NCBI GenBank assembly: GCA_001910725.1
Contig: MJGA01000002.1
Span: forward strand, 1-64,000
From: Phanerodontia chrysosporium
Taxonomy: Eukaryota; Basidiomycota; Agaricomycetes; Polyporales; Phanerochaetaceae
DNA length: 64,000 bases
Reading direction: 5' to 3'
The notes under the pieces are model-generated. The model ran no database searches. It worked only from the letters and a program-made list of their open reading frames with translations, and had not been told where the DNA came from. Below, in pieces: positions 1 to 64,000 of the stretch. Each line of letters starts with the position of its first letter. Within the stretch, counting starts at the first letter, position 1. Position numbers and translations under genes: made by a program.

Positions 1-200
1 TAGGCGGAACCGGGAGTAACGGAGGGGCAGTTTCTCGATAAGGGCAGGGCTGCTGACTGCACTCCCTGGCTTCTCGAGACCCGTTGTTCTCTTCGACGTG
101 GAGATCAGCGGGAGCAGTGACGCCGTTCTCTGTGGTTCGCCCAAAGAAATGCGGACAGTTCGAACAGTCAAAATCCAGAGCGACGGATGTATTTTGTAAA
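1..200. other. window edge, unassigned
   Basis: No gene can be assigned. One minus-strand frame stays open from about 147 to the left edge, but it is too short to recognise. It could be the start of a gene lying outside the window or the 3' flank of the next gene. Confidence 0.3.
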
Positions 201-947
201 CTAATCGAAGTAACCGGCCCGGTACACTATGTCTAGTTCTCCCACGATGTGGCGGAAGTTACGCCTTAAACCGACAAACGGAATGTCACCGATTTGAGCG
301 AGTCCAAGCTCGTACTGGTGCCACTCCTTAAATGTGGTGGTGGGGGCGAGACGACTGGGCTCGGCGCGGATCTGCCGAAGACGTTCGAGCAGCTGGCAGA
401 CGCCGTGCGCGCGATCGCTGCTGACGAGGTGGAAGAGGTCGACTTCCTCGACGGCCTTGAGACGCTTGATGGTTGCGTCGAGCTTGGGCGTGAAGATGCC
501 GACAAGGTCGGTGGGGGAGTACTTCGGGATGTCGATACCGATGGGCTTGCGGGCGATGGGCTCGTACGTTGGGGCGGCGCTGAGGCGCTCTGCCAAACTG
601 AGCTTCGAGGAGGAGGCGGCTACGGCGGCCTGGGCTTCTTGCGCCTCGCGTTGGCGCTGTTCGCGGATGCGGTTGCCTACGCGCTGTTCGGCTTCGCGAG
701 CCTCGCGGACGGCAGTCCAGTTGATGGAGGGAACGGAAGGCGGGGGCGTCGGGAGCGTGGAGACGTACTTGATGACCGCCTTGACTTTGCGGTCTGTCCA
801 CTTAACGGGGTTGCCGGCCTCGCGACGACGTTGGAGGCGGTCAAAGATGCGTTGGGGGATGTGGTCTTTGAGAAGGGGTGCGTTCGGGGGCGGAGAGGCC
901 GCGCTTCGACGAACGTCTTTCGGCACTGCGAATGCAAGCCTTAGCAA
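201..947 (-). CDS. unrecognised protein, 5' end missing or displaced
   Basis: An open frame of about 248 codons ends at the TAG at 201-203. It looks genuinely coding. The N-terminus is basic and Pro/Ser-rich, resembling a mitochondrial targeting peptide (inference). A Lys/Arg-rich segment follows around residues 38-60, then a charged Arg/Glu/Ala helix at about 78-110, and a C-terminal part rich in hydrophobic and aromatic residues. The family is not recognised; a mitoribosomal or other mitochondrial protein is possible but unproven. No ATG lies in frame anywhere in the ORF; the frame merely opens after an upstream TAG. No ATG occurs on this strand between 947 and 1080, where a solo LTR begins. 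The start codon therefore lies in an exon beyond the LTR, was lost, or is non-AUG. Confidence 0.5.
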   Translation of the reverse strand: MLRLAFAVPKDVRRSAASPPPNAPLLKDHIPQRIFDRLQRRREAGNPVKWTDRKVKAVIKYVSTLPTPPPSVPSINWTAVREAREAEQRVGNRIREQRQREAQEAQAAVAASSSKLSLAERLSAAPTYEPIARKPIGIDIPKYSPTDLVGIFTPKLDATIKRLKAVEEVDLFHLVSSDRAHGVCQLLERLRQIRAEPSRLAPTTTFKEWHQYELGLAQIGDIPFVGLRRNFRHIVGELDIVYRAGYFD

Positions 948-1080
948 CGTGCACGGAGTGAGCGGACTGCTCGACTACGACGTACTCGCTTTAAGCGGAG
1001 GGAATAAACTTTTTGAAACGGTATTGTGGGGGGAGCGGTAGGGGAAAAATGCCTAGGGCACCCAAAAGATCTCGACCTAA

Positions 1081-1774
1081 TGTCGCGGAGCTAGGGCTCA
1101 ACGCTTCACGAGGGAGGGCAAGTGGGGAGGTCGACGACAAGGCGCGGCGGAGCGAGTCACGCAGCGACGCACAACTTCTTCAGCTGTCCGTATTGACCAA
1201 GGTGTATTAGCACTAGTAACTAATGTACAAACAACGGGCTTACCTGTCCGTATTGACCAAGAGGTCGAGATGACGGACAGGAGCGAGGGGAGCTACCCTT
1301 ATATACTACAGTACTCTAGGGCAGGCTGTACGATTACCTAAGCTGATGGGCAGTGCTTGGCATAGCCAGCGAGGCTGCGACGCGGACTGCGCGGCGAGGC
1401 TGTGCGGGGGCTATGTCACGAGGCTGTGTCAGCTGGCAGTGTCTCGAGGCTGCGTCGGGCCGAGGCTGTGTCATCAGGCTGATCAGCTCGGCGTGTCTCG
1501 GCGAGGGGAGTCATCAGGGATGACAGTGCCTCCTCGGCGATCCGGGGAACCGGTTGCAAGGCAGACCGGTGATCCGGGCGGTGTCTGAGCGCGCAGCGGG
1601 ATTCGCTGGCGTCTAGGGGTGATGCGCCATCAGGGCGCTGGCGCTGCATGGCCAGGCGCTGAGTGTGGGCGGCTAGGACTCCAGACGGCGCGAGGGCTGC
1701 TCGCCCGTTGGATTAATCGAGGAAAATAGCCAAAAATCGGCGAAAAATAGGGCAGCACCGTCACATCCGTGACA
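1081..1774 (-). repeat. solo LTR, 694 bp, minus orientation
   Basis: This is an inverted copy of the LTR at 3444-4137. Both are exactly 694 bp and look roughly 90-95% identical by eye. Read on the minus strand it begins TGTCACGGATGTGA, the complement of 1761-1774, and ends with the complement of 1081-1090, giving TG...CA termini. Flanking pentamers are cctaa (1076-1080) and agcga (1775-1779), so there is no target-site duplication. That points to rearrangement or deletion after insertion. Two copies of a 'gtccgtattgaccaag' motif lie at 1186-1203 and 1244-1261. No internal retroelement coding sequence adjoins it. Confidence 0.85.
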
Positions 1775-1847
1775 AGCGACACTTCGCCTCTCGTCGGCCC
1801 GCCAGTCCCTTCGGGCCTGGCGGTTGCAAGGGGTATATATCCCAGTA

Positions 1848-1922
1848 GGAAACCGCTGATGAGTCTTCACGACGAAAGCTCAGCGCGACACAACAGTGTC
1901 GGCTGCCTTCGGTTTTCCTGTG
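1848..1922 (+). ncRNA. hammerhead ribozyme motif, type I topology
   Basis: The complete catalytic core is present. CUGAUGA lies at 1856-1862. Stem II pairs GUC (1863-1865) with GAC (1871-1873) across a UUCAC loop. GAAA follows at 1874-1877. Stem III starts with A1877-U1908 and G1878-C1907. After a small internal loop it continues CAGC 1881-1884 with GCUG 1902-1905, then CGACAC 1886-1891 with GUGUCG 1896-1901 under an AACA loop. The predicted cleavage position is U1909, in a CUU triplet satisfying the NUH rule. Stem I pairs GGAAACCG (1848-1855) with 1910-1918, allowing one bulged U. A strong GC-rich hairpin (1798-1823) lies just upstream. The motif sits 73 bp from the end of a solo LTR. Self-cleavage is inferred from the fold only. 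Confidence 0.75.
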
Positions 1923-2244
1923 AAGCATTCTGCGCTCGCCGCTCGCTACGCTCGCGTCTCGCGCCCCCCAAACCCTAAAGCGATGATGTGAGATGGAGCG
2001 TGTGCATGAGAGCACGGGCAGGAACGTAGCACGCATGTGGGGATAGAGTGCCTGGAGCCGGTTAGAGCTGGGGCTCATAACCTGTTGAACTTGCGGTTCT
2101 CAGGGGGCTCGCGCAGGCGTCGGAAGCGACAGACAACGGCGTCCAAGTAGCAGGCAGAATTGCCTAGCCGCGAAGCACTCAGTGCAAGCGTGTAACCTGC
2201 AATATTCGACAGGCCACAGCGAGTGAGTGTACGAGCGAGCGTAC

Positions 2245-2429
2245 GATTATACCTAAACATGACGGCGCGAAGCGCGTAAGTCCAGGTGCGAGGGCAAAGA
2301 GCACTAGTGTATATCATTATACCTAAACACGACGGCGCGAAGCGCGTAAGCTAGGTACAGGTCATAAGCATAAGGCATAATGCGGGAACGCGAAATATAC
2401 TCACTCCAGGTGCGAGGGCAAAGAGCACA
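2245..2429. repeat. two interleaved direct repeat families
   Basis: Unit A, about 34 bp starting attatacctaaaca and ending cgaagcgcgtaag, occurs at about 2245-2279 and 2316-2350 with one visible substitution. Unit B, tccaggtgcgagggcaaaga plus gcac, occurs at 2280-2303 and 2405-2428. The order is A-B-A-spacer-B, suggesting duplication of a composite A-B unit followed by an insertion. Function unknown. Confidence 0.75.
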
Positions 2430-2609
2430 AGGAGTGATCCCGGAGCGATGGGGGATTATATACTATGATCGAGAAATTAAGAGTCCGATCAAAGTCCGTG
2501 TTATCTAATCTAAGATAAGCCATAGAGAGTCCGCGCGCATGGGCGCAATCATAGAGCATGGAGACCGGGCCGGCACCGAGAGCCGAGCCACCCGACCGTT
2601 CAACACAAC

Positions 2610-2741
2610 GTTATCCTCGTCGTCGGGTATGGCATGGCCATCGCGAAGGTGCAGTACACCATTGCAGAGATTGTGCGCATTCTATGCTCACGCGGCATCA
2701 ATGTGCCCTTTGCGATCCACGTCCCTCATCCCATCCCTTGA
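2610..2741 (+). pseudogene. fragment of NAD(P) transhydrogenase (NNT/PntB-like)
   Basis: About 43 codons resemble the NADP(H)-binding domain of proton-translocating nicotinamide nucleotide transhydrogenase. Visible are the VVGYGMAIAKVQYTIAEIV stretch, which corresponds to the family's GYGMA...Q Y motif, and GINVPFAIH, which corresponds to its V-FAIHPVAGR region. The frame then diverges and stops at 2739-2741. No other transhydrogenase segment is recognisable nearby. It therefore looks like a captured or decayed gene scrap between the two solo LTRs. The identification rests on remembered family motifs. Confidence 0.55.
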
Positions 2742-3443
2742 CGGTGGGCAAAGCTTTCTCGTCTCAACCACGTCTCCTACCTGAACGCTATGCTCCACAG
2801 ATCGGGAACCTTGTCATGGCACCCGTGTTTGCCAGGCTCAATACAGATAGCACATTCTACATCTTCGCTCAAATTCGGCAGGTATGACTGGGCTGATCGC
2901 AGGCAGTGACTGAAGATTTTGTACTGGTGCGTAACTTTCTCGAGTTCGTGCACTTGTTCGAGTTGCTTTCCTGGTTGGAAACCTCACACCGATGCTAACG
3001 CAACTGAACTTCATTCGGTGCACCATATCTGCTTCAATATCGTCGACGTGATACTGACTCTGTGTGAAGGATGACCAAGATGTTGCGCCCTCTGTACGGA
3101 CATGTCAACATCACCGCGGGCCTGGTCAAGTGACAAACGACCACTCTCCAGCTCGGTGATAGACCTTCCTTATATCGTCTGTCATTGGTGTTACCCGCAG
3201 GGGACATGCTGCTGGACTCCGGTGTGCTCTTGACCTTTGCAGACCTGCGCGTGAAAAGTAAGAGAGCCAGTTATCTTGATACAGAGGCCCTGTTCGATGG
3301 GGTGTGGTGTTCAGACACCCTTTCTCAGTGTCGTTGAGTGTTACCGCGCCATCCCGCTCAACTCTAAGCCTGCATGCTGTGTTTCGCTGTCTACGTCCCT
3401 GTGTTTCCCAGGCTCTGCCCTTACGTTAATGCCATGTACTAGT
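2742..3443. other. decayed sequence between solo LTRs, no gene
   Basis: No recognisable coding region. Short open stretches exist on both strands, including an 89-codon one that runs into the LTR at 3444, but none resembles a protein family. Confidence 0.4.
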
Positions 3444-4137
3444 TGTCACGGATGTGACATCGCAGCCCTATTTTTCGCCGATTTTTGGCTATTTTCCTCG
3501 ATTAATCCAACGGGCGAGCAGCCCTCGCGCCGTCTGGAGTCCTAGCTGCCCACGCTCAGCGCCTGGCCACTCAGCGCCAGCGCCCTGATGGCGCATCACC
3601 CCTAAATGCCAGCGCATCCCGCTGTGCGCTCAGACACTGCCCGGATCACCGGTCTGCCTTGCAACCAGTTCCCCGGATCGCCGAGGAGGCACTGTCATCC
3701 CTGATGACTCCCCTCGCCGAGACACGCCGAGCTGGTCAGCCTGGTGACACAGCCTCGGCCCGACGCAGCCTCGAGACACTGCCAGCTGACACAGCCTTGT
3801 GACATAGCCCTGGCACAGCCTCGCCGCGCAGCCCGCGTCGCAGCCTCGATGGCTATGCCGAGCACTGCCCATCAGCTTAGGTAATCGTATAGCCTGCCCT
3901 GAACTCCTGTAGTATATAAGAGTAGCACTCCTCGCTCCTGTCCGTCATCTCGACCTCTTGGTCAATACGGACAGGTAAGCCCGTCGCTTGTATTGTAGTA
4001 TACACCACTAATAGATCTTGGTCAATACGAACAGCTGCATAAGTTGTGTGTCGCCGCGTGACTCGCTCCGCTGCACCTTGTCGTCGTCATCCCCATCCGC
4101 CCTCCCTCGTGTAGCGTTGAGCCCTAGCTCCGCGACA
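3444..4137 (+). repeat. solo LTR, 694 bp, with 5-bp target duplication
   Basis: The element begins TGTCACGGATGTGACA at 3444 and ends CTCCGCGACA at 4137. It is flanked on both sides by ctagt (3439-3443 and 4138-4142), a perfect 5-bp target-site duplication. It has a TATA-like tagtatataagag around 3910-3922. Two copies of cttggtcaatacggacag-type sequence occur at about 3957 and 4017; the first is followed directly by a splice-donor-like gtaagc. No gag or pol adjoins it, so it is a solo LTR left by LTR-LTR recombination. Its superfamily cannot be told from the LTR alone. Confidence 0.9.
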
Positions 4138-5060
4138 CTAGTGACAGGTATTTCAGAATATGAACAGTTTGCATCACCCGTGTCATCAAAGGATGGTCAA
4201 AACATCCCCCTCCCTAACTCATGCTATCTGCGCACAGGAAAAACTGGTCTACCGTGCAATCCGCCGGCGTACCCTGTGCATGGGTAGTATATGCTACGAG
4301 AATCCTGATTCTGATGTGCAGACAGTTGACATAGGTCAATAATCTTCACAGCAAGGTTATAGCAGTATATAATCTGGTCCTGAAGACTACATCCATTTTA
4401 TCAATAGGTGTAAGGCACGTAGCATTATGTCAAACCTATATAATCTGTGTCATCACATATATACACTTGTAAGGCCCGTCATGGCGCCTGTGGAAATGTG
4501 ATGTTCTTGCACTTCGCGAGTGGTCTACGGGAACACGTGTGTGCAAGGAGTACGACAGCACCGTAGCCGTGCAAGAATTGAAGACTGTCATGAAATTCCT
4601 GCAGGAGTGGAAGGCCAAGCATCCAGACTGGTACCACACATTCATGCACAAGGTATACCTCAATGTCTGGTGCGTACTTACAGTCCTTGTTGTCTTCCCT
4701 CGAGTGATCCCATGCTGTACTTGTGGTGGCTATGATACTCCCTCGGCTCTTGAAAGCGAGCAAAACTTTAATCTCGTGATGTCGCTGACATGCCCTCCTC
4801 CTTTATAGTGTATACAACGAGCATCTAGGTACATATGTATACAATCATATTGTTGATTTCCATCCCGGAAACCATGCACGAATCCTGCGAGAACCTGCGT
4901 GAATGCCCGCCAAATGTTCCCGACTGCGCCAAATGTGGCCAAATTCTCTGCCACCAAATCGGGGAACTCATAATTCAGGAAATGCGACAAATCCACCCTT
5001 CGCACCAAATTCGCACAAATTTGGCCACATTCAGCCACATTTGACCGGGGGTTTTCCCTG
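4138..5060. other. intergenic, no recognisable gene
   Basis: This is AT-richer than its surroundings. Several 60-130-codon open stretches occur on both strands with no family resemblance. A segment at about 4900-5040 repeats ccaaat/gccacc-type words. It may be remains of the copia element whose 3' end follows, but only the last codons are recognisable. Confidence 0.35.
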
Positions 5061-5140
5061 ATGATTTTCACCAAGCCACTGGTGCAGAAGAAATTTGAAC
5101 ACTTCTGTGCAATGCTTGGCATGTCAGCTGCAAGGGGGAG
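5061..5140 (+). pseudogene. C-terminal scrap of Ty1/copia polyprotein
   Basis: The frame reads MIFTKPLVQKKFEHFCAMLG, matching the last residues of copia-type Pol after RNase H (family motif IFTKPL...F...LG). A polypurine tract, caagggggag, follows at 5131-5140, directly before the LTR. Only this last portion remains; upstream sequence is not recognisable as pol. Confidence 0.75.
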
Positions 5141-5486
5141 TGTAGATGAGTGGGCGTGAGACTGATGCGCGACATGCGCGAACGGGCAGGCGTGTGCCTG
5201 TCAGACTCCTGACACTGTGGACCCGGAGGACTCTGCACCGTGCACGCAGACCGCCACACACCTCCTGCTTGGTAGACACATTCTACCGCACCACTCTTAC
5301 GTGAGCTCGCTGCTCCAGACAGCAAGCGAATATTCCAGGTATTTTACGTCATTTTCCACAGCTTTCCTAGAGGTGTATGTAACTAGAGTATAAATACAGT
5401 CTCGAGGACGACGTCCCTGTTGTCCTCGTCGTTCACTCGTCTAATACCTGTGTGAATGCATTTATTGACTTCGCTATTCTACTACA
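5141..5486 (+). repeat. Ty1/copia-type 3' LTR remnant, 346 bp
   Basis: The sequence runs from TGTAGATGAG to ATTCTACTACA, with terminal inverted pentamers TGTAG/CTACA. It is preceded by a polypurine tract and the Pol C-terminus. A TATA box (gagtataaatac) lies near 5389-5400. No 5' LTR partner is seen in the window, so this is a truncated element. Confidence 0.75.
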
Positions 5487-5639
5487 AGTAAGTCTATCTA
5501 ATCTTAACACACAACACAAAGGAAAGGAGGTGCCTGTAACAGCACCTTAGCAACCATGCGAGAGGGCATGTAAACTTCTTACAGTGGGGGAAATCAAGTG
5601 CATGAGCATACAAGGAGCAGAAACTTGTTACACTGCTTG

Positions 5640-7356
5640 TTACACAACAACTGGCCACCCGGTTGAGAAGTCAAGGCGATTGATACCAAGCTATTTCAGG
5701 TGTTAGGCATGAGCAATACAGCCATGTAACCCAGTATGCGAACATACCAAGCTCGTTGTTGCAGTGTAATAATCTAAGCATGAAGCAGGTAAGAATCTAC
5801 ACATTATCAAGTGGCAATGAGATACTCACGGTAGACTAAAATCGTGCCGTCGACGTCCGACATAAGATCTTGCCCGCCTGGACCAACAACCTGTACCCAT
5901 GTAAATCTTGCATGAATGTAGAAATAGTAAGGCAAACTCCCACCGATCCATGTGTCCCGAGCACAAGGGTGCCTCCGCCATTTGTCAGCGCTACGCCGTT
6001 TTGGTCGACAAACGGTCCCTTCGCACTATCCAGATATCATATCAGCATGCGACACTTCCCTAAGCTTAGGGACCCACCTCGAAGAGCGACCGACCCTGAT
6101 ATTATATGTGCTGTTCAGGCCTTGGCAGCAATTATCCCAGCTGGTGAACAGATAGTAAAAGTTTCCTTGCTTCCAGATAACCGATGCCTCGATTGCGCCA
6201 TTATTTGCAGTGCGCTGCGCAAGAGATGTCACGCTTGAGCTGCTCGGCTTGCCGGTAGATGAGCTTAATCTGCAGACGCAGCATGTGAGTACACTTGCAT
6301 GCACGCTTTCGATCAAGGGCGTACGCCATTCTGCAAAGCGAGGTTAGCTGTGTGGATCCTGACAAGCCTTGGAATATACAACGCACTCTTTGATGCCTGT
6401 CCAGAACGATCCTAACGAGAGGATCCAGTTGCTACCATCTATTCGTAGATCTAGTAAAGTTTAGCTCAATGATTTCTCGATGAAGTACCCACCGATGAGT
6501 AAACTAGAAGGAAGGTATGAGTCAGCACTCCCGGAGCTACGCGTTGGTGGTAAGGCAGAACTCACTTCGGGTCAATGGCCTGCATGTCGGTCAGTGACAA
6601 GTTAAGGGAGCAGGAGGACAACATACATTGTAGCTATCACCGGCCTTAGTCGACGTCACAAGACCGTGGTCGGTCCAAGACCCTTCATACAGATGATGAA
6701 CGATGCAACCTCGAGCAGCGCAGATCTACGCACCAGGGAGACCCGAGGGGGAGGTTGCGAAGAATATGCCCGACTGCCAGTAGATGAACATTTAACCGCG
6801 TCGACTCCAGGCGGCAATTCAACGAAAGACGTACGTTCTGGGAGCCGAATGTAGAAGCAGCGTAATATAGCTATGGGGAGACATGAGTAAACGCTTCGCC
6901 AGAAGATGAGGAGCCTCACGTAGAACGTGCCGTCTTTATATGTGCAGTCCGGTGCCCATAGATCCCTACCAGCGAAAATGATAAGCCCTCAACGAGCCTT
7001 CGGAATAGTGTGGATGGCCTCGTACCCATTGGTCGTTCCGGTGAACTGGTTCGTCTCCGTCGGGGCACCATCAGGCCACACTGACCCGATCACCGTCCAG
7101 CTAATCCTATCCGTCGAGGTGTGTATCGGTATACCAGTCCCGGTAGCTGCATGTCAGGGACGCAGAAGTCAGGACTATACTCAGGATTATCGCAGGAGAA
7201 CGACAACTCGCCGAAGATGAAGTAAGTTCCGGCGTCGTCTCTGCACATGGTAGGGTCATGTACAGAGATATCACCAGTCACTCTCCCTGGGTTTGGCTGC
7301 GCAACGGCCATGACGGCCATAGCAACTAGTGCAAGGAAAACGATGGAGGTCCACAT
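5640..7356 (-). CDS. GH43 endo-1,5-alpha-L-arabinanase, secreted
   Basis: Arabinan-degrading glycoside hydrolase of family 43. The ATG at 7356-7354 starts a signal peptide (hydrophobic TSIVFLALVAMAVMAVAQ). About ten short exons follow. Family landmarks appear in order: DISVHDPTM with the catalytic-base Asp, GTGIPIHTSTD, DLWAPDCTY, STFGSQN, SWTDHGLVT, AIDPN with the pKa-modulating Asp, GSFWTGIK, NNGAIEAS with the acid Glu, the Cys-Cys stretch SWDNCCQGLNSTYNIRVGRS, and a C-terminal VYHYY...LLGINRLDF block before TAA at 5642-5640. The first intron appears to use a GC donor (ggcgagt), because only that joins the frame into FATGTGIPI. All other inferred introns are GT-AG. A short exon around 6450-6540 is uncertain; the expected turn after AIDPN looks shortened. 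The enzyme is predicted extracellular, acting on pectin arabinan. Confidence 0.88.
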
Positions 7357-8118
7357 AATTTCGCAAAGAGTATCGGTACCCGGACTGAGGTTGACGTGTC
7401 TAGAGTCTCCATGAGCCTTTATACGCCGTCCAGAAGCGGCTAATGCACGCTTACCATGTTGGTCCGGTGTAGCTTATTCTCCTTTGGACGAGGGCGCATG
7501 GTTCCCGGGCTTCCTTCGTGGCGTCGGACCGTATGCGGTGCGCATGACAGGTCATTCAGCCTCTGATACCTGCATACTGTCAGCGCATGATAGCACCTGT
7601 TGCACTGGAGATTCTCCGGAAGGTATCTGGCCAACGGTCATGTGGAGCTGCCGCTGGAGGCTGGGGCAAATTCGTCTCGTGGCGAAACTATGAATCATGA
7701 GGTATGGTGTCCCGTGCGCGGTCCGGACAGTCACTCGCCAGGTGCAGTGGTGTACAACGGCTACCCCCCCCCCCATGGGTAACTTACATCAATGGCTTTG
7801 GTCGATCATGCACGAGACGTGGCATGTGCAGATCCACAGTACGGAAAAATCTTCGGAAGGTCTTCACGCGGGCTAAAAGAGCGCCAAGAATCAAGGTGAT
7901 TGACGAGAAGGCATTCAAGTTTGCGGACGGTGACATCCAAGATTGCCTACCACGGCAGATCACCCCAAGTGCATCGCAGAAATTCGCCAAAGTTGGAGGG
8001 CGTATCGCCGACACATATGGTGATGGAGAGGGTACGCGCTAGTCCCGCACGATCAGTCGACGATGTAGTACAATCACCTAAGCATCCAAGAACAATAATA
8101 TAACACGTAGAGATTCGA
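7357..8118. other. intergenic between GH43 and UGGT
   Basis: This holds the upstream region of the GH43 gene and the 3' flank of the UGGT gene. There is a C11 homopolymer at about 7766-7776. A 112-codon plus-strand frame at 7704-8042 has no family resemblance. No gene is supported. Confidence 0.4.
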
Positions 8119-11100
8119 TTACAACTCATCTTTCCTGTGTCTAAGGGTATCTTCCTCTTCCGCATCCTGGCCAGGCTGGTCGAGCCCAACTGCCTTCCCT
8201 GCACCGACGTCGGCGAGGACCGTCGCGTCTGCATCCGCCATGCCCGAATGGATGAGCCCCTTGTCAGCCAGCTGACGGGCAAACCGTGCGATCTCGGCAT
8301 CGTATTCTTCCCACTCGGGAATATGCTTGGCCCGCGCGAGCTTGGGCTCTTTCTGATTTCCGCAGTATGTAAGCAGATGACTCCTAGCTTCAAGATGAGA
8401 CTCACTGTGAGCGGATTTTGGCAGAGATCGATGGTCTTCGCACGGTGCAGCCTGTCTTTGCTACCTGTTGACGCAGTCAGCTTCATATTGCAATGTCTGC
8501 AGTACGATGCAGAGCTTACACCAGGTCTCGCACTACCAGATACCGTTATCAGCATGATACAGATATCTACGTCCTAGAAAGAACTCACCCAGAGCCAGTC
8601 TTCTGGGAGCGAGAACTAAACGAGGCGTCAAGCAACAAGACAATCAGAATGACAAGCTGTTACTCACGATCGGTACTTCGCGCTGAAGGTTATTCGGCAG
8701 GTCTGATCGAGATAGGTGAGCGGGAATATGAGCAGAAGGACCGGGATCGAACCTTGATCAAGGTTTGCGAGCGAGTTAGGATCGGCAGAGAGCTGCTGAT
8801 AGTGGCTTCGAAGAATATCCTGTAACACGTGGTCAGAGACAATTCGCGGAAAGACGTCGATGCTCATACCCCAGCCGCCATCTGACGGAAGCGGACCAAG
8901 TCAACCACATAGAGTGCACTGGCCGAGGCGCGTAAGCATCGAATCTCGAGCAAAAGCAACGGCAACTCGCCTGATATGGTACGGCAACCCTTGAAGATAA
9001 TCCTTCCAGTAGCCTGTCTTCCAGAATCTGAATCCCTCCATCTCCTTATTGTCGTCTCCCATCGGCGTATAGCCATAGGGTGCACCGTGCAGATCAAGGT
9101 CGACTAGTTCTTTGAGGTCGGCTCGAACAATCTGGTCTGCGTCGACGAAGATGACCTTCTTCAGGTCCATTGGAAACAGGACGTCCAGAAAGAGGATCTT
9201 GTAGGCCCAAATGATGCGTTGTTTCTCTTTCTGTTGGCGAAGCCAAGACGGCCACTTATATGTGACAAGCTCGTACTGGAAGTTGTAAGCCTCGGCGAAA
9301 TGTGGAATGAACTCGAGGAAAGACGGCGACAGGAAGTTCTCGATGAACCAGAACTTGACGCTGCTCTTCGTGTTGCGGAGGACACTGAGAATCATAATCG
9401 AGGCGAATCGCTACAGGGTACGTCAGACAGAGCGCAGCATGGCCGTACACCTGCGTACCTCGTAGAGCAGACCTGAAGCGACTGTGAAAATGTTGATCTC
9501 AGCCTGCGTACTGCCGGGCTCGGCGACCTCTGCCTGCTTTTCGGGTTTCGACCCAAACAACGACGTGATCCTGCCGTGGAACAATAAGTGTCAGTCATGA
9601 ATGGCAAGGATTGACATACCCATGCTTCAGCTTTTCGACGAGAGTTTCGTCTTGGCTATCCTGCTGCTTTGGCGGTGCGAGCACATCGACAAAATCCATT
9701 CCAGGAAGTCGCTTCATGCGCGGGTACAGCGTCAGGCCCTCGAAGCTCATCAGAGTGATTTCGTTTCCGGCCTGGTCAACAGTCGGCGAATCCCATCCTT
9801 CGTTTCCGACGCTCTCGAGAGTGAAGATCTCGCGGCCTCGACCAGGTCGAATCTCGAGCCCAAAGACGCCCGGTTTCGCGCGGAATTGCAGGTAACCGAG
9901 GTTGGCAACTACAAGTGTATCCGCGATGGCCTTGCCTTCGCCGTTCACGAGCTGCAGTTGGAGACCGCGAGGCGGACTGAGCGTATTGCCTTCCCGCGCA
10001 TGGCCTTCGATGACGAGGTAGTCGAGCTCAAAGAGCGCGTACACACCGCGCGTACGTTCATGCTTGGCGAGACCGCTGAGCAGAATGTTGTCGAGGTCGT
10101 AGCTTGCTTCGCGGGGGCGGACAAACCAGGACGGCGGAATGTCCATAGCGAGGGTGTAGATAGGATCTTCCGGAAGGTCATTGAAGGTAACGATGGACTT
10201 CGCTTCCTCGCTATCGACGAGTCGGTACTTGTAGCAGTGTAGATACGACACATTACTTACCCAGTCTCAGAGAACCGAAGGAAGGTTGGACGTTATAGCG
10301 ATAGAACCGTTTCAATGGGAGCTGGCGCGGCACAGTCAGCAAGAGGCTTGACGAGGTCAGCGCCGAACACCATACCTCTTTGTAACGTCCGGGATTGATA
10401 TGGAGCTCAACGTATACCGCTGGATCGTTCAGGAGCCACTAGAGGACACATTAGCTTCATGTCTTTATACCAAGGCAAGGTGTATACCTCGAGTAGCGAA
10501 GACCACTTCTGGGCGGTTTCGCTCACCGGATCGATGAGCACTCCTAAGTGGAATATAGCCGTCGTGCTGTCCCCAAATTCGAATTTTCTGCGCGCACTAC
10601 CTTCAGCAATGCTCCACGACCAGGTATACACGCCGAATACTCACGTGTACTCCCCACCGAGCAGCCGGTAGTTTCGCCTGCGTGGACGGATCGGGGCGTC
10701 GAATAACCCGACCTCGCTGGGGTCCGGAAGGTGTATGCTTGAGAGGAGTGCCGCCGCTCGCGAGACGAGCTCTGCGGCGTCCTTCCTGGCCAGTTGCTCC
10801 AGCCCGACGACGTCTTCGAGCGCTTCCACGACGGGCCCAACACGCTTGCGCAGCTCAAATGCGTAGAGCGCCTCCATGTCTTCTGCCACGATTCCGCCAG
10901 GAGCAATGGGGCCGACGATCTACCAGAGGCATTAGCTTATGGTTCATCTGTGGGACAAACTGATCACGACTCACCCGTCCATTTACTACAAGGACTTGTG
11001 CGCCAGGTGCAAGCTTGAGGTCTCGCAGGATGAAGCGGCTCGCGCGAACGAAGGGCTCATCGTCAAGCATAGCCAGGGACACACCGTCCAGGAGCTCATC

Positions 11101-14072
11101 GAGGAGCGAGCCGCCGGACAGGACGGCTTGCTCACTAGTCTGTGCGTTGGCGAATGGCAGGTTCTCTAACAGGTTGAGAAGTTCTCCTGGGGAAGCTTGG
11201 CGAGCTGGCCGCGGGAGATGAGGTGGCCCAGGACAGCCGATGTTGATCCTAGAGCGCGATTTGCAGAGCTGGTGGGGTTGTGAATGAACGAGACGCGCGC
11301 GGCGCTGTTTTCGGTCTACGACAGCAAATTCAGAAGGGTTAAAACCGATGTAACAGAAGCTTACCATCGCGGCCAAAATCTCTTTCACCATAGTCAGCCC
11401 TTCCTCAGAGTCAAGATCGGCAATGACGAAGGTCGTGAATGGCACCTGTGCGTCACCCGCTATTTCGGCTTCAGCACTAGGAGTAAGGTCTGATGCTCAA
11501 GCAGACTCACGCGGGTAGACAAATGCGTCATGTGCCCCCGGGAAGTGCGCGTTTGTGAGCAATTCCGGGAGGTTTACGATACGTAGCTCTCCGGTTTTGT
11601 CGCCAGGGTAGATGTACGGGTTGCGACGGGAGGCGGTTGTTGGGAGGTCGTAGAAGTATGTGTCGATCCTTCCCGCATCGTCGTCAGTCAGCACGCCGGA
11701 GAGAACCTACAGCCGAGTAAGCTCGTTGTGCCGTAAAAGGGCCCCATAACTGCGGACGTACAAGCTCCTGCATATGCTGGAACATCTGCGTACCGACGAT
11801 TTGGATGTTCTGGATGATCTCGTTGTCCAGTGCAAAGTGGCGGCCGTTGACGAAGACATGACCATGTGGTCCACTTTCTCGACTGGCAGCAAGGCGACTG
11901 GCGTACTTCCGAGCTGCGGTCACGCTTTCTTCGACATCGTCGTCGACACCGCTGATGATGTCGGTGAGGGATGCTGTCAAGTCGTGTTCGGCGAGAACGT
12001 CTGCGAACTCGCTGCCGATGAGCGCCCAGTCGAGAATCGGCGGCGAAAGTGGTCCCCCAAACTGAAGTCGGGCGACCTGAGTGCCAATATATGTCAGATA
12101 ATGAGTGGGGTGTACGTGAGCGAACGAAGCATACCCGGGTTATGAAACTGAGGGTCCTGTCGCGGCCGACATGTTCAAACAGCCAGTACACGAGCCGTGC
12201 CATCTTGAGGCCTGCATTGCCATTTTAACACCGTAACATATTGGTCAAAACTGCTTTTGCTCACCATCTTCTGTCTCCACACTGGGCACGACACCAAAGC
12301 GGAACGGGACACCGCGCGAGATCAGCGGGATGACTGCATTCGCCACGAACCCAAGACCGTTCGGCTGAGACAGGTCCAACACCATGACTACGTTGAAGAG
12401 ATTCAGGCGCAAGCTTGGCAGCTGACCGGGGTACATCATGACCGTGCGCAGCGTCGAGAGCGACGTCGCCCAGCGGGCATAGCGTGCGTCGGATGTGAAG
12501 TCGTTGCACCACAGCGTCGCACGGGAGCCTTCAAGGCGGTCACTCGCGTCGAAGAGTGCGTCGAGCACGCCAGGCGTCCCTTGTGCACTGCCGACGGCGC
12601 GGTGGGTGAGCAGATCCAGCGACTGGCTCGCGTTGAGGCCCAGAGCTGCTAGGGTGCGCATCGTCGCACGTTCCTTGCGCAGGAGGCGCAGCAGTCTGTT
12701 CAGCTCGTTCGTCAATGCACTGAGGTAATAGCGGAAGGTGCGACATACGAGAACGGATTCATGTCGGGTTCAGTGAGCGGCGCACCGTTCAGCCAGGCGA
12801 CGTTCACGCCGCCAGGGGCGCGCGTATTCTTGATGGCAAGCTCCGCCTCGAGAGCCTCATTGATGGTGACACGCCGTGCAATGGTGCTCGCGTACTTGGG
12901 GAAACTCTGCGAAAGCTGCTTGAGGGTCGAGAGCGGGTCGGACGCGTCGGAAATCAACTGTGCGGCTTGAAGACCGATATCCAGCAGCTCGTCTTCCGTA
13001 AGCGGAGTTGTGTAGTCTGCGCTAGCGTCCTCGGGGTACTGTTGAAGCAGCGCGGGGATAGCGTCGACTTCGGTAGTAGAACCCGATATGTCACCAGATG
13101 TATCAGACTCTTCCGAGCCGCCTGTATGCGGGTAAGTAGGGAATGGAAAACGAAAAGGCGCGACAGTACCTTGTCTCCGGTCGTCTAGCGCGAGGTAATC
13201 CATCTTCTTCAGGTCCAGTGCCACGCCATAACCGGACAAGTAGGTTCTTTCCTCGCTCGAATGATGGTCTTCAGGAGGGACGTGCCGCAGTACGTATTCT
13301 AAGTGTGGCGCAGGTCCACTGGATGCAGCGTAGAGGAAAGAGTGCAAGTCGCGGAAGTTGGGTGAAGTCAGGGAGGCGTAGAGTATAGCGGTCCGTGCGG
13401 GGCGATCGAGAGTTCGAGAGGGAGAAGGGTGGACGTGATCAAATGGCAAAAGCTTGACAGTTGAGCTCGCGCTGTGCAATGCAGGAATGTGAGTGGTAGA
13501 GGCACTATGACAGAGAGAGCTACGCACTTGTAACCTGCCACGGCTTCCCCTGTGTCAATCGTCTCAACGCCAGCGAGCCTCTTCAGATCATTCACGTCGC
13601 ATACAACCTCTCCATACCAGTCCACCCATGACCCGCAGTCTGCGCCACGAGCGGCCTGGCTAGCAAGATAGTATTGGTATGACGCTTCGATTCTTGGGAC
13701 AGACGAATGCAACGCGAACGTTGCCTCGAAGGATGCGAGCTCTCCGGGCTCCGAGAGGTACCCTGCCGCTAGCGCATCTTGCAGCGCATCACGATAGATC
13801 TGGTGCTCAGTCTTGTCTTGAGCGAGTGAGGACCAATCCGGATGAGTGAAGCGGTCGAGCAACGGGAAGAATGATTCGGGTTCTTCGACAGCAATAGTTT
13901 CACTATAAACGCGTGCAGCCACATCTTCACGCAAAGAACATAATGAGACTTACAGGAGCTCAACGAGAAAGGGCGGAGAAGCCCATGACGTTCTGAGCTC
14001 GACCTGGACGGGCGGACTTGCGGCGAGGACGGCGGAAAGGATGAGAGGGCTGAGCAGACAGTATAGCCTCAT
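8119..14072 (-). CDS. UDP-glucose:glycoprotein glucosyltransferase (UGGT)
   Basis: The ER folding sensor that re-glucosylates misfolded N-glycoproteins. The ATG at 14072-14070 starts a signal peptide ([18 protein letters not shown]) and an N-terminal block [20 protein letters not shown] typical of UGGT. The thioredoxin-like sensor region extends to about 9.6 kb over many exons. A beta-rich segment follows around 9.6-10.25 kb ([16 protein letters not shown]). The GT24 catalytic domain at about 8.3-9.4 kb has [11 protein letters not shown], the DxD-type [47 protein letters not shown] and [17 protein letters not shown]. The end carries [16 protein letters not shown] and a terminal KDEL retrieval signal at TAA 8121-8119. 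Splicing of the last exons reconstructs cleanly with short GT-AG introns, including two within 8450-8560. The length, about 1,550 residues by estimate, fits the family. It is divergently paired with SEC23. Confidence 0.95.
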
Positions 14073-14481
14073 GCCGCTTGCAGCGACGTCCAAGAAATTC
14101 GAGGCTGCCCGCAAAGCAGCTTTCAAGTCGAGTCGCGTGAAGCAATGAGTCTCGCGAAACGCGGTCCATGGTACTTACTGACGTGTAAGGGCGCTTGTTC
14201 CACGTGGCGTGCGCACTCGTCGGCGCGGTGTCGAGACGACCTTCCTCACGATCCTCGACGTCGACGACCACCTCTACCCTATTACACAGCCGTAATCCGG
14301 CGCCGGCACCCATCGACATAATACTAGACATCCCCTCCTGGTTATTGTCACCCTCGAGCAAAGCGCAGCTGGGGACGACGTGGAGGTACGTGTCACTTTT
14401 GCCGTGTCGGGGACGGCGAAGCTCACATATTTAGACTCTACACAGGCTTTTCTACCGCATCAACCAAGGAGAAGGAACCAT
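14073..14481. promoter_or_regulatory. shared divergent promoter UGGT / SEC23
   Basis: The 409 bp between the two start codons must contain both promoters. A TATA-like catattta lies at 14425-14432, about 50 bp before the SEC23 ATG. No clear TATA is visible on the UGGT side. An unfolded-protein-response element was not identified by eye. Confidence 0.5.
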
Positions 14482-16974
<2,493 letters not shown>

Positions 16975-18144
16975 GCCCAATAGAACGATGCCTGTTGCTG
17001 TACACCGTTTCGCTACGATGGATAATGTTAATCTCTGGATACTATCTGCTGCTTGTGCGTCAACTATCATGCCGCCATCATCATGTGTCGTACCTGCGGG
17101 TCTATAGCATGCCCTGTTGCTGCCACGTCGACGAGCGCATTTGACGGCGGGTTGTTCTCTGCAGCTGTACACAGTGGGGCACGAGCGCCGTCTCCAGAGC
17201 GTGAAGGAGTGCTCTGCAACCTGCGCGCCGCCGCCCCAATCGAATTCTACGTGGTCGGCAAGCGCATTCTGTGTTCTTGCCAAGTCTTCAGACACTGTCT
17301 ACAGCAGCGCAGGTGTCCCTTGGCTCTCCGTACACGGTATACGGAGCCTCCTAAGCCTGGTCAGCTTTCTCTTCGAGTACACTGTCTTTGGAACTCACCA
17401 AAACACTAGTTGCTCTGCCACTTCTCCATCCCTGCTTCTCGGTACAAGAGGGGCTTGCTCTCTAGCAGCGGTGCTGCAGGGTCGATGTAACCAGCCCTCG
17501 TGCACAGGTACAGATAATGCAAGAAGAACGATCCACCACAAATCGTGATGGACTGTATGATGAATACCCAAGGTACGGGTCTCACACAATCGACCCTGCA
17601 AGCGTTGACGCCAAGAAAGGGACACATCTTTCATCGTCTGCCGCCGTCCCTTTGATGCTCCTCCTGCACGCCATCGCAACCGACGCTACCTTCTCAAAAC
17701 GCCTCGGGTACGGCGAGATTAGTGTCTCACCGAGTTACAACAGTGCGCCCAGCAAGGTGCGCGCCGGTGCGCTTACGGCACGATGCTGACGGCGCCTATC
17801 GCAGAACACGCTCATGACGGGCCAGTCGATGTAGAGAAGACCTACGATTTGTGGGTAATATTCTTGTAACAGGCTAGTCACCTTGTGGTCATGCAGCAGC
17901 GAGGCAGTACGGTGGAGCTAGTCTGGACCTTCTGCACGAGACTCGGCCACGCCCCGACTTCACAATTTGCGACAGCATCGCACCCTGCAAGACATCCTCA
18001 GGGCCTGCACCCAGCTGAGACATCCCTGCGTGGCGTGCGGCGACGTATGCACAAAGGCCGCGGATGTTGCCGCCAGTCTCCTCTATAAAAGCCTCGTGCG
18101 GAAGGTGTCCGCTCATCATCCTCACCCAACTTCCTGACCCACCC
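16975..18144. other. intergenic; one weak membrane-like frame
   Basis: A minus-strand frame at 17406-17679 contains a hydrophobic stretch (VPWVFIIQSITICGGSFFLH) that could be part of a small membrane protein. No start, splice chain or family is evident. The rest shows no supportable gene. Confidence 0.3.
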
Positions 18145-19044
18145 ATGGCCCGCGTATCCGTCCCGCTTGACCTTCTATATCAAATCGTAACAGAGCTTGT
18201 TTCCGACTGTATTGATGAGCTGTTCGCTCGCGCGGAGGTGTCAGCGGCATGGGACAAGCCCGTGGTAGGTGCACTAATACCTGCTCCGACATGCGCTGAC
18301 GAAAACGCGCAGAACCTGCCGCAAGAACCGCAGCGCACTCTCAAGGCGCTATTTCACACTACAACGACTGTCCGCCAAATCGCCATGAAGGCCGTTGACG
18401 ATGGGCTGCACACAGGGCTCGACACGTCTGGGGTCTGGAGGTGCATTGCGACTGGCAGCGACTCTGAGCAACAACCTATACTGACGAGCTTTGATAGGCT
18501 GCGAACAGACCCGTGGCGGTCTATTACTTGCACTGTCGTTCTCGCCGCTCAGACGCACGCATGCTCCACCGCAGGCGCAGATGCACTGCCGCCACGCCCC
18601 GTGCATACCTTCTACGCGCTGTACCTCGCCGCAGCGCGTGAGCTTGCATACGCAGAGCGGCGCCTTGAGGCGCTGAACGAGAAGGCACGGTGCGCAGGGC
18701 TAGATACTCCTGTCGACATCAGCGAACCGCGCGCGTACGCGGTCCTTGCGGCGCAGCGCGTGGAAAGGGCGAAAGCTGCTCCTCGTGCGGCGCCTGCTGC
18801 GTTTCGCGCGCTGCTAGAGACCCGAGTGACGGCGCTGCACATGAGAATACGAGAATGTGGGTTTTCTCGTCTGTATGTGACTTGCGGTAGACTGACACCT
18901 GGCATGACAGTTCTCGACGAGCGTCTCAAAGAGGCCGTGCCCGGAGGAACAACACGTAGCTTCGACGCTCGCGCTGGGGTCGACGGATTAAGGTCGGATT
19001 CGTCACATACTTCGGGGAGAATTGCGGGTATCCGCTCGTACTAG
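18145..19044 (+). CDS. unrecognised Agaricomycete-type protein
   Basis: The ATG at 18145 opens MARVSVPLDLLYQIVTELV, a hydrophobic-helical start resembling an F-box-like N-terminus. A 48-nt intron (gtaggtgc...gcgctgac...cgcgcag) with a branch-like gctgac ends at 18312. It keeps frame, so the uninterrupted frame also reads through. The downstream exon is Ala/Arg-rich and helical (TVRQIAMKAVDDGL; ARELAYAERRLEALNEKARC). A possible second short intron at about 18871-18910 would give a different C-terminus, so the end is uncertain. No catalytic motif or membrane segment is visible. The position between SEC23 and the F-box paralogs gives no functional hint. Confidence 0.5.
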   Translation: MARVSVPLDLLYQIVTELVSDCIDELFARAEVSAAWDKPVVGALIPAPTCADENAQNLPQEPQRTLKALFHTTTTVRQIAMKAVDDGLHTGLDTSGVWRCIATGSDSEQQPILTSFDRLRTDPWRSITCTVVLAAQTHACSTAGADALPPRPVHTFYALYLAAARELAYAERRLEALNEKARCAGLDTPVDISEPRAYAVLAAQRVERAKAAPRAAPAAFRALLETRVTALHMRIRECGFSRLYVTCGRLTPGMTVLDERLKEAVPGGTTRSFDARAGVDGLRSDSSHTSGRIAGIRSY

Positions 19045-20012
19045 TTCAGACATGGTTAATCTGCCCTTCTCGTTCCTGCAGAGACCAATTCTGATCCAGT
19101 AGCTCACGTCACTGTTACGCCACGGTCCACGTTTCGATTGCAGTCCACATTCTTGGCATGTCCGCTCAATAGGCCCAAACCGCGTCGAGTGTTGAGTCGC
19201 GATGTGGTGAGAATTTGCGCGCGCTGCCGCAGGGTTGCTCAAGCACTTGTCGATCCAGCCTCATGTATTGATCACGGGATCATTAGACTTTGTTCTTACG
19301 GTATGTTGCATCTCAGTATCCTGTACAAATGTCCCCCCCCCCTTCCCTCTCCCGATTCGCAACGCTTGCTAAACCTGGACAGCAGGGCGACCATCGTGGC
19401 GTGCCGCGGAGCTTGAACGCCAGCATAGCGGAGAATCAGTCCGTTCACTGCGAGATCCAACAGCGAGGAGAAATCCGTCCCGTACTCTCTTTTATAAGCA
19501 TGAGCATTTGTCAGGCATAAACATCGTGGTCACACGGATACCCCCTGTCATCGCTCGAGCACAATGTATTTCGATGACGTTGCTGGCTGCCTCTCTCGGT
19601 ATTTTTACAGATGCTAACGGATAGCGACTACTTGCTCCCCCAGTTGTGAGATAAGACAGCGACTAGACGTGCCGAGGGTAGTGTTACCCGAAGAAGCCCA
19701 GCAATTCCTCCATAATCGAGATGGGCAGCTCCTGATCTGGGTCGCCGCTAGAGGGACTGCTTTCAAGGCCAAGCCGGGATTCGAGAATCGACCTTTAAGA
19801 TCGCATGTCAGGATGTAACCATGAGAGATCATGGGGCACACGTACTTGCTGAGAGGTGGGAACAAGCGCAGTGGCGAAGTCGTTGGAGATTCGCCGCACT
19901 CAGGGCTTGCGCGGGTGTGCTGCCTTGGACCGTGATAGCCCCAGGGCTTTAGTAGCTGCGGTGACGGTTCCAGACCTGAGACCCACAGGCACAGCGTATT
20001 GTATGTGAACCC
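19045..20012. other. intergenic, no gene seen
   Basis: A C10 homopolymer lies near 19331-19340. Short open stretches exist on both strands (for example 83 codons at 19614-19865 minus), but none is protein-like enough to support. Confidence 0.35.
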
Positions 20013-21558
20013 CTACAGTAGCCACCAATCCAAATCTCCATGTATGTTTGCGAAGACCAGGTCGTTCAGTTCCTGCAGAGGTCCTGATGGTCCTTGGTCC
20101 GATTTCACGTACGCCACTGGAAATACATCGGCCAGAAACACGGCAGCGTGGTCTCTGAAGTCTTCGTCAACCCGAAGGATATGGAGATTGAGTAGCAGCG
20201 AATACACCTCCCCATTCGTCGACACTGGGGCTCGCGGGACTGGTGTGCAACACAGATAGGCAGGCCAAGCGTGTGGAGTTGGGGGCATTTCTCCGCGAGT
20301 GGCAGAAGGTCCTCGACTTCGAGATACTCTACCGGCTGGTAGTCAAACAAGGTGTCGCCGAGCCGCAAGCATTGCAGCCGCGGCCATGCTTGTGCGACGT
20401 GCATGACATCCGCAGGGACGAGATGGAAGGGTAGGGTGCGTAGGTCCAGGATGTAGATATGGGGGTTTGTGAGCAGGGGAGCAAGCGTCGCGAGACTGAG
20501 TATGTGCTCGGCAGCCACAGGTATCGAGAACATGCTCCAGGTGGCTTCGTAAACAAGGGAGCGGAGATTCCAGAGGGATGATAGCACATACAAGACTTCC
20601 TGTATGCCTGCAGCTGTCGGGCGGGTGGTCTGCATGGCTCTCCAACCAATCTTGTCCTCGATAACAACGTCCATCAGAAATGGAGCGGACAGTTTCCTGA
20701 GAAATGTGGATAAGGATTTATGGTCTGCTACGTCGTATCTCACTGTGAGACGACAGAGGGACGGGAAAGCCAGGGTGGTCACTGGAGTGTCCATTGTATC
20801 GAGTGTGAATTGGAGGTCGCGGAGAGTTGCAAGAGACGCCAAGTGTACGATCGCAGAAGGGTACAAGACGCCAATTTTGACCGAAGTAAGCACACGTAGC
20901 TCGCAGAGGGCGTCGGACAGCTCTTCCTCATATTCTTGATCATCCATGTCCCACGCCTGTGGGAGGTCGATCGACAACACCTCCAGAGTTTCCGCACATC
21001 GTGGTAGTGCACAAGCGATGGGCAGGATGCTGCTCATGTAGGAGACAGTAAAGTCTAACAACCGTAATGGGGGCGCAATACAAGCGGTGTCGTAGGTGGC
21101 GTCGTGCGCAGCGAGTCTGCGAAGGTTGGGAAAGAGTTGTCCTGCGGGGCAGTGAATCCTAACGGATAACCAGCTGATGGAGTGTGGAGGCTTTCTGTAT
21201 TCAGACTTCGTCCCATGGTCTACCGCATAAACCCGGCGTGCATAGCCTTTCAGCCTTTGCCATTCGGCCTCGGACGGTGAGGCGGTGATTTGCTAGACCA
21301 TGGAGCAGTGAGCAACATTGACTGCGCAAATTATGGGGGACGCACAACTCGCCGGCTTGACGTGACGGTTCGCACACGGGCTGGCAGCACCAGATAGACA
21401 TACGCCGGTGTTCTCAGCGTCCTCCAGAGAGCATTCATGGCAGCGTCGAAGAACGTGCGGCATGACAGCGCCATCTGGAGCAGCGTACCATCACAGCCGC
21501 TGCTAAGACTATCTGCAATGGCTTGCACAATTTCGCTGATGTACAGGCCGCGGTGCAT
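20013..21558 (-). CDS. F-box / LRR-like protein A, one frameshift
   Basis: Paralog of the genes at 43482 and 45422. The 213-nt first exon (21558-21346) encodes an F-box-like N-terminus (HRGLYISEIVQAIADSL; ALSCRTFFDAAMNALWRTL). After a short intron, exon 2 encodes WQRLKGYARRV, ISWLSVRIHCPAGQLFPNLR and a series of leucine-rich segments (LEVLSIDLPQAWDMDD; LATLAPLLTNPHIYILDLR; CLRLGDTLFDYQPVEYLEVE; CPQLHTLGLPICVAH). The frame shifts at the gggg run 20227-20230. The homologous C-terminus (NGEVYSLLLNLHILRVDEDF...) resumes in the adjacent frame and ends at 20013. This is either a one-base homopolymer artefact or a young pseudogene. Known F-box proteins recruit substrates to SCF ubiquitin ligases; that role is inferred here. 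Confidence 0.7.
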
Positions 21559-21737
21559 GTCTAGTATGATGAGGGGTGCCAGTGAGGTGTCGTGGACAGG
21601 CGCGGGACTGTAGCGCGGCGTCTAGGTTCCCATAGGGTCCTGAGGACCCCATAACCAGATAAGATTAACCTCCCATTCCCTCGACGATAGCGGCAAGGCC
21701 CTGCTCCAGCGACCCATCATACAGCTCCTCCACAAGA

Positions 21738-23250
21738 TCATCTGCTTTCTCGTAGAGATCTGAGACCGTGAGCTGCCTCCCTTCGCCACCACGATTTCTT
21801 CACATGCGTTTCCCCGAAAGCGCTCACAAACAGCCGCACCGTGTCCTCCGTGAACTCTGGCGACACCTCGACGACGCAGAGCTTCTCAAGCAGCCGTGGC
21901 GGTGGTTCTTGCACAATAGGCATGTGTGTGGCAGTATATTCGATCTGGAGCGGCAAGCCGAGGATGCGTATCTGAGGGCACGAGCGGGCGAGAAGGAGGA
22001 TGTCGTCAAGCTGGAGACGCCGCTCCGGCGTGCAGGACACTTTGTCAGCCGTTCATTGGATTTGTATATATAACCATGCGTGCACAATTGTTTCAAAGGT
22101 CACCAGCTGCGACGCACGCAGCGAGAGAAGTCGCGAGAGCATGAGGGCGCCAAGGACCTGGCCAGCCATCGGTGCCTTTGCGACAGAAACCCATCGAGTA
22201 TAAGTGAGCACGGGCCTGGAGAGGTAAAGACGGTCCCGAGTATGGCAGTCAAGTGCGTTGGAGAGGGAAGCACATCGACTAGTTCGAGATATTTGACAGG
22301 CGTAGGAGCTATCTTCCAATTTCTGCAAGGCCGGTGCTTCAATCTTCTGTAACAGCGTCGCTGGGAAGGGGTCCGTCCGAGCTAATACGCATAGTCGGAG
22401 TCACTCGAACACAAAAATGGTAGGTCCATCATGGCGATGTCAGGAACCGCAATATTGATGAGCTAGAGCTTGCACATGATGGAGTGCCTGGCGAGATAGA
22501 CGACAGCGTGCAGAAATGGGACGTTGGTGTTCGGAGCGACGAGCTCCTGATCTTCGAGATTGCGTGGCACAGCGTTAGCGAGTCGAGCTGGCTGGCAGGA
22601 TGCGCCTGAGTGTCGACACAGATAGCTCGAAGAGTTCGGGAACAGGATGCAAGGGGTCGATAATGCTCTCGAAGCGATCGGCATGAGCGAAGTCGAAGTG
22701 TAGGTGTCGTAGACGCGGTAAAATGAGGAGTGCATGCTCGTCGCGTCGCAAGTTCCAGGTGTAGATGACTTTGCACAGATTGGGGGGAGTATCTCATGGA
22801 CGTCAGGTCTTCGCAAACCTCCAGGCGACGCACATAGTCTGCTACGCGCTGCCACCCCGCTTCGGACGGAGATACCACTATCTTCTGCTTCCGATTTTCG
22901 TTGGTACAAAACAGAGCCAGCATGACTTCGACACCTACAAACTTTACGAGCCCCTTATTGAGCTCTGATCCGATGCTCTGGAATCCGTCCTCCATGAGGC
23001 GTCCATGGCGAGGTTGTGGAACGCGCGGCATGTCGGGGTATGCGCAACAGCGTCCCCGAGTCCCGCTCGCTTCACCGAGATGGAGGCAGCGGTGTATTTT
23101 CGAAAGCAAGGCTTGATGGTGGATAGAGCGAGTTCGACGCCCAGGCTGCGTAAAGTTGAGGAAGACACGCCGCGGGCGAGTCTCCTTTTCTACTATGAGA
23201 AAATACGCCTTACTGCATGCGAGTACAAGCTGTACCTGCAACACTCACCA
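21738..23250 (-). pseudogene. decayed F-box / LRR-like gene remains
   Basis: Recognisable pieces lie in several frames. Near 22985-23060, CRAFHNLAMDASWRTDS matches the F-box exon. Near 22840, WQRVADYVRRLEV matches the start of exon 2. Around 22640-22760, LRRDEHALLILPRLRHLHFD-type leucine-rich sequence is interrupted by a stop. At 21738-22040, LQLDDILLLARSCPQIRILG and FTEDTVRLFVSAFGE match the family C-terminus. Frameshifts and stops separate these parts. They may come from one long decayed gene or from two. Confidence 0.6.
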
Positions 23251-23579
23251 CTCTTGGTATCCAAGAAACTGGCTACTTGAATGGCCTTGGACGGAGCAAT
23301 GAGCTCGACGACACGAAACAGAACCTCATCCGCATGCGTCACGTGGTACTGTGCAAGGTTAGGGTTACCGTCGCATGCACACCGCCCGGCGCGAGAGAAG
23401 TTTCGCCACCCGTTTGCACCAGACTCGGGCACCATTACGGCATGCAATGCAAGCGTATATCAGTAGCAAATCTGGGCTTGTAGGAGAAAGGATAAACTGG
23501 TAACAGTCCAGTGGTGTATACTACGAGACGGATCGGAGCTCGCAGAGTCTCACTGATCATCGCGGCCTCCGAACCAACG

Positions 23580-24120
23580 CCTAGCCGCTTCATTAGCAAT
23601 CTCATCATTCAGGGGAGCAACAGCTCCATGTGCAAGCCTTTTTGATACTTGTGCGTGTGGAAACTTTCTCGCGAGTAGCTCTACGACCTTGCGCGCTGGC
23701 TCGTCGTCGACTATTGTGGGTTGCAGCCACCCCAGCTGCGTATGCTCTGTCGTAGGCTCTGATGTGGTGCGCCCCCGGACACTTGCGGGATGCAGAGCGG
23801 GAGCCCGAGCCTATAGACGTGTGTGCAGCGCTCCGCAAGAGGTCCACGACCTCCAAGTGGTGGCCCAGGGGTGTATACGTATTGCACAGCTGGAGGATCT
23901 CCATCCGCGGCCGAGCTTGTGCCGCAGGTGGGATGTCCGTTGGTGCGACCACGATAGCCCCTTGTTTCGGATTGAAGAACCTCGAGGTGAGCGAGGGAAT
24001 ACAGTGGCGAGAGCATGGACGCTGAGTTGCGAACCACGAACTTCATTCGCAGCAGGGCTGTCGCTTCGAGGGGAGCGCACGAGAGCGGACGAACACCGCC
24101 TCTGGATCTGCGACAACCGC
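23580..24120 (-). pseudogene. F-box / LRR-like C-terminal pseudogene fragment
   Basis: The stretch SMLSPLYSLAHLEVL is nearly identical to one in the intact paralog at 43482-45065 (SMLSPLYSLAHLAVL). It is followed, in shifted frames, by sequence aligning with the next leucine-rich segments (ARPRMEILQLCNTYTPLGHH...). No F-box end is present. It is clearly a broken copy. Confidence 0.6.
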
Positions 24121-24329
24121 TGAAGCGGAGGCACGGTCCTGAGGCGTGCCCGTTTACAGCATGCACAGGATGCTTGGGCGGGGGGTCTGTACGCAAGAAT
24201 AGGCATCTCGTACGCGGCTGGCGGGTAGAGTCGGGACGCCGCGGGCCCTAGAGGACCTCGCGAGCGACGGCTGCACGGAGGGTCAGAGTCAGACGCAGTC
24301 CTACGGACGTAAGGGATGCGCTACACCTA

Positions 24330-24560
24330 CACAGCGCCCCCAGGAACGGTGACATACATCCCAAAGTCGAGCCTTCGTCGCGAGAATGGAGGAAGTGGCA
24401 GCAGCCAGATCCTTGTGCGCCGGCGATCAGAGCGTCGCGAAAGCGGCCGAGATGACGAGGGCTCCCGCACAGAGAGGCACCGCGTTTCCAAGCAGGTTCC
24501 CATGCTTATGGAGGTGGCGCCGGATATCGTCGGTACATGCTGATTGAGCGGGGGGTGCTG
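24330..24560 (-). repeat. gene-derived fragment, inverted copy of 36555-36780
   Basis: Read on the minus strand, this aligns over about 190 bp with 36565-36770 on the plus strand, at roughly 70-75% identity by eye. Both encode RRHLHK/WRHLHK..GNLLGNAV. Here the frame continues to a stop after CAGALVISAAFATL. The parent gene is not recognised. Confidence 0.65.
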
Positions 24561-27500
24561 ACGGAGCTGCCGCACGGACGCTGCAGACACGCACACGATC
24601 GACTCTGGCGAGGCATGTCCGATCAACTCTCGAGAACACGGGGAAGGAGTGAACGCTGCGTAACCTGCATTGGCCGTCTGGCAGCTCTGCCTGGCGAATG
24701 GCACAGCGACCAGATCGCCTCGACTAGCACGGCAGAAAAAAATAGATCGTGACGTCGGTACCTGGGGGCGAGAACAATCCACCCCCAACTACGCCGGACG
24801 GTCATCGTTTAGCACCAGACATGCGACGCGTCTGCGCCGGGGAGACTGGGCATTGGCGCCTTCGGGGCGTCTGCTCGCGCGCGCCTCGCATCGCCTCCTC
24901 GACAGTGGAGCTTGCAGGGACGGGGGGTGCAGAGCGCATTGCTGCATCGCTCTGCACCGGCTGGGCGGCAGACAGGCAGGCGCGCCGAACAGGACGCGCA
25001 GGAGCGGAGGCGACGCACGCCTGTGCGGTTCAGAGCATGTCGATGCGCTGTCTGGCGAGGCGCGAGCGCGGGGCAGGGAAGAGTCCGCGCGCCGGGCGTT
25101 GCGGTTCTGCGCGGGGCAAGGGACGGGAACGTGTGGCGCGGGACGTGGGCCCCTTGGCGCACGACCGAGGCGGACCTGCGACGAACGGCGCACTCAGACT
25201 GCGACGGCGAGGGAGACACGGAGGGACAGCACACCGAGCCTGGGGGCGGGCTGCACAGGCAGCCTGCGCGCCCGCGGGATCTGCAGCCCCACCGCCGATC
25301 TCCTGCGCGGAGACAAGGAGTCGGTTGCGGAGGCAGTCAGCTGCGCGTGCCTTCCGCCTCGGGACGGCACGGTGCCACCCCCCCCCCCGTGTGCCCACGC
25401 CGTCGTGACAGGGCACCTGCAGAAGGCGCAACTGGCGTCAGCCATTGTGTCTGGCCACGACCCGAGGCTGCGGCATACCCGGGCGACCGCGGCGACCCCG
25501 CCTGCGCGAGTGGATACCGGGGCAAGGATGGGCGGCGGAGCAGGGTGCGCCCAGGCGGACAGGGCGTGTGATGGATCTCTCGTGTGTGTGCTGCGAACGC
25601 ATATACGGCGTAGCTAGTGCGGGCGGCGTGCATGTGAAAGAAGGTATATTGGGCGTAGAGAACAGCTATAGAGTACAGATTCGATGCAGCGTATTGGCGC
25701 AGAGCCCCGTGGTCTCAGGCAGCTGACGCGGAGACTCCAGAGCCAGGGCGACGGCGGCCGCATGGCGCCAGAGCAGGAGGGACGGCTGTGACAGGAGAGG
25801 GCTGCTCGTAACAGGAGCCATGAGCATGTGCGGGCGACGTCGAAGGCTGGGCTTCTCTAGGTTGCTGAAGACGAGTTTAAGGGCCACCAGACGTCCTCGG
25901 GCGGGTGCGTCGTCTGTGCACGAATCGAGACGAAAGGCCAGAGCGAAGTGCGAACCCAGGTGTGGTCGCTCGAAACGAGCAACAGGTCAATATCGTGCCC
26001 CTAGCAAGGACGCGCTTGAGGCTCGCCGAGAACACTCGAGGTGGCGAGGATAGGGTGAGGTCGGTCAGCTCGAGAGGTTGGACATCGCTGTCGATAGGCT
26101 GCGCGTCCTATGATCGTACGATAGGACGAAAGCAGGTAGGGTTCGGAATGGAGCGTCGAGGTTGCAATGCGGCGACATGTCGTGCTGGGGCTTTGGCGAC
26201 GACGGCGCGCCACGCAGGAGCAGGACCGGCGGAATGCCGGGTGGAGAGCACGCGCATGTCGTTGTAGGGGGTGTCGGGAAGGACGGCACCGAGTGTGCAA
26301 TCCGACGACGCGCATCACGGACGCAGCGTGTGCTCTGGACGCCGTATCTGCCAGGCGTCCGTCCGTCGAGGATGCGCGGGGTGCAGCTAACGCCGAAGGT
26401 GGAGCAGGACGGCCGTGCGTGCGTGCGTCGGCCTACAGGCTATCAGTGTGCCCGAGACAACAACAGGGTGCGTATCCACGCGCGCCGTCATCAGAACCGG
26501 AGTGTGTGCGAGGCGAGGGCCAGGCAGCGCGGACGATGCAGCAGACAGCATGGTCGCGGTGAGGAGGAGAAGGAAGAGAGAGAGACGCAGCTTGCGTTGC
26601 CGCCAAGCGCGGCGGCGGAACGGGCTGTCCCGGAGCGCGCCGCCTGCCTTTTCTGGGACGCGCGCGCCGGGTCACGGCGCTTCGGACGTCGGGCGCCGAG
26701 GGCCCGACGGCGGCTTCTCTGCTCTTCACCCCGGGGCATCCTTCACTGCTGCGTCACTGCAGCGCGGGTGCCTCAAGGCGTGCCATACGCGGGTCGAGGG
26801 CGAGGTTCGACGGCAACCGCTTCTGCGCTTCCTTGACGGACGCGCGTGGACCGTGGACAGCAGCACCCCTGGCAGGATCGACGGGCGAAGTGAGGCCGAA
26901 ATCCGTGCGAGGATGAGATCTGAGAGCTCAGGTCGGTGCAGCCACGAAACCAGCAGCAGCAGATTATGCAGGAAGTCTACAGTGCATCGCAGACACCGTC
27001 GATCCTCGCTGAGCCTCGCGAGAGCAGGCAGGGTACGATCGCGCGAAGCTGGCCGTGCGCCACGCTCGAAGTCGTCCGCCACCGGGAGGCTGGTGATCCC
27101 GGCGCCGGTGGGTGTGTCAGCCTCCTGGCCACACTGGCTGCGCGCTCGCCGTACGTTCGATCGTGCCCGCCGACGGCACCATCGGGCGGCGTGGCCAGAC
27201 ATTGCGGCGGGCGGCTGCAGGGCGCCGCGACTCTGTTCCGCGTCTCCGTCGACCGGACTCGGCCCCCGCGTCCGTCTTGCATCCGCTCCGCCCTTCGAGG
27301 GATCGACGCACTGGGCCGGTGGCGCCTCCGGGCTGGACCTCAGCCTGAGCGTTGGCTGGCTTATGCGTCCGTGGCAACCGTCGTGGCGGGGCTGAGTCTG
27401 TGGGAGCACAGACGCGTTTGCGCTGGGACGTGGCTCTGGCAACTCTCTTGGCACTCCTGTTGTCGAAGGCGGCGGGCATCGTGTTCCGCCATCGCGAGGC

Positions 27501-30500
27501 GAGCCCGACGCCGGCGTCTCTCGCCACAGACGGCAGACTCATACCAACATACGCCACAGAAACCTAGAGACCACAAAGGGCCCGCACACGGACTAAATGC
27601 ACCCCGTTCAGTCACGGAGCTGTTGCTCGGGGACGAATGCGCCGACGTCAGAGGGACTCGCACCCAATCTCGACGCGCGCCGGTGCCCCGGTTCGTTCAA
27701 CATTGAGGCTCATTTGTATTCTCGAACCAGCAGATCCGTGTGACGTAGCACGCTGTATGCACCGCGTTTCGCGCGCAAAGCCAGCTATTCCTGTATCCCG
27801 TCGCTAGGCCTACGAGGGCCGCGCAAGGACGGGCAAGACGGAGGCACGCAATGTGCAGCTGCGGAGCAGGATCAAGAGACCTGAAGCGGTTCCGCTTGCC
27901 TTGCCGCCGGACGACGCAGGGGACAGCAGAGGGGCATCCAGAAATATGCGTCTATTTTTGCACTGCGGCTTCGCGTATCGTGGGTGTACTCGAGCACATA
28001 CAGCGAAATCGCGAGCAAGGCCAATCTAGGTGTGCCATGCTTATCGGGAGAGCGAGAGGTTGGTGTGCACCCTGCAACAGGGGTGTGCGCGACTCGATCG
28101 TTTCTCTGAGCTCTTCGCGAGCCTGCACGGCGCGCTCGGGCAGCACGAAGGGCTGCCCTTCGTCACGCGCTCGTTGCTGCTGCTCGCGACATGGCCCCGA
28201 CATTTGGTGTGGCTCCTGATGAGCAACTCGGACGGCCAAGTAGCCTATCAACCGAACAGAGCTATACTGCTTCCATATAGCTGAGATCAATATGAGGTCG
28301 CGTTCTTGACTGTTGTCAACACACCTATTTGATGTTCGATGCAGCGTCGTCGCGTCCGCGAGCATTCGGAGCACCACGCCTGACACTGGCGTGACGACCG
28401 CAAACGCAAACAAGAGGGGCAGTCGGGCACTTGGTGATCGCCAATTGAGTAGAGAACACGTCTGTGATGTCCCAGATGCGCCACGACGCCGACGCAGGAT
28501 GGGGATGGCAGTCGCGAGGGGCAAGCCATTCAATCGTGCGGTGGATCTATCTGTCTGTGAGCACTGCTCGCTGTCCCGAGCAGAAAACGAGATGCAGCAC
28601 ATCGCCTTGGGCAGCGCGATCCTGCGGGGATAGCTGTGCAGCCTGTGGAGCGAAGGTAGAGCGGGCGCACAGGCAGCGCTGCAGGCGTCGTGGGAACGCC
28701 CGCCGGACGCCTCGCACAATCCACGCACGCACGCGAGACGCACCGCGCAGGGCGGCCGAGGAATCTCGGGCTCGCGGGAAGGAGACAAGACAGCAAACGG
28801 GCAGGTCGCAACGGCGCAATCGTGCACTGTACGATCACCGCCGACGTTCCCGCGTCGCGAACACGACGGGTCCCGGAAAGCTACGTGAGCGGCGGCCCTG
28901 GTGTTATTATGAAGGGCGTGTCGTCAGCGGGGACCGGGGAATGCATGTGTGGGAGGCACGCGGACGGGCTCTGGGCCTGCCACCGCCACCGGGCAGGGCG
29001 CGTGGACGAGGAGATGAGGTCAGCGCAGGCGTTCGGAAGCACCGCAGAGATCGCGCACGGGCAGGGCGGGTTCGAAGTCATGGGTACGCTCGCATTCCGA
29101 ATGCGGCGTGGCACGCGCAGCCAATCGCAGGCCGCGGACGGCACCCACGCACAGCGCGGCGCGGTCTCTGGGCGGAGGCCGGGCTGGGAGCGTGCGGCGT
29201 CGCAGGGGGAGGCGTGCGGGCCGGGGCTGCGGCGAGGGCGGACGGCGGACGCTGGTGTGTGTGTGTGTCGTGTGCCCGCGTCGAGCACGCGCCAGGCGAC
29301 GCGCCGGGGCGCGGGGCGCGGGAGGCGCAAGGGGGCCGGTCGGACGAGCGTGACGAGGGCGTGCTTATGGCGGCGCACGCGGGACGATCAGGCTTCTTCC
29401 TGGGACGATCGCGCGCGGCGGCGGGCTGCCCTGGGCGCCCAGGCTCTTCGATTTCGTCCGCTGGGCGAACCCCTTCCCCTGCTGCCCGGCATGGCCATGC
29501 CGGCAATGATAAAGTCGATGCGATAAATCTGCCCGTCTGCTCGTTTTTCCAGCGGGCGAGGGGCGTCGGAGACGCTGGCTGAGCCTGGGGCTCTCGCGCA
29601 TCGGCGGGGCGCACGAGTCGTCTCTTGTGCGCTCAGCGTGGCCTCCACGCCTGTGACTGCAGCCTGCAGCCTGCAAAGTCGACGAGGGCGGGCGCCGGCT
29701 GACTGGGCCCAGTTTATTTCTGCGCGTGCCGAGCCGCGGCAGGGACAATCGGGCCAATGAAAAACAAAACAGATATATTGGCCGGAAGACCGGCTTGTCT
29801 CGGCAGCCCCGCATTGGCACTTGGCGCCCGGGCAGACGAGGAACAGAGCGAGCCGCGGCGGACGTTTCGCGCGAGCTCGTCGGATTTCTGGCCAGTTGCT
29901 GACGGCGGCGATCGCTGTCGACCCGTCCGGGGGGGGGCAGCAGACGCAATGCACACGACCCGCGGCGAGCCCGACGCCTGAGGGTGCCGACGCATCCCGG
30001 GTAGGCGCACCGCGGGATCAAGTGTGGTACCGCTTACGGCCGTGTGGTGCGGGGACGCTCATCGATGCTCGTCGATGTTGACCCGCCGCGTCGCCGCGTG
30101 AAAGGTGCTTGCGCGCCCGCCTTGTGCGGGCCATCAGCGGGGGGACTTGTGTACGGGGTGTGCGCATCTCGCGCTAGCCGGGCGTGCAACGATTCGCAGC
30201 GCAGCGCGCGCACAGACGTCAGTGGGATGGCTGCGGCGTTCGGAGACCTTGCGTTCAACTCGACCGGTCCGAGGCGACTGGCAAATGACGTTTGCGACGA
30301 CTGCGTGCGATGCCTGTCGCAGGATGACCTCCGTGCGAGAGCGGCCGGTCTGAACAAGCACGCGTTGCGGCAGCGTTGGCGATCCGTAGCTTTTCTTTGC
30401 TTTCACGCACACCATTGTCGAGCGAGGCACGCCCCCCGAAAATTGTCGTTTGTCGCTGTGTGCCGCGTCGTCCGTGCGCTCGTTGCGCCCCGGGGATAGA

Positions 30501-30640
30501 GCGCACGGATGGCGAATAGGCCGCAGGACGGAGAGGATTGGACCGGAAGTATCCCTTTTCTGGACGTCGGATATTCGCCCGAGAGGAAATTTCGAGGGTC
30601 GGGCGGCTGGGGTTGTTTTGTCGTGTTTGGGCGCCGATTG
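24561..30640. other. GC-rich block, no credible gene
   Basis: Six kilobases of GC-rich DNA in which several frames on both strands stay open for 100-370 codons. Translations are Arg/Ala/Gly/Pro-rich without domains, hydrophobic cores or consistent intron signals. That is expected when stop codons are rare from base composition. A C12-type run lies near 25378-25389. Around 28290-28450 (minus) one segment with a possible short intron reads slightly more protein-like, but no gene is supported. Confidence 0.5.
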
Positions 30641-30665
30641 ATCTTCCGCACTAGCGGGTTGGGAA

Positions 30666-30840
30666 TATTTAAAGGTGCCGGCGTCGTTCAGGCTGCCCAA
30701 CCTCTTCTCCCCAACCACCATAATTGCTGTCGTCGTCCCTTTCCTCGCTCTTCTGAGCAGCTCCGCATAGAAAGCCCCCTCAAAAGGGTCTTCCCTCCCA
30801 CTTTCTTACATCGCGACCTTTGCTTGCGCCTTCTCCAGAC
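30666..30840 (+). promoter_or_regulatory. H+-ATPase core promoter and 5' leader
   Basis: A TATA-like tatttaaa lies at 30666-30673, about 168 bp before the ATG. A long pyrimidine-rich leader follows (about 30700-30838), typical of highly expressed fungal genes. Confidence 0.6.
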
Positions 30841-33800
30841 ATGTCCGCCAACGTCGAGAAGGAGGCGGGCCCTACGGAGCCTGTCAAGGATACCAACCAA
30901 CCCCCTACTCCCACCGAAACTCAGGAGCCCGAGAAGAGGAAGAGGGAGTACAAGGAGTTCGGTCACGATGAGGAAAAAACAACGCGTACGTCCCCTTATC
31001 GCCCTTTCTTCCCCCTCGAGAGGGGCTAACCCGACTCTCCCCTTTTCCAGACGCGAAGGTTGACATGTCCCAAATTCAACTTCGTGCGGAGGATCTATAC
31101 GACAAGGACAAGGTTGACCTGGAGACCATCGTCGTCGACGATGTGTTCAAGCTTCTCCAGTGTACGGAGGCTGGTCTCGACTCTGCCGAGGCCCAGCGCC
31201 GTTTGGAGTTGTTCGGTCCTAACAGACTTGAATCTGAGGAGCAGAACCCGTTCCTTCAGGTACGTCTCTCGTGCTTTGCGACGTCATATCGCGTGTCTGT
31301 TTTCTAGAGATTGACGCCCGCCTCTCGCTAGTTCCTCGGTTTCATGTGGAACCCACTCTCGTGGGTCATGGAGGCTGCCGCCATTGTCGCCATCGTTCTC
31401 TCGAACGGTGAGGGCCAGCCTCCCGACTGGGAAGATTTCGTCGGTATCGTCTGTCTGCTGTTCGTGAACTCCCTCATCGGCTTCTACGAGGAGCGCAACG
31501 CCGGTAACGCTGTCAAGGCTCTCATGGACTCGCTCGCCCCCAAGGCCAAGGTCAAGCGCGACGGCCAGTGGAAGGAGATTGAGTCTGCCGACCTCGTCCC
31601 CGGTGACATGATCGCCTTCAAGATTGGTGACATCGTTCCTGCCGACTGCCGTCTCGTCGAGGCCGTCAACGTCTCGATCGACCAGGCCGCCCTCACGGGT
31701 GAGTCGCTTCCCCAGAGCAAGAAGGTCGGTGACCAGTGCTTCTCGTAAGTCTCCCTCTTTGTCGCGCTTGAATCGTCTGCTAATACGTTTTGCAGTGGCT
31801 CTACTTGCAAGAACGGTGAGGCCGAGGGTGTCGTCATCTCCACCGGTGCCAACACCTTCTTCGGTCGCGCGGCTTCGCTCGTCGGTCAGGACGACGACAC
31901 CACCGGTCACTTGCAGAAGATTCTCGCCCAGATCGGTTCCTTCTGCTTGGTCGTCATTGGTGTCTTCATCATCGCCGAGATTTTCTGCTTGTATGCTGGC
32001 TTCCGCTACCACTACCGTCGCGGCATCAACGACATCCTGGTGCTCTTGATCGGTGGTATCCCCATTGCCATGCCCACTGTCTTGTCCGTCACCCTCGCCG
32101 TCGGTGCTCAGCAGCTCGCCAAGTACAAGGCCATTGTCACCCGTATCACCGCCATTGAGGAGCTCGCTGCCGTCACCATCCTTTGCTCGGACAAGACCGG
32201 TACCCTCACCACCAACAAGCTCACCATCGACAAGACCACGCTCAAGACCTACGGTCCCTTCTCCGCCGATGATGTCATTCTCCTCGCTGCCTACGCTTCC
32301 CGTACCGAGAACCAGGATGCCATCGACGCTTGCGTTGTTGGTGCGATTGGCGACCCGGCCCGTGCTCGCGCTGGCATCAAGCTGCTCGACTTCAAGCCCT
32401 TCAACCCCGTCGACAAGCGCACTGAGATCACCTACCTCGAGGAGTCGTCCGGCAAGCTGAAGCGTGTCACCAAGGGTATGACCGGTATCATTATCGAGCT
32501 CTGCACTCGCAACAAGACCCCCGAGCTCGAGGACCGTCTCGAGGCCGACGTCGAGGAGTTCGCTGCTCGTGGTCTCCGTGCTCTCGCTGTCGCGTACGAG
32601 GAGGTTGAGGGCACTGACCCTGAGGCTGAGGGCAACGGCTTCGAGCTCATCGGTCTCCTCTCCATCTTCGACCCCCCTCGTGACGACACCAAGCAGACCA
32701 TCGACGATGCTATCGCTCTCGGTGTTCGCGTCAAGATGGTTACCGGTGATCAGCTCGCCATCGCGAAGGAGACTGGCCGTCGTCTTGGTCTCGGCGACCA
32801 CATGTACCCCGCCAAGGTTCTCAAGGAGGGTCCCGAGCCCGGCTCGCGCTTCCGCAACCTCGATGAGATGATCCTCGACGCCGACGGTTTTGCTGGTGTC
32901 TTCCCCGAGCACAAGTACGAGATCGTCAAGCGCCTCCAGGGTCTCGGCCACCTTTGCGCCATGACTGGTGACGGTGCCAACGACGCCCCCGCTCTCTCTC
33001 GTGCCAACGTCGGTATCGCCGTCGAGGGTGCCACCGACGCTGCTCGTGGTGCTGCAGACATCGTCCTCACTGAGCCCGGTCTCTCCACCATCGTCCACGC
33101 CATCCGCGGTTCGCGTATCATCTTCCAGCGTATGCGCAACTACTCGATCTACGCCTGCGCCGTCACCATCCGTATCGTCGTCTGCTTCGCCATCCTCGCG
33201 TTCGCCTTCAAGTTCGACTTCCCGCCGTTCATGGTCCTGATCATTGCCCTCCTCAACGACGGTACCATCATGACTCTGTCCGTCGACCGTGTCCTGCCCT
33301 CGAGCACACCCGACAGCTGGAACTTGGCCGAGATCTTTGCGTACGCGTTCGCCTACGGTTTCTACCTCACGCTCTCGACGTAAGTATTTGCATTCCGACT
33401 TTACCATAGCTATGCTAATGGTTGTTGTGAAGGATCGCTCTCGTCGCCGTCTGCATCCGCACTACGTTCTTCTACGACAAGTTCGGTGCTACCTTCTCCA
33501 ACGGTGCCACCAGCGCTGCGGGCAACCACAACGACCCCAAGCTGCACACCGTCGTCTACCTCCAGGTCGCCATCATCTCGCAGGCACTCATCTTCATCAC
33601 CCGTTCGCACGGCTTCTTCTTCATGGAGCGTCCGTCCGTCGCCCTGTTCTGCGCCTTCTGCCTTGCCCAGCTCGTCTCGTCGATCATCGCCGCGTACGGT
33701 GACTGGGGCTTCACGCAGATTCAGGCCATCGAGGGTGCTTGGATTGGTATTGTCTGGGTTTGGGTACGTGCATTGTCTGTCGCCGACGTTGTATCAAGTG

Positions 33801-34149
33801 TTGACTTTGTCTTCAGGACATCTGCTGGTTCGTGCCCATGGATCTCATCAAGTTCGCGATGAAGGCCACGATCATCAAGTACCTGCGCAACCGCCACGAG
33901 GCTACCCTCCGCATGGAGACCTCGCAGGCCGCGTCTGGTGTCCCCATCACCCGCACCCAGTCCCGCGCTGCGTCGATCCACGAGTCGCTGTACTCGAACC
34001 GTGTCAGCTTCCTCCGTCGTGCCGCCCACAAGGTTGGCTTCCGGCAAAAGGTCTCGGTCAAGCCCGAGGAGCTCCGCCGCTTCTCGAGCATCCAGGCCGC
34101 GCAGACGGGCTCCGTCCTGGCCCGTCACCCGTCGCGCCCCCAGGCATAG
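30841..34149 (+). CDS. PMA1: plasma-membrane H+-ATPase (P3A-type)
   Basis: Electrogenic proton pump that sets the plasma-membrane potential driving nutrient uptake. Six exons are inferred: 30841-30985, 31051-31259, 31332-31744, 31796-33379, 33433-33763 and 33817-34149, giving about 1,004 residues. Diagnostic motifs: LTGES of the actuator domain, [14 protein letters not shown] with the phosphorylated Asp, KGMTGIIIE and FDPPRDDT of the nucleotide/phosphorylation domain, [20 protein letters not shown], and [20 protein letters not shown] of the hinge. Membrane segments include [20 protein letters not shown] and [20 protein letters not shown] before the PIAMP turn. The cytoplasmic C-terminal tail ([17 protein letters not shown]) corresponds to the autoinhibitory domain. 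A 707-codon antisense frame is a codon-bias shadow. Confidence 0.97.
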
Positions 34150-36540
34150 ATGTGGAGAGTCGGAGCGCCGCTCGTCGCCCCAGCCATTCCTTGTACTACA
34201 CTCGCCTCGTAATCCTCGAAGGTCGACGCAGCAATCGTTCACTGGTGTCATCGTTCTCTTCTCTAATTCCCCCGCGTTGTCTTACTACACCATTCCTCCC
34301 TACCGCCGCACTGTCGCGCAAGGACATTGACATCGGATACCCCTCGCCCCCCATGCTCGTCGACGTCTCCTCCCATCGAAGGTTGTGTAGCCCGCGCACG
34401 GTGGGCCTCGTCGTTCCGCGCCCGTCCGTGTTCCCGCTTGGTCTGGCCTGTGCTTGTTGGTTCTCCTTTGCCTCCCCACGACCCCGCTGCCTTCATCCAT
34501 AATTTGCATACATAACCCGATACGTCGTTTCTCGTTCACGATCTTCCGCTTCATGACTTGACGTGTGGTGCCGGTAGTAATATTCTTTTACGTCGCACTC
34601 ATTGACATTGACCTCCCGATCGCCTGACATCGACGACACTCTTCATTTTTTACTATAGCTAATGTACAAAGGAAGACCCGTAATATAGAGATGTGATATC
34701 AAAGTTGCAGTGTGCGCGATACCTCTGGAATCTTGTGTGACTTGAGCGAGCTGTGAGCGACGGCGACCTCGTCGGTGACGAGCGCTCTGGGAAGTTGTGT
34801 CAGTCGTCTGACCATCTTCTGTCATGCCCACCATGAGCCCGCGGTCGTCACCCTCGTGTCTGCACGGCTATCCGAAGCTACAGCCCTGTCGCAAACCGCG
34901 TTCGAAACTCTGGAAGCTCATCTCGCGGAAGAGCTTGGGAAGGGGGAGAGGATGGAACTCGGGCGGATGCTCGGGACGGGCTCGGATAGTGCAAGCACGC
35001 CTGCTGGCCGTTCGCCAGTAGCGTTTTGCGGGTTGCGGGGACACGGCGGGCGCGGGTGGGGGTCCTCGCGTCGAGGCGTGGCATGCTCGAGCGCTGCCTG
35101 CGCGGGCGTCGACCGGTTCGGGGTGCGCGGTACGCACGGCTATATCTGTGTTTCTGGCGTTCCACGACACTGACATGACAGTGCGTTTCCGCCAGGCTTT
35201 GCGGTGTCTCCCCGCGCGCGCACCATGGCCGCAGCCGACAGGACCCGCCTCGCGCTGTCGCGACACGCACAGGCGCGTCCGCGTCCGCGGCAAAAGGCGA
35301 AGGGCACAGGGCGAGCGCGGCGAGAGGGGGCTTCCCTGGGAACGCACGGCCAGGAATAGGGCGGCCGCGTGCGGGTCTCGATGCTCCTTGACGTGTGCTT
35401 GTCGTCTCGCCTTGCGGTGGCGCGGTCTGCTGACCCCCGGCGGTGCGCGTCCGCATGCGCAGATAGGTCGTCTCCCCGGTGTGCCACGAACAAGGTGGTG
35501 GGGGGCACCGCAACTGGACGACGCATTTCGTGGTGGGCCCACGGCGGCCGGCAGCGCGGGTGTTTTTTTTTTTGGGACGCAAAGTGCGACGGGAAAGGGC
35601 AGCAGGCGAAAACGGCATGACGCCGGTGGCGGCTGTCCCGCGGGTGCGTGAGCCCGAGACACGCACTGGCGTGCTGCCCGGTGTTGGGCATCGCGGGCGG
35701 GCCCATGCGTGCGTGGGGCGGCGAACCCTCTGGAGCACCCCGCTCGGATAGGGGAGCACGCGGGCTGGCGCCATCTCCACTGTGCTCGGTGGATGCGAAC
35801 GGCGCAGCTGACCGCCTCGAGAATGCGTCCGGGACGCCACTTGGTCTCAATTGGGATGGAGCGCAGAGATGCGGGAGCGCCAGGTCCCGGGGTGTGGCGC
35901 GAAGATGAAGACTGGGTCAGCGAGATACGCCCAGGTTCGTTGGCCTGACCTGCAGGTGCGTCTCTTCGCGTCGTCATAGTCTAATTGTTCTGTGGTCACA
36001 GGTGCACGTTCGTCACGAGCCAAGGAGCCAAGTTCCACTTTGCAACACCAAGCGTCCCTGTCCCTTGCGCCGCGTGGAAATCAGCGCGGACTTTCTCTTG
36101 GGTTCATGCCAAGGTTCTTGCACATCTCACACTAAACTCATTTCTAGCAGAACTCGACCATTCCGGTGACGACGGCGCCTTCAACATTGCTTTGAGCCCA
36201 TCAGGCGGGCAGAAGCGTGCGTTTCGCCATTCGCTCATGCCGCGTTCTATTCGCGGAAAACTTACGCTTGGTCGCCCTGCAGTCAGTGCAGAGCGGCGTA
36301 AGAATGCAGTCTAGACACGGCGCTGTCTCGGACGCTAACCATCCAGGTTGCCAGCGTAACATTGACCGTCCACCATCCTCGACCGCAGCTGAGGCCGCAT
36401 GATGATCCTTCGACTTGCTAGTCAGATGGCCATTCTGTGCAGTCTTGTCACTCGTGATTTCCGAGATAAACGAACGTGCGTGGTTGCAGTTGGACGTGTA
36501 CTTACGTTTTTTTTCTTTTTTTTTTTTCTTTTTCTTTCAG
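34150..36540. other. H+-ATPase 3' flank and GC-rich stretch, no gene
   Basis: From 34150 to about 34850 is ordinary 3' flank. From about 34.9 to 35.95 kb the base composition is GC-rich, with long frames on both strands (up to 369 codons) that lack domains. A T12 run lies near 35561-35572. An extreme pyrimidine tract at 36508-36540 ends in ctttcag and resembles an oversized splice acceptor. Confidence 0.4.
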
Positions 36541-36780
36541 GCCAGTGACCCTGTCACCGCCGTCCAATCTGCATTTCCCGACGCTATCTGGCGCCACCTG
36601 CATAAGCCTGGGAATCTGCTTGGAAATGCGGTGCTATGAGGGTGGGATCTTCGTCATAAGGGCCGTCCTCTCGACGCTCTGATGACCGGTATGCAGCTTT
36701 CTCGGATCTGGTCGACGGCGACGCTACTTCCTCCGTTGTCGTGAGGGCTCATCGTTGGGATGATGTCACCGTTCGTGATT
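36541..36780 (+). repeat. gene-derived fragment, inverted copy of 24330-24560
   Basis: Directly after the pyrimidine-tract acceptor, the frame reads ASDPVTAVQSAFPDAIWRHL and continues HKPGNLLGNAVL before a stop at about 36637. Nucleotide similarity to the minus-strand copy continues past that stop to about 36770. Both copies are therefore probably remains of a duplicated gene of unknown identity. Confidence 0.6.
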
Positions 36781-37390
36781 CCTGAGGAGGCATGCAACTG
36801 CGTCGACTCTGGTTACCTGTGCAGGAGCTACTCGTCAGCACCTTCAGGACTTGCGGATGCCCCGGCCAACCCGTCGCCGCCCACCGAAGACCTGCATTCC
36901 TCACGGGTCCTGCATGCTGTTTATTGTGCTGCGCCATCGGACGCCATAGTGTCATACAACCTCCGTTGCAGCGATGTGGCGTTTGCGCGCGCGCTCTCAC
37001 GCTCTGGACCGCCCGATTGCTCATTGAATGGTGACTGTGCTCCGTGCCGCAGAGCTGCACCGCTGCAATGTTGTCCGTCGCGACAGAGAAACGTGCCAGT
37101 GTGGTCGTGTGTCGAACCGTAGGCGGTGTAACTCGCCTGTGATTCGTCCCTATTTATGCGTATGAAGCTACATTATGACATGTTTTGACATCTCTCAGGC
37201 TCTGTCTGCGCTAAGTGGTCTATCTCAGATGTTCAAGGTGGTACATGAGTGTGGACGAGAATCGACGCGCGGGGTGATCTAATCTTATCTGCCTCAGGCG
37301 TCGGCGTCCTGACTAGAGTTGAACTTGCTGTCGCATGCGTGCAGCTGCTTCCTGCACGTCTCCAGCCACTTCCACCGCGTATTAGATCGA
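36781..37390. other. intergenic, no gene seen
   Basis: Frames of 80-120 codons exist on both strands without family resemblance. No support for a gene. Confidence 0.35.
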
Positions 37391-38997
37391 TATGCACCAC
37401 TGCTTATGCATCAGTGAAGTCTTGCAGGTTATTGCAGACAGCTTTGGGCTCGGCTACGATGGCACGCTACTCCAGATGCGTTGACATGTCGCGCGTGCTT
37501 CGACCCCCCATGAACGCCGTCTGGGGGACGTTGACCGACCCAGCACTCGTCTTTCTTGTCCTCCCGGAGCATCTAAGGATGATTACTCCAAAGAGAGAGG
37601 TGGTGCGTCATGCACCTTCACATCGCGCAAAGCTGCTTACTCCGCGACCAGAGAATCACCGCTCGCAGTTCGAGGAAGAATGGCAGAGGGTGCAGGACTA
37701 CGCACGTCGCGTGCACACAGCGCAGCGAGGCATCAGGATGATATACAGAAAGTCACCCTACTCTATATCCTGGACGTCGATCGCGAGGCACTGCCCGGAA
37801 GGACAGCTTTTCTCCAACCTCCGCAGTTTCACTGGGCAGAGTGACGGCACCCAGCACGATGCGAGCCCAGCGTTTATTCAGTCGACGCTGCGTCGCTTGA
37901 AATACACCTACGCAGCCACGACCAGAAGCGTCAGACCACTCGTTTGTGCTCTGTCGAGATGTTCGGAGATGCTACAAGGCGTAGAGACCAGGCTGCTGGA
38001 AGAGCGGGGCAGGACCGCAGAGACGTTCGCGGAAGACTTGACTAATGCGGTTGCCGAGCTTTCGGTGCTCACATCCTTCAGTATTGGCACCCTTTCCCTT
38101 TTTGCTTTCAAGCACTTCGTCTCTACCTCCACTCTCCGTGATTGACCCTGCCGAGACTGGTCCCTGATGTTGCCTTCCCTCCGGCATCTCACACCAAGTA
38201 TCATTATGCGGATCACGCGCTCTTACCACTGTTCTTCAAGAGGCTGGTTGAGCCCATGATTGAGGAGATTGGTCGCTCTCGACGACTATCGTACCTAGAG
38301 ACGCGGAGCTGTCCAAGCGTTTACAGCCCGCCCGCTAGGCACTGTGTCTTCGCAGTTCCTTTCCTCACTGTCACACCTCCGAACCTTGCAGTCCCTCATC
38401 TATGACGCTACCTGGGTTTCGTCGAAAACATCCGAACCCGAGGACACGCTCACTCTCGAGACGCTCGCTCCGCTGCTCTCGATGCCACACCTAGCAACAC
38501 TCGACATGCGCGCCTGCGTTGCCTTGCGCCGCAGACGTGCTGCCCTCGCGCAGGCGTGGCCGCAGATGCAGAACCTGCGGCTCGGCGACGTCATGTTCGA
38601 CCGCCCCGCAGCCGCCCTCGCGGTCGAAGACATGCTGCCGGTTGCGGAGAAGTGCCCGCGGGTGCACACGCTCGGCCAGCCGGTCTGCATTACAAGCGCG
38701 CCCGCGCGGGCGCATGTGCAGATGGCTGCTGGCGTGCGTTCGCGGCTCGTCGACCTCCATGTGCTCGAGGTCGACGCAGACTTTAGGCGAGATGCTGCTC
38801 TGTTCCTGGCGGAGGCCTTCCCGGCGGCGCATTTCATGGAGAAGGACTACCAAAGGCACTTGAGGAGCTCAATGGTTTGGTCTCTGCGACCGTACGCGAG
38901 CAGTTATCGTAGTCCTGTCGTCATGAATGTGCATGATACGCTTCTGTCGCTCATCGCGCAGAAGCGTCACGGGTTCTACGGGGTCCGCGGCCAGTAG
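37391..38997 (+). pseudogene. F-box / LRR-like pseudogene C
   Basis: It starts like the intact paralogs (ATG at 37391, MHHCLCISEVLQVIADSF) but shifts frame at 37475-37479 and again near 37503. The sequence MNAVWGTLTDPALVFLVLPE then resumes. Later parts match well (EEEWQRVQDYARRVHTAQ; CPEGQLFSNLRSFTG), followed by a stop near 38143. Several further disruptions to about 38340 come next, then the C-terminal leucine-rich part (LETLAPLLSMPHLATLDMR; QAWPQMQNLRLGDVMFDRP) to a stop at 38997. Multiple independent lesions make it a pseudogene rather than an error. Confidence 0.7.
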
Positions 38998-39066
38998 TTG
39001 TGCTCCAACTTGCCAATTCCACCTCCTTCACCACCTCGTGCATTGCTGTCTGTCAATCAGGGAGAT

Positions 39067-39189
39067 GCTGCGCGTGGCTTGACATGTCGCGCCTCCCTCG
39101 AGCCCGCCATGGATATACACTGGTACATGGTGCACAACTCGGGGCAACTCTTTCTAGTGATGCCTCTACCTCAGATCCTCTTCGCGTGA
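39067..39189 (+). pseudogene. small F-box exon remnant
   Basis: LTCRASLEPAMDIHWYMVHN resembles the family segment LTCRAFFDPAMNALWRTL. No other part of the gene is present. Confidence 0.45.
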
Positions 39190-40490
39190 GTCTTGAGGCT
39201 GCTCTCATCCGGCAGTGTGTAGCCTACACTCCAAGATAATTGACCATGCACTGAGACCGTACACTACTACGAGAAATATTGCACAGCTTTGGTGAAGAGG
39301 TGGCCGAGCACGTTGGAACTGAATACAATACATATTGCGCAACACTAGCAATGAATAGAAGTAAGTAGCAGCTACTTACTTCCTACATGGTCAGTAAGCC
39401 AACAATGCTTACTCCATCAGCTTAGTTGCACAGCGCTTCTACTTCAACGACACGCGCTGAGTCCGCACTTCGCCCAGAATCTCGGAAGTTGTCGCTATAT
39501 TGAAAGCCCCCGTATTCAGTCGCTGCGTAAGCTGGTGTCATCGTTCAGTCGACACGGAGACCTACAAGTGCTACAGACAGCCATCGAACGCCTGGATGTC
39601 GTAAGTATATATTTGAAGCCGCTCTGAGTCGCGCTTCACGCATGACTGAACGATGACTCGACAGGTGCATCCACTGCATTCTGAATGTGCAGGCAGATGT
39701 TGCAACTACTTCTGCCTATCCCGAACCAGCCCGCGTCGCGCGTAGGGCTAGACTTCCTCGTCATCCTCACGCTCAATTGCGATAACGCCACGCCTCATGG
39801 GAAGCACGGTGCGCTCTGCGATCTGTCGCTGATGGAACGGAAGCATAGACCCTAGTTCGTTGTGACATGACTCCCTGCAGTTCCGTGGCCTATTCGAGTC
39901 CTCCTCCAGGCATCCAGTGGTGTGCAGCGGTCGAATGGTATGTCTTCCCTGCAATCTGTCCTATCTCGATCCCGCTTTACGACACTCATAGAATATCCCT
40001 GACGGGACCCTTGTAGTGATGTATGCCTCACCCTGACACGCCCATCAAGACACGTCAAGACCAAGTTGCTGATTGTTTGGTGTGCAGCGGAGCCTCGAGT
40101 GGCCATGTTCCTCGGCTGGTGTCGACTCGACCGTGGAAGAGCAACTAAGACCTATGAACGCGTGTAAACGAGATCCAAACATTCCTCTGAATGGCCTACA
40201 GGGTAGCTCGACGATGAATGAATGATCCTTTCGTATTTGAGCGGCGCCTCATGAACACGCCTCTATGGGGTCAGTACTTTGGAAGCCGATACCCTTCTGT
40301 ATTAACCGCGAATTCCTGCAGGAACACGACACGACGCTGCGGCAAGGATTGGCTCCGCATGACTGTCTTGTCTGGTGAGTGCATGTACGCTGCGTGTCCA
40401 TGAGATGTCTGATAAAGCGACCTGCAGCCTGTACATTGGTCCTTTGACAATCCATATCGTCTTCCTGCCCCAACATCTTCTTTTTGTCTC
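39190..40490. other. intergenic, no gene seen
   Basis: Mixed-composition DNA with only short open stretches. It contains the upstream region of the DUF6535 gene. No repeat or gene is recognised. Confidence 0.4.
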
Positions 40491-43172
40491 ATGGCTGGAA
40501 CGGGAGGTGGCAATGGTCGCGCAAAGGCACTGCACCCCGAGGCAAGTAGGCGGTACCTACGTCAACTGGTAACTCATACTCACCCGTTAGCTGCTTTCGC
40601 TTACAGGGCGCGTCGGGGTTGTCAGACTGGGCGGGCATACAAGCACACGTGGCGGATGAAGACGGCGAACGCATACACGGCTACTCTGAAGATGTCGACG
40701 CTATGCTCTTCTTCGTGCGTGTCTCGCGACTGGGCCGTGGTTTATCGTTAACCCAGGTGTATAGGCCGGTCTATTTTCAGCCATTCTCACTGCCTTCCTT
40801 GTCGAGATTTACCACCAGCTACTACCCTCGACTAGCGAAACGATGTCCGAGCTGCTTGCCCAGAACAATGAACTCCTGGCGGCTAATCACCGTCTACTCA
40901 CGCAAGGCTTCTCCGCGATGCTCGAGCAGACATTTTTCAAGCCTTCTCCAGTGGTGCTTGCCGCACGGCCATCCGCCTTCACGTCGTCGACTACGGCCCG
41001 GACCATCAACTCGCTCTTCTTCGTTAGCCTAGTGCTCAGTCTCGCAGCGGCACTGTTCGGGATTCTCGTCAAGCAGTGGCTGCGACACTATATGTCGTGG
41101 CACTCCGCGCTCTCATCACCGCGGGAAAACGTGCTCATCCGCCAGTTTCGGTTCGAAGCGTGGCAGGTCTGGTACGTCGCGATCGTCGTGTCGATGGCCC
41201 TCGCACTACTCGAGACCGCCATGACGCTCTTCCTTATCGGCATCATCATCCTTCTGTGGACGCTCGACAGCGTCGTCGCCATCTGCGTTACCGTCGCCAC
41301 CTCCGTCTTCCTCCTTGTGCAGTCAGTGTTCACGATTCTCCCCCTCGTCTCGAAGCGCTGCCCCTACCGGACGCCCGCGGCATGGACTGTGGTTCTCTTG
41401 TTTACACTGGTCACCCGCGGCCCATCCTACTGCTCACAATGGCTTAGAAGAAAACTTAACGTAGTTCGCATTACGTGGGATCGCAAAGGAGGTGAGCATC
41501 AGAGCTCATTTATGGCCCTCTTGCATGTTAATGACATTCTACTTCGAGCTGCAGCAGAGTCGACGTCCGCCACCGTGCCTTTGGGCGGCGCGACGTCGGC
41601 CTCGCCTACGCAGCCAATGACATTCTCGAAGATTACCAGCGCCATCGACAAGAAAGAAGAGAACGGCACTGATCTAGAATCTCGTGCTACTTTAATCTCA
41701 GGCATGTCGTGGAGGACACGTGACCTGCAGAGCTGTAGGGCCACCCATCGCGGGCTGCACAGACGTGCGGACGTCGCAACACAGGTGCTGAGCGCGACGA
41801 CGCGTATCGCGGAGCGCATTGTGCGCGAGTTCGTACCGCTGCCGAAGGACATCAGTGAATTCCGGGAGATGACGGACTTCATCGCGGACGTGGTCTCGAC
41901 ACACGGCGACCACCACAATATTCCATTCCTCGAGGAGCTCGGCGAGATGGGCTTTCTGCTCGGCGCGCTCTTCTGGGTGCAAAAGTCGGCGCAGGACATG
42001 CAGGTCACACGCTATGTCGAGCAGTGCAGCCGCGTCGAGCTGCGCGACCGCGAAAAAAGCCTCGCATGGTTCCTCAAGGTGTTTTCATCGCGCGGGCCGT
42101 ACGAGGAGAAGCCGACGGAGACTGTCAAGAAGCTGCGGCTGTTCCTTCTCCAGTTCGTCCTCTATGGAATTGGCTATCCTGTCACGTCTGGCATGCAATT
42201 TGAGGCGTATCAAGATGCGGTGCAGAACCATAGGGTCATATATTCCGAAGACGATGAACGCATTGGTAAGCCTCCCCGTTCATCTGTTCACAAGTGTAAG
42301 CAACTAACGGTGTGCCCATAGTGATTCTGGATGGCCAAACCCAGGACGAAGATTACGAATCACTCCTCATGCACTATTTCGGTTCACGCTTTGAACACGC
42401 CAACGAAGACCGCCTCAAGATGTTCGTTCTCACCGCCACCGACTGGCTCGCCCACTGCGGCATATCTGGTGTCTCTCAAGACGTAGTGGAAGATATACTG
42501 TACAAGATGATACACGCAGCGCACGCGCTGTCCAAGGGGCCAAGGCAGAACACAACACGTCCGTCGTACCTCTTCTGGATTTGGAAGCTCTCGGAGGAGA
42601 AGGAGTCGCTATCGGCTCTCTACGGGGCGCAGTACCGCGCACTGCTGCATGCGCTCGAGAAGGCGTACACGCGCGGCATGTTCAGCGCAGACGAGGCGAA
42701 CATCAAGCACAGCCTGCACGTGCAGCTCGTCCGCGCGCACCGTGGCCTCACAAAGGAATCGACACCCTGCGAGGTCCCGCAGTGCGAGTGGGTAGAACAT
42801 ACGACATGCCCCGGGGTGCCGCGGAAACACTACGCAGGCTGCCCCCTGCTCATTGTGCGACCTCGCACGCCCGCGCTGTGGCGCCGCGCAGCGACGGTGT
42901 GCACGGTGCTGCGCATGCGCCGGGCGTGGTTCCACGGGCACCGGCGCTGGCGCCGCGCATTTTGTGCGGTGCTTTTCTTCGTGCGCGTACACCGGCTCGT
43001 GACATCTTCGGACGCTGCATCCCGTCGTCCGCACGCGAGCCCGAGCAGCGCCAGGCGCCATCGGTTACCGCATCACCATGCTCACCATCCGGCGCCAACG
43101 ATGCCACCCGCAGAGGACGAAATCAAGGAGCCTGAATTGACCACGGCCGTTTTGCCCATGTATGCACGTTGA
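40491..43172 (+). CDS. DUF6535-domain membrane protein
   Basis: Member of a large Agaricomycete family of unknown function. Four exons are inferred: 40491-40541, 40607-40714, 40765-42265 and 42322-43172, about 836 residues. Intron 1 uses a GC donor (gag|gcaagt). The N-terminal DUF6535 signature runs DWAGIQAHVADEDGERIHGY, then GLFSAILTAFLVEIYHQLLP, then NSLFFVSLVLSLAAALFGIL ahead of KQWLRHYMSW. A cluster of hydrophobic membrane segments follows (VWYVAIVVSMALALLETAMT; LFLIGIIILLWTLDSVVAIC; VTVATSVFLLVQSVFTILPL), ending at KRCPYRTPAAW. The large C-terminal region is soluble and helical. The last 150 residues are His/Arg/Pro-rich, and their exon structure is less certain. A broken relative lies at 61476-62340. 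Confidence 0.82.
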
Positions 43173-43481
43173 TCGTCCGCTCGTCCGCACGGCCCCCTGG
43201 AGTTGCCGGAGTTCTGCTAGACGGTGGCACCGTATGTTATGCATCATGTGTTCTCAGAGCTTCAGGACCAATTTTCACACGTTGTTTGAGATGGTACGTC
43301 CGATCCGATGATCACTTGCAAGGAGGAGCCTGCTGCATACAGTAATTGGACAATATTAGCTCCCTCGCGGTAGCCTTACTATCCGGGGTCCCTGGAGAGC
43401 GCTGATGGGTTTGCGGGGTCCGCGAGACATCGTGAACCTCACCCTGCGATATTTCACAGTTTCATCCCCCTCATCATCATG

Positions 43482-45065
43482 ATGCACCGCTGTCTCTTGA
43501 TTCACGAGATCGTACAGAACATTGCGGATAGCGTACGGACAAGTGACACTAGGGCGACTTTGTATATGGCGCTGACGTGTCGCGCGTTCTTCGATCCGGC
43601 CATGAATGCGGTCTGGCGAACGGTGGTCAACCCAGCGCATCTCCTGTTGACGCTGCCCGAGCGTACGCGAAAAATCACTCGCGATGGTCTACTCGTACGT
43701 CCTTATCTCTCCTGTGATGGCTACAACGGCTCAGATGATTTTCATCTCTTCCAGACGATCGTCCAAGCACCATCAGCGGCAGACTGGAGCCGTTTCGAGA
43801 GCTACGCACGTCGTGTGCGCATTTTATATTGCTATTTCTCTGTTCGAATCAAACGGGGAACGAAATACCCAGCAGTCAATTGGCTATCAGTGGCACAATT
43901 CTACCTTGGCCAGCAGCTACTTCCCAACCTTCGAACCTTCAAAGGAGGCTGCCGCGATGACGATAGCGATGGATATCCTCTTTTCATCAAACCGCCACTG
44001 CGAGACCTACATCTCGATTTCTTTCATATCGGCTGTGCTGAACCCACCGCCCGCTGCATGTCACAATGCTCCAAGACGCTCGAAACTCTGTGGGTTGAGA
44101 CCGAGGACCGGGACGATGGAGACGATGGTGTTGTCAAGATGCTCTCAGGAGCCATTGCCGGGCTCGAAGTCCTACGAGAACTTACCATTGGCGTTCTCTT
44201 TCCGGACGCGATACATCATCTGTCATCCCTGCGCATGCTGGGCAGGCTGACATTCAGACTCGAGGTTGGTGATGACAGCACATCCACGCTGTCCTTTCCT
44301 GCCCTGGAATACCTTCAAATACAGTGTGGGGCAGAAGACCATCCCTGCCGCTCCCTTGTCGCACCGTTCCTGCAGCGGCTTGCTGCACCTGTGTTATCCG
44401 AGCTCATGCTCCGGTATGACACATGCTTTCCGAGCTACAGGGAGCCGGTGCGGCTGTCTGCTGCAGACGTCCATGAAATCTTCTGCGCCGTGTCACAGCT
44501 TGCCCAGCTCCGTGAACTCAACCTCGACGGGACTTGGTCTTTGGCGCCACAATACCCAGCCCAGTTTCTCACATCCTCGATGCTCTCACCACTGTACTCC
44601 CTGGCGCACCTCGCAGTGCTGGACATCCGTGCTGTGCCCATCGTGCTGGCGCCAAGAGACATCCTTCCGATGGCGCAGGCGTGGCCGAAGATGCAAGACC
44701 TCATGCTATGCAGCTGGGACACTGACGAGCACCTGGAGTGCTACCCGGAGGCCGCAGATCTGTCGGCCTTTGCGCAACACTGTCCACACCTCCGGGAGCT
44801 GAGCCTTCCGGTATGCGTCCGACGGGTAACTCAGCATCGTGACTCAATTTGTATGCCAGCACATTTGGAGCTGAAGCGGCTACACATTGCCAAGGCCGAT
44901 GACAGTGGCACGCAAGACGCAGCGTTGTTTCTCGCAAGGACATTTCCGAAAGCCCGTGTGGTACAGGGGGCGTCGCATGAGGTACTCGATGCTATGAACG
45001 ATGCTATTGTAAGGGAGGTGTTGAGGTGTAGACCAGAGGATGCTACCGGGAGGATCGTAGATTAA
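43482..45065 (+). CDS. F-box / LRR-like protein D, intact
   Basis: Two exons (43482-43694, 213 nt, and 43755-45065) give about 507 residues. The start is taken at the second of two tandem ATGs because paralogs begin MHRC. F-box-like N-terminus: HRCLLIHEIVQNIADSVRTS, then LTCRAFFDPAMNAVWRTVVN. The 60-nt intron has a multiple-of-three length and no stop, so the frame reads through it. It is placed by homology with gene E. Leucine-rich segments include LPNLRTFKGG, CSKTLETLWVETED, LPMAQAWPKMQDLMLCSW and CPHLRELSLPVCVRR. Role as a substrate receptor is inferred. Confidence 0.8.
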   Translation: MHRCLLIHEIVQNIADSVRTSDTRATLYMALTCRAFFDPAMNAVWRTVVNPAHLLLTLPERTRKITRDGLLVRPYLSCDGYNGSDDFHLFQTIVQAPSAADWSRFESYARRVRILYCYFSVRIKRGTKYPAVNWLSVAQFYLGQQLLPNLRTFKGGCRDDDSDGYPLFIKPPLRDLHLDFFHIGCAEPTARCMSQCSKTLETLWVETEDRDDGDDGVVKMLSGAIAGLEVLRELTIGVLFPDAIHHLSSLRMLGRLTFRLEVGDDSTSTLSFPALEYLQIQCGAEDHPCRSLVAPFLQRLAAPVLSELMLRYDTCFPSYREPVRLSAADVHEIFCAVSQLAQLRELNLDGTWSLAPQYPAQFLTSSMLSPLYSLAHLAVLDIRAVPIVLAPRDILPMAQAWPKMQDLMLCSWDTDEHLECYPEAADLSAFAQHCPHLRELSLPVCVRRVTQHRDSICMPAHLELKRLHIAKADDSGTQDAALFLARTFPKARVVQGASHEVLDAMNDAIVREVLRCRPEDATGRIVD

Positions 45066-45421
45066 ATACATAGTACAGGGACTGACAGACATGCTGACAA
45101 GCAAGAAGGCGCTGTAACAGAGATGCAAGGATGACTATCGGTTGTTGTTGACCATGGCGCTCGCCTCCGCTACCTCAACCAACCCTAACCCTATCTACTT
45201 CCCAGCACGAGGTTTCGCCCGCGCCTGGCCGTGAGGCTGTTGTTTCCCGCCATACGCGATAACGAGGTATCACCTTTGCTATTCAATGTGTGCATCACCA
45301 GATATCTTATATGGCCGATAGTTTCGAAGAACTGGTGGTGTTCTCAGGATCTGCAACTTATCGCGCAATTGACCCAAGCCGCGGCCACCTCCCAGCCAGC
45401 TCGACAATAGACAGGACCATC
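45066..45421. other. short intergenic between F-box genes D and E
   Basis: It contains the 3' flank of gene D and the promoter of gene E. Two tandem ccctaa-like words near 45181-45191 are too short to be telomeric. Confidence 0.4.
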
Positions 45422-46962
45422 ATGCACCGCTGCCTGTGTATCAGCGAGGTCTTGCAAGTTATCGCGGACAGCTTGGACAACGGACATGGTGGCACTCTGC
45501 TCACCATGGCGTTGACGTGCCGCACGTTTTTCGATCCCGCAATGAATGCTCTTTGGAGGACGCTGACCGACCGGGCGTATGTCTATCTGATCCTTCCCGA
45601 GCGCATACGCACTGTCACCTCGGGAAAGCGGGTGGTATGTGCTTGCTTTTATCTCGTGACTGTTGCTCACCACAAAATATATAGACAATCCACGCTTCTC
45701 CGTCCAAGGTCGAGTGGCAGAGAGTGCAAGACTATGCGCGCCGAGTTCGCCATCTGAAGATTGAGATCCACATTCGTCCTTCGAATGAGACATTCTCACA
45801 TTCCATTTGCCCGTTATCCGTCTGGAGGTATTGCCCGGAAGGACACCTTTTTCCCAACCTTCGCAGCTTCACTGCGAATGATGGACGCGACTATGCAGGG
45901 GATGCTGGTTTCGTGAGACCACCGTTGCGTTCCTTAATTGTCAGGTTCTCGTGCATAAGCCACGTTGAGCCTATCATGTACGCTCTACCGAGCTGCTCGC
46001 AGACTCTGGAAGTGCTGTCACTCAACCTCCCTGAATCATTGGATATAGAAGACGAGGTCTTCGAGGAGGAGCTATCTGACGCAGTATCACAGCTGCGCGT
46101 ACTCAAGTCTCTCACCATCGGCGTCCTCTTCCCCCCTGCTATCACCCAGTTGGCGACCCTATCCACCCTCCATGAGCTCCAATTCACGCTCGAAACGGTC
46201 GGTTCTGCAGCGACCACCTTGCCCTTCCCTTCCCTGAGACACCTGACAATCAAATATTCACGAGAAAAATACATGAACCTGTCTATGTTCCTCCAAAGGG
46301 TTGCAGCGCCCGTGCTCGAGCAGGTCGTACTGAATGAAAAGGATAGGTGGCAACACATACAGACTGTCCGCCCCACAGCCGCGAGCATGTCCGAGACCAT
46401 TCACGCAATGGAGCACCTCCAGAGCCTACGCTCCCTCGTCTACGACACAACCTGGAGCCTGTTTTCAGAGCCTGTGCGCCCTGAGGAGGTGCTCAGCCTC
46501 TCGACGCTTGCACCCCTGCTCACCATGCGCAACCTCAATACCCTCGACATCCGGGCCCTGCCCTTCGCCCTTGTGTCCGCGGATATCCAGAGCATAGCGC
46601 ATGCGTGGCCGCATTTGCGGTATCTGCGGCTCGGCGACACCGCGTCTGGATATCAACCGCAAGACTATCTCCGGATCGAAGACCTACTCCCGTTCACAGA
46701 GAAGTGCCCGCAGCTCCGAACGCTCGGTCTGCCACTCTGTATCCCACGTAACTCGGCGCAGGATGCTGTGCCTCTTGATATGGAGATGTATTCGTTGCTG
46801 TCAGAACTCCATGTCCTTCGTGTTGATGCACAGTTCAGTCGCGAAGTTGTTCAGATGCTGGCAGAGCTTTTCCCAGAGGTGATAATCTTTGGAGGGGCGC
46901 CGCGAGAAGTTCTCGAGAGACTGAATAACCTTGTCTTCAAGGAGGTGTGGGGACTTGGGTAA
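45422..46962 (+). CDS. F-box / LRR-like protein E, intact
   Basis: Exons 45422-45634 (213 nt, same length as in genes A and D) and 45685-46962, about 496 residues. N-terminus MHRCLCISEVLQVIADSLDN, then LTCRTFFDPAMNALWRTLTD. Exon 2 opens TIHASPSKVEWQRVQDYARR and runs through leucine-rich segments: CPEGHLFPNLRSF, CSQTLEVLSLNLPE, LHELQFTLETVG, LASTLAPLL-type repeats, LRYLRLGDTASGY and CPQLRTLGLPLC. The end is FPEVIIFGGAPREVLERLNN. It is the best intact member of the family here and is closest to gene A. Confidence 0.82.
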
Positions 46963-47558
46963 CATAAATTGTACTGATGTCTCGTGTCCCGTCTACACAT
47001 TGCTTTCGCTGGTGGTAATGTACTTATGGCATGTTCTCGGACGTACATTCACGGCAACCTGATTTTATCTGATGCACTGGCTTGAAATCCTGGTCCTCTT
47101 AATACCGATATCAGGCTTCATTCAAGTTGTACGTTACCATACTCGTACCTCGGTGCAGAATTGTGGACTCGACGTGTTCTGTGAGCTCGTTTCCGCCTTC
47201 ATCGAGCCTCGGCGGGCCTTTCGGCGCCGTCGAAGTCTCTCCAACATTCTCGGACGCTGTCGTGAGACTAATCCTGGACGTTGTCCCTCATGCACAGGTG
47301 GTATAATTGGGAGTATCTGACGACCAGAGACTTGATCATCTCGACCGGTGCAGGGCGCTGCATCAGGGCATTGCGGGATGGACAATAGGCGGCCAGTGAT
47401 CGAGTAGAAACTCCACATGCGAGACACACGGCGGGGACACCATCATGGGCATTCACTCACAGCCCGAGCTGAAGTCACCACGTACGATCACGCCGCGACA
47501 GAGCTCTGACATGCGCCTAGGTACTCCACTAGCGGTCGAGACAGTGTGGCACTCTACA
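46963..47558. other. intergenic, no gene seen
   Basis: Convergent 3' flanks of F-box gene E and the HET gene. Short frames only. Confidence 0.4.
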
Positions 47559-50311
47559 CTAAGGCATCCATGATAGAGTGATGGCCAAAGGAACGAGGAA
47601 TGAAAGGGATAACCGAATGAAAAAGTTTGTGCGGCGAGCTACCTGCCGAACCTGCTCCGAGCCACTGGTGCCCCAGTCACGCTCCAAAGAATTTAGCATC
47701 AAGTCTCTCGCCCAGATACTGTCTCCAAACTTGTACCGTGACTTGCGTGTGCTCGCGCTTGCGCGCATCTCCTCGAATGCTGCGATGTACCGCTCCTTGA
47801 ATGAAGTGCGCCGTCTCGCCTCGTTTTCGTCCATGTACGCCACGTAGACTGTGCGACTTCCAGACACAGCGAGCGGGTCTGGAGTGTTGAATCTGAGTGC
47901 ACATTCGATGATGCCCCATTTGATTGCGCGGATGACGGGGAAGCCGTGCAGCGTCTGGTCTGTCTCGAAGGCTTCGATCACAACCCATGCGCTGCGCTCT
48001 AAGGCTCTCCAGCTATACCTGATGTTTGCAAGGGTGTACGGTACATCGGGGAGCAGTACTCCGGTCACCAGGTAAGTGTCAAGGTTGAGCGGCATGGAGC
48101 AGCCGTCACACCGAAGTGTGAAGGAAGTATCGCCGCGCCTCTCGTTGCTGTGCCCCGCATCCTTGGCCAGGTAGTACGGCCCGACGGTTGCGACGAGGTG
48201 GCAATATGACCCTTGCGTACGCGATGCCGGCACTGAGGGGCAGTTGGAGATGGAATCCTGATGGTCCATAAGTGTGAGCATCTCCGGGACGTTAGGAAAG
48301 TGATAATCCTCCCATGAGAAACTGCGGTTCAGGAAGGCGTCGCACGACAGGAACAGGCTGAATGGCTTGTCTGGTGCACTCTGAACAAAGGAAGACGTCA
48401 ACAACGTAGGGACGAACTGTCTTAGCAGCTCTGACCAGGCCTGCTCGACCGTCATCGCCGGATGATAGACAGGGATGGACTTGCATGCGTGGCGAAGGCA
48501 ATATCCGATCACCACGACTCGATCCACCTCATTAGTGCAATGTCGCTTAGCGATGTATAGAGGAAGCCTCGAGAGAGATGGGGCTACAGCCCTCATTTCG
48601 ACGGCCCTCCAAACATAGTCCCTTCCTTCCGTCGTGGTCGCTTCGACGGTGACAGAGCGGGCCGTCAGTCCTCCCGGCAGCCATTGCCCTTCCACAGCCT
48701 CCTGGACCGTCCAGACACGATTGAACCAGTGTCTATCGGACTTGAGGACCTCTTCATCTGTGGTGCACGGAAGGCCAAGACCGTTCAAGTAAATGATGCA
48801 GTATCTGTGCCTTGGTCCTCCTTGATATACGAAGCCTATCGTGGGTACGTCGATCTTCCACTCGGTGAGGCGCCGCGGTTCGTCAGACTCACGGCCCTTC
48901 TGGCGCAGACACAGAACGTCGAGCCAGACGTACTCGGCGCCCATGTTCAGGAGCTCGACGCGGACGTGCTCGAGCGTGCTCGTGCGGGGGAAAGGTACTG
49001 GCCATTGCCGACCGTTGATGTCCGTCCAGAGGTCCTCTCGGTCTTCCTCGGCTACCCAGCTATGGGAGACCATCCAGAGCCTCTCGTCAATCTGAGCTAG
49101 ATCGTCCTTCAGTGACTCGGTCCCTCGAAAGACGTAATACGGTAGCACGCGGTTGCTGTACAGGTCCCACATCCGTCGCGGGGGCGGATGGGAGTCGGAC
49201 GGTATGCAGGAGCCGTCCATGATAATCTCGTCGCGGTCGCGATCGTCATTTGTCTTGCGCAAACGCATGCGATGAACGACCGCTTGGAAGTAGGTACGGG
49301 AGTCGGCGTATGTGTCCCTGTACCACCATGGCCGGACACGCCCATACAGATCACCGAAGTCCAACGACTCGCTGATCATGAAGTTTAGAAAGTCGCGGAG
49401 GCCCTCTGTTGCCTCTAGGGATGCGCTGTGCCCATAATATCGTTGAGATCATTAATCACCTCTTCGACAGTCGAGCACGGTTTATTGGCGAGTTCATCGG
49501 GGATGGCACCAGGTCCAATATGCACCACTTGTAGAGGGACGGGTGACTGCGGTGCGGGTCGGAGGGTGTAGGGTTTCCCATGCCCAGCGAACCGGAAAAG
49601 ATCCTCGTCGTCGACTACCGTGGAGAGCAATCCCGTGATCCATGCTCTAAACATAGGGTGGTTGGCTTGGCTGTGATCAATGGGGGGTGTGAATGAGGTG
49701 GGAATGGGCAAAATGTCTCGTAATTTCCTCTGTTTGATGACATATGGAGTGCGATACGACGACGCGTTGGAGATGCCTGTCAGGGAAGGACAGCGTGCAC
49801 ATACGAAGTCCTCGTCTTTCCATTGTATGCTGAAGCATCTGTCGGCCCACCAGGGCTCAGTCTGAATGTCAGTCAGCAAGGAACGAAGAGCAGGGCTGTG
49901 CACCAACGAACCGATGTCACAATCGCGTCGGGAGACCGTACGATGGCCGCCCCGACGGGAAGTTGTAGCCAAACCTCAGGCTTTGACCGCTAGAAAACGA
50001 GATTAATGAGCTGTAACGCAATGGGGGCACATAAGACTGACGTCTGCAGCTATTTTGTCGTCGCCAGCTCCGCCAGAACCCGAATGTCCGACATGGTAGC
50101 TTTGTATCATGCGGGAGCGGTCGCGCAACTCAGCTAAGTCAGCTTTCGTCATGTATAATCGTGAACGCTTGAGCTCACATACCTTGTCGAGAACTAGCGG
50201 TCGAAGGCGTCGCAGGATACGACGGTCACCGTCGACGTCGAGCGGGGGCGGACGCAGTAGTTCGGCGACGCCAGGCACCCATTCTGAACGGATCATTCGC
50301 CCACGTGGCAT
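47559..50311 (-). CDS. HET-domain protein (heterokaryon incompatibility type)
   Basis: The HET domain sits in the large last exon (47559-49379): WMVSHSWVAEEDREDLW, EHVRVELLNMGAEYVWLDVL followed by CLRQ, YCIIYLNGLGLPC, and HWFNRVWTVQEAVEGQ. These correspond to the family's conserved blocks (SHRW, D.LCI.Q, RVWT.QE). Upstream exons encode MPRGRMIRSEWVPGVAELL at 50311, WLQLPVGAAIVRSPDAIV near 49925-49980, and a PWWADRCFSIQWKDEDFVCARC region at 49436-49860, joined by short introns. The C-terminus ends in a membrane-like FFIRLSLSFLVPLAITLSW. HET proteins trigger non-self recognition and cell death in filamentous fungi; the partner is unknown. Exact 5' exon boundaries are uncertain. Confidence 0.8.
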
Positions 50312-50709
50312 CTTGATCCGAAGTCCGTTTCAGCGGAGGCTCGCCTTTCGCATCCGACACTCGCCAGCTCGGGTCGACCATTGCATGGGTCTCATGATAC
50401 AGTTAGAAGCTAGTCTGTCCGTTCTGTCAGATGCATAGCAGAGCGAACTCAGAACCTTCGCAATCATAAGATCAGACGCATGATGGACATCATGTTTTGA
50501 AGTAATCGGAACCTACGAAGAGTTCAATTCAAAGATAGCAGTAGTGATAGTAGCACGCCAACACTGGAATTTGTGAATGTACGTACGGCAATAACTCTTC
50601 ATCGCGTCGAACACGGCCGGGGTTCCCGCTGGAGTATTAATAATGGGATACAATTAGATTGGCCCTTCTCGACAGCAGTCACGGAATCGGACCCTCCACG
50701 CTATACAGC
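50312..50709. other. intergenic, no gene seen
   Basis: This holds the HET gene's upstream region and the 3' flank of the amidohydrolase. No supportable gene. Confidence 0.4.
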
Positions 50710-52137
<1,428 letters not shown>

Positions 52138-53169
52138 GTTTGAGGTGCGAGTGGGCATCAGATGGACGGGGCAGGGGACGCCGTCACACTTATAGACAAC
52201 CAGCGGTTGTAAGCGATGATGGCCCTGAGAACAGCAGGCACACGGAGTCCCGCACCCTGACTTTCTTGAGTACATTGACACTGCGAGAAAGGGTAGATGC
52301 ACTCACTAGTTGTCGTGCAGCCCACGGAAGATGGCGAGGCACTGTGGTTGCTCGTGAGAACCCTGGGAGCGCACAGGTTGTCTTACCACAAACATAGACC
52401 ATATGCGCACGGAATGAGGTGGACTTCAGGCACAGAAGGGTTCCGTTTGCAGATCACTGTATGTCGTATGATGAGGCACCACCAGTTGGGAGAAAATAGC
52501 ATAATTACACGGGATGTAAGAAAGCAGTCCTTTGGGTTGCTTTTTTATCATGTCGTATTGCCACGACCGTGCGAGCCCAGTATCTGCCGTAGCCAATGAA
52601 CATGGTGGATGTACTTGATTTTTGCCAGCACGTACCTCCTTACGTTCTGGCAGCCCGTTCTCGCTGACCTGGGGACGACAGGTGAGTGCCACCAAGGACT
52701 CATCCGAGGTGATCATATATGGTGTCCATGGACATTGAACTTCCAAGACGTGGTCGTCGCACATCTCGGAGCCCTCGTGAACGTAATCGAGGCACTCATT
52801 AAGTGAAAAGGTGATGTGCTGGTGATCACCCGCGAGCACACCGCGGAGGCGGCACTGCTCTAGTGCGTGGCGTAGCCTGCGAAACGCCGTCGGAATTACC
52901 CTTGCGAGCTGGTGTCTTCGGTCCTAGGCCCAGATGCCAAACCGTGCGTCTTAAACCTCCTCGGGATCTGTGGGCAACGCGATGTCACCGCTGGCGGCGG
53001 CGTGGGAGATTTTCGGTCAAGGTAGAGAGGCAGAGTGAAGCGGAGGTGTCGCGACGTTCGCCGTCCCTAGCCAGCGCAAAACCGACAGCAAAAAGACGGC
53101 AGTTCGATCTGCGCCGCTGTCCGCCACTCGCGCAGAGAAGTGCCGTACGAGCAATGACTCGTAGTCTTG
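52138..53169. other. intergenic, no gene assigned
   Basis: A 137-codon minus-strand frame (52426-52839) has a mixed, protein-like composition but no recognisable motif. Nothing else is supported. The Ty3/gypsy element is inserted at its right end. Confidence 0.35.
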
Positions 53170-53505
53170 TGTAAGAGTCTGAATACGTGTATAGAGGACT
53201 TGAGCGCAGGCCTCAAGTGTAGCGCGAGTACAGAAGACTTGGACTCAGGCTCCAAGTGTAGCAATAGATAACTAGACGAGAGTACAAGAGGAGAAGCTGA
53301 AGAAAAGAGTACAGAGAGGTAGTCCTTATATACTCTAACCCAGGCCTGCTACCAGGAGGGAACAACGAGGCATAGGCTACCAGTCAGTATGAGTCATAAT
53401 GAATCAAGGGATGAAACATGATGAAAGAGGGGTGAAACATGTAAGAGAAAAGAGAGGATCAAATAAATCAGTATAGCCTTGCACAGCCATATCCCAACTG
53501 TAACA
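53170..53505 (-). repeat. 3' LTR of the Ty3/gypsy element
   Basis: Appears identical to the LTR at 60969-61304 in length and sequence. It is preceded on the minus strand by a short purine-rich run (gacggggacg, complement of 53508-53517) that may act as the polypurine tract. Confidence 0.93.
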
Positions 53506-53544
53506 TTACGTCCCCGTCCACGGTCGAGCTCCGTCGAGACCGAC

Positions 53545-54903
53545 TTACTGCGTGATACACTCCGGAGGCAGATCGGAGTCTGTCAAAGTGGAGCTGTTGC
53601 CGGGGGCATCCGCGTTATGAGGAGTCGTATCTCGAGGTGTATACGGAGGTGGAATGATGGTGGGTTCGTCGTTGGAGACACGAGCACGACGGTCGCGACG
53701 ACGTTGACGACGAGATGGGGTATTTGTGTTGCTGTTGGGTGATACCTCATTGAACGACCATCCCCGAGTGGGGCGAGTCTCCCGATAGAGGGGAGCCCAG
53801 ACCCTCTGGTTGTACTGAGGGCGGCGAGGAAGGGGTTCGGTGCGATGAGCTGTCTGGGAGCGAAAGTGGAGTCGTTCGCCGTATTGCACGTGTCCGATGT
53901 TTGGATCGAAGTACGTGTTCCAGACTCCGTCTACCATTTCCACGATGTGGTCGTCTTGTTCTGCGAGAGTGGCAACGAGAAGTTCTTGCTCTCGTTGAGC
54001 ATCGTAGAGATGGTTGAGCTGATCGCGGATTCGTCGGGCCATTCGGACGAGGCGTGGAGCGGCTGTGGATTGGAGCTGTTGGATAAGGTCACCGACAGCA
54101 TCTCGGGTGTTGTCGGTGATGCGTTGGACGTGGATGGTGGCAAGAGCGTAGTTTGCAAATACCGCGCAGGTAGTCGTCGCTCCCTCTTGGAACGCCGTGG
54201 AGCGGAGTGCGTCTCGGGTGACAGGGTGATACTGGATGTTGTTGAGGCGTTCTCGAAATTGGGGCCAATCGCGTTCTGCGGCGAGCTGTTCTTCGTAGGC
54301 ATGATTGGCGAAGTGCCTGACGGTGACGCCGTTCCAGGTCCTTTCTCCATGTTGTCCTGTGACCCCTTCGTGCCAGTCTCCTTCGACATACCAGGGTCTG
54401 TCTTCGACGAGGGTGTCGGAGTTAGAGGTTGCGGGCTCTTGGCTTTCGCCTGGGAGCTCTTGGACGTCAGGGTCTTGGGCATTTGGCTCGGAGGGTGGTT
54501 CTTCTCGGACGGGTTCCTCGTCAACGTCTCCTCTTCTGTCTTCTTCGGCCAGGCGGAGGATCTCAGGGAGGGACGATCCGATGAGTTCTCGGATACGTTC
54601 TTGGGCCTCCCATGCGACGATCCGTCGTTCGACCTCGTCGTCGAAGGCGAGCTGGGATTTGGTGCACCATTCGAGGATGATCTTCCAGAGATCATTTCGC
54701 TCGTTGGGAGTGGGGTTGTTGTTGAGCCAGTCGTTGATGGTGATGTCGATGTTGCGGGTGAAAATGTGGTCAGTGAAGTCGTCTGGGAGGAGTTGGCTAA
54801 GGGCGAGAAGTCGGTCATTGTTGGTGATGGGGATGGTGTCGCTGCCCATGAGGGTAGCGAGGGCCTGGATGCGCTGGTAGGTGGAGGAGAAGTTGGTCGA
54901 CAT
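53545..54903 (-). CDS. third ORF after pol, unknown function
   Basis: 452 codons from a true ATG at 54903-54901, starting about 25 codons after the chromodomain and ending 40 bp before the 3' LTR. It runs in a different frame from pol and overlaps its tail by 973 nt. Composition is typical of a soluble protein. The helical N-terminus reads STYQRIQALATLMGSD and NDLWKIILEWCTKSQLAFDD. An acidic Pro/Glu linker lies at about 115-170. A second helical region includes RLVRMARRIRDQLNHLYDAQ. A basic patch, RRQRRRDRRAR, is at about 398-408, and PPPY at about 418-421. There is no signal peptide or membrane segment, so it is not a classical envelope gene. No family is recognised. Confidence 0.65.
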   Translation of the reverse strand: MSTNFSSTYQRIQALATLMGSDTIPITNNDRLLALSQLLPDDFTDHIFTRNIDITINDWLNNNPTPNERNDLWKIILEWCTKSQLAFDDEVERRIVAWEAQERIRELIGSSLPEILRLAEEDRRGDVDEEPVREEPPSEPNAQDPDVQELPGESQEPATSNSDTLVEDRPWYVEGDWHEGVTGQHGERTWNGVTVRHFANHAYEEQLAAERDWPQFRERLNNIQYHPVTRDALRSTAFQEGATTTCAVFANYALATIHVQRITDNTRDAVGDLIQQLQSTAAPRLVRMARRIRDQLNHLYDAQREQELLVATLAEQDDHIVEMVDGVWNTYFDPNIGHVQYGERLHFRSQTAHRTEPLPRRPQYNQRVWAPLYRETRPTRGWSFNEVSPNSNTNTPSRRQRRRDRRARVSNDEPTIIPPPYTPRDTTPHNADAPGNSSTLTDSDLPPECITQ

Positions 54904-57900
54904 TGCGGAGGGTTTGTAGAGGCAGTTGTACTAGTGGCTGATGTTGTAGAGCGAGGTCGCTGCTGACCATGAAGCCTAGGGTGTCTGCTTTTATATTCTT
55001 CGAGTAGTTCCTTGGCGTTCTCGAGATGAGATTCCGGTTCCCATGAGTTTTCCGCCGTTGGTTGGTCTTTCCACCTGATGAGGTAACGTCTTCCGTTGCC
55101 CCAGGGACGATCCGCCAAAATGGCTTCAACTTCGTACTCCTCGTGACCATCGATAAGGTCAGGAGGGGGGTTCAGGAAGTTTTTCCCATGCTGCGGTGTT
55201 TCATGATACGGAGATAGAAGCGAAGCATGTATCACGGGGTGAATCTTCATGGTTTTGGGAAGCGCCAACTTGTACACGAGGCGCGATAAGACCTTGGCTA
55301 TCTTGAAGGGTCCGTGCCTCTTGGGAGCTAGCTTCTTGAAGGGGTAGCCGTCGTCGTGATGAGTCATTTCCAACCAGACCTTCTGACCTTCTTTGAAAGG
55401 TTGGAAATGCCGGCAGACCCGGGTAGCCATTTGTGCCGTGGCATAATCTAATGCGGCTCCTGCTTCTTCTTGTGCCCGTTGTCGCCTTCTGAACCATTCT
55501 TGAATAGAAGGGACTTTGGACTTGGCGAATTGTGTGGGTAACGCCATTGGGTGAGAACCGTACATAAGGAAGAAGGGAGAATGGTGGGTCGCCGAGTGTT
55601 CCCTATTGTTGAAGGCAAACTCCATATTCGTTACGAAGTCTGCCCAGTCATGCGGGTGGTTGGAGCAGAAGATCCGTAGGTAGGATTCGATTTCGCGGTT
55701 GACGCGTTCTGTTTCACCATCCGTTTGAGGGTGATATGGTGTACTCAGGCGTTGTTCTGTTCCGGTGAGTCTCCATAATTCCCGCATGACTTGCGAGTCG
55801 AACTGTGGTCCCCTATCCGATAGGAATACACTTGGCATCCCGAAGCGACGAAAAACTTGATTATGGTAGTTTGTGGCGGTCGTTATTGCATCGATTTTTT
55901 CGGTGCAAGGGATAAGGATTACCCCCTTCGTAGAATCGTGGTCGACCACGACCATCAGAGCTGAATAGCCGCGGGACACAGGGAGATGAGTGATGAAGTC
56001 ACAGGTGACGAAAGCAAAAGGGCGAGATCGGTGCGTGGCCTTGATCGGCTGTAGCGGCGGTTTCGTGGGATGCGTGTTGACTTTCATCTGTTGGCAGGTA
56101 GCGCAACCTTGCACGTATGCAGCGACAAAGGAGCGCATTCCTGGCCAGTAAAAGTCCCGGTCAATGAGTTCAGCTGTTTTATACCTTCCCGGATGGCCAG
56201 TTATAGGGGAATCGTGATAAAGGTGTGTTACTTGGCGTCGGAGTTGAAGGTCAGATGGAACATAACATTTATCGCGGTAGAAGATGAGGCCATCTTCAAA
56301 TGACCAGTCATCTCGTGTAGTTCGCCCAGGGAAAGGGAGGTGAGTGCTGTTTAGTGCTGCAATGACTGTGTTGGCAAAAGGGTCGTCTTCTGTGAGACGT
56401 CGAATATCCCTTCGGAGGTTGTCATCGAATGGGTGGTGCATAGGAGAGATTGAATGGTCGGTGCTTGTGAGGAGGTCAGTTGCCATGTGCAATGATCGAA
56501 TGCGAGTGGTTTGAAATACTGAGTCGGGGAGAAGAATAATATCGATGTTGTCGTCCGCGGTGTGAGTAGGGAAACGATTGCGGGTCATGGCGTCTGCTTG
56601 AACTAGTTGAGACCCGGGGCAATGATGAAGTGTGTAGTTGAATTGCGAAAGGAATAGATGCCATCGTGCTTGTCGTCGGTTAAGTCGTCGTGGCGAACGG
56701 AAATAAGTTAGATTCTTATGATCAGTTAGGATGCGAATTGGGTGGTATGCTCCATGTAGATAATGGCGCCATGCCTCTAGAGCGCGGATAATTGCCAAGA
56801 GTTCTCTGTCGTAGATTTCGTAGTTCCGTTCCGCTGGTAATAGGGATTGGGAAAGGTATGCGACGGGGTGCCATTCTCCATTTTCATCTTGCTGACGTAG
56901 TACCGCTGCGGTTGCCACAAGGGAAGCGTCGCATTCGATGACGAAGGGTTTAGTGGTGTCCGGAGTGAGTAGGACGGGTGCCGTGGTAAACCGTCTTTTC
57001 AATTCATCGAAGGCTTGTTGGCATTCCGTAGTCCAGTTGAACGGTGCGTCCTTCTTTGTGAGGTCCACGAGTGGGCGTGCAATATCAGAGTAATGGTCTA
57101 TGAATCTTCGGTAGAAATTTCCGAAGCCCAGGAATCCTCGCACTTGCTTTACGGTAGTGGGAACTGGCCATTCTAGGACCCCCTTGACTTTGACGGGGTC
57201 CATTGAAACATTATTGAATGATACAATCATTCCCAAAAATTCAACCGATTCGACGTCGAAGGCGCATTTTTCAGGTTTGACGAAGAGGTCGTTTTCCCGG
57301 AGTCTTCTTATGACGCGAATTGTCTTTTCCTGGATGTCTTGACTGTCGTGTCCGCAGATTAGAATGTCGTCCATGTAGATTTGTAACCATCCTTCGCCTA
57401 GCATGTCCTTGAAGATGTCGTTCATCATTGCCTGGAATGTAGCCGGTGAGTTGCACAACCCGAAGAACATAACCGTGGGTTCAAACAGCCCTCTACTTGT
57501 CTTGAAGGCTGCCTTCCACTGGTCTCCATCTTTAATCCTGACATTGTTGTAGCCCGATCGTAGGTCCATCTTTGTAAACCGTTTGAACCCTTTGATCTTG
57601 TCGAGGAGTTCGGAGATGAGTGGTAGCGGGTATACGTTCTTGACGGTCCCCTCATTTAGATATCTGTAATCTTGGCATGGTCGCAGACTGCCATCCTTCT
57701 TTCCTACGAAGAAGAATGGTGATGCCATTGGAGACTTGCTTGGCCGGATATACCCTTTGCGTAGGTTTTCATCGATAAACTCATTCATCTTCTCCTCTTC
57801 CAACGGCGACAATGGGTACACTTTGCAGTCTCGGGGGACGAAATCTGGCTTGAGGTCAATGGCATGATCATATGGTCTTGATTCTGGGAAGCGTTCAGCT

Positions 57901-59153
57901 GCCTTCTTCTCGAAGACTTCCTTGAATTCATCGAGGTAGTCTGGAATGTAGACTGCTTTCTTCTGCGATCCTTCCTCCTGTGCTAATGTCATTGCCGGAT
58001 TGACCTTTGCGTTGATGTACAGGTCGTGAATTGCTTGTGCGGTTGTGGTTTCAATGGCGCGAACCCATACTTCATGCTTGCCTGGTGTGTATGCTAGCAC
58101 GAAGTCTTCTGTCACTTCTTCATCCTGGTTAACGTAGTCGGATGAGGTGACTTGGAATTGTGGAGGGCATTCAGGATGGGTCGCCATGCGTATTGCACCT
58201 ATCGTGACGTGTAGAAGCCGTTGAAAAGACGGTCCCAAACCAGTGGATCCAAAGCCCTTGCTTCCTCGGGTGGTTTGCGTGAGGTTAGTGACTTCCTTGA
58301 CCTCTGGCTGCATAATCCTTTCTAGGATTATTTGCGCAATTCTATCCCCAGGTTGTACTTGGAATGGTTCCTTGGTGTTGTTGACCAGTATGACCATGAT
58401 TTCGCCTGTGTAATCTCGGTCTACCACTCCCGCGGCAACGTCGATTCCCTTTGATGCTAGCCCGCTTCTTGGAGCTATGCGAGCATACGTGCCAGTGGGA
58501 GGAGTGATCTTTAGTCCTGTCCGGACCTTCATGCGACTCCATGGTGGAATGACGATTGACTCGGCAGAGGAGATATCGTATCCAGCTGCTTCGTCACTTC
58601 CTCTAGTTGGAAGTGTTCCTCCACCTCGTTCAACTAATAAATGTGTGCGTAGAAGAGCCTCTTCTTCCTTTGTGGCTACTTGTATGATTCGTCCTTCTGG
58701 ATCGGCTTCGTCGTCAATGAGAATTGTTCGGGGGGTGAAGTCGATCAAGCCTGTCTTCCAATTAATCCTTGGATTATGCTTTTGCAGCCAGTCAAATCCA
58801 AGGATTAATTCTTGTTTCCCTAGATGGGTGACGAGAAGTCGTTCCTTCATGGTCTTGCCCTTGATTACCATTTCGGCGTTAACGTAGTTTCTGATGTTCC
58901 CTATCCTGTTCGGTGTTCCGTCGACATTGTATACTGCTATTGGTTTCTCCATTGGATGTTCTTGTAACCCGAGCTTTCGTACCAGAGATCGATCGATGAA
59001 CTTGCCCTGCGCGCCCGAATCGATGAGAGCCTTGGTTGTTCCGGCATTTGTACTCGTTCTGATGGTGACAGGAATATTTATCGATTGCGCTTGCATATCT
59101 GCCACCAATACAGAATGAATCGAGTATCTCTGAGGAGTGACAGCCGGCGTCAT
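53931..59153 (-). CDS. pol: Pol polyprotein: protease-dUTPase-RT-RNase H-integrase-chromodomain
   Basis: 1,740 codons. Aspartic protease with LIDSGA at residues 43-48. A dUTPase domain at about 175-305 has all five motifs: DEAAGYDISSAE, PRSGLASK, GVVDRDYTGEI, GDRIAQIILE and RGSKGFGSTG. Reverse transcriptase carries YMDD at 593-596. RNase H includes ECDASLVATAAVLRQ near 740. Integrase has an HHCC zinc site (H980, H987, C1017, C1020) and D1052, D1113, E1149. The chromodomain spans about 1338-1392 (YEVEAILADR...YLIRWKDQPTAENSWEP). The last about 340 residues are Ser/Thr/Pro-rich and overlap another ORF in a different frame, so Pol's true functional end may be just after the chromodomain. Confidence 0.93.
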   Translation of the reverse strand: MTPAVTPQRYSIHSVLVADMQAQSINIPVTIRTSTNAGTTKALIDSGAQGKFIDRSLVRKLGLQEHPMEKPIAVYNVDGTPNRIGNIRNYVNAEMVIKGKTMKERLLVTHLGKQELILGFDWLQKHNPRINWKTGLIDFTPRTILIDDEADPEGRIIQVATKEEEALLRTHLLVERGGGTLPTRGSDEAAGYDISSAESIVIPPWSRMKVRTGLKITPPTGTYARIAPRSGLASKGIDVAAGVVDRDYTGEIMVILVNNTKEPFQVQPGDRIAQIILERIMQPEVKEVTNLTQTTRGSKGFGSTGLGPSFQRLLHVTIGAIRMATHPECPPQFQVTSSDYVNQDEEVTEDFVLAYTPGKHEVWVRAIETTTAQAIHDLYINAKVNPAMTLAQEEGSQKKAVYIPDYLDEFKEVFEKKAAERFPESRPYDHAIDLKPDFVPRDCKVYPLSPLEEEKMNEFIDENLRKGYIRPSKSPMASPFFFVGKKDGSLRPCQDYRYLNEGTVKNVYPLPLISELLDKIKGFKRFTKMDLRSGYNNVRIKDGDQWKAAFKTSRGLFEPTVMFFGLCNSPATFQAMMNDIFKDMLGEGWLQIYMDDILICGHDSQDIQEKTIRVIRRLRENDLFVKPEKCAFDVESVEFLGMIVSFNNVSMDPVKVKGVLEWPVPTTVKQVRGFLGFGNFYRRFIDHYSDIARPLVDLTKKDAPFNWTTECQQAFDELKRRFTTAPVLLTPDTTKPFVIECDASLVATAAVLRQQDENGEWHPVAYLSQSLLPAERNYEIYDRELLAIIRALEAWRHYLHGAYHPIRILTDHKNLTYFRSPRRLNRRQARWHLFLSQFNYTLHHCPGSQLVQADAMTRNRFPTHTADDNIDIILLPDSVFQTTRIRSLHMATDLLTSTDHSISPMHHPFDDNLRRDIRRLTEDDPFANTVIAALNSTHLPFPGRTTRDDWSFEDGLIFYRDKCYVPSDLQLRRQVTHLYHDSPITGHPGRYKTAELIDRDFYWPGMRSFVAAYVQGCATCQQMKVNTHPTKPPLQPIKATHRSRPFAFVTCDFITHLPVSRGYSALMVVVDHDSTKGVILIPCTEKIDAITTATNYHNQVFRRFGMPSVFLSDRGPQFDSQVMRELWRLTGTEQRLSTPYHPQTDGETERVNREIESYLRIFCSNHPHDWADFVTNMEFAFNNREHSATHHSPFFLMYGSHPMALPTQFAKSKVPSIQEWFRRRQRAQEEAGAALDYATAQMATRVCRHFQPFKEGQKVWLEMTHHDDGYPFKKLAPKRHGPFKIAKVLSRLVYKLALPKTMKIHPVIHASLLSPYHETPQHGKNFLNPPPDLIDGHEEYEVEAILADRPWGNGRRYLIRWKDQPTAENSWEPESHLENAKELLEEYKSRHPRLHGQQRPRSTTSATSTTASTNPPQCRPTSPPPTSASRPSLPSWAATPSPSPTMTDFSPLANSSQTTSLTTFSPATSTSPSTTGSTTTPLPTSEMISGRSSSNGAPNPSSPSTTRSNDGSSHGRPKNVSENSSDRPSLRSSAWPKKTEEETLTRNPSEKNHPPSQMPKTLTSKSSQAKAKSPQPLTPTPSSKTDPGMSKETGTKGSQDNMEKGPGTASPSGTSPIMPTKNSSPQNAIGPNFENASTTSSITLSPETHSAPRRSKRERRLPARYLQTTLLPPSTSNASPTTPEMLSVTLSNSSNPQPLHASSEWPDESAISSTISTMLNESKNFSLPLSQNKTTTSWKW

Positions 59154-59161
59154 CCTCTTAG

Positions 59162-60589
59162 TTAAAAATTCTTCTGAGTCTCCGTGGTCTCATTGTCGTT
59201 GGTCTTCGAGCGCGTTGAATAATAGCGAGTGGCGAGTTCGTCGAATTGTTGCATGGACAAGGCCATGACGGCGTTGATGTCAACTTGGTTCGTGTTAGAG
59301 GTTCCTTCGTTGGTTTCGTCCTTTCCTTCGACTTGTGTTGCCCTGATCTGGGTTCGACTGTTGCCCCGGTTTGACGTAAATTGGCGTGTGAATCCGCCTC
59401 GTCCGGGGTTGTTCCTTCCTTGTCCACGCCCGTTGCCTTGTTCGTTCTGCTCTTGGTTACGGCGTGGGGCTCGGCATTCTCGTGCAATGTGCCCTTCTCG
59501 TCTACAATTGTAGCACTTGACTCCAGTCTTCCTGGTGGTGATGGCGTCGATCTCCATTGCATTGGGATCAGGAGTGGACGTAGTGTTGGAGTTGGAAGTG
59601 GTGGAATGATTGGAGTAGTGCGTGTGGTCTTTACGCTGCCGGATTGATTTGACAATGCGTCTTCTATTGTCGATGATGAGGGCATGATTCTGCCAAAGGG
59701 ATAGAGGGGCGTGATCCGGTACAACGAGGAGGAGTTTGTCGACGAGTTTATGATCGAGGGCGCGTACATATTGTTGCGCCATGGATTCATCAGCGTCGGG
59801 GTTAATGACACCTGCTTCGGCGAGAAGGGTATTGAATTCCACATTGAATTCGTGGACGGATCTGTCGCCTTGCGTAATGGCATGGAGCCTGCTCATAGCT
59901 TCCGCTCTGGGATCTGGTGATTGGTATGTGTCGAGGAAGTCTGCCTTGTGCTTGTCCCATGTGGGGAATCCACTGAGTAAGTAGATTCGCTCTCGCATGG
60001 TGGCCCATCGTCTAGGGTACTTCTTTCCTTCGTCCTTCATTCTTGAGTCGAAGTAGCGGATCTTAGATTCGTCGGTGGGGAACTTGGAGGCTTTGGCTCT
60101 AAAGTACATCTCGCATTGGTGGACGAAGTCGCGAGCCTTCTCGGCTTCTCCAGTGAATTCTTCCGGGGGTGTCATCTGTTCGTCTTGTGGTACGAGGGCC
60201 CGTATTGCCGCTGTGAAGGCTGCTAAGACATTCTGGTCGAGGTTGGATGGAGGTTGCGGCCCGTTGCCTCCTCCTCCTGGGGAATTGCCTCCTCCTCCTC
60301 CTGGCGGATTGCCTCCTCCTCCTGGAGGATTACCTCCTCCTCCTCCTGAGGGGTTGCTTCCACTTCCTTGGCCGAGGTTTCCGTAGTGTGTGAACCATGT
60401 TCCGCTCGAGTTCACGGCCTGGTTTATGGCTTGTTGGAATAGTGCGACGGATATGCCATTAGGGTTTCCCTGAAACCCAACTCGTTGTGCCACTGCTGCG
60501 AGTAATTGTTCGACGGGTAAATCGTCGAGGTTCTGTATCGTGTTTGTTTCTTGGCGTGTTTCGGTTTCCAGCTGTGTTTCGGTGGCCAT
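59162..60589 (-). CDS. gag: Gag of the Ty3/gypsy element
   Basis: 475 residues from the first ATG. There is a Gly/Pro-rich tract at residues 78-109, encoded by tandem repeats at about 60262-60358. The capsid-like region at about 135-320 contains PPEEFTGEAEKARDFVHQCE and GDRSVHEFNVEFNTLLAEAG. A single CCHC zinc knuckle, CYNCRREGHIAREC, lies at 359-372. A Gln/Asn/Arg-rich tail follows. The stop is followed 8 nt later by the pol ATG in the -1 frame, so Pol is probably made by reinitiation or by frameshifting through the U-run at the end of gag. The classical X-XXY-YYZ heptamer is not present. Confidence 0.9.
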   Translation of the reverse strand: MATETQLETETRQETNTIQNLDDLPVEQLLAAVAQRVGFQGNPNGISVALFQQAINQAVNSSGTWFTHYGNLGQGSGSNPSGGGGGNPPGGGGNPPGGGGGNSPGGGGNGPQPPSNLDQNVLAAFTAAIRALVPQDEQMTPPEEFTGEAEKARDFVHQCEMYFRAKASKFPTDESKIRYFDSRMKDEGKKYPRRWATMRERIYLLSGFPTWDKHKADFLDTYQSPDPRAEAMSRLHAITQGDRSVHEFNVEFNTLLAEAGVINPDADESMAQQYVRALDHKLVDKLLLVVPDHAPLSLWQNHALIIDNRRRIVKSIRQRKDHTHYSNHSTTSNSNTTSTPDPNAMEIDAITTRKTGVKCYNCRREGHIARECRAPRRNQEQNEQGNGRGQGRNNPGRGGFTRQFTSNRGNSRTQIRATQVEGKDETNEGTSNTNQVDINAVMALSMQQFDELATRYYSTRSKTNDNETTETQKNF

Positions 60590-60959
60590 GTCGGATTGTG
60601 TGGAGTCAGTGGACGACTGTGTTTCTTCGCTTTCGTCGTGTGCTCTTGCCTCCTGTTCGTCGGAGTATCTCTCGTATTCGTCGATGCTGGGGAATCTGCT
60701 AATTTGCTGTTCTGTCGGTCGTTCGTGATCTTCTTCAGAGATTTCGTCTTCGGGTGCTGCGTTAAGGTACCTCCAAGGGCACGGTTGTACTTGACACTTG
60801 GTCCACTGAAGTCTGTCGCGTTCGTTCTTTCCCCAGTGCTTGTCCTTGATCTGTTTCTTGTGGAATACGTGTGCGCAACTGGCGCACGCTAGCTTGTCCG
60901 TGGTGACTGCGATATTCTGGGCTTGGGCCTTAGGCAGGCCAGCCGATGCGTGTGGGAGC
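60590..60959 (-). other. in-frame upstream extension of gag lacking an AUG
   Basis: About 123 codons directly upstream of the gag ATG, in the same frame, are open from a TAG at the LTR/primer-site junction. The translation is protein-like. It has a Cys/His cluster (LACASCAHVFHKKQIKDKHW, then QWTKCQVQPCPWRYL) and a Glu/Asp-rich linker. There is no ATG in it, nor in the predicted leader. A CTG at codon 9-10 after the stop is one non-AUG candidate; splicing from elsewhere is another. Confidence 0.5.
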
Positions 60960-60966
60960 TTCTCCT
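60957..60966 (-). other. putative self-priming primer-binding site
   Basis: Two bases inside the 5' LTR, the minus strand reads AGGAGAAGCT. This is a perfect 10-nt complement of AGCTTCTCCT within the same LTR, about 34 nt after the start of the TATA box. That arrangement is the Tf1/sushi-type self-priming arrangement, in which the mRNA 5' end folds back as primer. The usual tRNA-complementary TGG start is absent. Confidence 0.6.
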
Positions 60967-60968
60967 AA

Positions 60969-61304
60969 TGTAAGAGTCTGAATACGTGTATAGAGGACTT
61001 GAGCGCAGGCCTCAAGTGTAGCGCGAGTACAGAAGACTTGGACTCAGGCTCCAAGTGTAGCAATAGATAACTAGACGAGAGTACAAGAGGAGAAGCTGAA
61101 GAAAAGAGTACAGAGAGGTAGTCCTTATATACTCTAACCCAGGCCTGCTACCAGGAGGGAACAACGAGGCATAGGCTACCAGTCAGTATGAGTCATAATG
61201 AATCAAGGGATGAAACATGATGAAAGAGGGGTGAAACATGTAAGAGAAAAGAGAGGATCAAATAAATCAGTATAGCCTTGCACAGCCATATCCCAACTGT
61301 AACA
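60969..61304 (-). repeat. 5' LTR of the Ty3/gypsy element
   Basis: Read on the minus strand it starts TGTTACAGTTGGG and ends CTCTTACA. It has a TATA box (gagtatataaggac, complement of about 61118-61131). About 30 nt downstream is AGCTTCTCCT (complement of 61088-61097), a plausible transcription start and the sequence complementary to the primer-binding site. Confidence 0.93.
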
Positions 61305-61475
61305 TCTTGCTTCATTGTAAAACCCTCCTTGCGGCCTGTGTAAAAGAAGTGTCAGCTTACGTATTTTTACAGGAGGAGGTCCGCACATAGATTACCATCG
61401 GAATCTGAGTTCCCCGTAGTCGCATGCCAGAGCCAATATACCCGGAAGGAACCCAGATGGCCAGCGAGAGGGCGT

Positions 61476-62340
61476 CTAGGTATCAGTCCGTCGTGGCGCA
61501 GACATGGTGCACGCCTGGTGCCTCGGGCGGCGGGGGAGGGTGGAGGTCTTCGATGAACTGCGAGACGATCGCATGGACCCGCGGGCCCTGCGATGCCAGG
61601 CTGTGGACCCACGACAGCGCGTGCGGCGCCCTATAAGTCCTGGTCCGATTTCGCCACGATAGGCTACTCGTGTATGGCCTCCGGCAGCTCTCGAGGTCGC
61701 GCTCTCGCCAGCTCTGGCGCCTCTCCGGACTGTCTTCTCAGGAGCTAGCATCCTGTCCGGGTTGGTGGACGTTTGTCTGTGCTGGCGCAGCAACCGACAG
61801 GGCAACTCGGCTGCTGCGCGTCCTTTTCGAGCTACGCCGTTGCCGAGGATAGCAACGAGGCTGCACGCCTGCAGGCATGCCCAAGCCAACTGGGAGCGAT
61901 ACAGACAGCGGCGGAAGAGCACGGGAAGGACCGTCAGCGCGGCGAGCGCGACGAGGGCGAGCGCCACGACCGCGGGAATCACGATCGCGACGACGAGCGC
62001 GACGACGACGTCGAGCGTCCACAAGAGGCCTGCGATAAACAGGAGCATCGCCAGCTCTAGTAGCATGGGCACTGCGCGACGGCCGCTGTGGCGTGTCAGG
62101 GCGAGGCTCACGTAGAAGAGCGCGATGATCCAGCGTGCGTCGGTCGAGGGCGTGAACGGTGCAGCTGACAGGGCGTTGTTCAATGCGATGCTGATGAAGG
62201 CAGGAAGGGGATTATCGTTCCTGTGACTCGAGATTCCGTACCAAGTAGCTGATTTGTGATGGCCGTGCCATTGGGCTGCAGCATCTGGTAGGTTTGAACG
62301 ACGAAGGCGCTCAGTATCGCTGAGAAGAGTCCTGCCTGCC
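61476..62340 (-). pseudogene. broken DUF6535 gene
   Basis: AGLFSAILSAFVVQTYQMLQ (near 62280-62335) matches the second exon of the intact gene at 40491. A frame break follows near 62190. Then come DARWIIALFYVSLALT and LLELAMLLFIAGLLWTLDVV through RRCLYRSQLAWA. The roughly 45 residues normally between the first membrane segment and the LLWTLD segment (the KQWLR...MSW region) are deleted. The C-terminal domain is missing. The Ty3/gypsy element lies 170 bp beyond its 3' end. Confidence 0.75.
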
Positions 62341-63070
62341 CGTGCCTTGTTTCAGATGTAGACAAGCTATACGAAAATTAAAAAAAGAAACCCGTACGAA
62401 TACAAGCAGCGTATCGATATCTTCTGCGTACCCCTGCGTCTTCTTCTCGTCGTAAACCAAGAGGTGTTCCTCCATGCCTGGCCACCCTGTGGGACCCGTA
62501 CCTTTCTGCAGCGTAACATCAGTTTCTGCTACCGCGCACTAGGCAGGCAGCGAATGCAGACCTCGGGTTTGGCACGTCTCGACGTCTCTATCGGCATAGC
62601 AGTCAAGCCAGACAAAGTAAGCGGGGTGGGGATGGCGAGAGACGAGCGTTGCCTGGAATGCGGTGCGTGCTTGTTTGACGAATCGGGCAGCGCTAGAAAA
62701 GGGTCTTGCCAGGATAACGGAACCATCTGTGTCTGCCAGTCGATCGTGTTCAATCCGACCAGACATATGAATGCAAGGCAAGCCATATGAAGTCGTTCAC
62801 ATCGCAACTGCATCTTCAGAGGATACAGTCGTAGCCCAAGATGCTATTCAAAAACCGGCATGTGATTGTAGCGCTGATACACCGAGACACCAGAGATAAC
62901 GCATTGAGACCTGGCAAAAATGGTACAAGTAAGGGCAAATATACAGTTTACAGATATTCAAGAGGAACATGCGCAGCAAGTGAGTATGTTGTGACGGGAT
63001 ATAATGCATCGAAGCCGAATATCCTCCAGGGATGTCAAGACGGCGCAAGCGGTGTTGCCCGTGCTGTTGC
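62341..63070. other. intergenic, no gene seen
   Basis: Frames under 110 codons on both strands without motifs. No supportable gene. Confidence 0.4.
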
Positions 63071-64000
63071 CTACGATGACGTAACCGCTGTGGTCGCAGA
63101 CTTCGCCTCGACCTGGGCCAGGTAGCCCTCGAACTCGTCCTTCAGGGTCCGCGCCAGGGCTCTGCACTCTTCAAAGCCTTCTGCTTCGACGTCCATGTCG
63201 ACGACACGTCGAAGAAGAACACAGAAGTTGGACATCTGCGACGGGACGGATCAGTACGGGGCACGGCGCGAAGAGCCGAAGCACAGAAACAAACGTACTT
63301 CTCGGACGTCGGGCATCACTGTTACAGCGTGCCCCCCATGCTTCCGTTCAAAGTGCGTTCCGTTATCGACGTCCCGCAGCACCTTCAGGAAGTGCGGAAC
63401 ATATGCCTGGAGAGCCCGTGAGCGCCGGGATGGGTCATCAGAGAAGATCAACGCACTGGCAGGCGTGGGGGATCGCCTTCGGCACGCTTCGCGTCGTAAG
63501 CCTGGAGCGCGACGAGGACCTGCACGCCGCGCACAAGCATCGTGAGGAGGGTGCCGTATCGCTGCGCTATGACGTAGTCAGCATGAGGCAGTACCGCCGG
63601 CGTTAGAGCGATGCTCACCGATGACGACCTTCCTGAGCGTGTCCTCCGCGTAGCGGACGAGCACCGGTTGGGCAGTCGAGGGCACCATGGGTGCCTTGTC
63701 GAGGGCCTCGCGCGCAAACTTCAGACCCTCTTCCCACAGGCCCTTTGCGTGGGAGAATTGCGAATCGCCGACCGTGAGGGCGGTGACGTTATACATCCGG
63801 GGCACACGTTCGAGCTGCCGCAGCGCCGTCTTCACGAAAATGTACACGGCCAGTGTCGGGGAGGAGTGGGCGATAGATTCGAGTTCCGCCACGATTGTCC
63901 CCGTTGTGGAACCAGTGAGGGCGTATTCGCGGACGATGGCTAGGCGCGGCCATGGGCTGGTCTGGAGTCTATGACATAGGGTCAGGGTGTATGCGGCATA
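63071..64000 (-). CDS. unrecognised protein, 3' part; continues past the window
   Basis: Several exons on the minus strand end at the TAG at 63073-63071. Readable parts are: AELESIAHSSPTLAVYIFVK with REALDKAPMVPSTAQPVLVR at about 63635-63900; RYGTLLTMLVRGVQVLVALQ near 63500-63560; AYVPHFLKVLRDVDNGTHFE with AVTVMPDVREV near 63300-63400; and a C-terminal SNFCVLLRRVVDMDVEAEGF with YLAQVEAKSATTAV. Introns of about 50 nt with GT-AG ends join them. The protein is amphipathic-helical with no catalytic motif seen. Its N-terminal part lies beyond 64000, so the family cannot be assigned. Confidence 0.6.

Follow-up and report, generated by a model that had tools for sequence, protein, structure and literature searches.

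A hammerhead ribozyme motif in the wood-decay basidiomycete Phanerodontia chrysosporium is probably the 3′-terminal device of a telomere-associated fungal Penelope-like retroelement (PLE) that lacks an endonuclease. The motif lies at positions 1847–1919 of the forward strand in the 64,000-nucleotide stretch that we analysed (the window; contig MJGA01000002.1, positions 1–64,000), within a short, 5′-truncated copy of an element whose complete unit is 4,712 nt long and has a single open reading frame (ORF) of 1,266 amino acids. All 22 insertions of this element that we identified in the host genome share one 3′ end as far as AAACCCT, the complement of the host telomere repeat, and their 5′ ends are variable.

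Structure of the hammerhead

The motif combines the core CUGANGA...GAA(A)...UH with three helices, of which stem I is open, and thus has the organization of a type I hammerhead. Stem I pairs 1847–1855 with 1910–1919 (nine pairs, with one bulged U at 1916). The CUGAUGA core follows at 1856–1862, and stem II with its loop UUCAC at 1863–1873 (3 bp, GUC/GAC, 1863–1865 with 1871–1873, with a G–C closing pair). A direct reading places GAA (G12, A13 and A14) at 1874–1876 and A15.1 at 1877. Stem III (1877–1908) has 12 bp: it runs from the A15.1–U16.1 pair (1877–1908) through a G–C pair and a CU/C internal loop to CAGC-G-CGACAC, which pairs with GUGUCGGCUG around a bulged G and is closed by the loop AACA (1892–1895). 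CUU is the cleavage site, with the cut predicted after U1909; all of these features are on the forward strand. With a full stem III of 12 bp, the hammerhead may cleave as a monomer.

A preliminary description of this DNA had read CUGAUGA, the 3-bp stem II, the CUU site and a fully fitting core, as we do, but had given stem I eight pairs instead of nine with a bulge. Its statement that every invariant core position fits holds for all 13, and our pair-by-pair reading leads to the same cut site. The GC-rich hairpin that it placed just upstream is at 1799–1823 (forward strand) and is common to the other complete copies, with few changes among them.

A hammerhead descriptor applied to both strands of the window gave one match, against one in 60 first-order Markov shuffles. 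A pattern built from the window motif matched the genome 28 times; 27 of these matches belong to the PLE family and the other is a stray at C59:399678, and the reversed control pattern gave none. Together with the pair list and the 13 core positions, which are invariant in 28 copies, these searches confirm the hammerhead as a sequence motif.

Covariance models were less receptive. At the Rfam gathering score there were no matches over the window or over L039, a locus that holds another copy; Hammerhead_1 gave the window motif 11 bits (E = 6.4) and chose the wrong 3′ strand for stem I, which leaves the motif below the 34-bit gathering score of RF00163. Genome searches with RF00163 and RF00008 returned no matches, and neither recovered its controls. 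We rejected this negative as proof that the motif is absent, as the controls were silent and the model mis-pairs stem I. What we claim is a hammerhead motif and not Rfam membership, because the Rfam model scores sequence, which is not the chemical definition. The preliminary description had named three findings that would together count against a ribozyme: no cleavage of a folded transcript, a covariance score below threshold and no related copies. The score is indeed below threshold, yet the genome holds many related copies, so the three do not occur jointly.

Copies of the element

A 181-nt query (window 1780–1960) searched against the 39-Mb host genome gave 29 matches, which is a lower bound and which we grouped into 22 insertions with copy C21-1 as the ruler. 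The Sec23 protein of this genome shares 97% identity with its Phanerochaete sordida counterpart across 92% of the query, which marks the host as Phanerochaete-like. Paired matches are spaced 4,710–4,713 nt apart and enclose the 1,266-amino-acid ORF. Seven of the 22 insertions exceed one unit and so have the tandem or partial-tandem pseudo-LTR (pLTR) structure of PLEs: C21-1 (5,662 nt), C55b (5,424), C21-2 (5,368), C82b (5,032), C88 (at least 5,033), and C63 (5,533) and C51 (5,531), both of which include some telomere fusion in their length. C114, at 4,711 nt, has its 5′ end within 3 nt of exactly one unit. The remaining 14 are shorter than the unit as seen, down to the window copy of about 205 nt; C88, C67 and C44b end at contig ends and C89 at a locus end, and their lengths are minima. 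As in PLEs, the hammerhead lies in the pLTR, according to both the copy alignment and the genome pattern search. It sits about 85–155 nt upstream of the start codon, in the end portion of the preceding unit's 3′ untranslated region.

The ORF is open in seven copies, with dN/dS of 0.04–0.17, ratios by which the predicted reverse transcriptase is under purifying selection. Three copies at different sites (C21-2, C88 and C51) have no mismatches and at most two gap positions over 5.0–5.4 kb, and their 3′ flanks differ; the element has thus been active recently. A single protein search for divergent families in the genome gave 15 matches, which are 87–100% identical. In viral_contigs, the hammerhead pattern matched five stretches, and a protein search for relatives gave four pattern matches, none of which was confirmed.

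Several copies may be mixed. C82b (36954–41985) and C55b (716692–722115) each combine 5′ and 3′ repeats from different subfamilies and are possibly composite elements that arose by recombination or template switching between subfamilies; C85b is mosaic in appearance. Two 5′ flanks recur on copies that are truncated at different points, and both meet the element at an AT within it. One, ending in GGTACCAGTAAAAAACCAGTATA, is common to C44a, C82a, C135, C114 and C55b; the other, ending in GCAAGAATCTAGGCATA, is common to C55a, C117, C73 and C82b. The loci of these truncated copies are L038 (1–4865), L047 (1–4882), L042 (1–3160) and L039 (1–2316), as well as L036, L048, L049 and L037. The flank ending in GGTACCAGTAAAAAACCAGTATA forms the terminus of a long subtelomeric repeat, which in the copy examined has inverted arms of about 1.5 kb and no ORF longer than 151 amino acids. 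At the 3′ junction of C117 (L027), AAACCCTAA is followed by GGTACCAGTAAAAAACCAGTATAAT, the tail of this subtelomeric repeat, which in other places lies 5′ of the element.

Association with telomeres

The telomere repeat of the host is (TTTAGGG)n and differs from TTAGGG, the usual repeat in fungi. A 28-base telomere pattern matched 94 times on eight contigs (C51, C55 and C63, at contig ends, and C21, C57, C60, C64 and C121), always on the reverse strand and never on the forward strand. AAACCCT stands at all 22 3′ ends of the element, 60 nt past the predicted cut site; in the window the corresponding stretch is AAACCCTAAA (1970–1979, forward strand), our proposed priming site. The 3′ end that belongs to the unit itself, as given by seven unit–unit junctions, is AAACCCTAA. 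Beyond it, 12 of the 22 3′ junctions continue in telomeric register to at least 13 nt. The other ten have at most one telomeric base past the nine of the element, so some insertions are not visibly telomeric.

At the contig ends of C51 and C63, the element is directly capped by telomere repeats on its 5′ side. C21 carries a stack of two insertions separated by 24 nt in telomeric register; beyond the outer one come an interrupted telomeric array of about 140 nt and further subtelomeric DNA. The distance to a contig end is at most 15.5 kb for fifteen insertions and does not exceed 54 kb for any of the 22. This excess alone is weak evidence, because repeats break assemblies and enrich contig ends in any assembly; the telomere caps and the polarity of the insertions are stronger. 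The 5′ end points to the nearest contig end in 18 of 22 insertions (in C21-2 by a near tie; C44a, C85a, C117 and C21-1 face away), and in all 11 of those within 15.5 kb of the ends of contigs longer than 100 kb. A reverse-complement telomere repeat at the 3′ end and a telomere-facing 5′ end are features of endonuclease-deficient telomeric PLEs.

This arrangement suggests a first step of insertion. The 3′-OH of a TTTAGGG overhang, or of an eroded or broken end, would pair with AAACCCUAA in the element RNA and prime reverse transcription, so that no endonuclease would be needed and the element would extend chromosome ends. We consider such telomere priming on AAACCCUAA quite likely.

The reverse transcriptase

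In the 1,266-amino-acid protein, RVT_1 scores 28.4 bits, just under its cut-off of 29.6, and a Pfam search at E ≤ 10 found no GIY-YIG domain. The single GIY-YIG match in the genome (C95:7942–8232) is at none of the 22 insertions, and in this respect, too, the element resembles endonuclease-deficient telomeric PLEs. Relatives of the protein are 39–62% identical among the 120 of 238 listed, of which those with species names are from Bondarzewia mesenterica and Fibroporia radiculosa, both Agaricomycetes. The reverse transcriptase motifs are presumably PLE-like. A PDB sequence search with the single protein gave no matches, and one with a profile gave nothing significant (best E = 0.072, to a reverse transcriptase). 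Telomerase is the top match of the 611-amino-acid reverse transcriptase model (pLDDT 85.6) in both Foldseek and VIA-align; other reverse transcriptases are close behind, and a DGR reverse transcriptase ties within 1 Z. Judged by its modelled fold, the protein is probably a telomerase-like reverse transcriptase.

Terminal repeats and the role of the ribozyme

Insertions longer than one unit have two terminal repeats, and these record the template that was copied. In C21-1 the repeats are identical (no mismatches in 950 nt), as they are over 656 nt in C21-2 and 321 nt in C88; in C63 and C51, once the telomere fusion is set aside (leaving 798 and 814 positions), the repeats have no mismatches, and each pair differs by one single-base indel. 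The matching repeats of C21-1 and C63 share private variants as well. Between lineages, by comparison, 3′ repeats differ at 12–29 of 948–950 positions. C21-2, C51 and C88 are one lineage, so that the five matching insertions represent three independent lineages, and the C88 repeat is hardly informative because it covers only 321 nt that are nearly invariant between lineages (one difference in 321 from C21-1). Matches of this kind are not what simple inheritance from a tandem locus would lead one to expect; the repeats look as if they were copied from one unit-length, possibly circular, RNA.

A second step could account for them. Hammerheads in both terminal repeats would cut the transcript to an RNA of exactly unit length, which would be re-ligated into a circle. 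This would also dispose of a difficulty with a linear transcript, on which the 3′ ribozyme, cutting after 1909, would remove the priming tail because AAACCCUAA begins 60 nt further on, at 1970; once the RNA had been cut in both repeats and closed again, that tail would lie within the 4,712-nt circle. The reverse transcriptase would start at the internal AAACCCUAA and pass its starting point once, producing an insertion longer than one unit with exactly the junction AAACCCTAA–TCAATCGAG, and both terminal repeats would be copied from the same template, as the circle predicts. We put forward a ribozyme-made circle with copying over more than one unit as a tentative but quite possible step.

Not all insertions agree with it. 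The repeats are unlike in C55b (32 of 712 positions) and C82b (11 of 319), which misfit a single circular template and could be composites, and the six long insertions that can be measured (C88 is cut by a contig end) cluster at 5.03–5.66 kb, or 1.07–1.20 units, a pattern more in keeping with a linear template of bounded length than with one that is circled freely. Both observations favour the alternative that the hammerhead is mainly a 3′-terminal fold that offers the AAACCCUAA tail to the G-rich overhang, as has been proposed in print for Terminons, with cleavage being incidental or serving to trim read-through RNA and tandem units deriving from transcribed tandem genomic copies. The loss of the priming tail on cutting a linear transcript favours this reading, as do two precedents: rotifer Terminons have the same order of hammerhead and reverse-complement telomere repeat, as set out in part of the source (PMC6431247), and cleavage-dead RNA of a lizard PLE still inserts in vitro (PMC11167929). 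The lizard result cuts against our second step. Inheritance from a tandem locus, however, predicts repeats as different as separate insertions are, and those of C21-1 (0/950) and C63 (0/798) match instead, although gene conversion between repeats could rescue it. The invariance of the core in 28 copies (0/13) also speaks against a fold alone, but variation in the background is low too (25/123). We regard a mere terminal fold as possible but doubtful.

Template jumping from end to end would likewise dispense with a circle: the reverse transcriptase would finish the 4,712-nt RNA (5′ end UCAAUCGAG, 3′ end AAACCCUAA) and jump onto another RNA at its 3′ end, thereby creating the junction AAACCCTAA–TCAATCGAG. 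Matching repeats would then have a common source RNA, the two mismatched insertions would have drawn on different ones, and C114, with its 5′ end within 3 nt of one unit, is accounted for. Template jumps, however, usually add bases at the junction, and the unit junction is AAACCCTAATCAA in seven of seven cases, with no added bases (in C82b a single extra A immediately follows it); nor is there poly(A) at the 3′ ends of the element. We consider template jumping unlikely.

The circle is thus a live hypothesis, and the terminal fold and the template jump remain beside it. The full proposal, that a hammerhead closes a unit-length coding RNA that is then copied for more than one lap by a telomerase-like reverse transcriptase from a TTTAGGG end, renewing matching ribozyme-bearing repeats, is in its entirety somewhat unlikely. 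If true, it would mean that a ribozyme, in place of strand transfer, drives a renewal cycle like that of LTRs, and that chromosome ends are extended from a circular template.

Conservation and folding

A further reading is that the hammerhead is a chance or decayed hairpin region kept only through the youth of its copies. Among 28 complete copies, variable positions number 0 of 13 in the core, 0 of 18 in the core and loop II together, 3 of 4 in loop III, 7 of 46 in the stems, 1 of 5 at other motif positions and 25 of 123 outside the motif, a background low enough that the invariance of the core must be weighed against it. Most copies are 96–99% identical to the window piece, so that conservation says little. 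The most diverged copy (L028; 91%) keeps the hammerhead fold: the pair 1886/1901 has changed on both sides from C–G to U–A, 1884/1902 is a U–G pair, stem II is closed by G–U, and a single mismatch occurs. When covariation was sought in the copy alignment, a single pair had changed on both sides, paired cells made up 99.2% against 99.0% in shuffles, and 71 of 500 shuffles were as good as the observed pair statistics; because these statistics do not beat the shuffles, the retained fold of L028 is weak evidence.

By nearest-neighbour energies, the hammerhead fold of the 82-nt piece (−26.3 kcal/mol; folding z-score of the piece −2.26) is less stable than the best fold (−28.3 kcal/mol), and with 40 and 80 nt of flank it is 8.9 and 7.8 kcal/mol worse than the best. 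A region that is not a working ribozyme would agree with this better rival fold, with the Rfam score of 11 of 34 bits, with the pair statistics and with the near-identity of most copies. Such a region is nevertheless very unlikely, as 13 core positions and three stems all fit, in the face of one match in 60 Markov-shuffled windows; variation is concentrated in loop III and absent from the core and loop II; and the position in a terminal repeat is that of known PLEs, to the extent that the sources cover them.

The window copy and its neighbours

The window copy is a dead stub of 205 nt (1775–1979, forward strand) that ends in AAACCCTAA(A) and whose 5′ side has been replaced at a solo LTR. Its edges are the LTR end, GACA/AGCGA, and AAACCCTAAA/GCG. 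The adjoining solo LTR, which the preliminary description had also noticed, occupies 1081–1774 (forward strand; TGTC..GACA), is flanked by CCTAA and AGCGA with no target duplication, and abuts the element directly at 1775, its right flank AGCGA being element sequence. We considered whether it could be part of the PLE and rejected this, since the LTR is also present deep inside contigs, for example at C44:420651, more than 400 kb from both contig ends. It is a member of a separate family of LTR elements that is dispersed through the genome (41 genomic matches, many paired about 7 kb apart); a second solo LTR, inverted, is at 3444–4137 (reverse strand) with the target duplication CTAGT at 3439–3443 and 4138–4142. 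Insertion of an LTR element into a PLE copy followed by ectopic LTR recombination probably made the left edge of the stub, which would explain the missing duplication.

Elsewhere in the window, a 35-nt sequence (ATTATACCTAAACAYGACGGCGCGAAGCGCGTAAG) with an inverted CGCG..CGCG core occurs twice in direct orientation, at a spacing of 70 nt, in 2246–2350, and 53931–60589 is the coding region of a chromodomain Gypsy-type LTR retrotransposon, with a gag ORF and a pol ORF that has an in-frame dUTPase between protease and reverse transcriptase.

The preliminary description had proposed a ribozyme-bearing non-autonomous element or a DNA copy of a viroid-like RNA. A mobile element does carry the motif, but the parent is autonomous and encodes a reverse transcriptase, and the second proposal falls, as the copy is the stub of a 4.7-kb retroelement. 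A retrozyme would be a small, non-coding, non-autonomous unit, and the element has a 1,266-amino-acid ORF under purifying selection; a viroid-like RNA would be a short, RNA-only replicon. Although the window copy is short and non-coding, it is hardly credible that the motif marks a retrozyme, a hammerhead SINE or a DNA copy of a viroid-like or ambivirus RNA: the copy is what is left of the 3′ end of a 4,712-nt unit that encodes a reverse transcriptase itself, the 22 insertions have a common 3′ end and variable 5′ truncation with no fixed short unit, and the adjoining LTR is of a separate family.

Comparison with known systems

Coprina-type PLEs of basidiomycetes, said to have been described by Gladyshev and Arkhipova in 2007, are reportedly telomere-associated and endonuclease-deficient. 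The element described here very probably belongs to the same clade, to which we liken it by description (basidiomycete host, telomeres and no endonuclease). The Terminons, or Athena elements, are likewise not known to have an endonuclease. They are PLEs attached to the telomeres of bdelloid rotifers, with a hammerhead and then a short reverse-complement telomere repeat at the 3′ end, 5′ truncation by telomere repeats and head-to-tail arrays, as related in part of PMC6431247. The fungal element shares the telomere attachment, the order of hammerhead and telomere repeat, the 5′ telomere capping and the tandem arrays, and its architecture is therefore not new; Terminons, however, are giant elements, and the fungal PLE is compact, at 4.7 kb with a single ORF. 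The hammerheads of Terminons and PLEs are described as minimal, without helix III or tertiary contacts, in the relevant part of a 2020 review (PMC7761336), in contrast to the 12-bp stem III found here. A 2017 review similarly states, in the part that treats PLEs, that hammerheads are present in every PLE sequence available at that time and are usually minimal, without helix III (PMC6155905).

Canonical PLEs (Penelope/Poseidon) have the tandem pLTR and a hammerhead in the repeat (PMC11167929), but also a GIY-YIG domain, which the fungal element lacks. In the lizard PLE, targets are AT-rich and the hammerhead is at the start of the ORF, whereas in the fungal element it lies in the end portion of the preceding unit's 3′ untranslated region. 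In vitro, lizard RNA with a dead hammerhead was inserted just as well; the protein was required for cleavage, and the cut site was neither the start nor the end of any read (PMC11167929). Plant LTR and animal non-LTR retrozymes, as portrayed in parts of two reviews (PMC6155905, PMC7761336), have a hammerhead in each repeat, as the fungal PLE does, and a circular RNA intermediate, but are small and non-autonomous, whereas the fungal PLE encodes a reverse transcriptase.

The HeT-A and TART elements of Drosophila are non-LTR telomeric retrotransposons that make terminal, polar and stacked additions and are not known to carry a hammerhead. The fungal PLE is like them in its terminal polar stacking, but telomerase-type repeats persist in its host.

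Among fungi, telomere-linked Penelope elements have been published for the mushroom Agaricus bisporus (PMC7473861, in part), and for Pleurotus the pertinent part of PMC5040776 gives five Hammerhead_3 matches but names no element. A limited literature search recognized no hammerhead in a basidiomycete PLE, although one may have been published earlier. As far as could be checked, the novelty lies in a compact fungal telomeric PLE with a hammerhead stem III of 12 bp, and in insertions that make the role of the hammerhead testable. That role in PLEs and Terminons is given as unknown in the section of the 2020 review that addresses it (PMC7761336). The element offers a tractable case, a fungus that has intact and almost identical copies, a complete stem III in the hammerhead and paired repeats that record the copied template, and would make it directly testable whether a ribozyme makes a circular template for the extension of chromosome ends.
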